64,000 nt of DNA from Daejeonella sp. (GTDB lineage: Bacteria; Bacteroidota; Bacteroidia; Sphingobacteriales; Sphingobacteriaceae), in contig NZ_JAUYSS010000072.1 in assembly GCF_030695525.1 (NCBI RefSeq), forward strand, positions 1-64,000. The letters are read 5' to 3'. Below are positions 1 to 64,000 of the stretch, piece by piece (the first letter of the stretch is position 1; every line of letters begins with the position of its first letter). Position numbers and translations under genes: made by a program. The notes under the pieces were generated by a model. The model was not told the DNA's origin. It worked only from the letters and a program-made list of their open reading frames with translations, and did no database searches.

Positions 1-140
1 TACCGCACACAGAATAGAACTTATGGGTGAAAGTCTAAGAAAAAAAAGGTAAAATTGTCAGGCCTTCAGATCATAAGGCCAAAGTCATATTAAAGGGGGT
101 CAGTATCCCCGGTACGGGGTCAGCATCTCCGGAATCTCCA
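1..140 (+). mobile_element. IS21-family insertion sequence, right end (left part outside window)
   Basis: The first 52 bases carry the last codons of an IstB-like ATPase. They are followed by non-coding DNA with two adjacent 20-bp near-repeats at 96-115 and 116-135 (both begin ggggtcag and contain ccgg), the tandem transposase-binding repeats usual at IS21 ends. The element appears to end in CA at 140, because from about 147 the sequence is coding DNA of a permease that has lost its beginning. The target duplication cannot be tested because the other end lies outside the window. Confidence 0.8.
2..52 (+). CDS. istB: IstB-like IS21 helper ATPase, C-terminal fragment (cut by window edge)
   Basis: The last 16 codons read TAHRIELMGESLRKKR and then stop. 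This matches the conserved tail of IstB proteins (…AHRIELKGESLRKKR), the AAA+ ATPase that works with the IstA transposase in IS21-family elements. Only the end lies in the window, so the ATPase motifs cannot be checked. The IS21 end repeats directly downstream support the call. Confidence 0.75.
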   Translation, partial: TAHRIELMGESLRKKR

Positions 141-155
141 GGTGAAAGCAAGTCA

Positions 156-1256
156 ATGCTAGCCATCGTATTAGTTGGAGCCTTATTGACCTATGGCGGG
201 GTCTCTCTTTTCGTCGTTGCTTTTGCCTTGTATCCATTCGCATCCGAACTTTTTAAGAAGACTAATATTCCAAAGCGCCTTATTCCGGGCACTATAGCTT
301 TAGGAGCCTTTACCTTCACTATGGATGCATTGCCGGGTTCTCCACAGATCCAAAATATCATTCCAACAACATTTTTTAATACCAATACATGGGCTGCCCC
401 TTGGCTGGGGCTAATCGGTGGAATTTTTGTTTTATCTGTGGGAATGCTTTATCTGGAATGGCGCAGAAAGAGTGCAAAATTAGCAGGTGAAGGTTATGGA
501 ACTGGACACATCAATGAACCGGAAGAAATATCGAGTGATAAGCTACCAAATGCTTTTACTGCAGTCCTTCCATTAATCCTTGTTGGTATTTGCAATAGAA
601 TATTCACAGAATTAATAATAAGAAATTACGGTAAAAGTTTTGATTTTTCGGCAATTGGTATCACTGGAGTATCGCCGATAGAAATCCCAAAACTTGCAGC
701 GATCTGGGCGGTAGAAGCTGCCTTATTGATTGGTATAATAACTGTTCTAATACTTGCATACAACAGAATTAAAGTAAATTTTAATGCACGTATTAATCTA
801 TCAATTGGAGGAGCCTTGCTTGCAACCCTAAATACAGCCTCCGAATATGGCTTTGGTGGTGTAATCGCCGCCTTGCCAGGGTTTAAGGCTTTGAATGATG
901 GTCTGGCTTCCACCATCAGCGATCCACTTGTTAATGAAGCAGTTACGATAACCACTTTAGCGGGTATTACAGGATCTGCTTCTGGAGGAATGAGTATTGC
1001 TTTGGTTTCGATGAGCGAAACCTATATAGCAGCTGCTACTAAATTAGGTATCCCAATGGAAGTTCTTCATCGGGTCGCTTCAATGGCAAGTGGCGGAATG
1101 GATACACTCCCGCATAATGGTGCCGTAATCACACTACTAGCTATCACGGGGCTAAGTCACAGGCAGTCATATATGGATATTTTTTCAATGACAATTATCA
1201 AAACGCTTGCAGTTTTTTTAATTATTGCGGTGTATTATTTAACCGGAATCGTTTAG
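156..1256 (+). CDS. GntP-family gluconate-type permease, N-terminally truncated by IS21 element
   Basis: The 366-residue product is a polytopic membrane protein of the GntP/CitM-like type. GALLTYGGVSLFVV, IPGTIALGAFTFTMDALPGSPQ and MASGGMDTLPHNGAV are signatures of this group, which imports gluconate and related acids with protons. Full-length members have about 90-100 more N-terminal residues. Here homology begins at about base 147, immediately after the IS21 end, so the first helices are missing and the protein is probably inactive. The ATG at 156 is simply the first internal Met; the frame is open from 39 only because of IS sequence. The sugar-acid pathway genes that follow suggest it once imported their substrate. 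Confidence 0.8.
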   Translation: MLAIVLVGALLTYGGVSLFVVAFALYPFASELFKKTNIPKRLIPGTIALGAFTFTMDALPGSPQIQNIIPTTFFNTNTWAAPWLGLIGGIFVLSVGMLYLEWRRKSAKLAGEGYGTGHINEPEEISSDKLPNAFTAVLPLILVGICNRIFTELIIRNYGKSFDFSAIGITGVSPIEIPKLAAIWAVEAALLIGIITVLILAYNRIKVNFNARINLSIGGALLATLNTASEYGFGGVIAALPGFKALNDGLASTISDPLVNEAVTITTLAGITGSASGGMSIALVSMSETYIAAATKLGIPMEVLHRVASMASGGMDTLPHNGAVITLLAITGLSHRQSYMDIFSMTIIKTLAVFLIIAVYYLTGIV

Positions 1257-1375
1257 CATTTTCCAAGGCATAAATAAAGCTCAATATTGTCATTCATAAT
1301 TGTCTGTTTAAGGATTTTTCAACACCTTTAGTTATCGGGTTCGGATTAAAAAATTTTGTTTAAAAAAAGATAAAA

Positions 1376-3088
1376 ATGAGTAAAAAACTACGGAGTCAGA
1401 ATTGGTTTGGCAAAACTGGTAAGGATGGGATAATTTACAGGGCCTGGATGAAAAATCAGGGTATACCCGATTATGAGTTCAAGAGTAAACCGATTATCGG
1501 TATATGCAATACCTGGTCGGAACTAACCCCCTGCAATGCCCATTTCAGAGAACTGGCAGAGTCTGTAAAAAGAGGAATCTTTGAAGCCGGAGGTTTTCCT
1601 GTAGAATTTCCGGTAATGTCATTAGGTGAGACTCTAATCAAACCTACGGCCATGCTTTACCGGAATTTAGCCAGCATGGATGTTGAGGAATCAATTCGTG
1701 CAAATCCGATGGACGGGGTTGTTTTATTGTGCGGATGTGATAAAACTACACCCTCACTGGTTATGGGCGCCTGCAGTGTCGATATTCCTACGATCGTAGT
1801 ATCCGGCGGACCGATGCTCACCGGTAAATACAATGGCCGGGATATAGGTACAAGTGATGTCTGGAGGTTCACAGATGATGTGAAATCAGGCATCATGTCT
1901 GAAGAAGAGCTCAATATCGCTGAAGCGGGTTTATGTCGCAGTCAGGGCCATTGTGCGGTTATGGGTACAGCTTCTACTATGGCCACAATGGTTGAATCTT
2001 TAGGACTTACCCTGCCTCAGAATGCAGCTATTCCGGCTGCGGATTCCAGACGGAAAGTACTGGCACAATTATCAGGCAAAAGAATAGTTGAGATGGTGAG
2101 GGAAGACCAAAAATTATCAGACATCCTGACCAGAGAAGCCTTTGAAAATGCCATTAAAGTAAATGCCGCAATCGGTGGATCTACCAATTTTGTGATTCAT
2201 CTTTTAGCAATTGCCGGAAGAATCGGCGTGCCGCTTGAGATCAAAGACTTTGACCGATTATCTGCATCTATTCCACTTCTTGTTAACCTGCAACCTTCCG
2301 GAAAGTTCTTCATGGAGGATCTTTACTATGCCGGCGGTGTACCTGCATTGCTTAAAGAACTTGATTCTTTCCTCAATACGGATTGCATCACTGCGAACGG
2401 TAAAACTATTCAGGAAAATTATCAGAATGCAAAATGTTATAACAGGGAGGTCATTGCTTCAATTGATAAACCATTCAATAATACGACTGCACTGGCAGTT
2501 CTCTATGGAAATATTTGCGAAAACGGTGCGGTAATCAAACCTACTGCGGCAAGTCCGCATCTGTTCCGGCATAGCGGAAAAGCAGTAGTTTTTGAAAATA
2601 TAGAGGATTATAAATTAAGAATTGACGATCCTGATTTACCCGTGGATGAAAATAGTGTCCTTGTCTTGAAGAATGTTGGTCCAAAAGGCTATCCCGGAAT
2701 GCCGGAAGTCGGGAATATGACCTTACCATTGAAACTGCTTGAAAAGGGAGTTAAAGATATAGTCAGGATCTCTGACGGCCGCATGAGCGGGACAGGTTTT
2801 GGAACAGTTGTTTTGCACATATCGCCTGAGGCAACTTTGGGAGGAAATTTCAGTGTGCTTGAAACCGGCGATCTGATTATACTGGATCTGAATGCCCGTA
2901 CGCTGAATGTTGACCTTAGTGCGGAAGAGCTTCAGCGCAGAAAAGATAATTGGAAACCCTCCCCTGCACTCACAGACAGAGGATATACCAGCCTGTATAT
3001 CAACAATGTAGAACAGGCACATTTGGGTGCTGACCTTGGTTTCCTTAAAGGAGGCTCTGGCAGTGAAGTAACGAGAGACTCTCACTAA
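1376..3088 (+). CDS. IlvD/Edd-family sugar-acid dehydratase (arabinonate/xylonate type)
   Basis: 570 residues, full length for the IlvD/Edd superfamily, which dehydrates 2,3-dihydroxy or sugar acids to 2-keto-3-deoxy acids using an Fe-S cluster and Mg2+. Visible are TPCNAH with C53, CGCDKTTP with C121 and GHCAVMGTAS with C193. Their spacing matches the three [2Fe-2S] ligands described for L-arabinonate dehydratase. SDGRMSGTGFG near the C terminus is the active-site serine loop. The SDR and SMP-30 genes just downstream favour a sugar-acid substrate over branched-chain amino acid synthesis. Which aldonate it uses (arabinonate, xylonate, fuconate or galactonate type) cannot be read from the sequence. 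Confidence 0.85.
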   Translation: MSKKLRSQNWFGKTGKDGIIYRAWMKNQGIPDYEFKSKPIIGICNTWSELTPCNAHFRELAESVKRGIFEAGGFPVEFPVMSLGETLIKPTAMLYRNLASMDVEESIRANPMDGVVLLCGCDKTTPSLVMGACSVDIPTIVVSGGPMLTGKYNGRDIGTSDVWRFTDDVKSGIMSEEELNIAEAGLCRSQGHCAVMGTASTMATMVESLGLTLPQNAAIPAADSRRKVLAQLSGKRIVEMVREDQKLSDILTREAFENAIKVNAAIGGSTNFVIHLLAIAGRIGVPLEIKDFDRLSASIPLLVNLQPSGKFFMEDLYYAGGVPALLKELDSFLNTDCITANGKTIQENYQNAKCYNREVIASIDKPFNNTTALAVLYGNICENGAVIKPTAASPHLFRHSGKAVVFENIEDYKLRIDDPDLPVDENSVLVLKNVGPKGYPGMPEVGNMTLPLKLLEKGVKDIVRISDGRMSGTGFGTVVLHISPEATLGGNFSVLETGDLIILDLNARTLNVDLSAEELQRRKDNWKPSPALTDRGYTSLYINNVEQAHLGADLGFLKGGSGSEVTRDSH

Positions 3089-3103
3089 ATAAAGAAATAG
3101 GAT

Positions 3104-3871
3104 ATGTTTATAAAGTCTTTCGACAAAAAAGTAGCGATCGTTACAGGTGCTGGCCAGGGAATTGGTTTCGAAATTTGCAGACAACTGGCAAAGGAAGGAG
3201 CTGCGGTTATATTAAACGACCTTGATTCAGAACTTTCAGAAAGTGCGGCAAAGAAGATAAGGGAGGAAGATGGTAATTGCATTTCCTTTTCGGGTGATTC
3301 GAGTGATCTGAACTTCATTCAAAGCATGGTCGATCTTGCCGTAAAACAGTTCGGAAAACTGGATATCGTGATTGCTAATGCGGGTATCACTTTATTTGGT
3401 GATTTTTTAACTTACAGTCCGGAAGCTTTTAATAGGGTACTTAATGTGAATATGGGAGGTACATTCTTCCTGACGCAGGCCGCTGCAAAGCAAATGAAGC
3501 AACAAGCTGATGGAGGTTCAATCCTGTTCACTTCATCAATTACCGGAAGACAGGCGCATAAAGATCTGGCTGCTTATGCAATGACCAAGGCAGCCCTGGA
3601 TATGCTCGCAAGGAATCTGGTGATCGAACTTTCTGCTTATAAAATCAATGTAAATACCATTGCCCCGGGAGCCACCATAACAGAAAGAACCACAAATGAC
3701 CCTGATTATGAAACCGTTTGGTCAAAATTGACCCCAATGGGCCGACCCGGAACAACAACAGATGTTGCCAATGCTGCCTTGTTTCTGGTTTCTGAGAAAG
3801 CAAAACAGATTACCGGGCAATGCCTGGTGATCGACGGGGGTTGGTCTTGTATCAGTCCCTCTCCTTTTTGA
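3104..3871 (+). CDS. SDR-family NAD(P)-dependent sugar dehydrogenase
   Basis: 255-residue classical short-chain dehydrogenase/reductase. The cofactor-binding TGAGQGIG lies at 14-21, NAG at 92-94, the catalytic serine in TSSIT near 144-145, and YxxxK is Y158/K162. It starts 15 bp after the dehydratase stop and ends 23 bp before the lactonase, so the three genes look like one operon. In that setting its probable job is oxidation of a free sugar to its lactone, the first step of the non-phosphorylating route. This role is inferred from the neighbours. SDRs are broad and the substrate is open. Confidence 0.83.
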   Translation: MFIKSFDKKVAIVTGAGQGIGFEICRQLAKEGAAVILNDLDSELSESAAKKIREEDGNCISFSGDSSDLNFIQSMVDLAVKQFGKLDIVIANAGITLFGDFLTYSPEAFNRVLNVNMGGTFFLTQAAAKQMKQQADGGSILFTSSITGRQAHKDLAAYAMTKAALDMLARNLVIELSAYKINVNTIAPGATITERTTNDPDYETVWSKLTPMGRPGTTTDVANAALFLVSEKAKQITGQCLVIDGGWSCISPSPF

Positions 3872-3894
3872 TTTTCAGGAATCCTAATCAAATA

Positions 3895-4767
3895 ATGAAA
3901 GCAAAAGCCCTTTATCCTGCTCAATGCCTGCTGGGCGAAGGACCGCTTTGGCAAGCCAAAAGGAATTCATGCTTTTGGGTGGATATTGAATGGGGTATGT
4001 TATTCGAATATCATTGGATCAGCAAGAAAACCAAAACCTGGAAATTTGATGGCAGGCTTACTATGGTTTGCCCCGGCACAGCAAATTGTCTCATTCTGGG
4101 TATAAATGCCGGAATTGCACGGTTTGATTTGATCACTGAAAAGCTGGAATGGCTCATGGATATTGAGTCAGAGATCAAAGAAAACCGCTGTAATGATGCT
4201 AAATGCGACAGTACTGGTAGATTATGGATCGGCACCATGGATATGACATTTAAACCGGGTGCTGCATCATTATATTGCATTGATAAAAATTTAAGTATCC
4301 AAAAAAAGTTGGACAATCTCACAATTTCCAATGGTATGGCCTGGACGGCTGATAATAAGCGAATGTATTTTATTGACAGTCCAACACAAACCGTACAATC
4401 TTATTCGTTCGACCCACTTAGCGGAGACATCCTTTTTGAGAAGAATGCAGTACATATTCCTGAAGAAATGGGTACACCCGATGGTATGTGTATTGATAAA
4501 GAAGGTATGTTATGGGTTGCCCATTGGGGAGGTTTTGGGGTTTACCGATGGAATCCGATAAATGGGGAACTTCTCGAAAAGATTGAAATACCCGCCCCTC
4601 ATGTAACTTCATGTGCTTTTGCCGGAGAGAAACTAGATTTTCTGATCATTACAACCGCCAGAGGGGATTTGGATGAAGCTGAACTGAAAAAATATCCTGA
4701 AAGCGGGAATACTTTCTTTTTAAAGATGAAAGTTAGGGGAACAGAACCCAATACCTGTATTTTTTGA
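3895..4767 (+). CDS. SMP-30/gluconolactonase family sugar lactonase
   Basis: 290-residue six-bladed beta-propeller of the SMP-30/LRE family. Likely metal ligands are E15 in LGEGPLW, N100 in RCNDAKCD, N146 in TISNGMAW and D196 in TPDGMCID, with the usual spacing. Such enzymes hydrolyse aldonolactones to aldonic acids, which the dehydratase at 1376-3088 would then take. An upstream in-frame start at 3820 would overlap the SDR gene; the ATG at 3895 is preferred because it begins exactly where family homology begins and leaves 23 bp between genes. No terminator is obvious after it. Confidence 0.85.
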   Translation: MKAKALYPAQCLLGEGPLWQAKRNSCFWVDIEWGMLFEYHWISKKTKTWKFDGRLTMVCPGTANCLILGINAGIARFDLITEKLEWLMDIESEIKENRCNDAKCDSTGRLWIGTMDMTFKPGAASLYCIDKNLSIQKKLDNLTISNGMAWTADNKRMYFIDSPTQTVQSYSFDPLSGDILFEKNAVHIPEEMGTPDGMCIDKEGMLWVAHWGGFGVYRWNPINGELLEKIEIPAPHVTSCAFAGEKLDFLIITTARGDLDEAELKKYPESGNTFFLKMKVRGTEPNTCIF

Positions 4768-4860
4768 CCAGGCCGGGCATTCAAAACGATTTCCAACGAT
4801 AACTCCACATTCTGTTCATCAAGTGACAGAAAAACTCAGAACAAAAATTCTATCTTTGCG

Positions 4861-4938
4861 CCACTTTAAGCTGAAAGCTGAAAGCTGAAAGCTGAAACTT
4901 ATAACCTATAACTTACAACTTACTACTTACTACTCAAA
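4861..4938. repeat. short tandem repeats upstream of ychF
   Basis: Four copies of a 7-base unit (agctgaa/aagctga) at about 4869-4898 run into degenerate cttata/cttaca/cttact repeats ending at the ychF start. They lie in the 5' leader, downstream of a TATCTTTG box at 4851-4858 that fits the Bacteroidota -7 element. Similar degenerate aagctga tracts occur at about 28182-28210. Such tracts can change length by slippage. Confidence 0.6.
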
Positions 4939-6039
4939 ATGGCATTACAGTGCGGTATAGTCGGATTACCAAATGTTGGAAAATCTACACTTTTTAATTG
5001 TTTATCGAATGCAAAGGCGCAGGCGGCGAATTTTCCATTCTGCACCATCGAACCAAATATCGGTGTTATTACCGTACCTGATCCGCGTTTAACCAAACTT
5101 GCCGAACTGGTAAAACCGGTTAAGGTTCAGCCAAATACGATAGAAATCGTGGATATTGCAGGTCTTGTGAAGGGAGCCAGCAAAGGCGAAGGACTAGGAA
5201 ACCAGTTTTTGGGAAATATACGTGCTACTAACGCAATCATACATGTTCTGCGTTGTTTTGATGATGATAATGTGATCCATGTGGATGGTGCAGTTGATCC
5301 AATCAGGGATAAAGAAATTATTGATACAGAACTGCAGTTAAAAGACCTTGATGCGGTTTCAAAGCGCATCCAAAAGGTTGAGAAAATGGCTAAAACAGGG
5401 AATGATAAGGACGCAAAAAAGACCTACGAGGTTTGCAATATCGTCAAAGCACACCTTGAATCAGGCAAATCTGTCCGTACTGCTCCTATCAGTTTAGAAG
5501 ATAAAGAATTTATCGCCGACCTGTTTTTATTGACTGAAAAGCCGGTAATGTACGTGTGTAATGTGGATGAAAAATCGGTTGTAAGCGGAAATCAATATGT
5601 AGATAAAGTTCGAGAGGCTGTAAAAGAAGAAAATGCAGAGGTCCTGGTTATTTCAGCTCAAATTGAGGCCGAAATAGCTTCCCTTGAAAGTTTTGAAGAA
5701 CGAAAGATGTTCCTTGAAGACCTCGGACTGAGCGAATCAGGAGTAACCCAATTAATACGGGCTGCTTATAAATTATTAAAGCTGGCAACCTATTTCACTG
5801 CAGGTGTGCAGGAAGTGAGAGCCTGGACTATTACACAAGGATTTACAGCTCCACAGGCAGCCGGTGTTATTCACACCGATTTTGAAAAGGGTTTTATCCG
5901 TGCAGAAGTAATCAAATACGATGATTTTGTAAATCTTGGCTCTGAAGCCGCTTGTAAGGAAGCCGGAAAGCTGGGTGTGGAAGGCAAAACTTATATCGTG
6001 CAGGATGGAGATATCATGCATTTCAGATTTAATGTTTAG
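4939..6039 (+). CDS. ychF: YchF/Ola1-type redox-regulated ATPase
   Basis: 366 residues, the standard length. YchF is an Obg-related P-loop NTPase that prefers ATP, binds ribosomes and acts in translation and oxidative-stress control. The P-loop GLPNVGKST lies at 9-17, IVDIAGLVKGASKGEGLGNQFL forms the switch II region, NVDE is the altered G4 motif, and the C-terminal ~85 residues form the TGS-like domain ending in HFRFNV. The ATG follows a tract of short tandem repeats. tRNA-Arg follows with its own promoter, so the gene is probably monocistronic. Confidence 0.95.
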   Translation: MALQCGIVGLPNVGKSTLFNCLSNAKAQAANFPFCTIEPNIGVITVPDPRLTKLAELVKPVKVQPNTIEIVDIAGLVKGASKGEGLGNQFLGNIRATNAIIHVLRCFDDDNVIHVDGAVDPIRDKEIIDTELQLKDLDAVSKRIQKVEKMAKTGNDKDAKKTYEVCNIVKAHLESGKSVRTAPISLEDKEFIADLFLLTEKPVMYVCNVDEKSVVSGNQYVDKVREAVKEENAEVLVISAQIEAEIASLESFEERKMFLEDLGLSESGVTQLIRAAYKLLKLATYFTAGVQEVRAWTITQGFTAPQAAGVIHTDFEKGFIRAEVIKYDDFVNLGSEAACKEAGKLGVEGKTYIVQDGDIMHFRFNV

Positions 6040-6042
6040 AGC

Positions 6043-6072
6043 TTGCCGCTAATAGTGGAATAAGTATATTTG
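6043..6072 (+). promoter_or_regulatory. Bacteroidota-type promoter for tRNA-Arg
   Basis: TTG at 6043-6045 and TATATTTG at 6065-6072 are separated by 19 bp. This is the -33/-7 arrangement of the primary sigma factor in Bacteroidota. The tRNA begins 16 bp after the -7 box. The -33 box lies directly behind the ychF stop codon. Confidence 0.7.
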
Positions 6073-6087
6073 CCACAATAATTTAAA

Positions 6088-6159
6088 GTGCCCATAGTTC
6101 AATGGATAGAATTGCAGATTCCGGTTCTGCTGATGGGGGTTCGAATCCCTCTGGGCACA
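6088..6159 (+). tRNA. tRNA-Arg (anticodon CCG)
   Basis: A full cloverleaf can be drawn. Acceptor stem: gtgccca with tgggcac. Anticodon stem: gcaga with tctgc, enclosing the loop ttccggt, so the anticodon is CCG and the codon read is CGG. T-arm: ggggg-ttcgaat-ccctc. The discriminator is A6159. The 3' CCA is not encoded. A disrupted second copy follows at once. Confidence 0.95.
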
Positions 6160-6180
6160 CAAAATTTCCATAGTTCAATG

Positions 6181-6208
6181 CCCGCCCGGTTGAACTCGTT
6201 CGGACGGG
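6181..6208 (+). repeat. 28-bp palindromic unit, copy 1
   Basis: Begins cccgcccgg and ends cgttcggacggg; the arms pair as an imperfect hairpin with one mismatch and one wobble. It stands in tandem with copy 2 inside the D-loop of the tRNA-Arg copy. Confidence 0.85.
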
Positions 6209-6236
6209 CCCGCCCGGTTGAACACCGTTCTGACAA
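6209..6236 (+). repeat. 28-bp palindromic unit, copy 2 (degenerate 3' arm)
   Basis: Follows copy 1 directly. The left arm cccgcccggttgaac is intact; the right arm has decayed to cgttctgacaa. The length is still 28 bp. Confidence 0.75.
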
Positions 6237-6262
6237 GGATAGAATTGCAGATTCCGGTTCTG

Positions 6263-6290
6263 CCCGCCCGGCTAAGGCCGTTCGGACGGG
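6263..6290 (+). repeat. 28-bp palindromic unit, copy 3
   Basis: Begins cccgcccgg and ends cgttcggacggg. The flanks ttctg and ctgatgg are contiguous in the intact tRNA at 6088-6159, so exactly 28 bp were added here, with no target duplication visible. Confidence 0.85.
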
Positions 6291-6324
6291 CTGATGGGGG
6301 TTCGAATCCCTCTGGGCACACAAA

Positions 6325-6351
6325 CCCCGGATTTAATCCGGGGCTTTTTTT
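6325..6351 (+). terminator. rho-independent terminator after the tRNA-Arg pair
   Basis: ccccggat-tta-atccgggg forms an 8-bp GC-rich stem followed by ctttttttg. It lies just behind the 3' end of the second tRNA copy, so one transcript from 6072 would cover both copies. Confidence 0.85.
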
Positions 6352-6423
6352 GCCTCAATATTTTCAAAATCCTTATGTCATTATTTAAGGGTCAGGAGGT
6401 TCTTCAGTATCACAATCCTTAAC

Positions 6424-6936
6424 TTAACCTGAATTCAATATAAGGAAAGGTAAAAAATACGGTCATAATTGGTCAGATAAGGCTCTGGAGCCCTTATTAT
6501 TGATTTTGAAACCAATACCTGTGTGCTATAGGTTGGTTCAGTCCTTTCCTACGGAGTATTTCCGGCAAGAAATCGCGTTCCCCTCTGGTCGGTGTTCTCC
6601 GTACCAAGCACGATCATATCATTGGTCGGTGATAACACCGACCACAGGCGGATAGCCGGAAGATACCTCCTCCGGCAAGGTTTATTTTACCTGGTTCTGT
6701 TTTTCATCGGGACCGACAGCCCGGCAAAAGGACTACCTGCCATTTGAAATAAACCCGGGTGGCAGCTGTAGCTTTTTTGCAACACGGAATTTCATGATAT
6801 AGACAAAAAGCTGCAAAAAACTACAGTACAACACGGGACTTGCGTGACCGAAGAATCACAGAACTTGCTTTCCTAAACAAAAGAAAAATAGTCAATCTAA
6901 TTAGTCCTGAAAGATTTTATATCAAACTCAGGTTAA
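6424..6936 (+). repeat. TIR-bounded structured repeat element, copy 1 (513 bp)
   Basis: Fills most of the gap between the tRNAs and the DUF1080 gene. The first 20 bp (ttaacctgaattcaatataa) and the reverse complement of the last 20 bp agree at 17 positions. Inner hairpins: ttccggc with gccggaa, gtttattt with aaataaac, and ttttttgca with tgcaaaaaa. Related copies lie at 8569-9033, 32375-32730 and 38141-38786. No convincing ORF was seen. It resembles a MITE or a mobile structured RNA. Confidence 0.8.
6574..6647. repeat. palindromic module inside repeat copy 1
   Basis: A ~74-bp double inverted repeat: ctggtcggtgtt pairs with aacaccgaccacag, and an inner accaa pairs with ttggt. It sits in the variable loop between ttccggc and gccggaa. 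A near-identical module occupies the same place in copy 4 (38292-38366) but is missing from copies 2 and 3. Confidence 0.75.
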
Positions 6937-6958
6937 ATAATGAATTGATTTGAATCCC

Positions 6959-8308
6959 CTAGTTCAACTCCTTTATTTTAATACTTCTAAAGTATACTTC
7001 ATCCCCATGATCCTGCAAAAGAATCTTGCCTTTTGGGGCTAAACCAAAGCCCCGGACTGCTTTAAACTTGCTTAGGGCTATGTTTTGCATAAAATCTGCA
7101 GAACCCCGCTGATACTGCAGAACCCTGATTCCGTTTAACCAGTGCTCCACCTTATTATCCGGATAAACTCTGATCATGCCCTGGTTCCATTCACCAACCT
7201 TTCTTAAAGAATATGGGATCTTTTGTGAAGGCAGGATATCATAGAGTGATGCTTGAGTCCGGTTACCTTTAATCCCAAGCTTTGCATCCGGATGGTTTTC
7301 ATCGTCCAGTATCTGGTACTCCAATCCCAGAATTGAGCCTCCCAAATTACTGACAAAGTATTTAAGTCCGCTGTTTGCTCCTTTTGTTAGTTTAAAATCA
7401 AACTTCAGCTCATAAGCAGAGAACTCCTTTTCAGTCACAATATCCCCACCCTTAGCTTTCTCACCGGGAATATCTTTCTGAACACTTAAAATCCCATCCT
7501 GGATTTGCCAGCCTTCAGCAGGAAAAGCAGATCCATTTGCGGCAGTCCAGCCCTTTGTAGATTTTCCATCCCATAACAAGCGGTAGCCCTGCCTTTTCTC
7601 AAGTGCAGACAGATCATTACTAACCATATTCACAACAAAAATATCTTCAGAAGGCGAAGGTTTCAGGTTTTCGGTTTGAATACGAATATTTTTCCATCTA
7701 ATCTGACGGCCCTGAGGTTCAGATGCAGGGATAGAATGTACCTGCATGGCAATAAAACCTTTGGTAGTCATATCATCAATAAGGTGAGATACCGGAATTC
7801 CATTTACCCAGGTACGGATGCTATTCCCGATACATTCAATACGGTATTTATTCCAGTCATTAATTTTATAAGCAGTTTTAGCCGCAGGATTCAATTCCAA
7901 ATTATAAAGCCAGCCTCTTCTTCCTTCATCATAAACGCCGCCGCTCCAAGCCCTGGCAGAAGGATCAATCTCCATCTGATAACCATGTACTCTCCCGTTC
8001 TGATACTCAGACTTGCTTAAACTTCTGAACTGAATTCCAGAATTCATCAATGGATGTGCCAGTAACTCTACTTCAAGAATGAAATCGCCATACTCCTTTT
8101 CGGTTGCAAGAAAGGAATTGGGTGTATTGGATACTGTTGTTCCAATAATCTCATCCCCTTTGGCTTCATAGATTGCTTTTCCGCCCAGAAGCTTCCATCC
8201 GCTTAGATCTTTTCCATTATAAAGGTCCACCCAGCCAGAATTGGATCGCTGTGCGAATACGTTCACTGAAATAAACAGGAACAGCAGTGTAACTAACTTC
8301 AAATTCAT
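6959..8308 (-). CDS. secreted protein with two DUF1080 (3-keto-disaccharide hydrolase-like) domains
   Basis: 449 residues. The signal peptide MNLKLVTLLFLFISVNVFA is cleaved before QR, so the protein is exported. Two lectin-like beta-sandwich DUF1080 domains follow, roughly residues 25-215 (WVDLYNGKDLSGWK) and 235-449 (YRLLWDGKSTKGWTA). Each holds the GIQFR/GLKYF and GYQMEID/GLEYQILDD strands typical of the family. Members cleave 3-keto-glycosides or bind sugars; a double-domain form is common in Bacteroidota. The start at 8308 is chosen over an in-frame start 36 bp upstream because it begins the signal peptide. It stands alone and ends next to repeat copy 1. Confidence 0.85.
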   Translation of the reverse strand: MNLKLVTLLFLFISVNVFAQRSNSGWVDLYNGKDLSGWKLLGGKAIYEAKGDEIIGTTVSNTPNSFLATEKEYGDFILEVELLAHPLMNSGIQFRSLSKSEYQNGRVHGYQMEIDPSARAWSGGVYDEGRRGWLYNLELNPAAKTAYKINDWNKYRIECIGNSIRTWVNGIPVSHLIDDMTTKGFIAMQVHSIPASEPQGRQIRWKNIRIQTENLKPSPSEDIFVVNMVSNDLSALEKRQGYRLLWDGKSTKGWTAANGSAFPAEGWQIQDGILSVQKDIPGEKAKGGDIVTEKEFSAYELKFDFKLTKGANSGLKYFVSNLGGSILGLEYQILDDENHPDAKLGIKGNRTQASLYDILPSQKIPYSLRKVGEWNQGMIRVYPDNKVEHWLNGIRVLQYQRGSADFMQNIALSKFKAVRGFGLAPKGKILLQDHGDEVYFRSIKIKELN

Positions 8309-8408
8309 AGAATTATTTTTATTAAATGTACAAATTCCTGCCAATCAACCTAAGCAAGACAATAATATAACTTGAGTTCGATATTAAACTATCTAAAGAC
8401 TAAAATTT

Positions 8409-8542
8409 AACCACATAGATTGAATTTATTATGCTTTAAAGAAAACATAGATTGTAAATCAAATAGCTTGAAGCGAAGCTTGAAGGCCATCTGTGTCTAA
8501 AATGCAGGTTAGAAGCTATAAAATGCTATGTTTCTATGCGGT
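8409..8542. repeat. 134-bp palindrome with aaccacatag arms
   Basis: The outer arm aaccacatag is mirrored by ctatgcggtt, and an inner gaaaacatag by ctatgtttc. The interior has further short inverted segments. It lies in the gap between the DUF1080 gene and repeat copy 2 and looks like a small non-autonomous repeat. No second copy was seen in the window. Confidence 0.4.
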
Positions 8543-8568
8543 TTTTTAAATATTATGTCGAGTTCACG

Positions 8569-9033
8569 TTAATATAAGCTGCGTTCGATATACAGTAGGG
8601 TAAAAAAATACAGTTATAATTGTTCAGATAAAACTCTTGTACACAATTATTAGTTTTTGGAAAGCAATACCTGTGTATAATAGGTTGGTTCAGCCCTTTC
8701 CTCCGGGGTAGTGCCGGCAAGAATTATCCTTATTATTCAAACGCACATTAGCCGGCAGCTACCTCCTCCGGCAAGGTTTATTTTACCCGGGGCTGTATTT
8801 CATTGGGACGGAGCCCGGCAAAAGGACCATTGACACTTTGAAATAAACCCGGGTGGCAGCTCTAGATTTTTTGCAATAAGAATTTCATGATAACTATTAA
8901 ATCTGTTGCAAAAAACTAGGGCAGAACACGGGCCTATCGGGACCGAAGAGAAACGGACCTTGCTTTCTAAAACAAGAGAAAATTAGTCAATCTAATTTTT
9001 TCCTAGCAAGATTTTATATCAAGCTCAGGTTAA
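8569..9033 (+). repeat. TIR-bounded structured repeat element, copy 2 (465 bp)
   Basis: Same order of blocks as copy 1: gcaatacctgtgt, cctttcctccggggta, gccggcagctacctcctccggcaagg, gtttattttaccc, gaaataaacccgggtggcagct, ttttttgcaa…ttgcaaaaaact, ttgctttctaaaacaagag. It ends in tatatcaagctcaggttaa. The palindromic module of copy 1 is missing and about 30 unrelated bases stand in its place. It lies upstream of the EEP gene. Confidence 0.75.
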
Positions 9034-9118
9034 TAGATATCCTAAGTGTCAGCTGCCTGATAATTACCTTTATAAATTCTTCAAAAAATAGCTTACTTTC
9101 AGCCCGAAAAAAATAACA

Positions 9119-9925
9119 ATGAAAATACTTCAATTTGCTTTAATTCTATTCCTTTTTTGCTCTTGCGGTGTCTCCCGGGAGAACCTTTCTGTATCCCAAA
9201 AGTCAGCAACCCATGAATTAAAAATAATGAGTTATAATATACATATCGGTAATCCACCCTCAAAACCGGGTCTCATTGATATGGAAGCTATTATTAAAGC
9301 TATCAAAGCAGAAGATCCTGATCTGATAGCCTTGCAGGAAGTAGATGTTAACACTGCCCGTTCAGGAAAGATTAATCAGGCAGATATCATTGCAAGGAAA
9401 CTCGGAATGAACTTCTTCTTTGCAAAAGCAATAGACCATGATGGCGGTGATTACGGAGTTACACTACTGTCTAAATTTCCGATCAGCGAAACAAAAGTCC
9501 ATCGCCTGACCACGGTGGCTGGAAGTGGTGGTGAGCCCAGGGTAATTGCAACAGCAAGAATCCAGTTAAAAAATGGTAAATACATTCGTTTTGGTGCGAC
9601 ACATCTCGATCATTTGAAAAATCCGGTAAACAGAGAAGTTCAGATAGAAGAGATCAACAAAATAGGTCTGGAGGAAAAACTCCCCTTCATTATCGCCGGT
9701 GATCTAAATGCAGTAACTGAATCAGCTGAGATACAAAAGCTTGATCAGGTGTTCATGCGGACCTGCAGTAAGTGTGAACCAACATTCCCGGTGGTAACAC
9801 CAAACAGAACCATTGATTTCATAGCATTTAAGAAAACAGATAAGTTCAGTGTGATTTCGCATCGTGTTGTACAGGAACACTACGCATCAGATCATTTACC
9901 GGTTATAGCATTGTTACGTTACTAA
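9119..9925 (+). CDS. endonuclease/exonuclease/phosphatase (EEP) family exported protein
   Basis: 268 residues with a hydrophobic N terminus ending in FCSCG, so probably a lipoprotein or a secreted enzyme. EEP-fold motifs: MSYNIHIG with N40 and H42, LQEVD with metal-binding E74, GATHLDH, the catalytic GDLNA, and SDHLPV near the C terminus. The superfamily hydrolyses phosphodiesters (DNA, sphingomyelin, inositol phosphates). Exported Bacteroidota members of this size are usually of unknown substrate. The gene starts about 85 bp after repeat copy 2; the next gene begins 79 bp later on the same strand. Confidence 0.83.
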   Translation: MKILQFALILFLFCSCGVSRENLSVSQKSATHELKIMSYNIHIGNPPSKPGLIDMEAIIKAIKAEDPDLIALQEVDVNTARSGKINQADIIARKLGMNFFFAKAIDHDGGDYGVTLLSKFPISETKVHRLTTVAGSGGEPRVIATARIQLKNGKYIRFGATHLDHLKNPVNREVQIEEINKIGLEEKLPFIIAGDLNAVTESAEIQKLDQVFMRTCSKCEPTFPVVTPNRTIDFIAFKKTDKFSVISHRVVQEHYASDHLPVIALLRY

Positions 9926-10004
9926 GCCGGCATTTTTGACTAAGAATAAACTAGTTTTATCATCAGATTTTACATTCCAGGTTTAACAATAAATAAATAC
10001 CATA

Positions 10005-11111
10005 TTGTCAGTTAAAAACAATTTAAAAAGCATTCTGATCTTAATTTCAGTAGTATGCTCTCAATCAAATATATTTGCTCAGAATCCGTTCGCCGGACTT
10101 GAACCGCTGTTCACAGAACCAAAATCCTATACGCTCTTTAGGACTCCTGCTCCATTAAACATGGACGGAGAACTGAACGAAAAAAGCTGGCAGGATGCTC
10201 CATGGACTGAATACTTTATAGATATAGAGGGCGATTTAAAGCCTTCTCCTGCCTATAAAACGAGGGTTAAAATGTTATGGGACTCGAATTACCTCTATGT
10301 TGCTGCTGAACTGGAAGAACCCCACTTATGGGCCAATAAACAGCCGGAAAAAGATATCATATTCAGGGATAATGTATTCAAGATCTTTATTGACCCCGAT
10401 AATAATGTGAATGATGATTTTGAGATTCAGATTAACCCACAGAATAAAATGCTTTTTCTGATCATGAATAAGCCCTATAGAGATGGAGGATCACCCGTAA
10501 CCGGCTGGAATCCAATTGGATATAAATCGGGAGTAAAGCTTTTAGGAACAATCAATAATTCGGAGGATATTGATAAAGGATGGGTAGCTGAAATAGCAAT
10601 ACCGCTTGCAGCGTTAAAGTTTGATCCGTTGAACATCAAACAAAACACCAACTTGAGAATCAATTTTTTAAGAACTAACTTTGATTTTAATTTAAAAGAC
10701 GGTGTTTACTCCAAGGCCATTGACAGCGATGGCAAAGCATTTCCACCACATTATTCATGTTTTACTCCGCAGGGAATAGTAAATATGCATTACCCAGAGC
10801 GATGGGCTTTTACTGTATTTTCTGACAAAGCCCCGTCTACCCATACCGAAAAATTCAATTTGCCATACTCAGAAAAACAAAGGAAGTATTTATGGCTTAC
10901 CTATTACAGACAAAAGGAGTTTTTTAAACTTAATAAAAGATATGCCCAAAGCCTGCAAGATTTGAATATTCCTGAATCGGGGATTCTGATCGATGGTAAA
11001 AGCAATTTGTTAACCATGGAAGCCACCTCAAGGCAATTTCTGGTTCTGATCAGGGAAGAAGGTAGTGCAAGCAGTATTAGTGTTGATCATGACGGTCTTA
11101 TCATTTATTAA
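10005..11111 (+). CDS. secreted CBM9-like (carbohydrate-binding family 9) domain protein
   Basis: 368 residues. A signal peptide (ILILISVVCSQSNIFA|Q) is followed by a CBM9-like region from about residue 50: LNMDGELNEKSWQDAPWTEYFIDI, then TRVKMLWDSNYLYVAAEL, then DNVFKIFIDPDNN. This is the order of the family-9 sandwich that binds sugar chain ends. The only possible starts before the signal peptide are a TTG at 10005 or a nearby ATA; there is no ATG. Family annotation in Bacteroidota is usually 'carbohydrate-binding family 9-like protein'. The ligand is unknown. The next gene starts 19 bp on, so they are likely cotranscribed. Confidence 0.75.
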   Translation: MSVKNNLKSILILISVVCSQSNIFAQNPFAGLEPLFTEPKSYTLFRTPAPLNMDGELNEKSWQDAPWTEYFIDIEGDLKPSPAYKTRVKMLWDSNYLYVAAELEEPHLWANKQPEKDIIFRDNVFKIFIDPDNNVNDDFEIQINPQNKMLFLIMNKPYRDGGSPVTGWNPIGYKSGVKLLGTINNSEDIDKGWVAEIAIPLAALKFDPLNIKQNTNLRINFLRTNFDFNLKDGVYSKAIDSDGKAFPPHYSCFTPQGIVNMHYPERWAFTVFSDKAPSTHTEKFNLPYSEKQRKYLWLTYYRQKEFFKLNKRYAQSLQDLNIPESGILIDGKSNLLTMEATSRQFLVLIREEGSASSISVDHDGLIIY

Positions 11112-11130
11112 AATCAAAATCTAAAATATT

Positions 11131-11892
11131 ATGAAACTAAAAATATTCCTGGCCTCCACTATTGTGCTTAGCCAGCTTATAAGTGTATCATTTGCCCAAA
11201 AAACAGAACTTCTGATTCTGCCAACTATACATGCCGGGCATAAGAGAAATGTCAGTTATAATTTTGATCATGTTAGGAACATCATCAAAAACTTCAAACC
11301 TGATATCATTGCTCTTGAGATTCGGCCTGAGGACCTGGATCAGGACACAAGCTATCTCCATAAATTTTATAATCCTGAAATGGTCATGTTCAGGAATGAA
11401 TTTCCTGAGGCAAAAAAGGCAGGAATCGATTTTATGGGTGCAGATGTCGCAGGCAAACCATTACCTGATAACTTTCTTAAAGACAGCCTTAATGAGTTTG
11501 GGAAATTCAGATTAATGAATCAGAAATTAATGCGCGATAGTGCTATTGTCAAAGCACGGATTGAAAAAGGTCTCCCCGATCTGATTAGTAAAAGAGGTAA
11601 AATGATGGCTGGTTTAGGCGCCAACCAATTGATGACTGGTGAGTATGATGCCTTAACCGAAGAATTCACTGTCTCGCAGGCCAAAATATTAAGAGGCACT
11701 CCCTACCAATACTATGATGATTTTCAGGTTATGCGGGATCAGAAAATTGCAGATAATATCAAATCTATTGCCCTAAAAAATAAAGGTAAACGCATCATCG
11801 TACTTACAGGGGCAAATCACAGGAACAGGGCAGTAAAACTACTCAGGATGGTAAGATCAGTAAAACTGGTAAATCTTGTTCAGGATAACTGA
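11131..11892 (+). CDS. exported TraB/GumN (TIKI-like) family protein, tentative
   Basis: 253 residues with signal peptide MKLKIFLASTIVLSQLISVSFA|Q. LPTIHAGHKRN near residue 31, the acidic IIALEIRPEDL stretch and LTGANHRNRA near the C terminus follow the spaced histidine/glutamate pattern of the TraB/GumN (TIKI) metalloprotease-like superfamily. The match is partial, so the call is tentative; a ChaN-like fold is an alternative. It follows the CBM9-like gene by 19 bp in the same direction. Confidence 0.5.
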   Translation: MKLKIFLASTIVLSQLISVSFAQKTELLILPTIHAGHKRNVSYNFDHVRNIIKNFKPDIIALEIRPEDLDQDTSYLHKFYNPEMVMFRNEFPEAKKAGIDFMGADVAGKPLPDNFLKDSLNEFGKFRLMNQKLMRDSAIVKARIEKGLPDLISKRGKMMAGLGANQLMTGEYDALTEEFTVSQAKILRGTPYQYYDDFQVMRDQKIADNIKSIALKNKGKRIIVLTGANHRNRAVKLLRMVRSVKLVNLVQDN

Positions 11893-11995
11893 TACCATTT
11901 CAATCAAATTCTCTTAAATAATCCATTCAGAATTACAATAACAGAGTACAAAAACTGTTTAATGGTTAAAATCCTTAATTTTGATTAAGGCAACC

Positions 11996-14311
11996 ATGAA
12001 TAAATTTATTGCGTTTTTTTTTATTATTCTATTCTCCTTATCTGCAGATGCACAAAAGGTTGGACTTGTTTTTAGCGGAGGTGGCGCAAAAGGACTGGCA
12101 CATATTGGAGTCCTGAAGGCACTTGAGGAAAATAATATCCCAATTGACTATATCGTGGGTACATCAATGGGCGGCATTGTCGGCGGAATGTATGCATCTG
12201 GCTATAGTCCTGAAGAGATTGAAACCATTGCCCTTAGCCCCGATTTTCAAACCTGGGTAAATGGGCAGTACAAAAACGAATACCGCTATTTCTATAATAA
12301 AAAGCCTGAAAACCCTTCCTTTATAACTGCAAAACTACAGGTAGATACCGGATTTCATATCAAACTTCGCTCCAACCTGATCAATGATATCCCTTTGAAT
12401 TTTGCATTACTAGAGCTTTATGGACAGGCCTCCGCAATCGCAAAAGATGATTTCAATCAACTTTTTGTGCCTTTCAGATGTATAGTTGCCGATGTGTTTT
12501 CACAGGAAATGATCCCAGTCTCGGACGGAAATCTGGCAGAAGCTATTCGGGGGACTTTCACAGTACCCCTTGTTTACCGTCCTGTTAAAGTGAATGATAA
12601 ATATGTATTTGATGGAGGCTTATACAATAATTTTCCCGTGGATGTGCTGAAGAAGGATTTCGAACCTGATTATATTATTGGAACCAATGTTTCTTCCAAG
12701 ACTTACAGCGATTATCCTAAGGAAAATGATGAAAAATTAATGAGTCGATTTTTTGTTTACATGTTCCTGTCAAAAACAGACCCTACTGCCATAGGCGAAA
12801 GCGGAACGTATATTCAGCCTGATTTAGAAAAATTTTCTACAACTAATTTCACACCGGTAGCAGAACTAATAAAGAAAGGTTATGAAGCAGCCCTGGCAAA
12901 TATACCAGCAATAAAAAAGGCAATTTCAAGAGAAATTACTAAGGATGAATTGAATAATAAAAGATCTGAATTTAAAGGACGTTTAGGCTTTCTGGAGTTC
13001 AATAACATCATTGCAAGCGGAGTTAATGCTAAGCAAAAACATTATGTAGAGCGGGTTATTGAAAATACCATCGATGTATTTAGTAGTCTGGATGAAGTTA
13101 AAAAAGGATATTACAAATTAGTCGCGGATGATAATTTTGAGACGGTTTACCCAAGAATAAAATACGAATCTGAGAAGAATCTATATAATTTCGAAGTGCA
13201 GGTTCAACCTGAAAAAAACTTTAAAATTGATTTCGGTGGTGCAATTTCCACCAGGCCGATCAGTAATGCATATGTAGGTTTACAATATAACTATCTGAGA
13301 AAGAAGTCTTATACTTTTTCTGCTAATTTCTATGCAGGAGGTTTTTATGAATCTGCACAAACAACTGCACGGGTAGACTTCCCGAGCAAACTTCCACTAT
13401 ATTTAGAAGCAGAGATGACCTACAACCACTGGAACTATTTTAACAAAAGTCAGATCTTCATTCAGAATATAAAACCCGCATTTATCGAACAATCTGACCG
13501 AAAAATTGTTTTAAAACTGGGAATACCATTTAGAACAAATGGAAAACTGGAAGCACAGGCAGGAATGATTCACTTTGATGACCAATACAGTCCGAATCAG
13601 CGCTTTACCTTCGGAGATATTATGGACTTCAACAGTTTCAACGGCTTGGCAGGATCTTTGAATTATACCCGAAATTCATTAAATCGAAGACAGTATGCAA
13701 GCAGCGGCACATCTATTCAGGCCGGTATTAATTGGTATTCAGGCACCGAATCCTATTCACCCGGAAATATATTTAGAGAAGACCCGGGCTTTGCAAGAAT
13801 ACAAAATACAAAAACCAATCACCAGTGGTTTAAAGCAATGGTTAGTAGAGAATCTTATGTTTATAATTCACACAGCTACTCACTGGGTTTCTTAACAGAA
13901 GCAGTATTTAGCAATAAACCACTTTTCACCACATATAAGTCAACCTTATTAAGTGCCCCTACCTTCAATCCATTGCAAGATTCTAAATCATCATACATTG
14001 AAAACTTCAGAGCGAACACTTATGGTGCATTTGGTATGAAAAATGTATTTCATGTATACAAAAAACTAGATTTGAGAGCCGAAGGATATATTTTTCAGCC
14101 ATTCAGGGCTTTTGAGTTAGATAAATTACAAACAGTTAGTTTTGCTGGTATATTTACAAAAACTTATTATGCAGCTACTGCCGGACTTGTTTATAATACG
14201 CTTGCAGGACCGGTGAGTTTAAGCCTCAATCATTATTCTGAGGAGCAAAAACGATTTGGACTAATGTTTCATATCGGATTTTTAATTTACAATAAACGAT
14301 CATTCGAATGA
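11996..14311 (+). CDS. patatin-like phospholipase with C-terminal outer-membrane barrel
   Basis: 771 residues. Signal peptide MNKFIAFFFIILFSLSADA, then the patatin domain with oxyanion loop GGGAKG (28-33), nucleophile S57 in GTSMG and D206 in FDGG of the Ser-Asp dyad. A POTRA-like linker follows, then a long barrel region rich in aromatic-ended strands. This is the PlpD-like layout in which the enzyme domain is linked to a BamA/Omp85-type barrel. The ATG at 11996 is preferred over TTG at 11981 because it opens the signal peptide. Its stop overlaps the next start by 4 bp (ATGA), indicating translational coupling. Confidence 0.9.
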   Translation: MNKFIAFFFIILFSLSADAQKVGLVFSGGGAKGLAHIGVLKALEENNIPIDYIVGTSMGGIVGGMYASGYSPEEIETIALSPDFQTWVNGQYKNEYRYFYNKKPENPSFITAKLQVDTGFHIKLRSNLINDIPLNFALLELYGQASAIAKDDFNQLFVPFRCIVADVFSQEMIPVSDGNLAEAIRGTFTVPLVYRPVKVNDKYVFDGGLYNNFPVDVLKKDFEPDYIIGTNVSSKTYSDYPKENDEKLMSRFFVYMFLSKTDPTAIGESGTYIQPDLEKFSTTNFTPVAELIKKGYEAALANIPAIKKAISREITKDELNNKRSEFKGRLGFLEFNNIIASGVNAKQKHYVERVIENTIDVFSSLDEVKKGYYKLVADDNFETVYPRIKYESEKNLYNFEVQVQPEKNFKIDFGGAISTRPISNAYVGLQYNYLRKKSYTFSANFYAGGFYESAQTTARVDFPSKLPLYLEAEMTYNHWNYFNKSQIFIQNIKPAFIEQSDRKIVLKLGIPFRTNGKLEAQAGMIHFDDQYSPNQRFTFGDIMDFNSFNGLAGSLNYTRNSLNRRQYASSGTSIQAGINWYSGTESYSPGNIFREDPGFARIQNTKTNHQWFKAMVSRESYVYNSHSYSLGFLTEAVFSNKPLFTTYKSTLLSAPTFNPLQDSKSSYIENFRANTYGAFGMKNVFHVYKKLDLRAEGYIFQPFRAFELDKLQTVSFAGIFTKTYYAATAGLVYNTLAGPVSLSLNHYSEEQKRFGLMFHIGFLIYNKRSFE

Positions 14312-14871
14312 GATTAATCAAACTTGCAATTTCTTCACTTTTTATACTATTGATTTGTGAATCAGCATATTCTCAAATTAATTTAACTACCGGAACAGAG
14401 ATAACAATCAACAATTTTATTGTTAAGGAAAACCTCTATAAGAATAATCAGTTAGCTATAATTGCTGCCGATAAAGATGAAAAACCGATTGAAAATCTGA
14501 GTGGCACATTTAAGTTCAGCATTAACGGATTTGAGCAGGAGTTAAAATTCAATAATGGAGCTGCAGTTGTTGCTCAGCCTATAAGCAAATCAACTTTTAT
14601 CTATGTAAGGCATGAAAATGAATCAGGTAATCAGGGTAAATTATATTATGTGATTAAGAAATATGATATGATTAACCCAATAAAAATCAGCTGGATGGTA
14701 CTGGTGCTGGTACCTGCTCTTATTATTTTACTCGCAATGATGTTCAGAAAGTTTATCATAATTGCGGGTATATTGCTCCTGGTGTTGTTTTACTTTAATT
14801 CAAGTAACGGGCTTGAAATTTCAACATTTTTTGACACGATCTATGATGGCCTGAAGAACTTATTTAAGTAA
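14308..14871 (+). CDS. small exported/inner-membrane protein coupled to the patatin gene
   Basis: 187 residues, not recognised. It has an N-terminal signal peptide (LAISSLFILLICESAYS|Q), a beta-rich periplasmic part (~25-120), two closely spaced membrane segments (about 130-168) and an amphipathic tail GLKNLFK. Its ATG overlaps the stop of the patatin-barrel gene, so the two are made together and it may be an accessory factor for that protein. That link is inferred from position only. Confidence 0.6.
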   Translation: MRLIKLAISSLFILLICESAYSQINLTTGTEITINNFIVKENLYKNNQLAIIAADKDEKPIENLSGTFKFSINGFEQELKFNNGAAVVAQPISKSTFIYVRHENESGNQGKLYYVIKKYDMINPIKISWMVLVLVPALIILLAMMFRKFIIIAGILLLVLFYFNSSNGLEISTFFDTIYDGLKNLFK

Positions 14872-14937
14872 TAATCAATTAGCGGTTTCAGGTACAAAAG
14901 AATACACCGATAACTTAAAGTTTTCGTCTTATATCTA

Positions 14938-14962
14938 ACTACTCAATACTCAATACTCAATA
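14938..14962. repeat. short tandem repeat (actcaatac unit)
   Basis: About three copies of a 9-base unit (actactcaatactcaatactcaatactc) lie between the convergent ends of the 187-aa gene and tamL. Slippage-prone and without other visible function. Confidence 0.5.
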
Positions 14963-14968
14963 CTCTTT

Positions 14969-17344
14969 CTAAAACGGCATCCCAATTCCAAAATTATATT
15001 GCAGAAGGCGATAAACATCTGGACGGTGTGTACTGGAATAATTCTCCTTGAATTCCTTCTTATTGAAAAGATATTTAATGACATATTGATCTGATCCACT
15101 AAATTGAGGATCCTTTACTTTAATTCCCGCATCCAGTCTGAAAACAAAATAATTGAGATCAAAACGTAAACCTGCCCCCATACCTACCGCCAGTTGGTTG
15201 AAAAATTTGTTAAATTTAAACTCCCCACCCGGGTTTTCGACACTTTCCCTTCTCCTCCAAATATTACCAAAATCAGTAAATGTTGCCCCCTTAACCTTGG
15301 CACCCATAAAACTATTGGCAATTTTAAACCTATATTCCAAATTTCCTTCCAGTTTGTATTCACCTAACTGATCCAGATTTCGAAGGTTTGCTCTAAGAGT
15401 ATCAGCCTTCTCACCTGTTCCCAATACTTCCCTGTTATAGTTTCCGGGACCTAAAGTACGTGCCTGCCAGGCTCTAACCCCACTTGATCCTCCGGCGAAA
15501 AAGTTCTTTTCAAAGGTCAGCTGATCACTATTTCCATAAGCAAGGCCAATACCGGGATTCAAACGTGCGACGAATTGCTTATCGCCACCGAAATACCGGT
15601 AGTATCGCAAATCCAACTCAGTTTTTACATATTGCTGATAAGGTAAACCGAAAATAGTTCTAAATCCATCGCTATCCCTTTTAAATTTGATCAGTTTGTC
15701 AAGAATACCAAGAGAATTACCAGCGAAGTCTACCGAACCTCTGAAAAAGAAAAAATTATTGTAATTGTCAAGTCTGTTGGCATTATAAGTAAAAGCATAT
15801 TGGCTGCCCAGATTGAAAAATTGGCGGTCATTTGTTTTAACATACAAACCAAACCCACGCTGTAATAAACTATCTCTGAACACAGGGTCAAGCACACCTC
15901 TTCTAAATTCAATATTGATTGGGGTATACGAATGAAGCTTGGATTTGGTCTCAACCCAGTCGTAAGTAATAGAATTTATAAATACCCGGCTTCTGAAAGC
16001 AGACCGCTGGTCAAATGACTGCATGCTGCTGGATATTGTAGTATGAGGCATTCCATTTCTACCGATATCCGGAATTCTGAAAGGGACGAGCAATTTCGGC
16101 AAAATCAAATTAATACCAAGCTGAAGATCCCTGCTAAAAACCCGATCCAGTATTTTCCTATCCGATGTAGCATCAAACAAAATACCATATTTTGCTTTTA
16201 CCTCAAGAAGCTCGGCTCCACCGAAAAGATTTCTGTTTGTATAGGTATTACCAATGTTAAATCCATTACGACCAGAATTGAAGGTATATTCCCCTTCTAT
16301 TCTATTGCTCATCCGCTTTAGTGGTGAAATATCATATTGGGGATTAAGCTTGTTCGTACTGTCACTGGCCTTACTATAATCAATTTTAAGGTTTCTGAAA
16401 ACATTCAGGTCATAAAGCCTGTCATAGGTAAGTTCCTCATTTTCAATATTGTAAATATCATCTTTTTTCAAGAAGATATATTTCTTAATTGGATTGGGTT
16501 TGAACTTACCTGAATAATCAATAAAACGAAACTGCGAATCAACCTGAAGGGTATCTGCCTTTAGTCCTTCAAATTTACCTTCACTGGTCCGAATGGTTAC
16601 CTGACTGTTATTAATAGTGTAAACCTGATGTGCAGATTTACCTTCGGGATTGGTAAGAAACAGCTTCAGATCTGCCTGACTGTCAGATAAATTACTATCC
16701 ACATCAAATCTAACATACTGACGAACATAGTCAAAATACCCATTTTTCTTCATCATCCGGTAAATCTGTTCGCGTTCTAAAGCAAGTGAATCAGAGTCGA
16801 AGCGATTTCCTTGATGAATACGACTGAAACTCTCACGATTATTTTCATAAATCGCTAAAACTGTAGTATCTTCAATTTGATATTCTATTTTCCTGATCTT
16901 AAATTCTGGACCTTGATTGGCAGCAAATTTGATAATTGCATGTTTATTTTTTACTTCTATTTCACTTTTAACTTCGGCATTGAAAAATCCTTTGGTTGCG
17001 AGAAATTTTTCTATCTGGACCCTTGATATCTCTACCAGAGAACTATCAAGCAAGTGTGGGGCTTCCCCAATAGCCTTAATCTTTTCTGTTTTGTATTTAC
17101 CATTCTTCGTATTGAAGGTATTATATAAAGCGAGATTCAATCGTGAGTTGGAGCGGATATCACTTTGTACATAAGTTAGCGCCGTTTCTTTAAATTGTTT
17201 ATCTACCCCTGTTAGCTCAACTTTTTTCACAAGAGATTGATCCTCTGTAAGATATCGCGTTGCATTACACGAGCTTAGGATTAATAAAATCAAAAGCAGT
17301 ATACTTGTAAGTAAAGTACCAGGGCGGATAAAATATGATCTCAA
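14969..17344 (-). CDS. tamL: TamL: BamA/TamA-family outer membrane lipoprotein
   Basis: 791 residues. The N-terminal lipoprotein signal is LLILLILSSC with C26 as the lipidated residue. POTRA-like segments follow (LATKGFFNAEV, ALEREQIYRMMKKNGYFDY) and then an Omp85 barrel with FFAGGSSGVRAWQARTLGPG and the C-terminal YNFGIGMPF. Bacteroidota use TamL, a lipidated TamA relative, with TamB for outer membrane biogenesis. No ATG precedes the signal peptide; the TTG at 17344 is the best start. It overlaps the start of the divergent methyltransferase gene by 10 bp. The AsmA/TamB-like gene at 21588-24002 could be functionally linked. Confidence 0.85.
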   Translation of the reverse strand: MRSYFIRPGTLLTSILLLILLILSSCNATRYLTEDQSLVKKVELTGVDKQFKETALTYVQSDIRSNSRLNLALYNTFNTKNGKYKTEKIKAIGEAPHLLDSSLVEISRVQIEKFLATKGFFNAEVKSEIEVKNKHAIIKFAANQGPEFKIRKIEYQIEDTTVLAIYENNRESFSRIHQGNRFDSDSLALEREQIYRMMKKNGYFDYVRQYVRFDVDSNLSDSQADLKLFLTNPEGKSAHQVYTINNSQVTIRTSEGKFEGLKADTLQVDSQFRFIDYSGKFKPNPIKKYIFLKKDDIYNIENEELTYDRLYDLNVFRNLKIDYSKASDSTNKLNPQYDISPLKRMSNRIEGEYTFNSGRNGFNIGNTYTNRNLFGGAELLEVKAKYGILFDATSDRKILDRVFSRDLQLGINLILPKLLVPFRIPDIGRNGMPHTTISSSMQSFDQRSAFRSRVFINSITYDWVETKSKLHSYTPINIEFRRGVLDPVFRDSLLQRGFGLYVKTNDRQFFNLGSQYAFTYNANRLDNYNNFFFFRGSVDFAGNSLGILDKLIKFKRDSDGFRTIFGLPYQQYVKTELDLRYYRYFGGDKQFVARLNPGIGLAYGNSDQLTFEKNFFAGGSSGVRAWQARTLGPGNYNREVLGTGEKADTLRANLRNLDQLGEYKLEGNLEYRFKIANSFMGAKVKGATFTDFGNIWRRRESVENPGGEFKFNKFFNQLAVGMGAGLRFDLNYFVFRLDAGIKVKDPQFSGSDQYVIKYLFNKKEFKENYSSTHRPDVYRLLQYNFGIGMPF

Positions 17345-18078
17345 AGTCTCAAATAAGTTTTATAAAATCTTTACATCAAAAAAAAATTCGAAAAGAACAG
17401 GGCCTTTTCATTGTTGAAGGCTTAAAATCAATTCAGGAATTTATTAATTCTGATTATGTTGTTGATTCTGTCTATTACACAGAAAATTTGATGCCAAAGT
17501 TGGGCAATTTATCACGAAATATAAAGTCAGTTGAAATTAGTGAGGTAGAATTATCGAAAATAAGTACATTAAGTACTCCTCAGGCCATACTTGCAGTAGT
17601 CAGAATACCGCAACAAACTGATTTTAACTCAATAATACATACAAGATCTTTCCTTATTGCTCTTGATGGAATACAGGATCCCGGGAATTTGGGAACGATT
17701 ATCCGCACTGCAGACTGGTTTGGATTGTATACTGTTCTATGCTCAAAGGATACTGCTGATGCATATAATCCTAAAGTTGTTCAGGCAAGTATGGGATCAC
17801 TGTCGAGGGTAAATGTTATCTATACCGAACTCGGAGATTTTCTCGATCAGACTAATCTTCCGGTTTATGGTGCTTTACTCGATGGAAATTCTATTTATAA
17901 GACCGATTTCGGGCAGGAAGGAATAATATTACTGGGTAATGAAGGTAATGGAATTAGTGATGAACTTCAAAGTAAGATCAACTATCCGGTTACCATCCCG
18001 AGGTATGGGAAAGCTGAATCTCTGAATGTTGCCATTTCTGCAGCTATATTTTGCTCAGAATTAAGAAGAAAATCATAA
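17335..18078 (+). CDS. TrmH/SpoU-family RNA 2'-O-methyltransferase
   Basis: 247 residues, SPOUT fold. The N-terminal substrate-binding domain begins KSLHQKKIRKEQGLFIVEGLKSI (the L30e-like 'FIVEG' motif). The knotted catalytic domain has ALDGIQDPGNLGTIIRTADWFG (motif 1 with N and R), IILLGNEGNGIS (motif 2) and IPRYGKAESLNVAISAAI (motif 3). It methylates a ribose in rRNA or tRNA; the site cannot be assigned. Its ATG lies inside the first codons of the divergent tamL. Confidence 0.9.
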   Translation: MISKSQISFIKSLHQKKIRKEQGLFIVEGLKSIQEFINSDYVVDSVYYTENLMPKLGNLSRNIKSVEISEVELSKISTLSTPQAILAVVRIPQQTDFNSIIHTRSFLIALDGIQDPGNLGTIIRTADWFGLYTVLCSKDTADAYNPKVVQASMGSLSRVNVIYTELGDFLDQTNLPVYGALLDGNSIYKTDFGQEGIILLGNEGNGISDELQSKINYPVTIPRYGKAESLNVAISAAIFCSELRRKS

Positions 18079-18084
18079 AATTTG

Positions 18085-18114
18085 TTGGGTAGCAATAATT
18101 AATTGCTACTTTTG
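18085..18114 (+). promoter_or_regulatory. Bacteroidota-type promoter for tRNA-Cys
   Basis: TTG at 18085-18087, then 19 bp, then TACTTTTG at 18107-18114. This matches the -33/-7 consensus, 17 bp upstream of the tRNA. With a terminator only at 18432, the tRNA and the small gene behind it probably share this promoter. Confidence 0.75.
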
Positions 18115-18131
18115 CATTCCTTAATACATAA

Positions 18132-18202
18132 GGTCGGGTGGCCGAGTGGCTAGGCAGAGGTCTGCAAAACCTTTTACAGCGGTTCGAACCCGCTCCTGAC
18201 CT
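18132..18202 (+). tRNA. tRNA-Cys (anticodon GCA)
   Basis: Acceptor ggtcggg pairs with cctgacc and U73 (18202) is the usual Cys discriminator. The anticodon loop ctgcaaa gives GCA. The T-arm is gcggttcgaacccgc. CCA is not encoded. Confidence 0.95.
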
Positions 18203-18227
18203 CAATTAAAATATTAAATTTAAAACC

Positions 18228-18410
18228 ATGGGTGTTACACGTTTAAAGAGAAAAGACAGAAAAAATAAAACTACTTCACGTTTAGAAGTTCAGTTTTTAA
18301 AATTAGGCCGGAATATTGAAACCGGAAGCCGTTCAGCAGAATCTGCAACCGGACAAATAGCTAAAAACAATGCGGTTCTAGCTGCTATCGAAGCTGCTGC
18401 TAAGAAATAA
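18228..18410 (+). CDS. small basic conserved-looking protein, 60 aa
   Basis: 60 residues, strongly basic at the start (VTRLKRKDRKNKTTSRLE) and alanine-rich helical at the end (NNAVLAAIEAAAKK); no cysteines, no membrane segment. Not recognised as a named family. It begins 25 bp after tRNA-Cys and ends 21 bp before a strong terminator, so it is most simply read as the mRNA half of a tRNA-mRNA transcript. The composition suggests nucleic-acid or ribosome binding, which is inference only. Confidence 0.65.
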   Translation: MGVTRLKRKDRKNKTTSRLEVQFLKLGRNIETGSRSAESATGQIAKNNAVLAAIEAAAKK

Positions 18411-18431
18411 TTAGCTTTATTTGAAATATTC

Positions 18432-18463
18432 AATCCTGATCTTTTCAGATCAGGATTTTTTTT
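18432..18463 (+). terminator. rho-independent terminator of the tRNA-Cys/60-aa transcript
   Basis: aatcctgatc-ttttca-gatcaggatt forms a 10-bp stem followed by ttttttttg. A diverged copy of this hairpin and the next ~120 bases recurs at 18620-18783. Confidence 0.85.
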
Positions 18464-18548
18464 GTCCGGTAATTTCTAAAATCATACCGTTCGCTAATTT
18501 TTCAACGCATTATCAAGTTTTGGTATTATTTCAGGTTAAATTTAATTT

Positions 18549-18582
18549 AACGCTGACAGGGTTTTAAACCCTGTCAGCGTTT
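18549..18582. repeat. REP palindrome 1 (aacgctgacaggg…ccctgtcagcgtt)
   Basis: A near-perfect palindrome with arms aacgctgacagggtt and aaccctgtcagcgtt. It is one of several copies flanking the RAYT gene; another lies at 46233. Confidence 0.9.
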
Positions 18583-18619
18583 TGGGATTTTTGGGGATGT
18601 CTCTGTTTTGGAATTTATT

Positions 18620-18783
18620 TGAAATAATTAACCCTTGTCTTTTCAGATCAGGGTTTTCTTTTTCCGGTAATTTTCAAAATCATACCGTTAACTAATTTTT
18701 TCAACAATAAACAAGATTCAGTTTTTTTCCTGGTTAAATTCAAATAAACGCTGACAGGGTTTAAAACCCTGTCAGCGTTTTGG
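18620..18783 (+). repeat. REP-containing segment, direct repeat copy B
   Basis: Diverged duplicate of 18422-18584, with its own hairpin (aaccct…agggtt followed by ttttctttttcc) and the REP at 18747-18780. It ends 21 bp before the RAYT start codon. Confidence 0.7.
18747..18780. repeat. REP palindrome 2, upstream of RAYT
   Basis: Arms aacgctgacagggttt and aaaccctgtcagcgtt. It lies immediately upstream of the transposase gene, as REPs usually lie around the RAYT that mobilises them. Confidence 0.9.
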
Positions 18784-18803
18784 AACTAAAAACTTGGATA
18801 ATC

Positions 18804-19424
18804 ATGAAAAAAAACATTGCACCTTTAGTACCTGACACCTTTTACCACATATTTAACCGTGGTATAAATAAGGAGACACTCTTTAAAGAAAAAAGAAACT
18901 ATAACTACTTCCTGAATAAATACTTAAAGTTCATAAGTCCCATCGCTCGTACTTATGCTTTTTGTCTTTTAAAAAATCATTTCCACTTCCTCATCTGTAC
19001 CCGATCCGAAGAGACTTTGAAGAAATTAATACCAATAGAGAAAGAGTATGCAACTGAACAAATAATCAGTTTACAATTTAGTCACCTTTTTAATAGCTAT
19101 GCTCAGGCTATCAATAAAAGATTTTCACGAACTGGTGGATTATTCGAAACCCCATTCAGGAGAATTGAAGTAAATGAAGAGGACTACCTGATTCAACTAA
19201 TCGCTTATATACATCTTAATCCGGTTAAACATGGATTTACTAAAGATTATATTAACTATCTCTATTCTTCATATCATTTATTACTTGCAGGTAAAAGTAA
19301 AATTCTGGAAACAGATACTGTCATGAATTGGTTTGGTGGACAGCAACTATTCAGCAGTTTTCATAACACCTGGTCTGAAACGCTGGATTTTCAGTCTAGA
19401 ATGACTTTTGATTTTGATTTGTGA
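18804..19424 (+). CDS. REP-associated tyrosine transposase (RAYT, Y1_Tnp family)
   Basis: 206 residues of the IS200-like Y1 transposase fold. The metal-binding HUH-type motif is H59-F-H61 in LLKNHFHFLI and the likely nucleophile is Y99 in FNSYAQAINKRFSRTG. HIFNRGINKETLF at the start and YIHLNPVKHGF in the middle are typical of RAYTs. Such enzymes cut and join single-stranded REP hairpins and are normally single-copy, domesticated genes. REPs lie on both sides; half a REP begins at the base after the stop codon. The ATG at 18804 is chosen over TTG at 18780, which lies in a REP. Confidence 0.9.
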   Translation: MKKNIAPLVPDTFYHIFNRGINKETLFKEKRNYNYFLNKYLKFISPIARTYAFCLLKNHFHFLICTRSEETLKKLIPIEKEYATEQIISLQFSHLFNSYAQAINKRFSRTGGLFETPFRRIEVNEEDYLIQLIAYIHLNPVKHGFTKDYINYLYSSYHLLLAGKSKILETDTVMNWFGGQQLFSSFHNTWSETLDFQSRMTFDFDL

Positions 19425-19480
19425 AACGCTGACAGATATTTTTAGGAAACGCTGACAGGGTTATGAACCCTGTCAGCGTT
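19425..19480. repeat. half REP plus full REP palindrome 3
   Basis: A truncated arm aacgctgacag (19425-19435) follows the RAYT stop codon, then a complete REP at 19448-19480. Confidence 0.85.
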
Positions 19481-19527
19481 ATTAAAAAAATGATTTTGGT
19501 TCGATTATAAATTGACTTGATTTGTGA

Positions 19528-19560
19528 AACGCTGACAGGGTTTTGAACCCTGTCAGCGTT
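19528..19560. repeat. REP palindrome 4
   Basis: Complete palindrome with a ttttg loop. The preceding tttgtg and following attaaaa also match the surroundings of REP 3, so the repeated unit is longer than the palindrome. Confidence 0.9.
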
Positions 19561-19573
19561 ATTAAAATTTGGG

Positions 19574-19604
19574 AACGCAGACTGTTTAGAATCCTGTCAG
19601 CGTT
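19574..19604. repeat. degenerate REP overlapping the pyrD 3' end
   Basis: aacgcagactg…atcctgtcagcgtt: the right arm is intact and the left arm decayed. The pyrD stop codon (19586-19588) and its last five codons lie within it. Confidence 0.75.
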
Positions 19605-20620
19605 AACAAGCTCTTTAATATCCTTTTAATCAGACCAGGACCTTCATAAATAAATCCAGTGTAGACTTGAATCAAAGATGCTCCTGCCCTGATTTTCTCC
19701 AATGCATCCTCAGGACTATGAATCCCACCTACTCCAATTATTACAAAGCTATTACCAGATTGCTCAGACAAGTATCTGATCACCTCTGTAGACCGTTTAG
19801 TCAAGGGTTTACCACTCAGCCCACCGCTTTCCTGCTGTAGTAATGCTGGTGCCGATAATCCTTCCCTGGATATGGTAGTATTGGTAGCAATTACACCCGC
19901 TATTTTAGTTTCCTTAACAATTTCAATAATATCATCCAGCTGAGAATTTGTAAGGTCTGGTGCAATTTTTAATAGAATCGGACGAGATATATCGTTTTTC
20001 CTGTTACGCTGCTGCAAGGTGTTCAAGATGTTTTTAAGTGGTTCCTTCTCTTGTAATTCGCGTAAACCAGGGGTATTGGGGGAACTTACATTGACAACAA
20101 AATAATCGACTACATCAAATAATCGGTCAAAACACTTAATATAATCATTTACCGCATCTTGATTTGGTGTGTTTTTATTCTTTCCAATATTCCCGCCGAT
20201 AATCATTCCCTTCTTATCAATCCGCTTTAAACGGTCTGCTGCGACATCAACCCCTTGATTATTAAATCCCATTCGATTAATAAGGGCATCATCTGATGGT
20301 AACCTGAACATTCTTGGCTTTTCATTCCCGGGCTGTGGCAAAGGAGTTACCGTACCAATTTCTATAAAACCAAAACCAAATTCTGCTAAATCCTCTACCA
20401 TAGAGGCATTTTTATCAAATCCGGCTGCCAAGCCAAGTGGATTTTTAAACTTCAAACCCATTACTTCTCTTTCCAGACGCTTATCTTCAAGCTGGAAAGA
20501 AAATTTCAATAATGACCTAACTCCCCATATACGATTAACTCTGCGCAATCCTCTGGTCACCAAATGATGAATATTTTCGGGGTCAAGTTGAAATAATAAG
20601 GGTTTAATGAGCTTGTACAT
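19586..20620 (-). CDS. pyrD: dihydroorotate dehydrogenase (quinone), class 2
   Basis: 344 residues. It oxidises dihydroorotate to orotate in pyrimidine synthesis, passing electrons from FMN to membrane quinone. The N-terminal amphipathic extension ([21 protein letters not shown]) marks the membrane-associated class 2 type. Also visible are [42 protein letters not shown] with the class 2 catalytic serine, and [12 protein letters not shown]. The last residues (TLTGF) are encoded by a degenerate REP, so the original C terminus has been replaced or extended; that region lies after the last core helix and should tolerate change. Confidence 0.95.
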
Positions 20621-20825
20621 GCAGCGAAGTTACTGGTTTGATTTATATTTTCATTTCCGGCTTCCGAATAAATAACCTCTTTGAGGAAAAATCCCAAACT
20701 GAAAATTCTTTAAAACTAAAAATCTTCGTAACAATTAAATTACTTAACAAAAAATTAAAGCATTCTTGCAATTTCATAATATATAATTTACATTAGGATT
20801 ACATAAAATAATTATAAGACTATAA

Positions 20826-21575
20826 ATGGCTTTAACTGAACAAATGCAAGGCCAGGGAACATGGCTATTCAAATACCGAGGAGTATTGCCTCTAATCATT
20901 TTTGTAATTGGAGCGGGTCTGTTTTTAAAAAATGAAGCGAGTCCGGAGAATTGGATTCTTAAAAATGATCTCCAACATTATTTATTTGAATTAAGCTGTC
21001 TGATTATATCTCTCATCGGTTTCCTGATAAGGGTATATACTGTAGGTTACAGCCGCCCGAACACTTCAGGAAGGAACACAAAGCAACAGGTTGCAGATGA
21101 ACTCAACACAACAGGCATTTATTCCATAGTAAGAAATCCGCTTTATGTAGGCAATTTTTTCATGTGGCTCGGGATTGCCATGTTAACTGGAAACTTCTGG
21201 TTCATAATCGCCTTTATCCTATTTTACTTTCTCTATTATGAACGAATAATTTTCACTGAAGAGGAATTCCTGAAGCATAAATTCGGAGATGCCTATTTGA
21301 ATTGGGCACAAAAAACGCCAATAATCGTTCCCAGATTCAGCTTATTCGTAAAATCAGAATATAGTTTTAACTGGAAAAAGGTCTTACGTCAGGAAAAAAA
21401 TGGATTTGCGGCATTAATGATCATTTTTTGCCTGTTTGATATTGCCGGTGAGTTGATCAAAAACCAGCCGAATTTCAACGAAGCTCTTCAATCGTTTGGT
21501 ATATTTTCTGTTATGACCTACCTCATCCTGAAATTTATAAAATACAGAACAAAACTGCTTCATGATCCTGCATAA
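20826..21575 (+). CDS. isoprenylcysteine carboxyl methyltransferase-like membrane methyltransferase
   Basis: 249 residues with about five or six membrane helices. The SAM-binding signature of the ICMT/PEMT-like group is visible: TGIYSIVRNPLYVGNF, a hydrophobic hairpin, then YYERIIFTEEEFLKHKFGDAYLNWAQKTP. Bacterial members methylate lipids or unknown membrane substrates. The target cannot be assigned. It is convergent with the AsmA-like gene, 12 bp apart, with no terminator visible between them. Confidence 0.75.
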   Translation: MALTEQMQGQGTWLFKYRGVLPLIIFVIGAGLFLKNEASPENWILKNDLQHYLFELSCLIISLIGFLIRVYTVGYSRPNTSGRNTKQQVADELNTTGIYSIVRNPLYVGNFFMWLGIAMLTGNFWFIIAFILFYFLYYERIIFTEEEFLKHKFGDAYLNWAQKTPIIVPRFSLFVKSEYSFNWKKVLRQEKNGFAALMIIFCLFDIAGELIKNQPNFNEALQSFGIFSVMTYLILKFIKYRTKLLHDPA

Positions 21576-21587
21576 AGCTGCGGAATA

Positions 21588-24002
21588 TCATTCTCCAGCC
21601 TTGTCAGATTTTTTTCCCAGGCGGATTTTCACTTTGCCGTCCTCACCATCCTCTGCACGGAGATTAATAACAATTCCCCTAAGCGAGCGCTCCCTTTTCT
21701 CATCAATATCTGTTATTAATTCATCCCTCCGTGGATTTCGAAGTGGAATTCTCATGGCAATATCTGTACCTTTACCAAAACTATAAACCCCGGAAAGATA
21801 AATATTCAAAACACTGGATCTGATCTCCATTGGAGGAATAGACACTTTATCCTTCGAAATACTTAAGGTGTTTTTCAAATTCATGAATGTGATATTAGAA
21901 AAATCACGATTTGGAAATGCAAAATTTCCGATTTTGTACATCGGCTCGAAATTAAGCAAAGAACCGTTTCGGATATCAAAACTAACTTTACCATTTAAAG
22001 AACGTGGAACAATCTTTCCACTGGGGAGCATTGAACCGGATACTGAAGCATTGCCGAAAAATGTTCCTCTCAGATTCTTATCGGTGATAGCATCCTGTCC
22101 GAAATTATCGAATGCATAAAATAAATTCTGCACGTTGACATTATTAATCCGGGAATTTACATTGAATCGATTTACTGATCCGCTTTGATCTATTGATCCT
22201 TTAATATCCATACTTCCTCCACCCTGCTTAATACTCATCCTGTTAATCAAAATACCCGACTGTTTAAGTGTAATATTTGACCTCAGATCCCTACCCTGGA
22301 AATTTTTATAAGTCAATCGGTCAACTTCAAGTTCCATGACCATACTAGCCTCTGCAAGCATCTTGTCCAGATTACCTGTAAATCGCTTTCCGACCGGATT
22401 TGAACCTTGCTTGCGCTTACCCAGAAAAGACATAAATTCATTTAAATTAACATTCGGACTCTTAACCTTCCAGTCGATCAGTATCTTTTGCGGATCAGTG
22501 TAATAAAAGTTGGAGAAATTCTTTAGTACAGCCTCCATTGCCAGGGTGGTTGTTCCGCTTTTAACCCTCAGGTTCTCTAAAAACAGATCTTCCCCTTTGA
22601 AATTCATTAACATTTTAATATCCTTAAATTTTAAATTTCGCGGATTATATGCTGCCGCTCCACCTTTCACATTGATATTACCGTAAATATACCGCCTGCC
22701 CGAATCTAATTGATTAAAAGGGGCCTTATAAACTAAATCCAAATCTGCCGTACCTTCACTGAATTGAAAAGTATTACCCCCAAATATTTTATTGAGTTTT
22801 ACAAGTTGAAACCCTGATTTGAATTTTCCGGTAAAAACAGGATTTCTAAGATCAGTTATTTGTATAGAATCAGCCTTAAATGGGATATCATAGAACTTCC
22901 CAACCATATTGTAAAATGATATGACTGAATTTGGATCTTTTCGTCCCTCTCCCTTTACCAATTCATTGGTGTAGACCCCGGTAAAACTACATTCGGTAAT
23001 ACTCTCTCCAAGCGAACTAAGGGTATTATCATTTGCTTTAAAATCTACCTTTATCAAAGGATCACCTTTTTGCTTAAAATTTCCGGCCAAAACAGCCCGA
23101 ACATCTAATGGCTTTGCAACATCATAAGGCTTTAATTTTGAAATGATATGCGATGATAATAAACTCTTCGCATCCTTAAAAAGGATAAAAGGTGCATGTA
23201 TTTCGATTCGATAATCTGATTTTTCTGATGAGAAATTGAGATTCCCGCCAATTAGAAGTTGATCTTTATTAATCCTGATTTCCTGCATTGGAATAGTCAA
23301 CTGCCCGGTTTCATCGCTGTAGGTCATTTTGAAATTAAGGTCAAGCAATTTGCCTTTCAGAAAGCTTCCCCTTTTTATATTGAAAGCAAAAAAATCAACC
23401 TGGGTAAGTGCTTTAACATGTCCTTTCCAGCCCCCCATTTCATGATCAATTTCACCTTTGAGATTTATGATACTAAACTTAAATAACTTATGCTTTTGCT
23501 GATCATCAATGGTAAATTTGACATCTTTCAAATGAACCCGGTTTATCTTCTCACTCAATCCTTCCTTATTCTCCGAGGGCTTCTTCTTTTTAAAGATTTC
23601 GGTGTTACGTAATCCCGAGCTATCGGTCAATAAATAAATTTCTGCATCTTTTAGTTCAATATCTCTGATTTTTATTGATCCCGAAAGGATGGAGAATGCA
23701 TTGATTGCCACATACACATTTTTTGCCTTCAGCAAGTCATGTTTATGAATTGACCATAAACTATCTCTTAGAAGAACATCTTCCAGGGCAACTGAAATTC
23801 CGGGAAAACCCCGAATCAGAGATGGCTCCATTCGGTTTATTGTAAGTTTGCCACTCAGATCTTCATTCAGCTGAGAAGTTACTGCTGTAAGAATTTCTTT
23901 CTTGTGGGTAAATACATAGGCTGCGAGGAGAATCCATGCAATCAGAAAGAGACCAATAATCAGTCCCCCCACTTTTAGAGATATTTTTAACCCTCGGGAC
24001 AT
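21588..24002 (-). CDS. AsmA/TamB-like envelope protein
   Basis: 804 residues. One N-terminal membrane helix (LKVGGLIIGLFLIAWILLAAYVFTH) is followed by a long beta-rich periplasmic region. AVTSQLNEDLSGKLTINRMEPSLIRGFPGISVALEDVLLRD is the characteristic AsmA opening; the C-terminal third (FKGEDLFLENLRVKSGTTTLAMEAVL … LRGTFFGNASVSG) is the AsmA-like C-terminal repeat region. AsmA-like proteins are thought to form lipid-conducting bridges between the membranes. The ATG at 24002 was chosen over the TTG one codon earlier. It ends in a charged tail LGKKSDKAGE. Confidence 0.85.
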   Translation of the reverse strand: MSRGLKISLKVGGLIIGLFLIAWILLAAYVFTHKKEILTAVTSQLNEDLSGKLTINRMEPSLIRGFPGISVALEDVLLRDSLWSIHKHDLLKAKNVYVAINAFSILSGSIKIRDIELKDAEIYLLTDSSGLRNTEIFKKKKPSENKEGLSEKINRVHLKDVKFTIDDQQKHKLFKFSIINLKGEIDHEMGGWKGHVKALTQVDFFAFNIKRGSFLKGKLLDLNFKMTYSDETGQLTIPMQEIRINKDQLLIGGNLNFSSEKSDYRIEIHAPFILFKDAKSLLSSHIISKLKPYDVAKPLDVRAVLAGNFKQKGDPLIKVDFKANDNTLSSLGESITECSFTGVYTNELVKGEGRKDPNSVISFYNMVGKFYDIPFKADSIQITDLRNPVFTGKFKSGFQLVKLNKIFGGNTFQFSEGTADLDLVYKAPFNQLDSGRRYIYGNINVKGGAAAYNPRNLKFKDIKMLMNFKGEDLFLENLRVKSGTTTLAMEAVLKNFSNFYYTDPQKILIDWKVKSPNVNLNEFMSFLGKRKQGSNPVGKRFTGNLDKMLAEASMVMELEVDRLTYKNFQGRDLRSNITLKQSGILINRMSIKQGGGSMDIKGSIDQSGSVNRFNVNSRINNVNVQNLFYAFDNFGQDAITDKNLRGTFFGNASVSGSMLPSGKIVPRSLNGKVSFDIRNGSLLNFEPMYKIGNFAFPNRDFSNITFMNLKNTLSISKDKVSIPPMEIRSSVLNIYLSGVYSFGKGTDIAMRIPLRNPRRDELITDIDEKRERSLRGIVINLRAEDGEDGKVKIRLGKKSDKAGE

Positions 24003-24154
24003 CAATCAGAATTTAAATTCATATAAACAATTATTTAGATATAGTCTTATCAAAAGATAAGCCAGTAATTTATTAGGCTTCAAATTCAGATTTTTGTTTA
24101 GGTATGGCCTGAGCAATAATAAATATAATCTATAAATCCGTACTTTTGCGCCAA

Positions 24155-26071
24155 ATGATTGCAATAAACAACTTAACATTCGAGATCGGTGCAAGGGCAT
24201 TATACGACGAAGCAAACTGGCACATTAAACCAGGAGAAAAAATTGGCCTGATTGGTGCAAATGGGACCGGAAAAACCACGCTGTTAAAAATAATTGTTGG
24301 CGACTACGCGCCAACCCGTGGTACAATTTCAATGGCTAAGGATATTAAAATCGGGTACCTTAATCAGGATCTGCTTTCCTATCAATCTGACAAAAGCATT
24401 TTGCACGTTGCAATGGAAGCATTTGAGCGCCAGAATCAATTGCATACTGAAATTGAAGCTATTTTAAAGAAATTAGAAACAGAATATACCGACGATCTGA
24501 TCAACAAATTAAGCGATAAGCAACATGAGTTTGAGGCCCTTGACGGATATAATATTGAATATCGTGCGCATGAAATTATGGCCGGTCTGGGTTTCAGCGA
24601 AACGGATACCCAACGTACCCTCTCAGAATTTTCAGGAGGTTGGCGTATGCGTGTTATGCTTGCTCGGATACTCCTTCAAAACCCTGATATTCTTCTTCTT
24701 GATGAGCCTACCAACCACCTGGATCTCCCATCTATCAAATGGCTGGAAACCTACCTTCAGGCCTTTGAAGGAGCGATCGTAATTGTTTCTCACGACAGGT
24801 ATTTTCTGGATCGCGTAGTCAAGAAAATTGTTGAATCCAGAAAAGGTAAATTAATCCCTTATGCCGGAAATTATAGTTTTTATGTAGAGGAAAAAGGACT
24901 AAGGGAAGAAATTCAGAGTGGTCAGTTCAAGAATCAGCAAGCCAAAATCAAACAGGAAGAGCGCTTAATTGAACGATTCAGAGCCAAGGCAAGTAAAGCC
25001 AAGATGGCCCAATCCCGTATTAAAGCGCTCGAGAAAATGGAACGCGTGGATGATGTTGATGACGATAACCCTTCTGTTAACTTCAGTTTCAAATTCAGCA
25101 AGCAGTCGGGCAGGCATGTAATCAGGATCGAAGATCTGACTAAATCTTATCCGGGTGTGCCCATCGTCCATAATGCAACCGCAACGATTGAAAAAGGTGA
25201 TAAAATTGCATTAATCGGTGCCAATGGACGTGGTAAATCAACTGTATTGAGAATCATTGCCGGAGCTGACAAGAACTTTACCGGTATGTGCGAAACCGGG
25301 CATAATGTAACTCAAACCTTTTTTGCTCAGCATCAGTTAGAAGCATTACATCTTGAAAATTCTCTGATTCAGGAACTTCAGGCCTTTGCACCAAAACATA
25401 CGGAAACGGAACTGCGTTCTATTTTGGGATGTTTTCTGTTCACCGGAGATGATGTTTTCAAAAAGATTAAAGTCTTATCAGGAGGAGAAAAATCGCGTGT
25501 AGCACTGGCTAAAGCCTTAACCGCTGATGCTAATTTCCTCATTCTGGATGAGCCTACTAACCACCTGGATATCGCATCTGTGAACATTCTTATCCAGGCA
25601 TTAAAACAGTATGAAGGTACTTTCATTGTGGTTTCCCACGATCGTTATTTATTGGATAATGTTGCCAATAAAATTTGGTTCATCGAGGATCAGGAGATTA
25701 AAGAGTATCCTGGCACCTATGCTGAATACGAGGAATGGAACTCTAAAAGAGTTTATGTCCCTAAAGTGCTGACCCCGGCCCCTAAAAAAGAGGAAAAAAA
25801 GGAAGAGAAGCCAAAAATTCCAATCGAAAACAAGGGAAATGAACTAAAAAAACTGAATCAAACTCTTCAAAAGCTGGAAGAAGATATTGCTGAGCTAGAA
25901 AAATCAGTAAAAGATGCTGAAGCAGAACTATCCAAGGAAGAAATTTATAGCGATCCTGAAAAACTATCTGAAGCAAACAGGCGTTATCAGCAATTGAGTC
26001 CGCGTTTATTAAAGGCTCAGGCTGAATGGGAACGCATGGCTGAAGAAATTATGGAACTCGAGGGGAAATAA
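24155..26071 (+). CDS. ABC-F family ATPase (Uup/EttA-like ribosome factor)
   Basis: 638 residues with two ABC domains and no membrane segments. Walker A: GANGTGKTT and GANGRGKST. Signatures: LSEFSGGWRMR and LSGGEKSR. Walker B: ILLLDEPTNHLDL and FLILDEPTNHLDI. The linker KQEERLIERFRAKASKAKMAQSRIKALEKM is the ABC-F P-site tRNA interaction motif. The C-terminal KKEEKKEEKPK plus coiled coil (~570-638) is Uup-like. These proteins act on ribosomes. A TACTTTTG -7-like box lies at 24141-24148, only a few bases before the ATG. Confidence 0.92.
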   Translation: MIAINNLTFEIGARALYDEANWHIKPGEKIGLIGANGTGKTTLLKIIVGDYAPTRGTISMAKDIKIGYLNQDLLSYQSDKSILHVAMEAFERQNQLHTEIEAILKKLETEYTDDLINKLSDKQHEFEALDGYNIEYRAHEIMAGLGFSETDTQRTLSEFSGGWRMRVMLARILLQNPDILLLDEPTNHLDLPSIKWLETYLQAFEGAIVIVSHDRYFLDRVVKKIVESRKGKLIPYAGNYSFYVEEKGLREEIQSGQFKNQQAKIKQEERLIERFRAKASKAKMAQSRIKALEKMERVDDVDDDNPSVNFSFKFSKQSGRHVIRIEDLTKSYPGVPIVHNATATIEKGDKIALIGANGRGKSTVLRIIAGADKNFTGMCETGHNVTQTFFAQHQLEALHLENSLIQELQAFAPKHTETELRSILGCFLFTGDDVFKKIKVLSGGEKSRVALAKALTADANFLILDEPTNHLDIASVNILIQALKQYEGTFIVVSHDRYLLDNVANKIWFIEDQEIKEYPGTYAEYEEWNSKRVYVPKVLTPAPKKEEKKEEKPKIPIENKGNELKKLNQTLQKLEEDIAELEKSVKDAEAELSKEEIYSDPEKLSEANRRYQQLSPRLLKAQAEWERMAEEIMELEGK

Positions 26072-26116
26072 AAAACCCCTCTTCCATTTCGAGTCAGGAA
26101 CATTATCAATAATCTT

Positions 26117-27412
26117 ATGAAGAAATTATCGTTTCTGCTCTCTCTTTTACTGGTAACAACAGGCATTCAGGCACAAAAAAAGGTGCGTGTACGTCCCGCT
26201 GAAGCACCTCAGAATACAATCAGGTATGAAAATTTTACCTACGTACCTGAGATAAAATCGGTAGAGTTTTATAACCGCAATAAGGAACAATCCATCCCCG
26301 TTTATATTCTGGGAAGCCAGGATAATCTGATACTGGGTTTTGACGACCTGCGTGCAGGAAGCCGTAATATCAGCTATTCTATTGAGCATTGTGATTCCGA
26401 TTGGAATAGCAGCCGCCTTTCTCCTATAGATTACGTAGATGGATTCAGTGAAGACCGGATCAATGATTACCGTAATTCATTCAATACCTTACAGAAGTTT
26501 ACCCATTATGAGTTGAGTCTGCCTAACCTGACCATTAAACCCAAGATTTCGGGTAATTATTTGCTTAAAGTTTATGAGGATAATGATCCGCGTAAAATAC
26601 TGATTACCAAAAGATTCTTCGTTGTTACACCCATCGTAGGTATTGCCGCAGAGCTGAACAGATCCAATACCGTGGCTAATCGTGATCAGATGCAGAAACT
26701 AAATGTTTTGGTAAACCACGGACAGGTACAGATCAATAATCCATATCTGGATGCAAAGATCAAAGTTTTACAGAACGGCAGGTTTGATACCGAACAAACT
26801 CTTAAGCGCCCTACCTTCATCAGGCCAAGCCAGTTGGTATACAATGAGCTCCGAACGCTGGATTTTAAGGGTGGCAATGAGTTCAGAAGATTCGATATCC
26901 GCAGTCTGCGTTTCCGAACCGAAGAGGTTGCCCGCATCGTTCAAGATACGGCTAATACAGTGATTCTTCAGCAGGATATTGTAGAAAACAGACTAGGTTA
27001 TACCTTTAACTACGATGAAAACGGCGCCTTTTTCATTCGAAATACCGATGGCAGGGATAACCGTACCGATGGAGATTATGCCTCGGTCTATTTAAGCTTG
27101 AGTGCTCCAAAACCTCCTGGTGGGGGGAATGCCTATATAGTCGGACAGTTCAACGATTACCGCCTTAGCGACAAGCTGGATTACGACGAAGCCCGCAAGC
27201 GTTTTACGGGGATGATCTTTGTAAAGCAGGGATTGTTTGATTACCATTATATCTGGGTAAGTGAAGATGGGAAAACGAGGGATGATGTCATCTTCGATGG
27301 CTCGTATTATGAGACTGAAAACGATTATCAAATCTTTTTTTACTACCGAAAACCAGGTGGAAGATGGGAAGAACTGATCGGTTTTAGTCAGATTAACACT
27401 GTAAAACGCTAA
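26117..27412 (+). CDS. type IX secretion system plug protein (DUF5103)
   Basis: 431 residues with signal peptide [20 protein letters not shown]. Sequence features of the DUF5103 family: [78 protein letters not shown]. The family includes the Plug subunit that closes the periplasmic side of the SprA translocon when no substrate is engaged. It begins 45 bp after the ABC-F gene. The other T9SS parts are not in this window. Confidence 0.85.
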
Positions 27413-27450
27413 AAACTTTGTTTTTACACTTCCTTTGATTCATAATTATC

Positions 27451-27535
27451 TCTCGCAAAGACGCTAAGACGCAAATTTTACGGATTAATTGTGAATTTTA
27501 GATCATACGTTTTGCGTCTCTGCGTCTTAGCGAGA
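27451..27535. repeat. 85-bp palindrome, 'cgctaagacgc' family
   Basis: tctcgcaaagacgctaagacgcaaa is mirrored by tttgcgtctctgcgtcttagcgaga around an AT-rich centre. A diverged relative lies at 61898-61968. It sits in the 234-bp gap before the thioesterase gene. Confidence 0.7.
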
Positions 27536-27646
27536 CCCTTCAAAACATCATCTCATACACCTGATTTTGTCCCTGATTCGCAATGTTCATCCGAATTCGA
27601 TCAATTGTCATTCCGGACTCGATCCGGAAAACACTACCTTTGCCTC

Positions 27647-28177
27647 ATGAGCACAATTACCAAAAGTCCTAAAGAGTCGTTCACCATCATGAATGAACTG
27701 GTACTTCCAAACGATACAAATCCATTGAATAATCTGATGGGAGGCCGATTATTGCATTGGATGGACATCGCAGCAGCCATCTCAGCACAGAAACATTGCA
27801 ATAATATTGTGGTTACCGCATCGGTTGATAATGTATCTTTCAGGCACGCGATAAAACTGGGCGATGTAATCACCATCGAAGCGAAGGTAACCCGTGCATT
27901 CAGCACCTCAATGGAAGTACGTCTTGATGTTTGGGCAGAGAACATCCCATCAGGAACCAGAGTACGTTCAAATGATGCCTTTTATACCTTTGTTGCCTTG
28001 AACCAGGAGGGAAAACCAATTGCTGTTCCTGAAATTGAACCAGAAACTGAGATCGAGAAAAAACTATTTGAAGGTGCCTTACGCCGTCGTCAGCTCAGAC
28101 TTATACTTGCAGGTAAGATGAAAGCGTATGATGCTACGGAGCTGAAAGCCTTGTTTTTGAACCAAACGGATTTGTAA
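27647..28177 (+). CDS. acyl-CoA thioesterase, hotdog fold
   Basis: 176 residues of the YciA/BFIT-type hotdog family. MNELVLPNDTNPLNNLMGGRLLHWMDIAAAISAQKH contains the catalytic Asn/Asp helix, and VDNVSFRHAIKLGDVITIEAKV and SMEVRLDVWAEN are core strands. These enzymes hydrolyse acyl-CoAs. The longer reading frame from 27491 runs through the palindrome and lacks family similarity, so the ATG at 27647 is chosen. A TACCTTTG box (27635-27642) stands 4 bp before it, which would give a very short or absent leader if used. Confidence 0.88.
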   Translation: MSTITKSPKESFTIMNELVLPNDTNPLNNLMGGRLLHWMDIAAAISAQKHCNNIVVTASVDNVSFRHAIKLGDVITIEAKVTRAFSTSMEVRLDVWAENIPSGTRVRSNDAFYTFVALNQEGKPIAVPEIEPETEIEKKLFEGALRRRQLRLILAGKMKAYDATELKALFLNQTDL

Positions 28178-28274
28178 GCGTAAAGCAGAAAGCTAAAAGC
28201 TGAAAGCAGGGATTTTCGTTTTCGAGTAAAATATGTTATATCGAGTACGCATTTTTCACTGTCAACTGTCAAAG

Positions 28275-28679
28275 TCAACTCCCCAACTCTACAATCCTGT
28301 CAAACTCCTCAACCTTCATCCCCATCACAGATAATCTCCCCTGCTTTACCAGACCGATATTTTGAAGGCGTGGATCAGCTTTAATTGTTTCAAGTGTGAC
28401 CGGGTTCTTGAGACTTTCTACGGGCTCCAGATCTACTACTACCCAGTTCTTATCCTCAGTTGTTGGATCCTGATAAGATTCTTTAATTACTCTGGCGATT
28501 CCAACCACCGCTTTTCCTTCATTACTATGATAAAATAAGACCAGATCCCCTACGCGCATCTCTCTCAAATTATTCCTTGCCTGATAATTACGCACACCAT
28601 CCCAGAAGGTACGGCCATCTTTGTTGAATTTATCCCAGCTGTATTTAAAAGGTTCGGATTTTACTAACCAATAATTCAT
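28275..28679 (-). CDS. EVE-domain protein (PUA-like, modified-base binding)
   Basis: 134 residues, the compact EVE fold. MNYWLVKSEPFKYSWDKF, WDGVRNYQARNNLREMRVGDLVLFYHSN and VVGIARVIKESYQDPT are its conserved blocks. EVE proteins bind modified DNA or RNA bases and resemble human THYN1. An upstream in-frame Met at 28739 adds 20 residues without family similarity, so the start is placed at 28679. It is convergent with the thioesterase. Confidence 0.88.
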   Translation of the reverse strand: MNYWLVKSEPFKYSWDKFNKDGRTFWDGVRNYQARNNLREMRVGDLVLFYHSNEGKAVVGIARVIKESYQDPTTEDKNWVVVDLEPVESLKNPVTLETIKADPRLQNIGLVKQGRLSVMGMKVEEFDRIVELGS

Positions 28680-29012
28680 ATTTTTCTCTGTTTTTGTATA
28701 ATTAAGAGCTGATTTCAATAATTCACCCTCAACAGGCAATAAAGATAAAGAAAACAGAAATAGGTGAAGAAAGCTTGTGAATAAATTGATAATTTGAATA
28801 GACGTTTTTAGTTCATCCTGGTATTTTCAGTTTGGTTTAGGATATTTTAACGGTATTCAGCATTTTTAATAAAGGATGATAAGACTTTCATAATTCAGCT
28901 AATTTGGGCAGATTGAAAATGTTTTATAGCTTGTATAAATAAATTAGCGGTCAGGCTGAGATAGTTATGCAAACAGACCTTTAAATTATGCCAGAAAAAA
29001 ATATCTTCTAAA

Positions 29013-29351
29013 ATGTGGACAACAGAATCACTTTGGTTTGAAATAGCTATTGTCAGTATAGTATATGCTTTAGGTAATATACTGATGGGACACTTCGAGG
29101 AAAGAACACCAAAAATTCGAAGAGTTGGTAAATATTTCCTGACGCTTTTAATGGTTTGTGGTTTTTCTGCTTTATTTGGCAGAATAGTGTCTATGATATT
29201 TCTTGCATCTTTCATTTTCCCTGCATTATATATTCACGCATATTATTTACCAAAGAAAAAGGGAATAAATGGATGGACTGGAGAGCCCAAAAGGAAATAT
29301 TATGAATTTCGTAAGTGGGACAAGGACATCTTTTCTAAGGAATCAGATTAA
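29013..29351 (+). CDS. small membrane protein, 112 aa
   Basis: Not recognised. Three hydrophobic segments (about 8-27, 38-58 and 60-78) are followed by a basic soluble tail GWTGEPKRKYYEFRKWDKDIFSKESD. It stands alone, with 272 bp upstream containing no other gene and 190 bp downstream. Confidence 0.55.
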   Translation: MWTTESLWFEIAIVSIVYALGNILMGHFEERTPKIRRVGKYFLTLLMVCGFSALFGRIVSMIFLASFIFPALYIHAYYLPKKKGINGWTGEPKRKYYEFRKWDKDIFSKESD

Positions 29352-29544
29352 TTCAAGAGAAAGCCCAAACCGGTAAAGGCTCATTTTCAAACCTTTAGGC
29401 CTCAATTAAAGAACACCTGTAAACATATGAATTAAGTGACTGAGAACAAAAAAAATGCATTTCATTTACAACATCTTTCCCCGTTTGTTTGGGATTATCG
29501 CAAGTCTCTTAATTTAGAATATGAATAGTTTTATTAAATAAGCT

Positions 29545-29907
29545 ATGAACAACAACACACATCATGAGCGTATGGCAAAAATGATCTTTGCCTCCGTCTA
29601 TCCTTTGTATCTCACGAAAGTGGAGAAGAAAGGCAGAACTAAAGAAGAATTGCTGCAAGTTATTGAGTGGTTAACAGGCTTTGATCAGGCAAAGCTGCAG
29701 GAAATGATTGAAAAGCGGGTTACATTCGAAACTTTCTTTCAAAATGCGGCATTAAACCCAAATGCCCATCTCATCACCGGAATGATATGTGGTTATCGCA
29801 TTGAAGAAATCGAAAATCCTCTAACACAAAAAGTCAGATACCTCGACAAATTGGTGGATGAATTAGCGAATGGCAGGAAAATGGAAAAGATTTTGCGAAG
29901 CGCATAG
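29545..29907 (+). CDS. DUF2200 family protein
   Basis: 120 residues. ERMAKMIFASVYPLYLTKVEKKGRTKEELLQVIEWLTGF and NPNAHLITGMICGYRIEEIENPLTQKVRYLDKLVDELANG match the DUF2200 family, small cytosolic proteins of unknown function found in many phyla. It ends 44 bp before the TonB receptor start. Confidence 0.8.
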   Translation: MNNNTHHERMAKMIFASVYPLYLTKVEKKGRTKEELLQVIEWLTGFDQAKLQEMIEKRVTFETFFQNAALNPNAHLITGMICGYRIEEIENPLTQKVRYLDKLVDELANGRKMEKILRSA

Positions 29908-29951
29908 GGGTGAATTGTTTTTTGTTTGTCTCATCCCGAAACAAACAAAAA

Positions 29952-32345
29952 ATGAACATGAAATTTCTACACATTCTATTTACTGCAGTATTGCTGCAAA
30001 GTATTAACCTCAAAGCACAAAATAAGGAAACGAACTTTGTTAACAATCAGGCGGTTAGCCAGACAATTAAAGGAACTGTCATTGATAAGAGCACCAAACT
30101 TCCCTTATCAGGTGTCACAATCAAACTTAATGTTGGGGAAAGTTCGAGGGAGTTGAGCACAGATCAATGGGGTGCTTTCCGAATTAATGGAGTTAGTATC
30201 GGCCGTTATGTACTCGAAGCAAGCCTTGTCGGCTACAAAAAGGTCACATTGTCTGAATTGCTGATTACCAGTGGAAAAGAGTCTGTGCTTGCCCTTGAAA
30301 TGGAGTATCAAAGCAATGATCTGGACGAAGTGGTGGTAATTGGAGGTGCCGACAGAAAACCTCTGAATCAGATGGCGATGACAAGTGGACGTTCATTCTC
30401 TCCGGAGGAAACAAACCGATATGCCGGTGCTGCCTTTGATCCCGCAAGAATGGCTCAAAGTTTTGCAGGGGTTGTTGCTGCAGGTGATAATAATGAGATT
30501 ATTGTCAGGGGCAATTCCCCTAAGAGTCTGCAATGGCGACTCGAAGGGATTGAGATCGTGAATCCTAACCATTTTGGGAATGAAGGCTCCTCGGGCGGTG
30601 GCATCAGTATGCTGAATACAACTGTATTAAGTACTTCAGATTTTTACACAGGCGGATTACCTGCTGAATATGGCAATGCATTATCAGGTGCATTTGACCT
30701 CAAATTCAGGAAAGGGAATACTGAAAAAAAGGAGTTTGCTTTAACCGCAGGCATACTTGGAGTTGGTGCTACACTCGAAGGCCCGTTCAGCAAGGGTCTT
30801 AATGCATCCTACCTGATCAGTTACCGATATTCTTCATTGAGCCTGCTCGAAAAAGCCGGATTATCTGTTGCGTCAGATGGGGTTCCAAAATATCAGGATC
30901 TGTCTTTCAACTTTGTAATACCTACCGCCAGAGCGGGTACTTTTTCACTTTTCGGGATAGGCGGACTTAGTAATATCAATGATAATGCAGAACGGGATCA
31001 TACCACATGGAAAGAAAGATTCGACGGACGGGATGCGAAATTTGGCTATGATGCCGGAAGCCTAGGATTAAAGCATTTGTTCATCGCAAGTAAAAAAGTG
31101 TATTTTAATAATGTAATTTCCTATTCAGCGAGTCGCAGTTCTTTTACGGTGGACAGTTTAACAACAAGTTACAAAGCCATTTTGCGCGATAAAAGTCTGA
31201 ATGATAATAATACAATTCGCTATGCAGGATCAATGAATTACAGTATTAATCCGGCAAATACAATTCGTGCAGGAATAAATGCCAGTTTCCTTGGCTTTAA
31301 TGTTTTCACAGAAAATTTCGACCCTCTAAGTAATAGTTTGAGAGAACTGGTCAATCACGAAGGGAATACCAGCAGCTATGATGCCTTTATTCAGCATAGG
31401 GCACAGATCAGCAGCAAGCTTACTTTAAATACAGGCGTTCATGCGAACTATTTCAGGCTAAGTGAAAGCTTGAGCATTGAACCACGATTTGGAATTAACT
31501 GGCAGATTGCAGCAGATCAGCAATTGTCATTTGGTACCGGAGTTTACAGCCGCCTTGAGCCCCTATCCTATTATTATGCTAAAGACAGGCTTTTCCCATC
31601 GCAAAACAGTGCCCGGCTTAAACCTACAAAGTCTGCACAGGCCACTGTTGGTTATGAAAAGCAATTTAGAAACAACCTGAAGTTTAAAACGGAAGCCTAT
31701 TATCAGCATTTATACGCTGTGCCTGTTTCTGTTGATCCGAATATTAATCTTTCATTACTGGATGTATCTGATCATTCTGCAATCTACTCTTCTTCTTACA
31801 GGCAATTGATTAACAAAGGAACCGGTAAGAATTATGGCATCGAATTTTCTCTCGAAAAGCCTCTGAGCAGCGGTTATTATTTTATGCTTAGCTCCTCTTT
31901 GTTCGATTCAAAATTTAAAGCACTTAGTAAACAGGAATTTAATACCGGATTTAATACGAATTATGTGGCTAATCTGATTAGCGGGAAAGAATGGAAAACC
32001 GGAAAAAATCAGAATAACCTGTTCGGGATGAATGCGAAACTGATTTATGCAGGCGGAAGAAAATACTCACCGGTTAATCTTGCTGAATCGATACGTCTTG
32101 ATCAGGAAGTAATCGATGAAAGCAGAGTTAACACCCTTACTACTGATCCATACGTTCGTGTAGATTTTTCTGCAAGCTATCGCATCAATTCAAAAAAAGT
32201 TGGCCATTTTATAATTATGGATATTCAGAATGTAATTAACAGGGAAAATGTAATGGGCATGCACTATAATCCAAGTAAACGAATCATGGAAGAAAGAACA
32301 TGGACTGGCATTATACCTACTTTGAATTATAGAATAGAGTTCTAG
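29952..32345 (+). CDS. TonB-dependent receptor with CarboxypepD_reg-like domain
   Basis: 797 residues. A signal peptide (KFLHILFTAVLLQSINLKA|Q) is followed by a carboxypeptidase-regulatory-like beta-sandwich (about 35-115, IKGTVIDKSTKLPLSGVTIKL), a plug domain with IIVRGNSPKSLQWRLEGIEI and GGLPAEYGNALSGAFDLKFR, then a 22-strand barrel region ending in YRIEF. Such receptors import siderophores, glycans or peptides across the outer membrane. No SusD partner is adjacent, which argues against a glycan-utilisation pair. The ATG at 29952 is preferred because it opens the signal peptide. Confidence 0.88.
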   Translation: MNMKFLHILFTAVLLQSINLKAQNKETNFVNNQAVSQTIKGTVIDKSTKLPLSGVTIKLNVGESSRELSTDQWGAFRINGVSIGRYVLEASLVGYKKVTLSELLITSGKESVLALEMEYQSNDLDEVVVIGGADRKPLNQMAMTSGRSFSPEETNRYAGAAFDPARMAQSFAGVVAAGDNNEIIVRGNSPKSLQWRLEGIEIVNPNHFGNEGSSGGGISMLNTTVLSTSDFYTGGLPAEYGNALSGAFDLKFRKGNTEKKEFALTAGILGVGATLEGPFSKGLNASYLISYRYSSLSLLEKAGLSVASDGVPKYQDLSFNFVIPTARAGTFSLFGIGGLSNINDNAERDHTTWKERFDGRDAKFGYDAGSLGLKHLFIASKKVYFNNVISYSASRSSFTVDSLTTSYKAILRDKSLNDNNTIRYAGSMNYSINPANTIRAGINASFLGFNVFTENFDPLSNSLRELVNHEGNTSSYDAFIQHRAQISSKLTLNTGVHANYFRLSESLSIEPRFGINWQIAADQQLSFGTGVYSRLEPLSYYYAKDRLFPSQNSARLKPTKSAQATVGYEKQFRNNLKFKTEAYYQHLYAVPVSVDPNINLSLLDVSDHSAIYSSSYRQLINKGTGKNYGIEFSLEKPLSSGYYFMLSSSLFDSKFKALSKQEFNTGFNTNYVANLISGKEWKTGKNQNNLFGMNAKLIYAGGRKYSPVNLAESIRLDQEVIDESRVNTLTTDPYVRVDFSASYRINSKKVGHFIIMDIQNVINRENVMGMHYNPSKRIMEERTWTGIIPTLNYRIEF

Positions 32346-32374
32346 TCTGGCTTTGGCTGAATTAAGGATTTATC

Positions 32375-32730
32375 TTAACGTCGATAATATAATATGGTTA
32401 GAATGCTTCAGATAGGGCTATGGGCGATGATAATTTGATTTTGGAAAGCAATAGCTGTGTGTTATAGGCTGCCACAGCCCTTTCCTTCGGAGTATTTCCG
32501 GCAAGAAATCACGTTCTGTTTCAAATTACGAATAGCCGGAAGATACCTCCTGCGGCAAGGTGTATTTTACCCGGGTCTGTTTTTCATCGGAACGGACAAC
32601 CCGAAAATCTGTTTAGGACAAAACACGGGACCAGCAGTACAATCGAGTAACAGACCCTGCTTTCTAAAACAAGAGAAAATTGTCCAATCTTAAATAGTCC
32701 AGCAAGATTTTACATTGAACTCACCTTATC
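32375..32730 (+). repeat. TIR-bounded structured repeat element, copy 3 (356 bp, internally deleted)
   Basis: Starts ttaacgtcgataatata and carries the blocks gaaagcaatagctgtgtgttatagg, tttccggcaagaaatcacg, agccggaagatacctcctgcggcaagg, tattttacccgggtctgtttttcatcgg and ttgctttctaaaacaagag. About 95 bp containing the second half of the gtttattt hairpin and the ttttttgcaa hairpin are missing. It occupies most of the gap after the TonB receptor gene. Confidence 0.75.
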
Positions 32731-32824
32731 TAAATCAATAATTATTTAGCTAGCTGGTTAAATAATTACTGAATTAATTATTATTTTAGAAAATTATACT
32801 CTTAAAAACCAGTCAATAAATAGA

Positions 32825-33070
32825 ATGAAAAAGGTTCAACTATCCGAACTCAGTCAGGATGAGCTTAAGAATAAGGCAAAAACCTTAAAAGCAGCTAATA
32901 CCATACTGGGCACCATGCTAATCATACTAGCACTGGCTTCGGGTTATTTAACATTACAGCAGGGTTTTACAGTATTTTCGGCCCTGCCGGTGGCTTTTCT
33001 GCCTATGTTTGTAATCAATATTACAAATCTGAAGAAAATACGGAATGAGATTGCTTCCAGAAATACCTGA
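32825..33070 (+). CDS. small two-helix membrane protein, 81 aa
   Basis: An N-terminal charged helix (LSELSQDELKNKAKTLKAAN) is followed by two membrane segments (about 27-46 and 50-67) and a basic tail NLKKIRNEIASRNT. It has no cysteines. The pattern is common in small Bacteroidota membrane proteins of unknown function. Probably a stand-alone gene. Confidence 0.6.
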   Translation: MKKVQLSELSQDELKNKAKTLKAANTILGTMLIILALASGYLTLQQGFTVFSALPVAFLPMFVINITNLKKIRNEIASRNT

Positions 33071-33139
33071 ATATCTTTTTCCGATCTGTTTTCCTGAGTC
33101 TTCCTTCAATCAAAAGCATTATATTTAGCCTTACATACT

Positions 33140-35335
33140 ATGCTGATGATTCGCATCACTTTCATTCTTTTTGTCTTTCTGATATCGGGATGCTCAATAC
33201 AGCCTGTAAATAATTCCCTCAGTGAAAGTGAACGGTGGAACAGACATGCTTCCAATACTGAGATCATCAGAGATGATTTCGGAGTACCGCATATTTATGG
33301 CAAAACAGATGCTGATGCTGTTTTCGGCTTATTATATGCCCAATGTGAAGATGATTTTAATCGGGTTGAGCAGAATTATATCTGGGCTACCGGCAGATTA
33401 GCAGAGTTGGAGGGCGAAAATGCTATTTACAGTGATCTCCGTGCAAAGTTATTCATGACGCAGAAAGAAGCCGAGATCAAGTATCAGAATAGTCCCCAAT
33501 GGCTTAAAGATCTATGCCTTGCCTTTGCAGATGGCATCAATTTCTATCTGGCAAAGCATCCTGAAGTAAAACCTAAATTACTAACACGTTTTGAACCCTG
33601 GATGCCTATGTATTTCAGTGAAGGATCAATTGGCGGAGATATAGAAAAGGTTTCAACCAGAAAACTTGGAGAGTTTTACGGCAGATCGAATGCAAATATG
33701 ATCCCCAAAATCATGACGGGCTCAATACTACTGAAAGACAATGAGCCGCGTGGTTCAAATGGATTTGCTGTTTCAGGTAAACTAACGGAATCCGGCAATG
33801 CCATGCTGCTGATCAATCCGCATACGTCCTTCTTCTTTCGTGGCGAAGTTCATGTACAAAGTGAACAGGGACTCAATGCTTATGGTGCGGTAACCTGGGG
33901 CCAGTTTTTTGTTTATCAGGGATTTAATGAAAAAACTGGATGGATGCATACTACATCTGATGTAGATATTATTGATGAATTTGAAGAAACTATCGTAAGG
34001 AACAAAAAGGGTATTAACTATAAATACGGCAATGAGTTAAGGCCTTTAGACTCGGTCGAAGTCGTTTTGAAATATAAAAATGCAAACAATAGCGGGTCAA
34101 AAAAAATTATGGCTTACCGCACACACCATGGCCCTGTAACACATGCTACAGGAAATAAATGGGTAAGCACTGCTATGATGTGGGATCCTGCCAAAGCACT
34201 TCAGCAATCATTTCTGCGTACTAAAAACTCCAATCAGAAGGAATTCGATAAGATGATGGACATCCGTACTAATTCATCGAACAATACTGTTTATGCTGAT
34301 GCTGATGGGAATATTGCTTATTACCACGGAAATTTCATTCCTAAAAGAGACCCGGTTTTTGATTACAAAAAACCTATGGATGGCAGCAATCCTGATACTG
34401 ATTGGAAGGGTCTTCACGATCTTAAAGACAATATATTTCTCTTAAATCCGGCAAGCGGCTGGATTCAGAACTGTAACTCCACTCCTTTTACCAGTGCCGG
34501 AACTTCCAGTCCGAAACCGGAGAACTATCCCGCCTATATGTCCTACTCCCCTGAAAATTACCGGGGAGTACATGCCATTTCATTGTTATCTAAGGCAAAG
34601 AATCTAACTATCGACAAGATGATTGACCTTGCATATGACCCTTACCTTCCGGGAGCAGAAGAATTGATCAGGGGACTGATACAGGCCTATGATAGCCATC
34701 CGGTCAATAATGAGGAGATGAAAACTTCGATAAATCTGCTAAAAAACTGGGATTTTAAAGTTTCCAGCAATTCAAAAGCCATGACCATCAGCCAGTTTTA
34801 TTTAAACTCCTATAATAAATCAGGAAAAATTCCTGCAAGTATGCACTTCATGGAGAAGATAAATTACATGAGTTCCAAATCGCCTGCTAAAGAACGCCTG
34901 GAAATATTTGCTAATAGTCTTGCCGATTTGAAAAGGGATTTCGGCTCAGTAGAAACGGCCTGGGGAGAATTTAACCGCTATCAGCGAATTAACGGGGATA
35001 TCAACCAGAATTTCAATGATGCATTACCCAGCATCCCAATTGGCATGGCCTCAGGTGAATGGGGTGCACTGGCATCTTTCGGAACAAGGAAAGGTTCTGA
35101 TACTAAACGTCAATATGGCGTTGCGGGCAATAGTTTTGTTGCAGTAGTTGAATTCGGGGAAAAGGTCCAGGCCAAAAGCATGCTCGCAGGTGGACAGAGT
35201 GCCGATCCAAAATCAGTTCATTTCGATGATCAAATGCAGAGGTATGCCGACCGCAAGTTTAAAACCGTAGCCTTTTATCGCGAGGATGTACTTAAAAGGG
35301 CTGAATCAAGGTATCATCCCGGAGACAAAAAATAA
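33140..35335 (+). CDS. penicillin acylase-family Ntn hydrolase, lipoprotein
   Basis: 731 residues. The lipoprotein signal ends ISGC. Members are made as precursors that self-cleave to expose an N-terminal serine; the likely nucleophile here is S206 in EPRGSNGFAVSG. IIRDDFGVPHIYGKTDADAVFGLLYAQCEDDFNRVEQNYIWATGRLAEL is the conserved alpha-chain opening, and INPHTSFFFRGEVHV and TSDVDIIDEF lie in the beta chain. Family enzymes hydrolyse acyl amides such as beta-lactams or acyl-homoserine lactones. The substrate here is unknown. The esterase gene follows after 8 bp, indicating an operon. Confidence 0.88.
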   Translation: MLMIRITFILFVFLISGCSIQPVNNSLSESERWNRHASNTEIIRDDFGVPHIYGKTDADAVFGLLYAQCEDDFNRVEQNYIWATGRLAELEGENAIYSDLRAKLFMTQKEAEIKYQNSPQWLKDLCLAFADGINFYLAKHPEVKPKLLTRFEPWMPMYFSEGSIGGDIEKVSTRKLGEFYGRSNANMIPKIMTGSILLKDNEPRGSNGFAVSGKLTESGNAMLLINPHTSFFFRGEVHVQSEQGLNAYGAVTWGQFFVYQGFNEKTGWMHTTSDVDIIDEFEETIVRNKKGINYKYGNELRPLDSVEVVLKYKNANNSGSKKIMAYRTHHGPVTHATGNKWVSTAMMWDPAKALQQSFLRTKNSNQKEFDKMMDIRTNSSNNTVYADADGNIAYYHGNFIPKRDPVFDYKKPMDGSNPDTDWKGLHDLKDNIFLLNPASGWIQNCNSTPFTSAGTSSPKPENYPAYMSYSPENYRGVHAISLLSKAKNLTIDKMIDLAYDPYLPGAEELIRGLIQAYDSHPVNNEEMKTSINLLKNWDFKVSSNSKAMTISQFYLNSYNKSGKIPASMHFMEKINYMSSKSPAKERLEIFANSLADLKRDFGSVETAWGEFNRYQRINGDINQNFNDALPSIPIGMASGEWGALASFGTRKGSDTKRQYGVAGNSFVAVVEFGEKVQAKSMLAGGQSADPKSVHFDDQMQRYADRKFKTVAFYREDVLKRAESRYHPGDKK

Positions 35336-35343
35336 ACCTACTT

Positions 35344-36264
35344 ATGAAAACAATTTTTAAGACCATTCTTTGTTCCATTATCCTGTTTAACATCAATACT
35401 GTGAATGCACAAAAGATTATCCCACTTTATAATGCAGAAATCCCAAACAGTAAAGCTGCTCCCAATAAAGAAAAATCAGAAGTTGGAAAAGATGGAATTC
35501 TTCGCATCAGCAATGTTTCTATTCCGACGCTGAGCATTTACAGCCCGGATAAATCAAGCGATAAAGGAACTGCAGTGATCATTTGTCCGGGTGGCGGTTA
35601 TAAAATACTGGCTGCATCACATGAAGGTGAAGATGTAGCCAAAGAGCTGAATAAATGGGGTATTACTGCCTTTGTATTAAAATATCGTATCCCAAATGAC
35701 ACCATCATGCCGGATAAGTCGACCGGGCCATTGCAGGATGCCCAGCGGGCTATACAATTGGTTCGTGAACGTGCTGAGGAATGGAATATAGATCCTCAAA
35801 AAATTGGAATAATGGGCTTCTCTGCCGGTGGCCATCTTGCTGCAAGTGCTTCCACCAGATTCAATGAAATTTTGATAGAAAATCCGAAAAACACTTCTTT
35901 AAGGCCTGATTTCTCCATACTGATCTACCCTGTAATCAGCTTTATGGATGGAATCACCCATAGAGGAAGCAGGGAGAATTTAATGGGGAAAAATCCGGAT
36001 CCCAGGGTCCTGAAAAAATATTCCAATGAACTGACAGCCGGCCCACAAACACCACCGGCATTTTTAGTACATGCAGGGGATGATGCATCCGTTCCCGTAA
36101 AAAACAGCATTGTTTATTATGAAGCATTACTCAAACATAAGATTTATAGTCATATGATTATTTATCCCAATGGAGGACATGGTTTTGGTATGAAAAATAA
36201 AACCAGTACTGTTCAATGGATGAACCAACTAAAAGATTGGATCAATGATAGCAGGGTTTTGTAA
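35344..36264 (+). CDS. secreted alpha/beta hydrolase (BD-FAE/acetyl-xylan-esterase-like)
   Basis: 306 residues with signal peptide KTIFKTILCSIILFNINTVNA|Q. CPGGGYKILAASHEGEDVAKELNKWG is the oxyanion/core strand region, the nucleophile lies in MGFSAGGHLA, an acid in HAGDDASVPV and the histidine in YPNGGHGFG. The pattern is that of exported esterases that remove acetyl groups from polysaccharides, though peptidase-like relatives exist. It starts 8 bp after the penicillin-acylase gene. Confidence 0.88.
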   Translation: MKTIFKTILCSIILFNINTVNAQKIIPLYNAEIPNSKAAPNKEKSEVGKDGILRISNVSIPTLSIYSPDKSSDKGTAVIICPGGGYKILAASHEGEDVAKELNKWGITAFVLKYRIPNDTIMPDKSTGPLQDAQRAIQLVRERAEEWNIDPQKIGIMGFSAGGHLAASASTRFNEILIENPKNTSLRPDFSILIYPVISFMDGITHRGSRENLMGKNPDPRVLKKYSNELTAGPQTPPAFLVHAGDDASVPVKNSIVYYEALLKHKIYSHMIIYPNGGHGFGMKNKTSTVQWMNQLKDWINDSRVL

Positions 36265-36388
36265 ATCTGAACCATTGAAGCTATCCATAAAATATCAATG
36301 AGTTTTTAACCGGAATTGCCGCTTAGCCGGATAAATAAAACCTGAACAGACAAATTATCGTAGATATTACAAACCTAAAAAACAAATA

Positions 36389-37102
36389 ATGTCAATCAAT
36401 GAAGTAGAAAGACTAAAGGCAGTTAAGCGGTATCTTGACTTTAATCTGGAAAGACAAAAAGATCTTCAGGAGATTGTTATGCTTGCATCTGTAATCTGCA
36501 ATAGCCCTATTGCCTTAATTACCCTAATGGATTATGATGTACAGTTGATTAAAGCAAAGGTGAGCGTTGACGTTGATGAGATGCCACGAAACACCTCCTT
36601 TTGTACTCATGCGATTCAAATTGACAAGATTATGGTTGTAAAGGATGCAACTAAAGATGTAAGGTTTGCAAATGCACCGGTAGTCGTCAATAATCCACAT
36701 ATCCGCTTTTACGCCAGTGCAAATCTGAAGTCCTATGACGGGTTTAATGTGGGCACTTTATGTGTTTACGATACCAAACCAAAAGATCTGACAGCACAGC
36801 AACTGGAATGTCTTGGAGCCCTTGCTAATCAGGTAAGCCACATCATGGAACTAGACCGAAGTTTAAACCAATTAAAGAAACAACACGAATCGCTGCGGGA
36901 AATTGCCCGGATTCAGTCGCATGAAATCAGACAGCCTGTTGCTTCTATTTTGGGTTTAATAGCCCTGATGAAAGAGCCTTTAGATTCCAGTGATTCTGAA
37001 TGCATAGATCTTCTTGAAGCCTCAGCGAATCAGTTAGATGAACGCATCAGGACCATGGTCAACAATATAAACAATCAGGAATCTGATTATACACCGGCCT
37101 AA
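36389..37102 (+). CDS. GAF-domain protein with HisKA-like helix but no ATPase domain
   Basis: 237 residues. The GAF domain spans about 10-160 (ICNSPIALITLMDYDVQLIKAKV, TSFCTHAI, FYASANL, GTLCVYDTKPKDLTAQQLECLGALANQVSHIMEL). It is followed by a coiled segment and an H-box, SHEIRQPVASILGLIALM, with H178. The protein stops about 60 residues later, without the N, G1 or G2 boxes of a HATPase domain. It therefore may dimerise and be phosphorylated but cannot phosphorylate itself. The gene is isolated. Confidence 0.8.
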   Translation: MSINEVERLKAVKRYLDFNLERQKDLQEIVMLASVICNSPIALITLMDYDVQLIKAKVSVDVDEMPRNTSFCTHAIQIDKIMVVKDATKDVRFANAPVVVNNPHIRFYASANLKSYDGFNVGTLCVYDTKPKDLTAQQLECLGALANQVSHIMELDRSLNQLKKQHESLREIARIQSHEIRQPVASILGLIALMKEPLDSSDSECIDLLEASANQLDERIRTMVNNINNQESDYTPA

Positions 37103-37180
37103 GATAGTACCAATAAACCAACATACCCCAAATCTGGCTGCACTGTCTGATATCTGAATATTTTTTATAATTTCAGCCCG

Positions 37181-38101
37181 ATGAAATTTTTTCCGCTGGT
37201 CTTCTTATTTTTTCTTTCCTTATTCTTTGTATCCTGTGGTCATATCAGTAAGATGAACGAAGAGCCGGCACCTACATTCACAGCTATAAAAGGAATCAAA
37301 TACACTGAAGTAAAACGCCGCTTCAACAACGGACTTTCATTCACTGATCAGGGATTTCAACTGGAACCCGAATGGAAGATCTATTTTAATGCGGATGACT
37401 CTGTTAGAATCTACAGTCCGGAGAAGAAACAATACATGACCTACCGGATATTCCACAGCCATAAAGCCCTTTTTCAGTTTGCCCGTGAATGGTTCAGGGT
37501 AAAACATGTAAGTAAAGACAGTTTGATTTTTCAGGTTATGGAACTGCAATCACGAGCCGTAATGGAAGATCTTTCAACTATTACCATGACACTCTATTCA
37601 GATGACTATATCAAAAATGTGCTCAGAACTACAGCTGAGAAACTGAAAGCACCTTCAAAGGAAGATAGTTTATTCATTAAATACCGTGCAATACAGGCAA
37701 ATTCTGATCCGGACAGTGCATTTGCGGCTCGTAATCCTGTTAAACTGACAAGCAAAAGCCAAATTACCCGTGTCGAAAAAATCATGCCCAGCCTCGACCC
37801 ATATTTAGGCCATGTCAACCGGTCTGAAGAATATCTGTATCCCGAATATAGAATCAATATCAATAAAGCTTATCAGGACTTTCAGTATTCATTTTCGGTC
37901 ATTGTTGATCACAATGGCAGGATGCATTTCAAGCAGTTTCTGGTCGCGGTTGAACCCGAATTCATTGAAACAAAAACAAAAGTGGCAAATGGAATCATTG
38001 ATGTCTATCTGCGCAACACATTGGAAATCATTCCCGGAAACACCCTGGGTTATCCGCATTCAAGTGTGATCAATCTGCATGTGATTGGGAGGAAATCATA
38101 A
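37181..38101 (+). CDS. lipoprotein of unknown function, 306 aa
   Basis: Not recognised. The lipoprotein signal peptide ends LFFVSCG. The mature part has alternating beta-rich stretches (QGFQLEPEWKIYFNADDSVRIYSPEKKQYMTYRIF; YSFSVIVDHNGRMHFKQFLV) and a C-terminal LHVIGRKS. No catalytic motif is visible. Repeat copy 4 starts 40 bp after its stop codon. Confidence 0.6.
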   Translation: MKFFPLVFLFFLSLFFVSCGHISKMNEEPAPTFTAIKGIKYTEVKRRFNNGLSFTDQGFQLEPEWKIYFNADDSVRIYSPEKKQYMTYRIFHSHKALFQFAREWFRVKHVSKDSLIFQVMELQSRAVMEDLSTITMTLYSDDYIKNVLRTTAEKLKAPSKEDSLFIKYRAIQANSDPDSAFAARNPVKLTSKSQITRVEKIMPSLDPYLGHVNRSEEYLYPEYRININKAYQDFQYSFSVIVDHNGRMHFKQFLVAVEPEFIETKTKVANGIIDVYLRNTLEIIPGNTLGYPHSSVINLHVIGRKS

Positions 38102-38291
38102 GAACTGATTTAAGCAATTAACAGAAAAAGACCCGTCTATTTACCGCTAATTCGATATTAAGAAGGGGAAATTATAAGGTTAAATTGCTGAGATTAGGCT
38201 CTGCTAGACAATAATTTAATTTTTGAAAGCAATACCTGTGTGTTATTGGTTAGTTCAGCCCTTCCCTCCGGAGTAGTTCCGGCAAAAGATC

Positions 38292-38366
38292 GCGTTCCCC
38301 TCTGGTCGGTGTTCTCACCGTACCAAGCACGATCATATCATTGGTCGGTGATAACACCAACCACAG
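38292..38366. repeat. palindromic module inside repeat copy 4
   Basis: Same ~75-bp double inverted repeat as 6574-6647, in the same position of the larger element. It differs by a 2-base indel (ctcaccgt here, ctccgt in copy 1) and few substitutions. Confidence 0.75.
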
Positions 38367-38392
38367 GGAAAATAAAGAATCACACGGGACAC

Positions 38393-38691
38393 GCGTGCGC
38401 TCAATGTCATTATTTAAGGATAAATTACGCGTTAATTACAAAGGAGGTTCTCGCTTTCGCGAGATCCGATAGCTATCGGATGACAACTCCTTGTGTGTCG
38501 AGAGTAGATTACGGCTCAAGGCCGGAAATGGAGTCTTATCAATAGCTGATTTATACTTTGAAAAGGCCTTTTTAGGTACTCACTCCGATCCTGACGAATT
38601 CAGGATCTCCCCTAATATTAAATATTGAACTGTCATCGTGGCGGAGGCCACGCCCCCCTTTTCTTCTTAAATAATGACATTGCGCGTGCGC
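38393..38691. mobile_element. 299-bp MITE-like element nested in repeat copy 4
   Basis: The left end gcgtgcgctcaatgtcat… (38393-38418) and the reverse complement of the right end (38666-38691) agree at 23 of 26 positions, including 17 in a row (caatgtcattatttaag). The interior has further palindromes (gatccgatagctatcggat; gatcctgacgaattcaggatc; gtggcggaggccacg) and no convincing ORF. Single-end relatives occur at about 6375-6390 and 61999-62015. Confidence 0.7.
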
Positions 38692-38787
38692 TAGCAAGTG
38701 CAGAACACGGAACTATTGCGACCGAAGAAAACAGACCTTGCTTTCTAAAACAAGAGAAAATTATTCGATAATCGCATTCACGTTAAT

Positions 38788-39819
38788 TTAGTGAATGATT
38801 TTAAACATTAGCTCTTTCATCAGGTCGCCCTGTTCTGTATTTCCGCTTGCATCAACACCTTTGGTTTTTAGATCACACTCCCTTAAATAGCTAATCACCC
38901 GAAACACCTTCTCTTTACTGTAATTTCTTGCAGCATGCTCATACTCTTTCACAAAGAAAGGAGCTATTCCCAATGCACTTGCCAAACCCTGAGGCGATTT
39001 ATCACCGGCATAATGATACTTTAATACCTTGGTAAAATATGAGTTAAGGGCTCCAAGCAGAAGCTGGATTGGGTTATTTTTAGGGTTATCTGCAAAATAA
39101 TTAATAATCTGATTCACTTTAAATGCATCCTTCCTGGCAATCGCATTCTGAAGTTCAAAAACATTATAATCCTTGCTGATCCCGATATTATTCTGAATAT
39201 CAATGGTACTAATTTCATGGCCTGCTTTCACATTCAGCATCAATTTTTCAAGTTCATTGGCCACTTTAGAAAGGTCATTGCCCAGGTATTCTGCCATAAG
39301 CGCAGAAGCCTGAATTTGTATGGAATAGCCCTTTTCACGTACAAATGCCTCAATCCAGCCAGGCACTTTATTTTCATGAATTGACGCAGATTCAATAACA
39401 AGGCCTTTCTTTTCTATGGCTTTGTATGTTTTCTTGCGTTTATCAAACTTGCCGTTACGGTAACAAAACACCAGTATAGTACTAGAAAGCGGATTTTCAA
39501 AATAGCTTAACAAAGGATCCGCCGATTTCTTATCATCATCCCCATCTTTACCCCATTTCATATCCTGTGCTTCCTTTACCAAAACTACCTGATAATCACT
39601 CATCATAGGATACCGCTTGGCTGCATTCAGAATACTCATAGGATCAGAATCCTTACCGTAAAAAACAGTTTGATTAAAGCCCTTTTCTGCATCAGAAAGC
39701 ACATTTTCTTCAATATAATCGCTGATTTGATCAATATAAAAGGATTCTTCGCCATGCAGCAGGTATACCGACTTAAACTTCCGGTTTTTCAGGTCTTTAA
39801 TAAGTTCGTTGCTATTCAT
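38788..39819 (-). CDS. holA: DNA polymerase III delta subunit
   Basis: 343 residues. Delta opens the sliding clamp in the replisome clamp loader. SVYLLHGEESFYIDQISDYIEENVL, a degenerate P-loop region without a functional Walker A, is typical, as are the middle YLGNDLSKVANELEKLML and the C-terminal collar helices ending LMKELMFKIIH. The Met at 39819 is used; ten extra upstream residues lack family similarity. Its stop codon is 2 bp from repeat copy 4. Confidence 0.9.
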   Translation of the reverse strand: MNSNELIKDLKNRKFKSVYLLHGEESFYIDQISDYIEENVLSDAEKGFNQTVFYGKDSDPMSILNAAKRYPMMSDYQVVLVKEAQDMKWGKDGDDDKKSADPLLSYFENPLSSTILVFCYRNGKFDKRKKTYKAIEKKGLVIESASIHENKVPGWIEAFVREKGYSIQIQASALMAEYLGNDLSKVANELEKLMLNVKAGHEISTIDIQNNIGISKDYNVFELQNAIARKDAFKVNQIINYFADNPKNNPIQLLLGALNSYFTKVLKYHYAGDKSPQGLASALGIAPFFVKEYEHAARNYSKEKVFRVISYLRECDLKTKGVDASGNTEQGDLMKELMFKIIH

Positions 39820-39963
39820 TTTGCACTTCGAAATTACGAAATAATGCAATCACTGTTGCCTGGTTAAAATAAATTTTCGGATAAAACAGCCATTTATATC
39901 CTACTATAGTATGTATTTATTGTCATTTAAAAAGCTAGTCCCACTTCAGGATTATATCAATTT

Positions 39964-40113
39964 TTATACTTCTTTCACTGCCTTAAAACCTGCAGTATTT
40001 TTACCTATACTCACAGAACTGTTAATAAGCTTTGGCCCAAGCACAAAATCTCCGTTAACGTTTTTTTCCGCCTCAGCTGGTGCGGTAGGCACTGACCAAG
40101 CCAAAGCATTAAA
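39964..40113 (-). pseudogene. 3' fragment of an unrecognised gene
   Basis: On the minus strand an open frame of 49 codons without a start reads NALAWSVPTAPAEAEKNV, then NGDFVLGPKLINSSVS and IGKNTAGFKAVKEV, then stops. The composition is protein-like, unlike the surrounding repeat DNA. The frame is cut by a stop at 40114-40116, directly beside the repeat segment at 40119-40241. This suggests that rearrangement at the repeat removed the 5' part. No family was recognised. An opposite-strand frame (39911-40117) looks like its shadow. Confidence 0.45.
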
Positions 40114-40118
40114 TTAAT

Positions 40119-40241
40119 AGCATTCCCGAACCTTCGGGACAGCGGCGGCATTTATTCGTTTTTTTCTATTGTTTTTAAGGTACTCATGGTCTCGTAGTTC
40201 CTCCTCGGCATGTTTCTTTTCTGCTGCAGGAAAAGAAAAAG
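40119..40241 (-). repeat. ~120-bp dispersed repeat, uninterrupted copy
   Basis: The reverse complement of this segment matches 62131-62280 over about 120 bp with scattered changes (cttttcctgcag-cagaaaag … catgccgaggagg … gaccatgagtacctt … ccgaaggttcggg). It lacks the 28-bp palindrome present in the other copy, so it shows the uninterrupted site. Confidence 0.8.
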
Positions 40242-40392
40242 AGAATAATTATGAGTTAAGAATAAGATTATTACTCCTATAATTTCAATTTTCCCGACAA
40301 TACTAATAATGCTATTCTTTAAAAATATATTTCCGGTTTGCTCAGATATTTCAAATTAAAATCCAGGAGATAGTGGAGATTAAAATCATTTT

Positions 40393-40863
40393 ATGAAATT
40401 TACTCCAATGTTCAAACCAGGCCCATTAAATCTCCCATCCTATTCACTTAAGATCAAAGAGGACAACGGAATTAACTATATTTTTGATGAAATCCGAAAA
40501 AAGTACCTGGTTCTCACTCCTGAAGAATGGGTCAGGCAGCATTTGATCCAGTTTCTGATCAGGGATAAGAAATACCCCCGTTCACTGATCAGGCTTGAAG
40601 GGGGCTTGAAACTAAACAGCCTTCAGAAACGATCAGACATACTGCTCTTCAACAGGCATGGGGAAAAGATTTTGCTGGTTGAATGTAAAGCGCCTTCAGT
40701 AAAGATCAGCCAGGATACCTTTGACCAGATTGCACGCTATAATTATGTACACAAGGTACAATGGCTGCTGGTGAGTAATGGATTACAACATTTCTGCTGT
40801 GAGATTGATTTTGAAAAGCAATCTTACAGGTTTGTTGAAGAACTGCCTGAATATTCAGGATGA
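40393..40863 (+). CDS. HsdR_N-domain nuclease-like protein (PD-(D/E)XK)
   Basis: 156 residues. YLVLTPEEWVRQHLIQFLI and KRSDILLFNRHGEKILLVECKAPSVKIS carry the type I restriction HsdR N-terminal fold with D and E-x-K of the PD-(D/E)XK core, followed by the conserved QIARYNYVHKVQWLLVSNG. There is no helicase domain and no hsdM or hsdS nearby, so it is not part of a restriction system. It lies next to holA in the opposite direction; I recall this pairing as common in Bacteroidota. Confidence 0.85.
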   Translation: MKFTPMFKPGPLNLPSYSLKIKEDNGINYIFDEIRKKYLVLTPEEWVRQHLIQFLIRDKKYPRSLIRLEGGLKLNSLQKRSDILLFNRHGEKILLVECKAPSVKISQDTFDQIARYNYVHKVQWLLVSNGLQHFCCEIDFEKQSYRFVEELPEYSG

Positions 40864-41081
40864 TTATCTAGAAATACAATCTTGGGATTAAGCTTAAATA
40901 ATTAATTATTAAAGGATTATTCAATCTTTTAAAATAATCAGGCATAAATTTTGCTATTATTAGATATATTAGTTTAATGGATCAAAATGTGCGATCCTAT
41001 TCTAATCTGATTAACCCTCACTCGTTCTAAATTCACCTCATAACAGGTGGCCATTACTTGTGTTTTACACCTCTAGTATTT

Positions 41082-41819
41082 ATGGCTATTCTGATCTTTT
41101 TTATTGCCCATTGGTTTCTTTCTTTGTTTTTTCAGACTTTTTTCCAGCACCGTTATGCCTCTCACCGGATGTTTACAATGTCGAAAGGCTGGGAACGTAT
41201 CTTTTATTTTATGGCATTTATTTTTGAAGGGGCTTCTTTTTTAAACCCCCGTGCTTATGCCATGATGCACAGGGAACACCATGCCTATAGTGATACCGAG
41301 AAAGATCCCCATTCCCCGCATTTTTTTACGGATGTGTTTCAGCTGATGAAAGCAACGATCATCACTTTCCGGGATCATCTAAAGCGTACTAAAGATCCTG
41401 AGGCTCGTTTTCAGGGTTATTATCCTGAATGGCCCTTAATTGACCGGATTGGATCCTCCATCGCTTCCAGACTGCTGTTCGGGGCAGCCTATACCTGGTT
41501 TTATATCGAATTTGTCCCTAAAGGATCAGAATGGATGTATTTACTACTTCCAATCCATTATTTGATGGGTCCTTTGCATGGTGCAATTGTAAATTGGTGC
41601 GGACATAAATATGGTTATTCAAATTTTGATAATAAAGACAAATCTAAGAACACCACCCCTTTCGATTTTCTGATGCTTGGGGAATTATTCCAGAATAATC
41701 ACCATCGCTACCCCAACAGCGCCAATTTTGCTAAGAGATGGTTTGAAGTGGATCCGGTATATCCAGTTATGAAACTGATGGATACCATGGGCATTATCCG
41801 CCTAAAAAAGGCAATCTAA
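41082..41819 (+). CDS. membrane fatty-acid (acyl-CoA-type) desaturase
   Basis: 245 residues, several membrane helices. The three histidine boxes of the di-iron desaturases are present: HRYASHR, HREHHAYSD and the late NNHHRYP, with an extra H in WCGHKYG. The length and spacing match bacterial delta-9-type desaturases that adjust membrane fluidity. The ATG at 41082 is used; a TTG 24 bp upstream would add eight residues. No regulator is adjacent. Confidence 0.87.
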   Translation: MAILIFFIAHWFLSLFFQTFFQHRYASHRMFTMSKGWERIFYFMAFIFEGASFLNPRAYAMMHREHHAYSDTEKDPHSPHFFTDVFQLMKATIITFRDHLKRTKDPEARFQGYYPEWPLIDRIGSSIASRLLFGAAYTWFYIEFVPKGSEWMYLLLPIHYLMGPLHGAIVNWCGHKYGYSNFDNKDKSKNTTPFDFLMLGELFQNNHHRYPNSANFAKRWFEVDPVYPVMKLMDTMGIIRLKKAI

Positions 41820-42015
41820 TCTTTGATTCAGTAAATTTTTAAGCCTGATTCTCCCTTTAGAAGCCGAATCAAATTGTAAAGACCTTTTACAATTTATACA
41901 ATAACCCGGTCAATCTCCGCGTGAAATAAATTTAACCCTGTAATGTTTTTATATGTCTTATCTTTGATTTATCCTGATCTAAACACGTATTATCATTTCC
42001 ATTTGATTGTTAAGA

Positions 42016-44397
42016 ATGAGATTCCTTAAGTACATTTATATACTACTGTTCTTGCTGTCTTATTTTAAATCGTATGGATCTCATAACCCCAATGATGGTA
42101 TACCAGATGCCAAAAATGGCATCCTTGATCTGCGTAAAACTCCCATAACTGAGATTATTTCACTGGATGGTGAATGGAAGTTTTACTGGAATCAGTTAAT
42201 TGATTCAGGTAGCAATCAAGTGCAAAATCAGAAGTATGAAATTGTAAACTTTCCATTCCGATGGGAAAATTATGTCTTAGATGGCAAAAAACTGCCTTCA
42301 TTTGGCTATGCAAGTTATACCCTTACCGTACTACTGCCTAAAACTATTGAGCCCATCCATATCATTGTTCCGGAAATGTATTCCGCCTACAGTTTGTTTA
42401 TTAACGGTAAGAAAGTGGCTAAAAATGGGCAAATTAGCTACAATGCTGAAAATTTTGTACCCTATTGGCAATACCAGACCGTTGATCTGCCTGAGAATCC
42501 GGACACCCTGAATCTGATCATTCAGGTTGCGAATTTTGCCCATAGTAAGGGTGGTGTATCCAAATCAATCGTCCTGGGTACCAAATCCAATATTGAAACA
42601 CATAGGATTCATGCTGTTGCCATCGATTTGCTTTTAACTGGATGTCTGTTCATGGGTGGTCTTTTCTTTTTGGGTCTTTATCTATTGGGCAGTCGCGACA
42701 AAGCTATTCTTTTGTTCTCTCTCTACTCCATAGTTTACAGTTATCGGATAATGGGTATAGGCAATTATGTGATGCACACTATTATGCCGGGAATTGACTG
42801 GTATATTACCATACGTATAGAATACATCAGCTTGTTTCTGGGAATTGGTTTGTTCACACTATATACCAATTACCTATACCCCAGGGATGTCAATAAACTA
42901 ATCGTCAAAACGATCAGTATTTTATGCTTTACCTTTGCGCTAATTTCATTGATCTTCCCTCCTATTATATTTACTCAACTGGTCAATCCATTCATAGTTG
43001 TAATGCTCAGTTGTATCATTTACGTACCATATGTTTACTATAAGGCATTTAAGAAAAAAAGGCCTGGATCAGTATATGCATTGCTCAGTTCGCTTATGCT
43101 GATGATTATCTTTATCATTCTTATCCTTAACTACTGGCATCTTTCCCCATTATTACAGCTGCCCAGTTTCATCTGCTACATAGGATTCTTTTTCTTTCAA
43201 TCCCTGATTTTGTCACATCGGGTTTCATTCACGCTTAAAAAAGCCAGGGAACAGGCTGAACAGGGTTTAAAAGCTAAAAGTGAGTTTTTGAGTACGATGA
43301 GCCATGAGATCAGAACTCCTTTGAATTCCGTTATCGGAATGAGTCATTTATTACTAAAAGAGAATCCAAGAAAAGATCAGGTAGAAAGCCTTAATGTGAT
43401 GCTGTTCTCTGCAAATAACTTATTGGCAATTGTGAATGATATCCTTGATTATAATAAGATTGAAGCTGGAAAGATCACTTTTGAACATATTGAAATGGAT
43501 ATTTCGTCCATTTCCAAAAATATTGTCCTTGGTCTACAGGTTCCTGCCACTGATAAAGGTATCCAACTAAAACTGCAGTTGGATAATTCTTTACATACCA
43601 GGGTTTGGGGAGATCCTACCCGATTATCGCAGGTACTGAGTAACTTGCTTCATAATGCAATCAAATTCACCGAACAAGGGCTGGTACAGCTCAATATTAC
43701 GCTAATTAAAGAAGCAGAAAATGAAATAACCCTGCAGTTTAGTGTAAAAGATACCGGAATAGGTATTTCAAAGGAAAAGCAAAAACTTATCTTTGAGCGG
43801 TTTACTCAAGCTGATTCTTCTACTTCACGTGGTTTTGGGGGAACGGGCTTAGGACTTGCGATAAGTAAAAAAATCCTGGAATTGCAAAATTCAAGTTTGC
43901 AGCTTGAAAGCGAAGAAGGTAAAGGATCGAATTTTTACTTCAGTCAAACCTTTGAAAAAAGCTTACATAAACCCGAACAACAAGAAACTAATATGAACCT
44001 TCAAACAGAAGACAATAAACTACTGAGCGGAATTACTGTTTTATTAGTGGAAGACAATCCAATTAATGTTTTGGTTGCCCAAAAATTTCTGGAGCGATGG
44101 GGTGCAAAGATTGTAACTGCGGGCAACGGACTTGAGGCATTAAACATGGTTGATCCTGAAAAGCATGACCTTGTTCTTATTGACCTTCATATGCCTGTTA
44201 TGGATGGATATGAAGCAAGCAGAAAAATGAGAGAAAAAGGAATAAATCTCCCAATTATCGCTCTTACAGCTAATTTACAAAGTGAAATAGAAGATGAGAT
44301 AAAACTTAGCGGAATAAATGATGTAGTTGTGAAACCATTCCTGCCTGATGAACTATACAGAAAAGTGCTTCACTACGTGTCCAAAAGAAGTAATTAG
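42016..44397 (+). CDS. hybrid sensor histidine kinase, 7TMR-DISM type
   Basis: 793 residues. Signal peptide, then a periplasmic jelly-roll sensor (7TMR-DISMED2, about 25-190, [11 protein letters not shown] … [15 protein letters not shown]), seven membrane helices (~195-395), HisKA with H430 in [13 protein letters not shown], HATPase (N box [13 protein letters not shown]1 DTGIGI, G2 [10 protein letters not shown]), and a receiver domain with D723 in [12 protein letters not shown]. The extracellular domain is expected to bind a carbohydrate or similar ligand. The receiver is built in; no separate response regulator follows. ATG 42016 is used instead of TTG 42007. Confidence 0.9.
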
Positions 44398-44425
44398 GGG
44401 ATGAATTGGCCTTTCTCTATGTACA

Positions 44426-44500
44426 TAAATTTGTAGTACCAAAGTCAAATAAGGCCCAACTCCGGATTTTATAAAATTTTAATCGTAATATTGCAATTAA
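44426..44500 (+). promoter_or_regulatory. arsR promoter region with probable ArsR operator
   Basis: TAAATTTG (44426-44433) fits a -7 box. The segment aatcgtaatattgcaattaa at about 44481-44500, just before the arsR ATG, resembles the AT-rich inverted sites bound by ArsR/SmtB repressors. A near-identical site precedes arsM. Confidence 0.55.
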
Positions 44501-44502
44501 TC

Positions 44503-44832
44503 ATGGGGCTAACCAAATCAGAAATATTCTCAGCTGAGCAAAACCATCTGGCTCAATTACTAAAGGCATTGGCTCATCCGGCACGTATTGCAATCCTGCA
44601 GGAGATCATGAAAGCAAACACCTGCATTTGTGGCGATTTGGTTACTGAGCTTGGTTTGGCACAAGCCACTATCTCACAGCATCTCAAAGAATTAAAAAAT
44701 GCAGGTTTAATAAAGGGTACAGTTGAAGGGGCCAGTGTTTGTTATTGCATTAATCCTAAAACCTGGAAAATACTTGAAACAGAAATTGGAAACTTTCTTT
44801 CAGCGGTGAAGACTACCGACAGCTGCTGTTAA
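44503..44832 (+). CDS. ArsR-family metalloregulator
   Basis: 109 residues, winged-helix repressor. [53 protein letters not shown] is the whole DNA-binding core; the CxC in TCICGDL at the start of the alpha-3 helix is the usual As(III) site, and DSCC closes the protein. It lies 52 bp before arsM and both genes are preceded by the same taatcgtaatatt-type box, so it probably represses both until arsenite binds. The ATG at 44503 is used. Confidence 0.88.
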
Positions 44833-44845
44833 AAATTTTTTAAAC

Positions 44846-44869
44846 TTAAATATCGTAATATTACAATAA
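44846..44869 (+). promoter_or_regulatory. second probable ArsR operator, before arsM
   Basis: aaatatcgtaatattacaataat repeats the taatcgtaatattgcaat motif found before arsR, with changes at a few positions. It lies about 15 bp upstream of the arsM ATG, suggesting a separately controlled arsM promoter. Confidence 0.55.
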
Positions 44870-44884
44870 TATAAATAATAGATC

Positions 44885-45730
44885 ATGAAAACTGAAGCAG
44901 AGATTAAAGAATTAGTCAGGCAAAAATACAGTGAGATTGCATTGCAGGACAAAACTACAAACGAAAGTTCATGCTGTGGTGCGGGTGGATGCAGTACCGA
45001 AGTGTACAATATCATGACTGATGATTATTCTGACCTGAAAGGTTATAATCCGGAGGCAGATCTGGGACTGGGTTGTGGTCTTCCAACCCAGTTCGCAGTA
45101 ATTAAAAAGGGGGATGTTGTAATCGACCTTGGATCTGGTGCAGGTAATGATTGTTTTGTTGCGAGATCTGAAGCAGGTGAAAGTGGAAAAATCATCGGAA
45201 TAGATTTTACCGAAGCCATGATCAATAAGGCAAGACAGAATGCAGAAAACCTGGGCTTTAATAATGTCGAATTTCGTCAGGGGGATATTGAGCATATGCC
45301 GGTAACATCAAACATAGCTGATGTAGTAGTTAGCAATTGTGTCCTCAATCTCGTTCCAAATAAGAACAATGTTTTTAAGGAAATATTCAGGGTTTTGAAA
45401 CCGGGTGGCCATTTCAGCATCTCTGACGTGGTACTCAGCGGCAAACTTCCCGAGCAGCTTAAAAATGCAGCTGAGATGTATGCAGGCTGCGTTTCTGGAG
45501 CTATTCAGAAAGAAACCTATCTCGAACTGATCAAAATTAATGGCTTTACAGATATGAGGATACAAAAGGAAAAGCCGATCATTATTCCGGATGATATTCT
45601 GCAGAACTACCTTTCACCCGAAGAACTCAGTGCGTTTAAATCTGGAAATACAGGCATATTTAGCATCAGTGTTTACGCACAGAAACCATTGCTGTCAGAA
45701 TGCTGTACACCCGGTGGAGGATGTTGTTAA
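44885..45730 (+). CDS. arsM: arsenite S-adenosylmethionine methyltransferase
   Basis: 281 residues. ArsM methylates As(III) to mono-, di- and trimethyl forms using SAM. The SAM-binding motif is VIDLGSGAGNDCFVA, then GIDFTEAMINKA and VVVSNCVLNLVPNKNNVFKEIFRVLKPGGHFSISDVV. Cysteines that bind arsenic are present in LGCGLP, NCVLN and YAGCVSG; extra pairs lie at both ends (SSCCGAGGC; ECCTPGGGCC). It sits 52 bp after arsR. No arsenite efflux pump is nearby. Confidence 0.92.
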   Translation: MKTEAEIKELVRQKYSEIALQDKTTNESSCCGAGGCSTEVYNIMTDDYSDLKGYNPEADLGLGCGLPTQFAVIKKGDVVIDLGSGAGNDCFVARSEAGESGKIIGIDFTEAMINKARQNAENLGFNNVEFRQGDIEHMPVTSNIADVVVSNCVLNLVPNKNNVFKEIFRVLKPGGHFSISDVVLSGKLPEQLKNAAEMYAGCVSGAIQKETYLELIKINGFTDMRIQKEKPIIIPDDILQNYLSPEELSAFKSGNTGIFSISVYAQKPLLSECCTPGGGCC

Positions 45731-45812
45731 TAACAGGGTGATCTACAGGCATTTTGGATATAACCTTTACGGCTAAACATACGTAATAAGGGTTACCAAA
45801 ACATACAGACCT

Positions 45813-46268
45813 ATGACATACCAGCATCACATCTGTCATTACCGGCCGTTAAACAATAAAATTCCATATGCCAAGTTTGCTTTGGTATTTTTATCCATAT
45901 TGATATTTAACACCATTACGGTCACTTTTTATCCACTTACATTCCTTTCACTGAGTTTATTTCTCAGTATTATTTTCCTCGTATTATGGTTAAGGCAGTA
46001 CCGCAAAAGACAGAAAGTCTCGTTTATAGAAATAAGGGACAAAACCCTGAACTATTTTGATACAGAGAGCGAAGAGATCATAAAAGTTGCTGCTCAGGAT
46101 ATTACACATATCAGTACAAAACTTTGTGAACTCAGGGTTCATACGAAGGAAAGGGTACACCTGGTTAACCTGAAAGTCATAAGAAACGAGAAAAAGCGTT
46201 GGGAAATAAAAGAAAAGATCAGAACATTAAGTAACGCTGACAGGGTTTTGAACCCTGTCAGCGTTTAA
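45813..46268 (+). CDS. two-helix membrane protein, C terminus encoded by a REP
   Basis: 151 residues, not recognised. Two membrane helices (about 22-60) form a hairpin, followed by a beta-rich domain (KVSFIEIRDKTLNYFDTESEEIIKVAAQDITHISTKL) that resembles a bacterial PH-like fold. The last twelve residues, SNADRVLNPVSV, are translated from the REP palindrome at 46233-46265. The stop codon overlaps the valS stop codon on the other strand. Confidence 0.6.
   Translation: MTYQHHICHYRPLNNKIPYAKFALVFLSILIFNTITVTFYPLTFLSLSLFLSIIFLVLWLRQYRKRQKVSFIEIRDKTLNYFDTESEEIIKVAAQDITHISTKLCELRVHTKERVHLVNLKVIRNEKKRWEIKEKIRTLSNADRVLNPVSV
46233..46265. repeat. REP palindrome 5, at the valS 3' end
   Basis: aacgctgacagggttttgaaccctgtcagcgtt is identical to REP 4 near the RAYT, over 26 kb away. 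It separates two convergent genes whose stop codons overlap at its right edge and could act as a bidirectional hairpin. Confidence 0.9.
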
Positions 46269-48904
46269 AAGGCTGAAAGGGTTTTCAACCCCGCTTCCAG
46301 AATTTTCAATTTCGACAAAGCATCTTCCTTCTTTTGACGCTCAATGTCAACAACTTCCGGCTTTGCATTCTGTACAAAACGCTCATTAGATAGTTTTGCT
46401 TCCACAACACGTAAAAATCCATTGAGGTACTCAATTTCCTTTTCTATCCGAAGCTTCTCCACAGCCGGATCAATATTATTCTCAAGTGGCACAAAGAATT
46501 CATCCTTGCCGGCGATGAATGTACCTGCTCCGGCAACCGGCTCTTTCACAAATTCAGGTTCGGTAATATTGGCAAGTCTGGAAACAATAGTAAAATAATC
46601 CTGATAGCTGATTTCAGAATTGACCTTAATTTTTAGGGATAAAGCCTCTTTTGGAGAAATTTGTTTTGTATTTCTGATATTTCTGATCTCAGAGATCACC
46701 TGTTTTATGATATTAATATCATGTACAAGCGCTGCATCTATCTTGCCTGCTACCGGATAAGCTGCAACTATACAACATTCCATTTCTCCCCGCTGGGCAA
46801 ACAGATCATCATGCCAAAGTTCTTCGCTCAGGAATGGCATTAAAGGGTGCAGTAATTTTAAGATGCGCTCAAAATAGTCAACAGTAATCTTGTAGGTCTC
46901 CTGATCTATAGGCTGCTGATAAGCAGGCTTGATCATTTCCAGATACCAGGCACAGAAATCATCCCAAACCAGTTTGTATATTCCCATCAGAGCCTCAGAA
47001 AGACGATACTGCTTATAATTGTCCTCAATTTCTATCAATGACTGATTAAAAGCAGATTCAAACCAATTGATTGCCTGCTGATTGCTATTGCTCAGCGCAG
47101 GATCAACTTCCCAACCCTTAACCAACCTGAAGGCATTCCATACTTTATTCGCAAAATTTCTGCCCTGCTCACAATAGCTTTCATCAAACATCAGGTCATT
47201 TCCGGCAGGTGAACACAAAAGCATACCCACCCTTACTCCGTCAGCTCCGTATTTTTCAATCAATCCGATAGGATCAGGAGAATTTCCTAATGATTTAGAC
47301 ATTTTCCTGCCCTGCTTATCACGTACAATCCCGGTCAAATAAACATTCCTGAATGGCACTTCGCCCCTGAACTCATGACCGGCCATAATCATCCTTGCGA
47401 CCCAGAAGAACAGAATCTCGGGAGCTGTAACCAGATCATTGGTTGGATAATAATAATTGATATCGGCATTATCAGGATCCTTAAATCCGTCAAAAACAGA
47501 AATCGGCCAAAGCCAGGATGAAAACCAGGTATCAACCACATCGTCATCCTGCCTGATTTGGGTAAAATCAGAATCAGGGAACTGCTTTTTAAACTCTTCA
47601 TAAGCTTCAGACTCAGTTTTCGCGACAACCCACTCCCCTTTTGCATTATACCATGCCGGAATGCGCTGTCCCCACCACAATTGCCTGCTGATACACCAGT
47701 CCTTAACGTTTTCCATCCAGTGTTTATAGGTATTTATAAACTTGTCTGGTATTAATTTTATCTCACCATTTAAAACATAGTCGAGCGCAGGTCCCGACAT
47801 TTCAGACATTTTACAGAACCATTGCATAGATAGTTTGGGTTCTATTGCTGCATCGGTACGCTCAGAAAAACCAATTTGGGATTTATAGTCTTCAAGTTTT
47901 TCCAGATTACCGGCCTCTTCAAGCATCAAATGAATCTTCTTCCTGGCTGCAAAGCGATCCTCGCCTACCAGTATCTGAGCTTTTTCATTTAAAGTACCAT
48001 CATCATTCAGAATATCGATAACCGAAAGCTTATGCCTTAAGCCCAGTTCATAATCATTCAGATCATGCGCAGGGGTCACTTTAAGGCAGCCCGTACCAAA
48101 CTCCATATCCACATAATCATCCTGAATTACAGGTATTTTCCTGTTAATCAATGGAATATTTACCTGCTTACCCTTTAGAAATTCGAACCGGGTATCATTT
48201 GGATTGATACAGATCGCGGTATCGGCCATAATAGTTTCAGGCCTTGTTGTTGCCACGATCACATGATCAGGATAGCCTTGTGCAGGATCCACAATGTAGT
48301 ACCGGATATAATATAATTTCTGATTTACTTCCTTACGGACCACCTCTTCATCCGAAACAGCAGTTTGCCCTTTTGGATCCCAGTTCACCATTCGGATTCC
48401 TCTGTAAATCCAGCCTTTTTTATAAAGATGAATGAAGGTATCTATTACCGCTTCCGAAAGATCATCTTCCATGGTAAAGCGGGTTCTGTCCCAATCACAT
48501 GAAGCACCCAGCTTTTCTAGTTGCTTCAGTATAATACCACCATACTTATCCTTCCATTCGTAAGCATAGTTCAGAAATTCCTCTCTGCTCACATCCTTCT
48601 TTTCAATTCCCTGTTCCTTAAGCAATGCGACTACTTTTGCCTCTGTTGCAATCGAGGCATGGTCAGTTCCGGGTACCCAGCAGGCATTCTTGCCCTGCAT
48701 TCTGGCCCTGCGAATTAAAACATCCTGGATCGTATTATTGAGCATATGACCCATGTGCAATACACCGGTGACATTAGGTGGTGGGATTACGATAGTATAA
48801 GGTTCTCTTTCATCTGGTACCGAACGAAAGAACTTCTTATCAAGCCAATATTTATACCATTTATCCTCAGTTTCTCTGGGATTATACGTCTTTGGAATGC
48901 TCAT
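46265..48904 (-). CDS. valS: valyl-tRNA synthetase
   Basis: 879 residues, class I synthetase. The HIGH motif appears as HMGHM in PPNVTGVLHMGHML and KMSKS in GRKMSKSLGNS. ATTRPETIMADTAICINP belongs to the editing domain and the last ~65 residues form the tRNA-binding coiled coil (VEKLRIEKEIEYLNGFLRVVEAKLSNERFVQNAKPEVVDIERQK). The stop codon sits at the edge of a REP, and the preceding 25 bp resemble a decayed REP, so the extreme C terminus may have been altered by REP insertion. Confidence 0.96.
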   Translation of the reverse strand: MSIPKTYNPRETEDKWYKYWLDKKFFRSVPDEREPYTIVIPPPNVTGVLHMGHMLNNTIQDVLIRRARMQGKNACWVPGTDHASIATEAKVVALLKEQGIEKKDVSREEFLNYAYEWKDKYGGIILKQLEKLGASCDWDRTRFTMEDDLSEAVIDTFIHLYKKGWIYRGIRMVNWDPKGQTAVSDEEVVRKEVNQKLYYIRYYIVDPAQGYPDHVIVATTRPETIMADTAICINPNDTRFEFLKGKQVNIPLINRKIPVIQDDYVDMEFGTGCLKVTPAHDLNDYELGLRHKLSVIDILNDDGTLNEKAQILVGEDRFAARKKIHLMLEEAGNLEKLEDYKSQIGFSERTDAAIEPKLSMQWFCKMSEMSGPALDYVLNGEIKLIPDKFINTYKHWMENVKDWCISRQLWWGQRIPAWYNAKGEWVVAKTESEAYEEFKKQFPDSDFTQIRQDDDVVDTWFSSWLWPISVFDGFKDPDNADINYYYPTNDLVTAPEILFFWVARMIMAGHEFRGEVPFRNVYLTGIVRDKQGRKMSKSLGNSPDPIGLIEKYGADGVRVGMLLCSPAGNDLMFDESYCEQGRNFANKVWNAFRLVKGWEVDPALSNSNQQAINWFESAFNQSLIEIEDNYKQYRLSEALMGIYKLVWDDFCAWYLEMIKPAYQQPIDQETYKITVDYFERILKLLHPLMPFLSEELWHDDLFAQRGEMECCIVAAYPVAGKIDAALVHDINIIKQVISEIRNIRNTKQISPKEALSLKIKVNSEISYQDYFTIVSRLANITEPEFVKEPVAGAGTFIAGKDEFFVPLENNIDPAVEKLRIEKEIEYLNGFLRVVEAKLSNERFVQNAKPEVVDIERQKKEDALSKLKILEAGLKTLSAF

Positions 48905-49258
48905 TTAATCAAGGGGAAAAATAACATGCGAAAATACGCTTTTGGGAGATATTATTGGAACATGCAGGCTCTGAAATTTTATAAATACCAATTCTAAGCT
49001 GAGAAATTAACCCTTAAATAGCTTTTTATTCACCGTTATGACCAGTAAATACAATATTATTATCATTTCGGTGTTATTTATACATCAGAATTTTTCAACT
49101 ATGAAAATCATCTCATGGTCAAATATTATCAGATTTTTTCTCAATCACCTGAAATTAGGCCGGTTGCTTTCCTGGTTTAATAAGTAGATATAGTATTATT
49201 TTTCTAATCATCCATTAATCTGCTATTTTTACAGCCTGTTTTTACTAACCAAAAAATC
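48905..49258. other. 354-bp gap between valS and the M13 peptidase gene
   Basis: AT-rich. The two genes are divergent, so promoters for both should lie here, but no clear TTG-N19-TANNTTTG pair could be picked out. No hairpin, repeat or small gene was seen. Confidence 0.4.
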
Positions 49259-51310
49259 ATGAATAAGAATTACATTAAACTCATGCTCTTCGGGGCCATC
49301 TTTACCCTGTCTTTGCAGGTTTCCGCACAACATGATTCAAAACCAGTTAAAAAGCTTTCATTCATCGACAAGGAAAGTATGGATTTGAGCAAAAAACCTG
49401 GTGATGATTTCTATAATTATGCCAGCGGTACCTGGATAAAAAACAATCCTGTACCTGCCAAAGAAACCAGATGGGGAAGTTTTAATTTGCTTCGCGACTT
49501 TAACATTAGTGCAGTGAAGACGATCCTCGCTGAATCTGCTGATAATAAAAGTGCGGCTCCCGGCTCCATAGAAAAACGTGTCGGTGATTTTTATGCGGCG
49601 GGTATGGATAGTGTGACCATTGAAAAACTGGGATATAGTCCAATCCTTACTGACCTCGAAAAAGTGGCTCAGCTATCAGATCTTAATGGCCTTATCAATC
49701 ATGCCGCTGAAATGAGGACATCCGGAGCCGGCTCTCCATTTTTTGGGTTTTTTGTCGGACAGGATAGAAAATACGTTAAAAATATCGTCCCGCAGCTTTT
49801 TCAGGGAGGAACTACCCTACCCGATCGCGACTATTATTTGAAGGACGATCCAAGAAGTCTGCAAATTCAGGAATCCTATAAAAAGTATGTTTCCAAACTT
49901 TTTACCCTTACAGGTTCAAGCCATGCTGAGGCTGAAAAAAATGCAGATATCATTTTTTCTATGGAGAAGACGTTGGCAGCCGCCCAAATGAGCCGTTTGG
50001 AGATGCGCGATCCATATAAAACATATAATAAGTTTGCCATTGCAGAACTCAGCAAAACAACACCTAACCTTAACTGGGAGACTTTACTCCCATTAATGAA
50101 GGTTACCGGACAGGATACTGTGTTAGTGAACTCTCCAAAATTCTTTACTGAACTGAATTCATTGCTAGGTTCAACACCACTTGATGATCTCAAAACCTAC
50201 ATGAAATGGAATGTTCTTAAAAGTTCAGCACCATACCTAAGTTCTGATTTTGTTGATGCCAGCTTTGCATTTACACAAACTCTGACAGGTCAGAAAGTAC
50301 AAACTCCACGCTGGCAACGCATGTCCTCTTTATCAGATGGCTCTGTTGGCGACCTACTCGGACAGATCTATGTAAAAAAACACTTCAAGCCTGAAGCAAA
50401 AGCCAGAATGCAGGAACTGGTAAACAATTTGGTAAAAGCATATGAGATCAGGATAAAAAATCTGGATTGGATGACTGATGTGACCAAACAAAAGGCCCTT
50501 GATAAACTTTATGCGTTTACTCCAAAGATTGCTTACCCCGACAAATGGAAAAATTACGAGGGATTGGAAATTAACAGAGAAACATTTTTTGACAATGTCA
50601 GAAATGCAGGTTCCTGGAGCTATTCTGAAATGCTGAAACAATTGGACAAACCTGTTGATAAAACACGCTGGGCTATGACTGCACCTACAGTAAATGCCTA
50701 TTACAACCCGGTAAATAACGAAATTGTATTCCCTGCCGGCATCCTCCAATTCCCTTTCTTTGATGCAAATGCCGATGATGCGGTAAACTATGGTGGCATT
50801 GGAGCAGTTATTGGCCATGAGATTTCCCATGGCTTTGATGATTCAGGAAGCCAGTACGATAAAGACGGTACTTTGCGCAATTGGTGGACTGACGAAGACA
50901 GAAGCAGGTTCAAAGTTAAAGCAACTGCCCTTCAGGAACAATTTGATGCTTATACAGTACTTGATACCATTCACGTGAATGGGAAGCTAACACTTGGTGA
51001 GAATATTGGTGACCTGGGTGGTCTGAATGCAGCCTATGAAGCCTTCAAAATGACCAAACAAGGACAAAGTAATGTTAAAATTGATGGTTTCACCCCCGAT
51101 CAGCGTTTCTTCCTTTCATGGGCGCAGGTATGGAAAGGTAATATTTTAAACGAAACCGCTGCACAGTTAATCGTTACAGATACTCATTCTCCCGGCCCAT
51201 ACCGTACTATTGGTGCACCGGTAAATATGGATGCATGGTATAAAGCTTTTGATGTAAAACCTGGTGATAAACTATACAAAAAACCAGAGGATCGAATCAG
51301 AATATGGTAG
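49259..51310 (+). CDS. M13-family metallopeptidase (neprilysin/PepO-like), exported
   Basis: 683 residues with signal peptide KLMLFGAIFTLSLQVSA|Q. Zinc site HEISH at 520-524, third ligand in GENIGDLGGLNAAYEAF, and the substrate-binding NAYYNPVNNEIVFPAGILQFPFF; the N-terminal half has PGDDFYNYASGTWIKNNPVP. The domain order and the end (PEDRIRIW) are typical of M13 peptidases, which trim small peptides outside the cytoplasm. A strong terminator follows at 51344. Confidence 0.94.
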   Translation: MNKNYIKLMLFGAIFTLSLQVSAQHDSKPVKKLSFIDKESMDLSKKPGDDFYNYASGTWIKNNPVPAKETRWGSFNLLRDFNISAVKTILAESADNKSAAPGSIEKRVGDFYAAGMDSVTIEKLGYSPILTDLEKVAQLSDLNGLINHAAEMRTSGAGSPFFGFFVGQDRKYVKNIVPQLFQGGTTLPDRDYYLKDDPRSLQIQESYKKYVSKLFTLTGSSHAEAEKNADIIFSMEKTLAAAQMSRLEMRDPYKTYNKFAIAELSKTTPNLNWETLLPLMKVTGQDTVLVNSPKFFTELNSLLGSTPLDDLKTYMKWNVLKSSAPYLSSDFVDASFAFTQTLTGQKVQTPRWQRMSSLSDGSVGDLLGQIYVKKHFKPEAKARMQELVNNLVKAYEIRIKNLDWMTDVTKQKALDKLYAFTPKIAYPDKWKNYEGLEINRETFFDNVRNAGSWSYSEMLKQLDKPVDKTRWAMTAPTVNAYYNPVNNEIVFPAGILQFPFFDANADDAVNYGGIGAVIGHEISHGFDDSGSQYDKDGTLRNWWTDEDRSRFKVKATALQEQFDAYTVLDTIHVNGKLTLGENIGDLGGLNAAYEAFKMTKQGQSNVKIDGFTPDQRFFLSWAQVWKGNILNETAAQLIVTDTHSPGPYRTIGAPVNMDAWYKAFDVKPGDKLYKKPEDRIRIW

Positions 51311-51343
51311 TACCATATTAATAATATTGTTAATTAGATTTAT

Positions 51344-51379
51344 AGCCCTTTGTTTGTATTTTCGAACAAAGGGCTTTTT
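51344..51379 (+). terminator. rho-independent terminator after the M13 peptidase gene
   Basis: agccctttgtt … aacaaagggct forms an 11-bp stem, followed by ttttt. It ends 12 bp before the next start codon. Confidence 0.88.
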
Positions 51380-51390
51380 CTGTCGCATAA

Positions 51391-52344
51391 ATGAATTATA
51401 TCGACCTGATATTAATTAGCATCATCCTACTGGCAGTTTGGCGAGGCTGGGCCAAAGGCTTTCTTGTATCTGCAACAGAAATTTTTATCTGGCTGGGTAG
51501 CCTCATTGTTGCCCTGCTATTTTCAGAATTCCTTGCTACGGCTCTTGAAGAACTGTTTGACATTTCGATACACTTATTGAGACCTCTGAGCTTTGTCCTG
51601 ATCCTGACCATATCCAGCAGGATGATATTTGCTACCTGCGACAGAATCATAGGAAATATACCGGAATCAAAAAATGAAAATAGGTTTAATAAGCTAGGAG
51701 GAATAATCCCGGGATTGTTCTCTGGTGTATTGTATGCCCTATTACTTTCCATTTTCTTTCTGCTCTACCCTGTGGGGGATGCCACAAAAGAAGCCCAAAA
51801 AAGTATTATTGCGAACACATTATCACAAAAACCAAGCTGGGCTGGAGAACGGGTAAATAATACCCTAAATGATCTCAAAAATAAATTTGGCAGAAGTCTT
51901 ACTATTTTTCCAAATGGGAAAGAAATTATCCCATTACCATTTAAAGTGCTGGAGCCCCGGTTAAGAAGAGAGTTGGAGCTTAGAATGCTTGATATGATTA
52001 ATAAGGAAAGAGAAAAACTGGGGCTACCAGTCTTGTATTTTGATGAAGAACTGGCCGCAGTAGCCAGAAAACATTCAAAAGATATGTTCCGAAGAGGATA
52101 TTTTTCTCATTATAATCCTGAAGGGAATAGCCCTTTCGACAGAATCAGGCGAGAGGGAATTCAGTTCAGAATTGCAGGAGAAAACCTGGCTTTGGCTCAA
52201 AATCTGAGCCTTGCACATTATGGATTAATGGAATCCACTACCCATCGTGCTAACATAGAGCATAAGGCATTCGGTAGAGTTGGTATAGGAATTCTGGATG
52301 GAGGATATAATGGTCTAATGATCACTCAGTTATTCAGAAACTAA
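51391..52344 (+). CDS. CvpA-like membrane domain fused to a CAP (SCP/PR1) domain
   Basis: 317 residues. The first ~150 are a four-helix CvpA-like membrane region (MNYIDLILISIILLAVWRGWAKGFLVSATEIFIWLGSLIVALLFS). After a linker, residues ~190-317 form a CAP domain: MLDMINKEREKLGLPVLYFDEELAAVARKHSKDMFRRGYFSHYNPEGNSPFDRI, with CAP histidines in ARKHSKDM and STTHRANIEH. The CAP part is expected outside the inner membrane. It is a natural fusion; function unknown. Confidence 0.87.
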   Translation: MNYIDLILISIILLAVWRGWAKGFLVSATEIFIWLGSLIVALLFSEFLATALEELFDISIHLLRPLSFVLILTISSRMIFATCDRIIGNIPESKNENRFNKLGGIIPGLFSGVLYALLLSIFFLLYPVGDATKEAQKSIIANTLSQKPSWAGERVNNTLNDLKNKFGRSLTIFPNGKEIIPLPFKVLEPRLRRELELRMLDMINKEREKLGLPVLYFDEELAAVARKHSKDMFRRGYFSHYNPEGNSPFDRIRREGIQFRIAGENLALAQNLSLAHYGLMESTTHRANIEHKAFGRVGIGILDGGYNGLMITQLFRN

Positions 52345-52361
52345 CACTTAAAAGCAAAATC

Positions 52362-52388
52362 AGAGTCAAATCCCAGACTCTTTTTTTT
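52362..52388 (+). terminator. rho-independent terminator after the CvpA-CAP gene
   Basis: agagtc-aaatccca-gactct is a 6-bp stem followed by a run of T. Weak stem but good U-tract. Confidence 0.65.
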
Positions 52389-52507
52389 AAATTTGAAGCA
52401 TATCAAATCCAAGTACGGAAATTGATTTTATTATAAATTCACATAACAAATTGGCCATATTATTGTTATAGTTTCAGGATCATCCATAAACCAATTAAAC
52501 ACTGTCT

Positions 52508-53005
52508 ATGCATAGGTATTTTTTCGCTTTTTTTTGTTTATTAAGCAGCCAGTTAGTCGCGCAGATAAAAAACCCGGAATACAAACAAGTACTGGATAGT
52601 CTCTACCAGAATACTGTGCCACTCATCACTATTGATGAATTCAGTACCATTGATAAATATAATCTATACATCCTTGACACCCGGGAAGAAGATGAATTTA
52701 AGGTCAGTCACATTAAAAATGCACGGCATGTCGGAAATTTCTGGTTCGATATGCGCAAGGTATATGATATCCCGGTAAATTCAACAATTGTAGTTTATTG
52801 CTCAGTTGGAATACGAAGTGAGAAAATCGGGGAAAAATTGATCGATGCAGGTTATAAAAACGTCCTGAATCTCTATGGAGGCATTTTTGAATGGGTTAAC
52901 CAGGGCAATCCTGTCTATAACCAAAATGGAGTTCAAACCGCCGAAATTCACACCTATAACAATAACTGGGATCGCTGGGCAGAACGCGGCACCAAAGTCA
53001 ATTAA
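52508..53005 (+). CDS. exported rhodanese-like protein
   Basis: 165 residues. Signal peptide HRYFFAFFCLLSSQLVA|Q; one rhodanese domain with LDTREEDEFKVSHIKNARHVG and the active-site loop CSVGIRS, whose cysteine would carry the persulfide or bind the substrate. DRWAERGTKVN ends it. The following mnmD starts 24 bp on, so the two may be cotranscribed. The rhodanese is periplasmic and MnmD cytosolic, so they need not share a pathway. Confidence 0.85.
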   Translation: MHRYFFAFFCLLSSQLVAQIKNPEYKQVLDSLYQNTVPLITIDEFSTIDKYNLYILDTREEDEFKVSHIKNARHVGNFWFDMRKVYDIPVNSTIVVYCSVGIRSEKIGEKLIDAGYKNVLNLYGGIFEWVNQGNPVYNQNGVQTAEIHTYNNNWDRWAERGTKVN

Positions 53006-53029
53006 TCTGTAATTCCTACAAAACCCGGC

Positions 53030-53704
53030 ATGGATCATTTAAGTTTTGCGCTCACTTCCGACGGCTCTAAAACCATTTTTAATGAAAAAGTTGGAGAACA
53101 TTATCACTCCCGTCACGGTGCCTTACAGGAAAGTAAACATGTTTTCCTCAATACCGGGATGCGATATTTTCTTGAAAAAAGCGGACTAAAAAAAGTGAAA
53201 ATTCTGGAAGTTGGTTTTGGCACAGGGCTCAATTTTTTGATAACTGCTGATTTTTGCCTGGAAAACAATATTCAGCTTGATTATACCGGCATTGAAGCCC
53301 ATCCCCTCAAACCGGAAATGATTGCGGATACCGGATACGAGGAATATATCGCTCATGACCTATGGGATTCATTCACAGCGCAATACGAGGAAGCCCAGAA
53401 ATCTTCAGTAGATATCGGCAAATTATGTACACTAAAGATAGCATCTGAAAAAATGCTTGATTTTAACTCTAAAGAGCCTTTTGATGTTGTTTACTTTGAT
53501 GCATTTGCCGCTGTCCATCAGCTAGAGATGTGGAATCAAGAATCCCTGAAACATATTTCCAAATTCCTAAATACAGGCGGTGTATTTGTGACTTATGCGA
53601 TAACCGGGGATCTGAAAAGAACTATGAAAAGTTTAGGTTTTACAATAGAAAAAGCGCCGGGTGCAGCGGGAAAGCGTGAGATGCTACGGGCGGTAAAAAT
53701 TTAA
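53030..53704 (+). CDS. mnmD: tRNA (mnm5s2U34) methyltransferase, single-domain MnmD
   Basis: 224 residues. It has the methyltransferase half of E. coli MnmC without the FAD oxidase half, as usual in Bacteroidota and Firmicutes. NEKVGEHYHSRHGALQESKHVF is the diagnostic N-terminal block, then ILEVGFGTGLNFLI (SAM site), IEAHPL, DVVYFDAFAAVHQLEMWN, and VTYAITGDLKRTMKSLGF plus EKAPGAAGKREMLRA. It methylates the wobble uridine of certain tRNAs. Confidence 0.9.
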   Translation: MDHLSFALTSDGSKTIFNEKVGEHYHSRHGALQESKHVFLNTGMRYFLEKSGLKKVKILEVGFGTGLNFLITADFCLENNIQLDYTGIEAHPLKPEMIADTGYEEYIAHDLWDSFTAQYEEAQKSSVDIGKLCTLKIASEKMLDFNSKEPFDVVYFDAFAAVHQLEMWNQESLKHISKFLNTGGVFVTYAITGDLKRTMKSLGFTIEKAPGAAGKREMLRAVKI

Positions 53705-54139
53705 ATAGTTCCATAAAACGAGTTTTAATTCATGCTAAACCTGAGTATTTAATACCTTCTTTATTTTGTATGAATTCAATTCCCAAGTAAGCATTCAAAA
53801 ATAAAATCTCAATAGTTATGAATGGCGTTTGATTATACGATCAAAGACCAACAGGGAAAATATTTCATTCCTTCGCAAAGCGCAGAATATTTTTACTGCC
53901 CGGAAGGGTTTCTGGAATTAGATTCTGAATAGTATTGCCTTACTGGACTTATTAGGATCAGAGAGACTCTATTACCTAAGGTTCGGCATGCCCCGCGGAA
54001 CAGGTCGAACAGCTCGCTAGAAAATTATCCCTTTAATCAAATTTGCACCGCATATCTCAAAGAACTAATAACAATTTAAGAATAAAATCTGCAACTTGAT
54101 TGACTCAATGGCAAGCCTTCCAGGTACTATTTATAAATC
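53705..54139. other. 435-bp gap at the left edge of the accessory island
   Basis: No terminator or standard gene. It holds one very short frame (53822-53932) and otherwise scrambled sequence with many stops in all frames. It looks like decayed DNA between the housekeeping mnmD gene and the IS1 element. Confidence 0.5.
53822..53932 (+). CDS. very small ORF or gene remnant, 36 aa
   Basis: Reads MAFDYTIKDQQGKYFIPSQS then AEYFYCPEGFLELDSE and stops. The composition is protein-like, not that of a chance frame, but no family was recognised and no promoter is clear. It could be the front of a gene lost when the island formed. Confidence 0.3.
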   Translation: MAFDYTIKDQQGKYFIPSQSAEYFYCPEGFLELDSE

Positions 54140-54141
54140 CA

Positions 54142-54892
54142 TTACAGAAGTTCTCTTTGTTCGGATAACAGTTTGCTTAAAACCAAAAATAAATCTTCAA
54201 ACAGGCTGTCAGCACTGCAGCACATTTCGAATAACAAATGGTCTTGCGAGATAATCGTTTTAAATGAGTGCGTAAACTGAGGTTAGTACGCTCTTTCCTG
54301 TTGATATTATAAGCCTTTACCGTATGAAGCTGTTGCGGTATCAAGCTTTTATACGTAGTTAGCCCATCGGTATAAATTCTGCTGGCTGCTGAAATCAACA
54401 GCGTATTTATTAACACTTCTATATTTTTCTTTGTCCGTCTACCGACCCTGAAATCCACTACTTTTTTACTGTGCCGATCTATCGCATAAATTACCCATTG
54501 TTCATTATCCTTACGTTTTACATAAGTTTTCAACTCATCTGCTTCATAAATCCTTCCAATTGCAATGGACGGTTTTTTAATGGTTTCTGCTATTCTAAGT
54601 ATTCGCTTTATGACGGTGACTGGAGAAATATGTAATAGACGCGATATACTACGAATACCACAGCTTTCTTTTATCAAACCAACGATCTGCTGATCAACAT
54701 TCGGCTTACAGGCATTATAATAGTAGGCAAGGCATTGAGTTACACCACATTTCCTGCAACGGTATCGCTGTTTTCCATTTATACTACCCCATTTGGAACA
54801 CAGACCAGAACATTTTAAGCATTGCATAAATTTTTTAGCAAACCTAAAGCGGTAGAGTGCAATTATATTGCACCACCAACAAATCTGTAACA
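54142..54892 (-). mobile_element. IS1-family insertion sequence
   Basis: About 750 bp around one transposase gene, close to the ~770 bp of IS1. The end upstream of the transposase reads, on the minus strand, tgttacagatttgttggtgg (54873-54892). The other end has attacagaagttctctttgtt at 54141-54161, a weak inverted match. No target duplication could be identified, so the exact left boundary is uncertain. Confidence 0.65.
54177..54827 (-). CDS. IS1-family transposase
   Basis: 216 residues in a single frame without the frameshift of classical IS1. The N-terminal zinc ribbon is CLKC … CRKC, followed by a helix-turn-helix (SCGIRSISRLLHISPVTVIKRI) and the catalytic domain: YEADELKTYV, VIYAIDRHSKKVVDFRVG, YTDGLTTYKSLIP and a final E in NINRKERTNLSLRTHLKRLSRKTICYSK. 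It looks intact. It marks the left side of the accessory island. Confidence 0.9.
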   Translation of the reverse strand: MQCLKCSGLCSKWGSINGKQRYRCRKCGVTQCLAYYYNACKPNVDQQIVGLIKESCGIRSISRLLHISPVTVIKRILRIAETIKKPSIAIGRIYEADELKTYVKRKDNEQWVIYAIDRHSKKVVDFRVGRRTKKNIEVLINTLLISAASRIYTDGLTTYKSLIPQQLHTVKAYNINRKERTNLSLRTHLKRLSRKTICYSKCAAVLTACLKIYFWF

Positions 54893-55286
54893 GGTTAGCG
54901 CTGATCAGGCAGTTACGAAACGTATAAAGGCTTAAAACGGAACCGGTAGTATAGAATTACCACCGATTATTAAACAATTTTAATTTATGAGATTGAATTT
55001 GTAATTGAAAATCAGCTAGTTAGATTAATACCAACAAATCTGTAACACTACCCAAAAACGTACATCTTGCTGACCGTTCAAAAAGAGATGGTCAGATTGT
55101 GTACCAACCCTAAATGTCTCACCTTCATTTCACCTTAAAGAGCTTTCAAGGCATAAATTCTCCTGCTTTGTCAGTCCGATTTATTCCATGTTCTCTTGAC
55201 AGGTTCATGCACTTCGATGGTGGCGGCTTAACAAAGGAATGGGATGGTATATAAGTTTAATAAATCTGTGAGAGATTCTCTTTAAA
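54893..55286. other. 394-bp gap between IS1 and the Fic gene
   Basis: No gene seen. A second copy of the IS end motif (ccaacaaatctgtaaca) lies at 55031-55047 in the same orientation as the one at 54876-54892. The rest shows no repeat or terminator I can support. Confidence 0.45.
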
Positions 55287-56849
55287 TTACTCCTCTGCAT
55301 TCTTCAACGTAGCTGCGGGTTTTCCTTCCATACCCAGGTTAACCAGCTCTGCAATAAAGCTTGCGAACGGAGCTATATTCATTTCGGCACTGGCTTTTTC
55401 TAAGGCACTCATGTAATCTGTTCTTTTTTCTGCCGGGATAACTGTCCAGGGATATCCTCCAGAGGCGAGCATCACGTTCATTAAGAACCGCCCCATCCTT
55501 CCATTACCATCCATATATGGATGAATAAATACAAATACAAAATGTCCTAGCACTGCCCTGACTGAAGCTTCTGGTTCTTCTTCCAATAATTCAAATAAGA
55601 CAGGCATCGTATCCCTCATGGCCTCTACACTTAGAGGGGTATGCTTTGAACCTCCGATAAATACCTGACTATTTCTATAACCTGCAAGATCTGATGCTTT
55701 AAGAATACCAGCTGAAACACTAGGGTCAAATAACTCCCTGTACCATTTCGGGTGATCCTGATCTGCCAGCTTGCCTGGTTGACCGTTATCTAAAATTGCG
55801 CTTATGGTTTCCTTTACCCTTTGGAATGCCTGCCAGTAGCCTCTCGCAGCCATAGCGTCCCTTTGTCTTTTATCCTCCTCATTGGTGCTCTTATCCCATT
55901 TTCCGCTACTCACCCGCTCTATAAGTTCTGGTGTTACTCGGTATCGTTCAATTGATAGTGAATGATAGGCATCTGTGATAAACAGGTCGTCTACGTTTTT
56001 GAGGTATTCTGCTTTCTTTAGAGGTATACCGGGAGCATTGGGAAATTTTTTAATAATTACCGTTCTCATGTCGTGCCAGAGAAGCTTGATCCTGTTAACA
56101 TGAGCTGAACGTTCGCGTGATGATAGGTTGATACCCAGTTTATATTCAAAAGGGTCAGTTTCCCTGATATCATAACCCGCAGCTTTCATTGCATCTATAA
56201 TTCCAGCTGCTATTTTATCTCTACCAAGATTACGAAATGCCCCGGCGAGACGGCCTGCTATTCGCGTATGGTTGTTATCAAGCAGAATGGGTAGAAGCTC
56301 AGATGAATCCCTGATCATGGAAAGGGCGGTTCTGGCATCAATAGGATTTGACAGAAAGATACTGGGAGTACTGTAAATAAGAGCCCCCTGAAGACTATAC
56401 ATTCGGATCTCCTTTTCAATAGTCACTATTTCTTTTGCAGGTAACTCCGCCTTTAAATTAAATAAGGATGTATTGTGAGGTAATGGCGTTATCGTATTGT
56501 TTGCTTTTGGCGCACGGACTACCAATTGCGCAGGGACAGCCCAGTTACCTGCATGGATCAGAAGCGAAGTTTCAGGAGCAATAGAGTACTCATTTCTGTA
56601 TTTCTTCTTCAGAAACCTTGCGCAAAAGTCCCAGTACGAACTGAACCACGAAGTGCTGTCACCTTTCTGTTCCTCCGGATCGGACGGTATATACCATCCT
56701 TTGGAAACCTCGATCAGAAAACCATTTTTCACTAAAATTGATCGATGACTAGCCGATAGGTCGCTGGTATATATGGCCACAATTCCCTTGTCCTGGATTT
56801 CTTTGAGCGTTTTAAGAGCTGCAACAAATTTTTCTCTCGGGCTAGCCAT
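55287..56849 (-). CDS. Fic-domain protein with AbiEi-like winged-helix N-terminal region
   Basis: 520 residues. The C-terminal Fic domain carries HPYMDGNGRMGR (443-454), fully canonical for transfer of AMP or another nucleotide to a target protein. HSLSIERYRV near residue 295 resembles the inhibitory helix (S/T)xxxE(G/N) that class II Fic proteins use to hold themselves inactive, with R in place of G. The first ~240 residues (EKFVAALKTLKEIQDKGIVA … FLIEVSKGWYIPSDP) look like the winged helix and following domain of AbiEi-type antitoxins. Start 56849 is used; a TTG at 56888 lies in the upstream iterons. The fusion suggests self-repression through those iterons. Confidence 0.8.
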   Translation of the reverse strand: MASPREKFVAALKTLKEIQDKGIVAIYTSDLSASHRSILVKNGFLIEVSKGWYIPSDPEEQKGDSTSWFSSYWDFCARFLKKKYRNEYSIAPETSLLIHAGNWAVPAQLVVRAPKANNTITPLPHNTSLFNLKAELPAKEIVTIEKEIRMYSLQGALIYSTPSIFLSNPIDARTALSMIRDSSELLPILLDNNHTRIAGRLAGAFRNLGRDKIAAGIIDAMKAAGYDIRETDPFEYKLGINLSSRERSAHVNRIKLLWHDMRTVIIKKFPNAPGIPLKKAEYLKNVDDLFITDAYHSLSIERYRVTPELIERVSSGKWDKSTNEEDKRQRDAMAARGYWQAFQRVKETISAILDNGQPGKLADQDHPKWYRELFDPSVSAGILKASDLAGYRNSQVFIGGSKHTPLSVEAMRDTMPVLFELLEEEPEASVRAVLGHFVFVFIHPYMDGNGRMGRFLMNVMLASGGYPWTVIPAEKRTDYMSALEKASAEMNIAPFASFIAELVNLGMEGKPAATLKNAEE

Positions 56850-56882
56850 TTCTATTGTTTTAAAGATTGCAAAAGCGATATT

Positions 56883-56954
56883 GTGCAATTACAATTATAT
56901 ACGCTCGTGCAATTACAATTATACGCATACGTGCAATTACAATTACATACAATC
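56883..56954 (-). promoter_or_regulatory. three 24-bp iterons upstream of the Fic gene
   Basis: The 16-bp core gtgcaattacaattat or -ac begins at 56883, 56907 and 56931, exactly 24 bp apart, with variable 7-8 bp spacers. The array ends 34 bp upstream of the Fic start codon. Even spacing close to two helix turns puts the cores on one DNA face, as expected for cooperative repressor binding. A short ORF through it (56852-57061) is an artefact. Confidence 0.75.
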
Positions 56955-57072
56955 AAAAATATAAATAAAATATTAATAATGAATATCTTATCATATTTAA
57001 TTTCGATGAGAGATAAGGAGAGGCGAGTATGAACAATCTTGGAAATGAAGTTAATGTTCATTATTTTTTTGT

Positions 57073-57089
57073 GTTCACGTTACGTGAAC
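57073..57089. promoter_or_regulatory. 17-nt perfect-arm palindrome, possible operator
   Basis: gttcacgt-t-acgtgaac has 8-bp arms around one base. It lies between the Fic iterons and the 3' end of the primase-helicase gene. The sequence is typical of a dimeric HTH regulator site; no regulator gene is adjacent. Confidence 0.45.
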
Positions 57090-57164
57090 GATGCAATAAA
57101 ATAAACACGAAAGCATATCAAATCGAACACGAGGGCCTCAACCGTTTTACCAAGCATGCGGGTA

Positions 57165-60161
57165 TTAAAATAACTTCTCCTCTAAAAGATCCTTCCAAAG
57201 AATAAAGCCTTTTTGGTCATCAGAATAATCATGAACAATTCTGCTAAAGTTATCAGCATTGGTATCCAAATAAGCCTGGCGTCCATTTATTCTGATTTCG
57301 CCAAGTAATCGATCTATCTCCTTTACTTTTAAAGTTAACTCATGCATTGCCTTTTCAATATGCCAGATATAGGTAGCTTCCTCTGTATCCAGTGTTTCCC
57401 AAACGAGATGATATTGTTGAACGCCAGAAACTAAGAAAACAAAGGAAAATGGTTCAAGAACAAAGCGGAGCTTAAGTATTGCGCTTTCATGTATCTTAGA
57501 AAGATACCGGAGATGCCGATGATGTTTGTAGTGTTTCAATGACAGGATATTTTCCAGCAAATCCTCCTCACTACCATAAAGTCCTTGAGCTTCACCTCCT
57601 TGCAATTGCTCTGCGTCCAGCAAATTTGTTTTACCGGATGGTACTCCCTTTATTATTCCCTTATTTAAAAATCGAAATTTAACGCTGTCGATAACTTCGC
57701 GATTGATCTTATCCAGATCTATGGAAGCAGCTGATTTAAATATCAACCGATTATGCTGAACCGTTGCCTGGATGTGAATATTTACGCTATCCTTTTTCAG
57801 GAACTTTATAAAATAGGGTTTAAGGACACTGAATTCAGGGCGGATATTCAGGTTTTCGATCTCAAAGTCGATCTCTTCATCGTTAGACAATTCCCATCTG
57901 TACTTAAATGCTATCGAACCAAACTTAAATGCAAGGGTTTCAATAGGAACTTCAATACGCTCATTAATTTTTCCGCTTATCGCTTCGCTCTCATCTGAGC
58001 CAGTGTTTAAATCATTGATCTTTATTTTATTGTAGTAAGCATTTCTTTTTTGGAATAGCTTTTCCAGGTAAAGAATATTACGATCCCGGTAATCATAAAT
58101 AGTCGGTGCAATTTCCGACCGTTGAACTCGTCCGATATATTGAACCAGCTTACCTTCAAAAGCGAAGGGGTAAACCAAAAATAACGTGGTAATATTTTGA
58201 ACATCTGTACCTTCTCCGAAATATTGGCCTGTCGTTATCAGGACTTGAAAATCACCATTCTTAATCGCAGTCCATTTAGATTTTTTCTGTGATTCCAAAT
58301 CTTCGCCACTAATAGTGATAGTATCATAAGTTTGCTTTAGATATTGTTGTAGTGAGGTAATGTGCTCTTTGCGTTCGGTTAATATGACTACTTTCTTTCC
58401 TGTGTTTAATTCGGACGTTACATCGTTTAAAATGAGCTGGTTTCGAGCCGAATCGTGTACCAGGATCTTAAAAAGTGTTTCAAACTTGTCTGTTTTTATA
58501 TTAAACGGAACAAACAGCCCGGTATCCCGGATCTTAATCTTAGCACCTTGATGATGGGTAATTTCAGGGCTTTTGATCTCATGGATTATTTCTCCCAGGT
58601 GAATGAATATCAATTTACCATCATTGTACTTTCTAAAGGGTGTTGCAGTTAACCCATATAAATAATAACTATTTAACTTAGAGATTACCTTCTGATACGT
58701 TTCCGCCGGAACATGATGACATTCATCTATGATAATAGTTCCAAAAGCATTACACAAGTCTGCGCCATCCTCTGATTCAAGTACCTTTTCCATGCTCTGA
58801 ATCATTGCAACGGTAATCTGCTTTCCAAGCTTATTTCTTCCGGCGCCAATTTTTCCTATATCCTTCTTTACAATGCCCAAAAAAGATTCTATTCGCTCTA
58901 TCCATTGATCGGCTAAAGTTTTCCGATGAACCAAAATTAACGTCGGCTGTTGTTTTGTCTGAATTATGGCTAAACTCACTATGGTCTTTCCAGCTCCTGG
59001 TGGGGCAACAATGACTCCAAAATCTTTTTTATTTGCTGCGTCTTTAGCCGCTTTTTGATATTCTCTTAATTCAATGGTGCCTTTAAATAGTATAGACTCC
59101 TTTTGTATTCGTTGGTCATTCAGAATATAGTCAATTTGCTTTTCTATACAGAAACGCAATAGTTTGCCAATAAAGCCCCGCGGTATCAATATATCTTCAG
59201 ATGTCTCATTTAATAATTTGAAGTAGCGCTTAACGCCAAAGGTGCTTTTATTGATATTCTTCTTTACTTGAAATTCCGTATTAGCAAAGTTTAATTCTTC
59301 TTTCAGAAAAGAAACCAGCGATGCTGGCAAATTGGTTCTGCCTATACTAATCTCATTGTGTAAAGAGATAATCACTTTACCGGAAGCATCTTCTGTCGGC
59401 TGAAATAGGCCCTCTGATATGCTTACTTGCCCGGTTAGATCTTTATAGAGTTCATTTAGGTAAGCTATTTCAGCTCTTTTAATTGATTCAAAAAACTTCC
59501 ATTGATCGTCATAAGGTGTTAGTGTTTCCGGATCAACGAAACAGCTGTTACCCTTATCTAAGCTGGACTTATTTAGAGGCAAGGCAATTAAATTGCCTAC
59601 ACCTTTCTTAGAAAGGGTATCCTGATTGGGGAAAAGGCGGTCAAAGCTTGAGTTTTTATCGAATATGGAGATGATGCCGGATTTCTCCAGCAATGTCAAG
59701 ACTATTTTACGGCTTCGAAATGCTTCATAAGGCTCCTCAAAAAATATCCAAACGTGTCCACCCTTTCCAGAACGGGATCGCTCCAAATAGGCAGGAAGGC
59801 TATGTTCCTCACAAATCTTTAAAAATGACCGACATTCGTCTACCCAATTTAATTCATCAAAATCTGCAGCTATCAACCAGGATGTATTATTTTGAAGCAG
59901 AGGGTAGAGACCCACAACCTGCTCACCATTAAGGTGCTTTAAGAGTTCCTGATCATTTAAAGGTTTGTATGTTTTGTCATGGAATGATTGGAATGTACCT
60001 CCCTTTGCCAGATGCAGTTTATACCAGTGAGGGTCAAAACTAAAAGCCGGCATGTAATTTCCTTTGCCGTTCTTTTCCCAACTCACGGCAAAAACATCCT
60101 CTCGACCTTTAAAGAGAGACTTATATAGGTTTAACTGATCAGTAGTAATTGAGGTCTTCAT
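57165..60161 (-). CDS. TOTE-type archaeo-eukaryotic primase fused to SF2 helicase
   Basis: 998 residues. Residues ~20-240 are an archaeo-eukaryotic primase domain of the type seen in TOTE conflict systems: metal-binding D100/D102 in AADFDEL and YLERSRSGKGGHVWIFF with H136. Residues ~365-720 are an SF2 DEAD/DEAH helicase: Walker A APPGAGKT (386-393), DECHH (479-483), GLTATPFRK, and the arginine finger in YIGRVQRSE. The last ~280 residues were not recognised. Such proteins are predicted to work in DNA-targeting conflict or defence. No separate nuclease gene is adjacent; Fic lies downstream on the same strand. Confidence 0.82.
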   Translation of the reverse strand: MKTSITTDQLNLYKSLFKGREDVFAVSWEKNGKGNYMPAFSFDPHWYKLHLAKGGTFQSFHDKTYKPLNDQELLKHLNGEQVVGLYPLLQNNTSWLIAADFDELNWVDECRSFLKICEEHSLPAYLERSRSGKGGHVWIFFEEPYEAFRSRKIVLTLLEKSGIISIFDKNSSFDRLFPNQDTLSKKGVGNLIALPLNKSSLDKGNSCFVDPETLTPYDDQWKFFESIKRAEIAYLNELYKDLTGQVSISEGLFQPTEDASGKVIISLHNEISIGRTNLPASLVSFLKEELNFANTEFQVKKNINKSTFGVKRYFKLLNETSEDILIPRGFIGKLLRFCIEKQIDYILNDQRIQKESILFKGTIELREYQKAAKDAANKKDFGVIVAPPGAGKTIVSLAIIQTKQQPTLILVHRKTLADQWIERIESFLGIVKKDIGKIGAGRNKLGKQITVAMIQSMEKVLESEDGADLCNAFGTIIIDECHHVPAETYQKVISKLNSYYLYGLTATPFRKYNDGKLIFIHLGEIIHEIKSPEITHHQGAKIKIRDTGLFVPFNIKTDKFETLFKILVHDSARNQLILNDVTSELNTGKKVVILTERKEHITSLQQYLKQTYDTITISGEDLESQKKSKWTAIKNGDFQVLITTGQYFGEGTDVQNITTLFLVYPFAFEGKLVQYIGRVQRSEIAPTIYDYRDRNILYLEKLFQKRNAYYNKIKINDLNTGSDESEAISGKINERIEVPIETLAFKFGSIAFKYRWELSNDEEIDFEIENLNIRPEFSVLKPYFIKFLKKDSVNIHIQATVQHNRLIFKSAASIDLDKINREVIDSVKFRFLNKGIIKGVPSGKTNLLDAEQLQGGEAQGLYGSEEDLLENILSLKHYKHHRHLRYLSKIHESAILKLRFVLEPFSFVFLVSGVQQYHLVWETLDTEEATYIWHIEKAMHELTLKVKEIDRLLGEIRINGRQAYLDTNADNFSRIVHDYSDDQKGFILWKDLLEEKLF

Positions 60162-60511
60162 TTCATATTCAGCAACTCATTCACCATTTCCGAGAGGAAT
60201 GATCGCCCGACAGTAAATCTATATGATTATATATTAACCCCATAATTCAGGAACACACTTTCTACCTAGATTCTTAAGGCTCTTTACTGAACAATGATTA
60301 GTTAGCGCAACCTTTTCCTCAACGCCGACATACACAAGAACATTGTTGTTTTAAATCTGTTAATTAAGAAAACCAACTTTGTTAATTCTGTATACTAAAA
60401 ATTGTTAATTGTTGATAAATACATTCCTTTATTAACATATTGATAAACAGATACTTTTTTGCTAAACTTGTTAAGTTTAAAAGTCGCGACTGTTAAATCA
60501 TAAAATCCACT
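60162..60511. other. ~350-bp AT-rich region upstream of the primase-helicase gene
   Basis: Between about 60360 and 60480 ttgttaat/ttaataaca-type words recur (tttgttaattctg, ttgttaattgttgat, tattaacatattgat, cttgttaagttt). They may be regulatory repeats of the minus-strand gene. No promoter can be fixed and no gene was seen. Confidence 0.35.
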
Positions 60512-60601
60512 ATGTCAAAAATTGATTTCAAACACATAGATCTGAAACTGTATGAGCCATCCTTTGGAGCTACATTGACAATGTTAAGCATAGAACTATA
60601 A
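60512..60601 (+). pseudogene. possible N-terminal remnant of a second Fic-family gene, 29 aa
   Basis: Reads MSKIDFKHIDLKLYEPSFGA then TLTMLSIEL and stops. The LYEPxFxxxLTxxxIEL pattern recalls the start of a class of Fic proteins (…LYEPPF…LTDLIIELEHLR). Nothing downstream in any frame continues it, so if correct it is only a relic. Confidence 0.3.
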
Positions 60602-60701
60602 AGCTAAAGCGTCTGAACTAGGATTTTAATCATACAAGTGCAAAAACAGCACATTGGAAATTATAGCAATCCCAAAAATCAAATAAATCATAGTTCAGAC
60701 A

Positions 60702-60800
60702 ATGAATGAACAGGAAGTAAAATCTCTACTTTTAGTTCTATTTTTAAATCCTCATTTATCAGGAGTTCGGAATGTGAAGAAATTTCCCACACCAAAATAA
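60702..60800 (+). CDS. very small ORF, 32 aa, doubtful
   Basis: MNEQEVKSLLLVLFLNPHLS then GVRNVKKFPTPK. A short hydrophobic stretch; not recognised. It may be a gene relic like the frame at 60512, or chance. It ends 40 bp before mazG. Confidence 0.2.
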   Translation: MNEQEVKSLLLVLFLNPHLSGVRNVKKFPTPK

Positions 60801-60840
60801 CAAGATCAAAATCCTATTTTTGCAACATTAATCCCGATAA

Positions 60841-61650
60841 ATGTCCGCAAATCCAATCCCTCCTTCCGCCGATACACCTGCAAAGTCCTTTGAACGTTTG
60901 TTAACGATCATGAATACCCTTCGTGAGCAATGCCCCTGGGATAAGAAGCAAACGATGGAAACACTCAGGCATCTCACGATTGAAGAGACCTACGAACTTT
61001 CTGATGCTATCCTTGAAGGGGACATGAACGAGATCAGAAAAGAACTGGGTGATATTATGCTTCATCTCGTGTTTTACACACGCATCGCTTCTGAAACTAA
61101 TGATTTTAATATTGCTGATGTCCTGAACGGCATCTGTGATAAACTGATCCACAGGCATCCGCATATTTACAGCGATGTACAGGTTAATGATGAAGCTGAT
61201 GTAAAACGCAATTGGGAGCAACTGAAATTAAAAGAGGGCAATAAATCAGTGCTCGAAGGGGTCCCTGCTTCATTGCCGGCCCTGATCAAAGCTTCAAGAA
61301 TTCAGGAAAAAGCAAGAGGCGTTGGTTTCGACTGGGAAGAAAAGGCTCAGGTATGGGATAAGGTGGAAGAAGAATTGAGGGAATTCAGGGATGAATTTAA
61401 CACCGATGATAATACAGCCATTGATAAAGAGAAGGCTGAAGGGGAATTCGGCGATCTGATGTTTTCTTTAATAAACTACGCTCGTTTCATCGATATCAAC
61501 CCGGAAGATGCTCTCGAAAAAACAAACAAGAAGTTTATAAAGCGTTTTCAATATCTTGAAAGCAAGGCAAAAGAGCTTGGCAAAAGCCTGAAAGACATGA
61601 CTTTATCTGAAATGGATATTTTCTGGAATGAAGCCAAAACTCAAAAATAA
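60841..61650 (+). CDS. mazG: nucleoside triphosphate pyrophosphohydrolase MazG
   Basis: 269 residues, the two-domain MazG. Each half has the EExxE…ExxD metal site: MNTLREQCPWDKKQTMETLRHLTIEETYELSDAI … ELGDIMLHLVFY, and VEEELREFRDEF … EKAEGEFGDLMFSLINYARFI. It hydrolyses NTPs and dNTPs, including damaged ones, to monophosphates. A TATTTTTG -7-like box lies at 60815-60822. It is the first housekeeping gene after the accessory island. Confidence 0.94.
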   Translation: MSANPIPPSADTPAKSFERLLTIMNTLREQCPWDKKQTMETLRHLTIEETYELSDAILEGDMNEIRKELGDIMLHLVFYTRIASETNDFNIADVLNGICDKLIHRHPHIYSDVQVNDEADVKRNWEQLKLKEGNKSVLEGVPASLPALIKASRIQEKARGVGFDWEEKAQVWDKVEEELREFRDEFNTDDNTAIDKEKAEGEFGDLMFSLINYARFIDINPEDALEKTNKKFIKRFQYLESKAKELGKSLKDMTLSEMDIFWNEAKTQK

Positions 61651-61897
61651 GCCTTCTCGAGAAAATAAATTGGGACCATTCTCAAGAAGCAATGACAAGT
61701 ATTTTGTCATTGCCAACGCAGCCTCTTGTCATCGGGAGCACAGTCTCTTGTTATTGCGATCAGCCCTAGGCTGAGAAGCAATCTCCTACAATCATTAGAT
61801 TGCTTCATCGTGCCTGGCCGTCCGGCCAAGCGAGCCTCCTACTCATGACATGTTATAGAGGCTTATAAATTATCCTTTTAGATTTCTCAAATGTTTT

Positions 61898-61968
61898 ACT
61901 CTTGCTAAGACGCGTAATATATCACCTAAGCATATGATGATATGTTGCTATTTGCGTCTTAACGAGAG
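61898..61968. repeat. 71-bp palindrome, 'cgctaagacgc' family, second copy
   Basis: actcttgctaagacgc is mirrored by gcgtcttaacgagag around a different AT-rich centre. Related to 27451-27535 by its arms. Confidence 0.6.
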
Positions 61969-62130
61969 CCATTTTAGCATATTCAATTCCCTATAGCCCA
62001 ATGTCACTATTTAAGATTTGATTTCATATTAAATACAAATTAGTATGTCTTGAATTATTTTTTACTTTTTTGATTTTGACGAACAATTCCAAATTATAGG
62101 ATATTTAGCCCGCTCATGGCCGCGGGGCCT

Positions 62131-62280
62131 AGTCCTTTTCCTGCAGCCCGCCCGGATGAACCCGTTCGGACGGGCAGAAAAGGACCATGCCGAGGAGGAA
62201 CGACGAGACCATGAGTACCTTAAAAACAATAGACAAAAACGAATAAATGCCGCCGCTGTCCCGAAGGTTCGGGAATGCTT
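62131..62280 (+). repeat. ~120-bp dispersed repeat, copy interrupted by a 28-bp palindrome
   Basis: Inverted relative to 40119-40241. Apart from scattered substitutions the difference is a 28-bp insertion at 62147-62174, between cctgcag and cagaaaag. Confidence 0.8.
62147..62174 (+). repeat. 28-bp palindromic unit, copy 4
   Basis: Begins cccgcccgg and ends cgttcggacggg, as in the tRNA-Arg copies. The uninterrupted site at 40119-40241 shows that exactly 28 bp were gained here. Confidence 0.85.
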
Positions 62281-63090
62281 TGAAGGTTTCTGCTTAGGGC
62301 TGGACAATTTTGCCGCACCATCCGACCTGGGCGGAGGAAGAAAGGTTATTAAAGGGGGCTGCTAGCCTGGCGTATAATATGATATTTGGTATAATTAGCA
62401 GGATCCTAGGCGTGTCGCCTTTGCAATAACATTCATATACTTTTTTTGCGGCATCGGACAGGGCGGTAAATTGAAGAGTTTCCATAGCTCTAACTTTCAT
62501 AGCCCTGTACGCAGCCGTTGATGGATGAACATTCCTAAACCTCTAACGTTAATCTTAGCAGCCTTAAAATTTCAATAAAGGGGAATTAATTTGAATGAAT
62601 AAGGATTTCCTGAGCGCGGGGAGGACAAAACGACGGGCCGGGTGTATGGCCTCTAGGGGTGGGAGCTTCGTTTTGTCTTGATTTTTTGGTTACTTTTTCA
62701 TCAAGGAAAAAGTGAATAGGCCTCAGCGGCTATGAGCGGTTTAAAATTTGAGAATACACGGAATAATTTTAATCCTTAATAAATATAACCTACTGCATAT
62801 TAAATATTAAAAGCACTAAATAATGGCATTGGCACTGCGCTCGCGAGGAGGCACGACGAAGCAATCTAATGACGTTTAGCACTATTAGTAAGGGGATTGC
62901 TTCTCCGCCTTGGTCGGATCGCAATGACATACTATTGATTATTGTGTTGAAATATAATTTTTCATATTCAAATTGATTTAAACCTCAGAAACATCTGCTC
63001 TAAGGGCACCCTTCCCTAATCAAAATATTTTTTATAATCGATGTAGCATTTCTGTATCCTGATTCGTCTTAGGTATATAAAACCCTATAT

Positions 63091-63540
63091 ATGAGAACTA
63101 CAGGATTACTTTTACTTTTTTCGATTTTACTTTTTGCAGCATCATGTTCAGACAAAATTAATCTGAGCTTATTGGATGGAAACTATAACGGTTATTACTA
63201 TTATACCGGCCCCGGCGAAACCAAAACCATAAAAAGCCAAAATACTGTAACAGTCAATCTTTCAGGCAAAGAGTACCATTCAAGTGGTGACGCTTCAAGA
63301 ATACCGGCCGGAGGAGCCGGTGAATTTACTCTGGTGGATAAGGAAGAAGTACAGTTTAACGATAAACATATCTGGACTGCCGATTTCGACTGGAACTTAA
63401 TTCTGAACGGACGATTTATTTATGAACTTAAAAATGACAGTTTAATTTTGACACGTAAATTTGAAATTTGCAAAACTTGCGCCATTAAGCCGGGAATGTT
63501 ACCCGGATCATATCAATACCGGTTGAAGAGAACAAATTGA
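63091..63540 (+). CDS. lipoprotein of unknown function, 149 aa
   Basis: Lipoprotein signal ending LFAASC. The mature part is a small beta-rich domain (LLDGNYNGYYYYTGPGETKTI … WTADFDWNLILNGRFIYELKNDSLILTRKF) with a CKTC pair near the end; it resembles small exported lipocalin-like proteins but no family is recognised. It ends 3 bp before the sigma factor start, so the two are probably cotranscribed. Confidence 0.65.
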   Translation: MRTTGLLLLFSILLFAASCSDKINLSLLDGNYNGYYYYTGPGETKTIKSQNTVTVNLSGKEYHSSGDASRIPAGGAGEFTLVDKEEVQFNDKHIWTADFDWNLILNGRFIYELKNDSLILTRKFEICKTCAIKPGMLPGSYQYRLKRTN

Positions 63541-63543
63541 TAC

Positions 63544-64000
63544 ATGTCAAAAACATCCCACATTCCTGAATCAGAGCTCATTCAGGAATGCAAAAAAGGC
63601 AATTTAAAGTACCAGGAAATGTTATATAAACATTTCTTCAGCTATGCTATGGGTGTTGGAATGAGGTATTTATCTGACCGTGATGATACACTGGAAGTTG
63701 TAAATGACTCCTTTATAAAGGTATTCAAATCAATAAAGGATTTTAAAAATGAACAGAATTTAAAACCATGGTTAAGCAGGATTGTAGTCAATACAGCTTT
63801 AGACAGGAGAAGAAAAGATCTGAAACATCAGTACCTGAGTCCGCTCGAAAATGCCTCAGAGCTATCTTATCCGGCTCAGGCATTAGAGAACCTGAACGCC
63901 AGGGACATCTGCAAATTACTGGACAAGCTTCCAAATATACAGCGGATGGTTTTTAATATGTATGAGATAGACGGGTACAGCCATGAGGAGATCGGAAATA
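63544..64000 (+). CDS. ECF-type RNA polymerase sigma factor (cut by window end)
   Basis: 152 codons before the edge. Region 2: LIQECKKGNLKYQEMLYKHFFSYAMGVGMRYLSDRDDTLEVVNDSFIKVFKSIKDFKNEQNLKPWLSRIVVNTALDRRRK. Region 4 begins with LLDKLPNIQRMVFNMYEIDGYSHEEIGN, the sigma-70 helix-turn-helix, and is truncated. ECF sigma factors control small regulons, often with an anti-sigma encoded next to them; that gene would lie beyond the window. It is missed if a stop codon is required, since the frame runs off the end. Confidence 0.88.
   Translation, partial: MSKTSHIPESELIQECKKGNLKYQEMLYKHFFSYAMGVGMRYLSDRDDTLEVVNDSFIKVFKSIKDFKNEQNLKPWLSRIVVNTALDRRRKDLKHQYLSPLENASELSYPAQALENLNARDICKLLDKLPNIQRMVFNMYEIDGYSHEEIGN

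Follow-up and report, generated by a model that had tools for sequence, protein, structure and literature searches.

Some integrative elements that insert in tRNA genes restore their target, an intact tRNA standing at one end of the element and a partial copy at the other. In REP/RAYT systems the repeats flank a tyrosine transposase gene. Palindromes scattered in bacterial genomes have been described under several names: REP sequences (GTAG superfamily) carry an unpaired GTAG at the base of their hairpin, and CGTC palindromes an unpaired CGTC tag, a stem of 8 to 9 bp and a CCA-like tail, both according to the available part of PMC3733652. The portion of PMC2229807 accessible to us places Rickettsia palindromic elements (RPEs), 105 to 146 bp long, in conserved protein genes, intergenic DNA and RNA genes; their occurrence inside the tmRNA and RNase P RNA genes means that palindromes in bacterial RNA genes are already known. 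Stand-alone GIY-YIG proteins are known as well, as the available section of PMC1564403 attests.

Here we analyze a locus with features of several of these systems. The window, that is, the whole stretch of DNA under study, is 64,000 nucleotides long and comes from Daejeonella sp.; it contains an intact tRNA-Arg(CCG), hereafter T1, and next to it a displaced second copy, T2, interrupted by three inserts. The pattern is a recurrent class in Bacteroidota, found across several tRNAs and linked to GIY-YIG genes. The features of the window are as follows.

4939..6039, + strand: ychF-family GTPase gene, an ORF with a Pfam YchF-GTPase_C match of 140.1 bits; upstream neighbour of tRNA-Arg(CCG) in Daejeonella
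6088..6160, + strand: T1, intact tRNA-Arg(CCG), found by ARAGORN and by Rfam RF00005 (62.8 bits)
6161..6320, + strand: T2, displaced tRNA-Arg(CCG) copy with a damaged acceptor 5' strand and three inserts (68/68 against T1)
6168..6180, + strand: T2 part 1, CCATAGTTCAATG, acceptor end and 5' half of the D arm, from the alignment with T1
6181..6208, + strand: insert 1, a 28-bp palindrome at the centre of the D-loop (RNA fold -11.8 kcal/mol)
6209..6237, + strand: insert 2, 29 bp, a decayed palindrome in tandem whose 3' arm is gone (RNA fold -3.3 kcal/mol)
6238..6262, + strand: T2 part 2, 3' half of the D arm and anticodon arm, from the alignment with T1
6263..6290, + strand: insert 3, a 28-bp palindrome at the junction of anticodon stem and variable loop (RNA fold -14.2 kcal/mol)
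6291..6320, + strand: T2 part 3, variable loop, T arm and acceptor 3' strand, from the alignment with T1
6322..6351, + strand: hairpin and T run resembling an intrinsic terminator, seen as an inverted repeat; it lies directly 3' of the single tRNA in genome G009
62147..62174, + strand: the 28-bp palindrome once more, as part of a longer dispersed repeat (CATGCCGAGGAGG...), of which empty copies exist at loci L043, L045 and L049

An earlier note on this DNA had placed both copies correctly, at 6088-6351, and had recognized T2 as a second tRNA-Arg(CCG) beside an intact one; indeed, with the inserts removed, T2 is identical to T1 at 68/68 nucleotides (tRNA positions 5-72). The end of a ychF-family gene precedes tRNA-Arg(CCG) in G001, G003, G007, G008, G009 and G019 as well. 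In T2 the 5' strand of the acceptor reads ATTTCCA versus GTGCCCA in T1, and 5 of the 7 acceptor pairs are left, one of them G-U, pairs 1 and 3 being gone. As the earlier note had proposed from this altered strand, T2 is probably a pseudogene, that is, a non-functional tRNA copy. ARAGORN and Rfam report T1 only, neither of them reporting T2 as a tRNA; ARAGORN should be used with caution as a test, since it calls the plugged copies of L064 and L281. Folded freely, the whole of T2 gives no cloverleaf and is no more stable than shuffled sequences (z -1.1). No terminator-like feature is present in the 7 bases separating T1 and T2 and one follows T2, from which we infer that T2 would be transcribed as a trailer of T1. 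Downstream of the locus, at 6582-6648, lies an imperfect 18-bp inverted repeat with a 31-nt spacer.

The midpoint of the D stem-loop, GTTCAATG^GATAGAAT, is where inserts 1 and 2 follow each other in tandem; insert 3 is at TTCTG^CTGATGG. Two tandem 28-bp palindromes had been described in the D-loop: the tandem arrangement, the location and the 28 bp of the first stand, but the second is 29 bp long, and its 3' arm is CGTTCTGACAAG, not CGTTCGGACGGG, whereby the palindrome is lost. Insert 3 is indeed 28 bp long, and no target duplication is seen at the T2 inserts against T1. The insert boundaries can be shifted by a single base, which is a G for the D-loop and a C for the anticodon stem; insert 3 accordingly lies either at the junction of the stem with the variable loop or one base into the stem; with this reservation, the inserts do occupy loop positions, as had been stated. 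The proposal that each would fold as a hairpin of its own applies to inserts 1 and 3, but not to insert 2, whose fold reaches only the -3.3 kcal/mol given above. Chance was rejected as the source of these palindromes: their pattern has three matches in the window and none in 200 windows generated by an order-1 Markov model.

The palindrome is present elsewhere, where the earlier note had suggested looking for it. Five sites in the window's genome match it with at most 3 mismatches, and an exact match to a broader palindrome pattern exists in 14 of 399 genomes of the family, namely 10 of 20 Daejeonella and 4 in one other genus. Among the matches listed, 63 distinct sites were read with their flanks, a reading that leaves out some sites of G003 and G007: 12 are in tRNA D loops and 2 at the tRNA anticodon stem, and the remainder are in dispersed repeats or are singles. 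The base preceding the palindrome is G in 61/63 of these listed sites, the flank being otherwise variable. Paralogous empty (L043, L045, L049) and filled (L044, L047) sites of the CTTTTCCTGCAG^CAGAAAAG repeat can be compared, as can an empty copy of the GACCCCGAAGGTG^GTC repeat that lies beside a filled one within L114 of G003; in both cases there is no target duplication. Tandem copies of the palindrome occur in G017. In G007 and G008, 11 sites each lie in repeats unrelated to tRNAs, G007 having no GIY-YIG match at an E-value of 1e-6 and G008 only a weak one; the palindrome can therefore spread without a GIY-YIG gene nearby.

For 11 insert families of genera g1 and g19, the sites as they would be when empty, 59 in number, were compared with random positions in the same loci. 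Only a few families outside tRNAs look hairpin-centred (fraction of random positions scoring as high: 0.022, 0.033, 0.057 and 0.082) and the others range from 0.47 to 0.9997, while the tRNA D arm scored 0.19 and the anticodon site 0.89. With few non-tRNA families scoring and the tRNA sites not doing so, we rejected a general targeting of hairpin tips; since the test gave no firm support, it is solely the position of the inserts within tRNAs that speaks for a preference for loops. Two other repeats were encountered in this genome (G000). One, with the core CATGCCGAGGAGGNACGACGAG, is found at 62186-62207 (+), at 40191-40212 (-) and at 14 other places, thus 16 in all at up to 3 mismatches, some with the 28-bp palindrome in the preceding stem; the other, starting with CATTGCGAGGAGGCACGACGAAGCAATCT, is clustered at L056-L058 on contig C54, with several copies within a few kb.

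Within the genus, G009 offers an empty site: its single tRNA is directly followed by the terminator that follows T2 in the window, and the alignment of the two loci shows one clean extra block of 161 bp between tRNA and terminator, 161 bp being also the spacing of the direct repeat at the window locus. No second copy is found directly behind tRNA-Arg(CCG) in the 3' flanks of G001, G002, G004, G005, G006, G009, G010, G016 and G018. The earlier note had named two outcomes that would overturn its reading, an ancestral long form and the absence of the 28-mers elsewhere in this and related genomes. Neither was observed: the palindrome does occur elsewhere, and same-genus genomes with the short form only do exist, although either form may be the ancestral one. 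Second Arg(CCG) copies are present in the window's genome, G003, G008 and G019, with a decayed form in G007; in G008 the copy is interrupted by an apparent insertion sequence, and G019 has two such copies 2 kb apart. As other genomes of the genus show the same T1/T2 structure, an artefact of sequencing or assembly is unlikely. This insert recurs at an identical D-loop position in the second Arg(CCG) copies of G003, G008 and G019, and again in the second Arg(CCT) copies of G003, G011, G118, G114, G081 and G058. The second copy of G003 matches the tRNA of G003 itself, which is only about 80% like that of the window over the aligned part; second copies therefore either co-evolve with their own tRNA or arise repeatedly.

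Beyond the genus, the GTDB species set was scanned with a pattern made of the end of the D arm followed by the palindrome, in one orientation. Of the 101 stretches returned, 31 are, by eye, tRNA-Arg D arms with a palindrome, all from records whose titles name Bacteroidota groups (a script recount gave 30, L203 being missed for one base), and the other 70 are not tRNA-Arg D arms and mostly bear names from other phyla. The hosts are Daejeonella, Pedobacter, Pelobium, Sphingobacterium, Algoriphagus, Belliella, Cecembia, Cyclobacterium, Cognataquiflexum, Pleomorphovibrio, Terrimonas, Taibaiella, Ferruginibacter and relatives. With the end of the D arm and a single orientation written into its pattern, the scan documents the spread of the arrangement and not a preference for the D-loop. 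A related strict pattern, which would miss degenerate copies, matched 10 of 13 host genomes, and in 7 the D-loop copy is the sole match. The 28-mer CCCGCCCGGCTGACGCCAGTCGGACGGG is identical to the letter in 11 copies at 10 loci, in families that include Cyclobacteriaceae and Chitinophagaceae. A plain tRNA-Arg(CCT) match, of full or nearly full length, is present in 11/11 of the genomes with a plugged copy that were checked, and all six g1/g19 genomes that have a plugged Arg(CCT) copy (G003, G011, G058, G081, G114 and G118) have a plain tRNA-Arg(CCT) too.

More complex arrangements were also observed. In L088, L090 and L091 (genus g19), 5' halves of tRNA-Arg(CCT) with a D-loop palindrome lie upstream of the intact gene, and they are tandemly repeated in L088 and L090. 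In L169 (Cyclobacteriaceae) a tRNA-Arg(CCG) copy is present as two repeat units, and both its D loop and its T loop hold palindromes; in L283 one palindrome is apparently nested inside another in a tRNA D loop.

At many of the plugged loci an intact tRNA is followed by an ORF of 80 codons encoding a GIY-YIG protein (PF01541, 46.1 and 48.6 bits for two members) and then by the palindrome-bearing tRNA copy; the mirror order, in which a 5'-partial plugged copy is followed by the GIY-YIG ORF and the intact tRNA, is also seen. Where the ORF runs directly into the plugged copy, its stop codon is the TAG that belongs to GTAGTTCAA of the tRNA, and the palindrome follows a few bases later. To avoid the bias of selecting loci by their palindrome, the GIY-YIG protein alone was then used as the query against 395 genomes of the class (E-value 1e-18). 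This retrieved 11 loci in 11 genomes, and a partial tRNA copy with a GC-rich palindrome was visible by eye at 11/11, a script finding the insert in 6 of the 10 loci that have a called tRNA. The palindrome lies in the Arg(CCT) D loop at L280, L284, L285, L286 (with no more than half of each arm visible) and L287, in the Arg(CCG) D loop at L281 and L283, in the Arg(CCG) anticodon loop at L282, and in the T loop of Gln(CTG) at L288 and of Met at L290; at L289, an Arg(ACG) locus, it lies at the junction of acceptor and D stem, outside any loop. L284 is on the same contig as the scan match L195, and its intact tRNA is 50 kb away.

As a control, the same script was applied to loci retrieved by nothing but their tRNA similarity. 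It found an insert in an extra copy at 11/15 loci with a GIY-YIG motif versus 2/73 without one, figures that indicate a direction only and not a clean rate, because some genomes had been chosen partly for their palindrome, several of the loci overlap one another, and a plugged copy that belongs to a different tRNA type escapes the script (in Algoriphagus, 0 found versus 3/30 present). One control match, L155 in G010, has an insert in an extra partial copy near tRNA-Phe and no GIY-YIG motif.

A wider search of the 20 Daejeonella genomes (E-value 1e-6) gave 15 GIY-YIG loci, spread over 13 genomes. At 14/15 a tRNA, whole or fragmentary (Arg, Leu, Asp, Met, Ser or Val), is found, partly by eye, and a palindrome in the partial copy at 11/15, namely 6/14 by script and 5 by eye; among the latter, the palindrome of L305 is imperfect, and those of four Asp cases are located between the anticodon and T arms, outside a loop. 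None was seen in a partial copy at L296, L301 or L303, and L293, which ends with its contig, was left out of the script. At L296 (G019), the GIY-YIG gene is beside what by eye resembles the 3' end of a tmRNA. The window's own genome has a single GIY-YIG match (E-value 3.8e-11), at a tRNA-Leu(TAA) locus on contig C47 (L298), where the partial copy has TCCCGATAGCTATCGGGA in its D loop. No GIY-YIG gene is present between T1 and T2 in the window, and none was seen in the parts that were read of the Arg(CCG) loci in G003, G008 and G019. Other GIY-YIG loci of Daejeonella carry other palindrome sequences, so one palindrome is not tied to one nuclease, and what stays constant is that a spare tRNA copy bears a palindrome at one of its arms, whatever the sequence of that palindrome. 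The bases that precede T2 (ACA AAA TTT CCA TAG) hint at a likeness to the final codons of GIY-YIG ORFs, such as ACA AAA TTA ATC CCG TAG in G011, but over a very short stretch.

The genus Algoriphagus adds information on the origin of the two copies. Its tRNA-Arg(CCT) genes are of at least two sequence types, and both are plugged by the same 28-mer. The intact and the plugged copy of A. hitonicola differ in type, and in Algoriphagus L246 the two types are swapped; it follows that intact and displaced copies are seemingly of different origins at these two loci. Such differing types seem to fit a unit that enters a native gene with a tRNA of its own. This pattern is not general, as T1 and T2 share the same body at several loci, among them L172 and L223. 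At Algoriphagus L311 a plugged and an intact copy are neighbours, and no ORF separates them.

The reading we favor, with a probability of about 0.5, is that T2 is a displaced, non-functional copy of tRNA-Arg(CCG) left by a GIY-YIG unit and plugged by palindromes, the nuclease gene being absent from the window. A small GIY-YIG nuclease unit would enter a tRNA gene, one of its ends carrying or regenerating an intact tRNA, and the displaced copy would end up truncated, with a palindrome in one arm, often exactly at the centre of the D-loop. The nuclease would cut the tRNA gene, and the palindrome might arrive during repair or with the unit; it might then block re-cutting or kill the spare copy. 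If the T2 of the window arose by this route, the nuclease gene was deleted there or was never present, and T1, T2 and the palindromes remain. The observations behind this reading are the anatomy of T2, the empty site of G009, the recurrence of the insert at one tRNA position, the association with GIY-YIG genes (palindrome-blind search, control and search of the genus), the genomes whose sole strict match is in that D loop, the 28-mer identical across families, the plain copies in all genomes checked and the two tRNA types of Algoriphagus. That T2 retains the terminator found behind the single tRNA of G009 also counts for it. Against it count the lack of a GIY-YIG ORF at the window locus and at the Arg(CCG) loci of G003, G008 and G019, the single GIY-YIG match of this genome being at tRNA-Leu, the spread of the palindrome away from tRNAs, the other palindromes of other GIY-YIG loci, the 4/15 loci of the genus at which no palindrome was seen, the position of the insert at L289, and L311. 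The shared body of T1 and T2 at L172 and L223 also counts against it, since T1 should then be as cuttable as the native gene.

The window locus alone cannot separate this displacement from its chief rival, in which a plain tandem duplication of the tRNA produced a spare pseudogene, a REP-like mobile palindrome, spread by some enzyme, inserted in it later, and GIY-YIG genes are irrelevant at the locus. We consider this account a serious one, at somewhat below even odds. It sits well with the missing GIY-YIG gene and with the apparent mobility of the palindrome in the genus, as judged from the pairs of empty and filled sites, that of L114 included, and from the tandem copies of G017, and for the inserts to persist it needs only spare DNA. 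What it leaves unexplained is that an identical D-loop base is hit in two tRNA species across many genera, the 11/11 link with GIY-YIG genes, and the genomes in which the D-loop copy is the sole strict match.

More specific, and in our view doubtful, is the idea of a cut-and-rescue element, a tiny GIY-YIG nuclease that would cut essential tRNA genes in the loop of an arm and so home into them. Its own intact tRNA, in Algoriphagus of another sequence type than the displaced gene, would serve as the rescue, and a palindrome copied into the cut loop of the displaced native gene would render that copy both uncuttable and dead; the window would then be the fossil of such an event in tRNA-Arg(CCG), its nuclease gene since lost. 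It is improbable that the palindrome is instead kept by selection, either as a terminator or because it blocks the folding of T2, so that RNase P spares the end of a GIY-YIG message that overlaps the start of the tRNA. The ORFs directly upstream of T2 that stop within GTAGTTCAA, just ahead of the palindrome, would suit this explanation, but palindromes are also found in 5'-partial copies upstream of the ORF (L190, L199, L215, L231), which are unable to fold as a whole tRNA, and at loci that have no ORF, the window included. Finally, that T2 is a working tRNA whose inserts are tolerated as extra hairpins or removed like an intron, which the earlier note had left open, is very improbable: the hairpins of inserts 1 and 3, the five acceptor pairs left and the lack of a terminator-like feature ahead of T2 agree with it, but two acceptor pairs, 1 and 3, are missing, insert 2 has decayed, no cloverleaf forms in the free fold, which is no more stable than shuffles, the copy is decayed in G007 and apparently disrupted in G008, and plain copies exist in 11/11 genomes checked.

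Should displacement by a GIY-YIG unit be the true history, Bacteroidota would carry a selfish unit of some 80 codons. This unit would exploit essential tRNA genes, and the palindrome in an arm of the displaced copy would be its readable mark. Three matters would become testable: the movement of short palindromes with no obvious transposase, the reason why GIY-YIG genes adjoin tRNAs in Bacteroidota, and the existence of rescue-type gene drives in bacteria. On the practical side, palindrome-plugged tRNA copies are missed or misread by tRNA finders.

How does this class compare with known systems? Full-text searching, with subscription papers mostly outside its reach, returned no paper that describes palindromes within tRNA copies next to GIY-YIG genes. 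Membership among MITEs is not indicated: inverted ends are present, but the empty and filled pairs show no duplication beyond one ambiguous base. The inserts resemble REP/RAYT and CGTC-tagged palindromes, as far as the available part of PMC3733652 describes them, in being gene-less, in the 20-40 bp range, and in tandem or dimers; unlike them, they are untagged, with no unpaired GTAG or CGTC, and recur at tRNA arm loops. REP membership was rejected on the tag, there being no GTAG except one 5 bases upstream in the Arg(CCT) copies, which is tRNA sequence, and CGTC membership because the reverse strand reads CCCGTCCG..., its CGTC being inside a paired arm. With RPEs, to the extent covered by the accessible portion of PMC2229807, they share a location inside genes, RNA genes included, but differ in being mostly 27-36 bp long and, within tRNAs, in being confined to spare copies. 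The difference from integrative elements that restore a tRNA is that no integrase is seen, that the unit is tiny and that a palindrome is inside the partial copy. A likeness to free-standing GIY-YIG homing endonucleases and stand-alone Slx1-like proteins (PF01541; PMC1564403, available section) lies in the small single-domain ORF at one kind of site, and the intact and displaced target copies that flank this ORF at many loci recall homing endonucleases. The nuclease ORF in or next to its target, a feature of homing elements, is found at 11/11 loci of the class and 14/15 of the genus, though not at the window locus. A homing endonuclease cleaves a target that is still empty and leaves an occupied one intact, and its element spreads between lineages faster than by descent; the identical 28-mer across families and the swapped Algoriphagus tRNA types may point to such a spread here. 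What sets the present class, with its putative cutting activity, apart from homing endonucleases is that a tRNA gene serves as the target, an intact copy of it remaining alongside, and that a palindrome marks the displaced copy.
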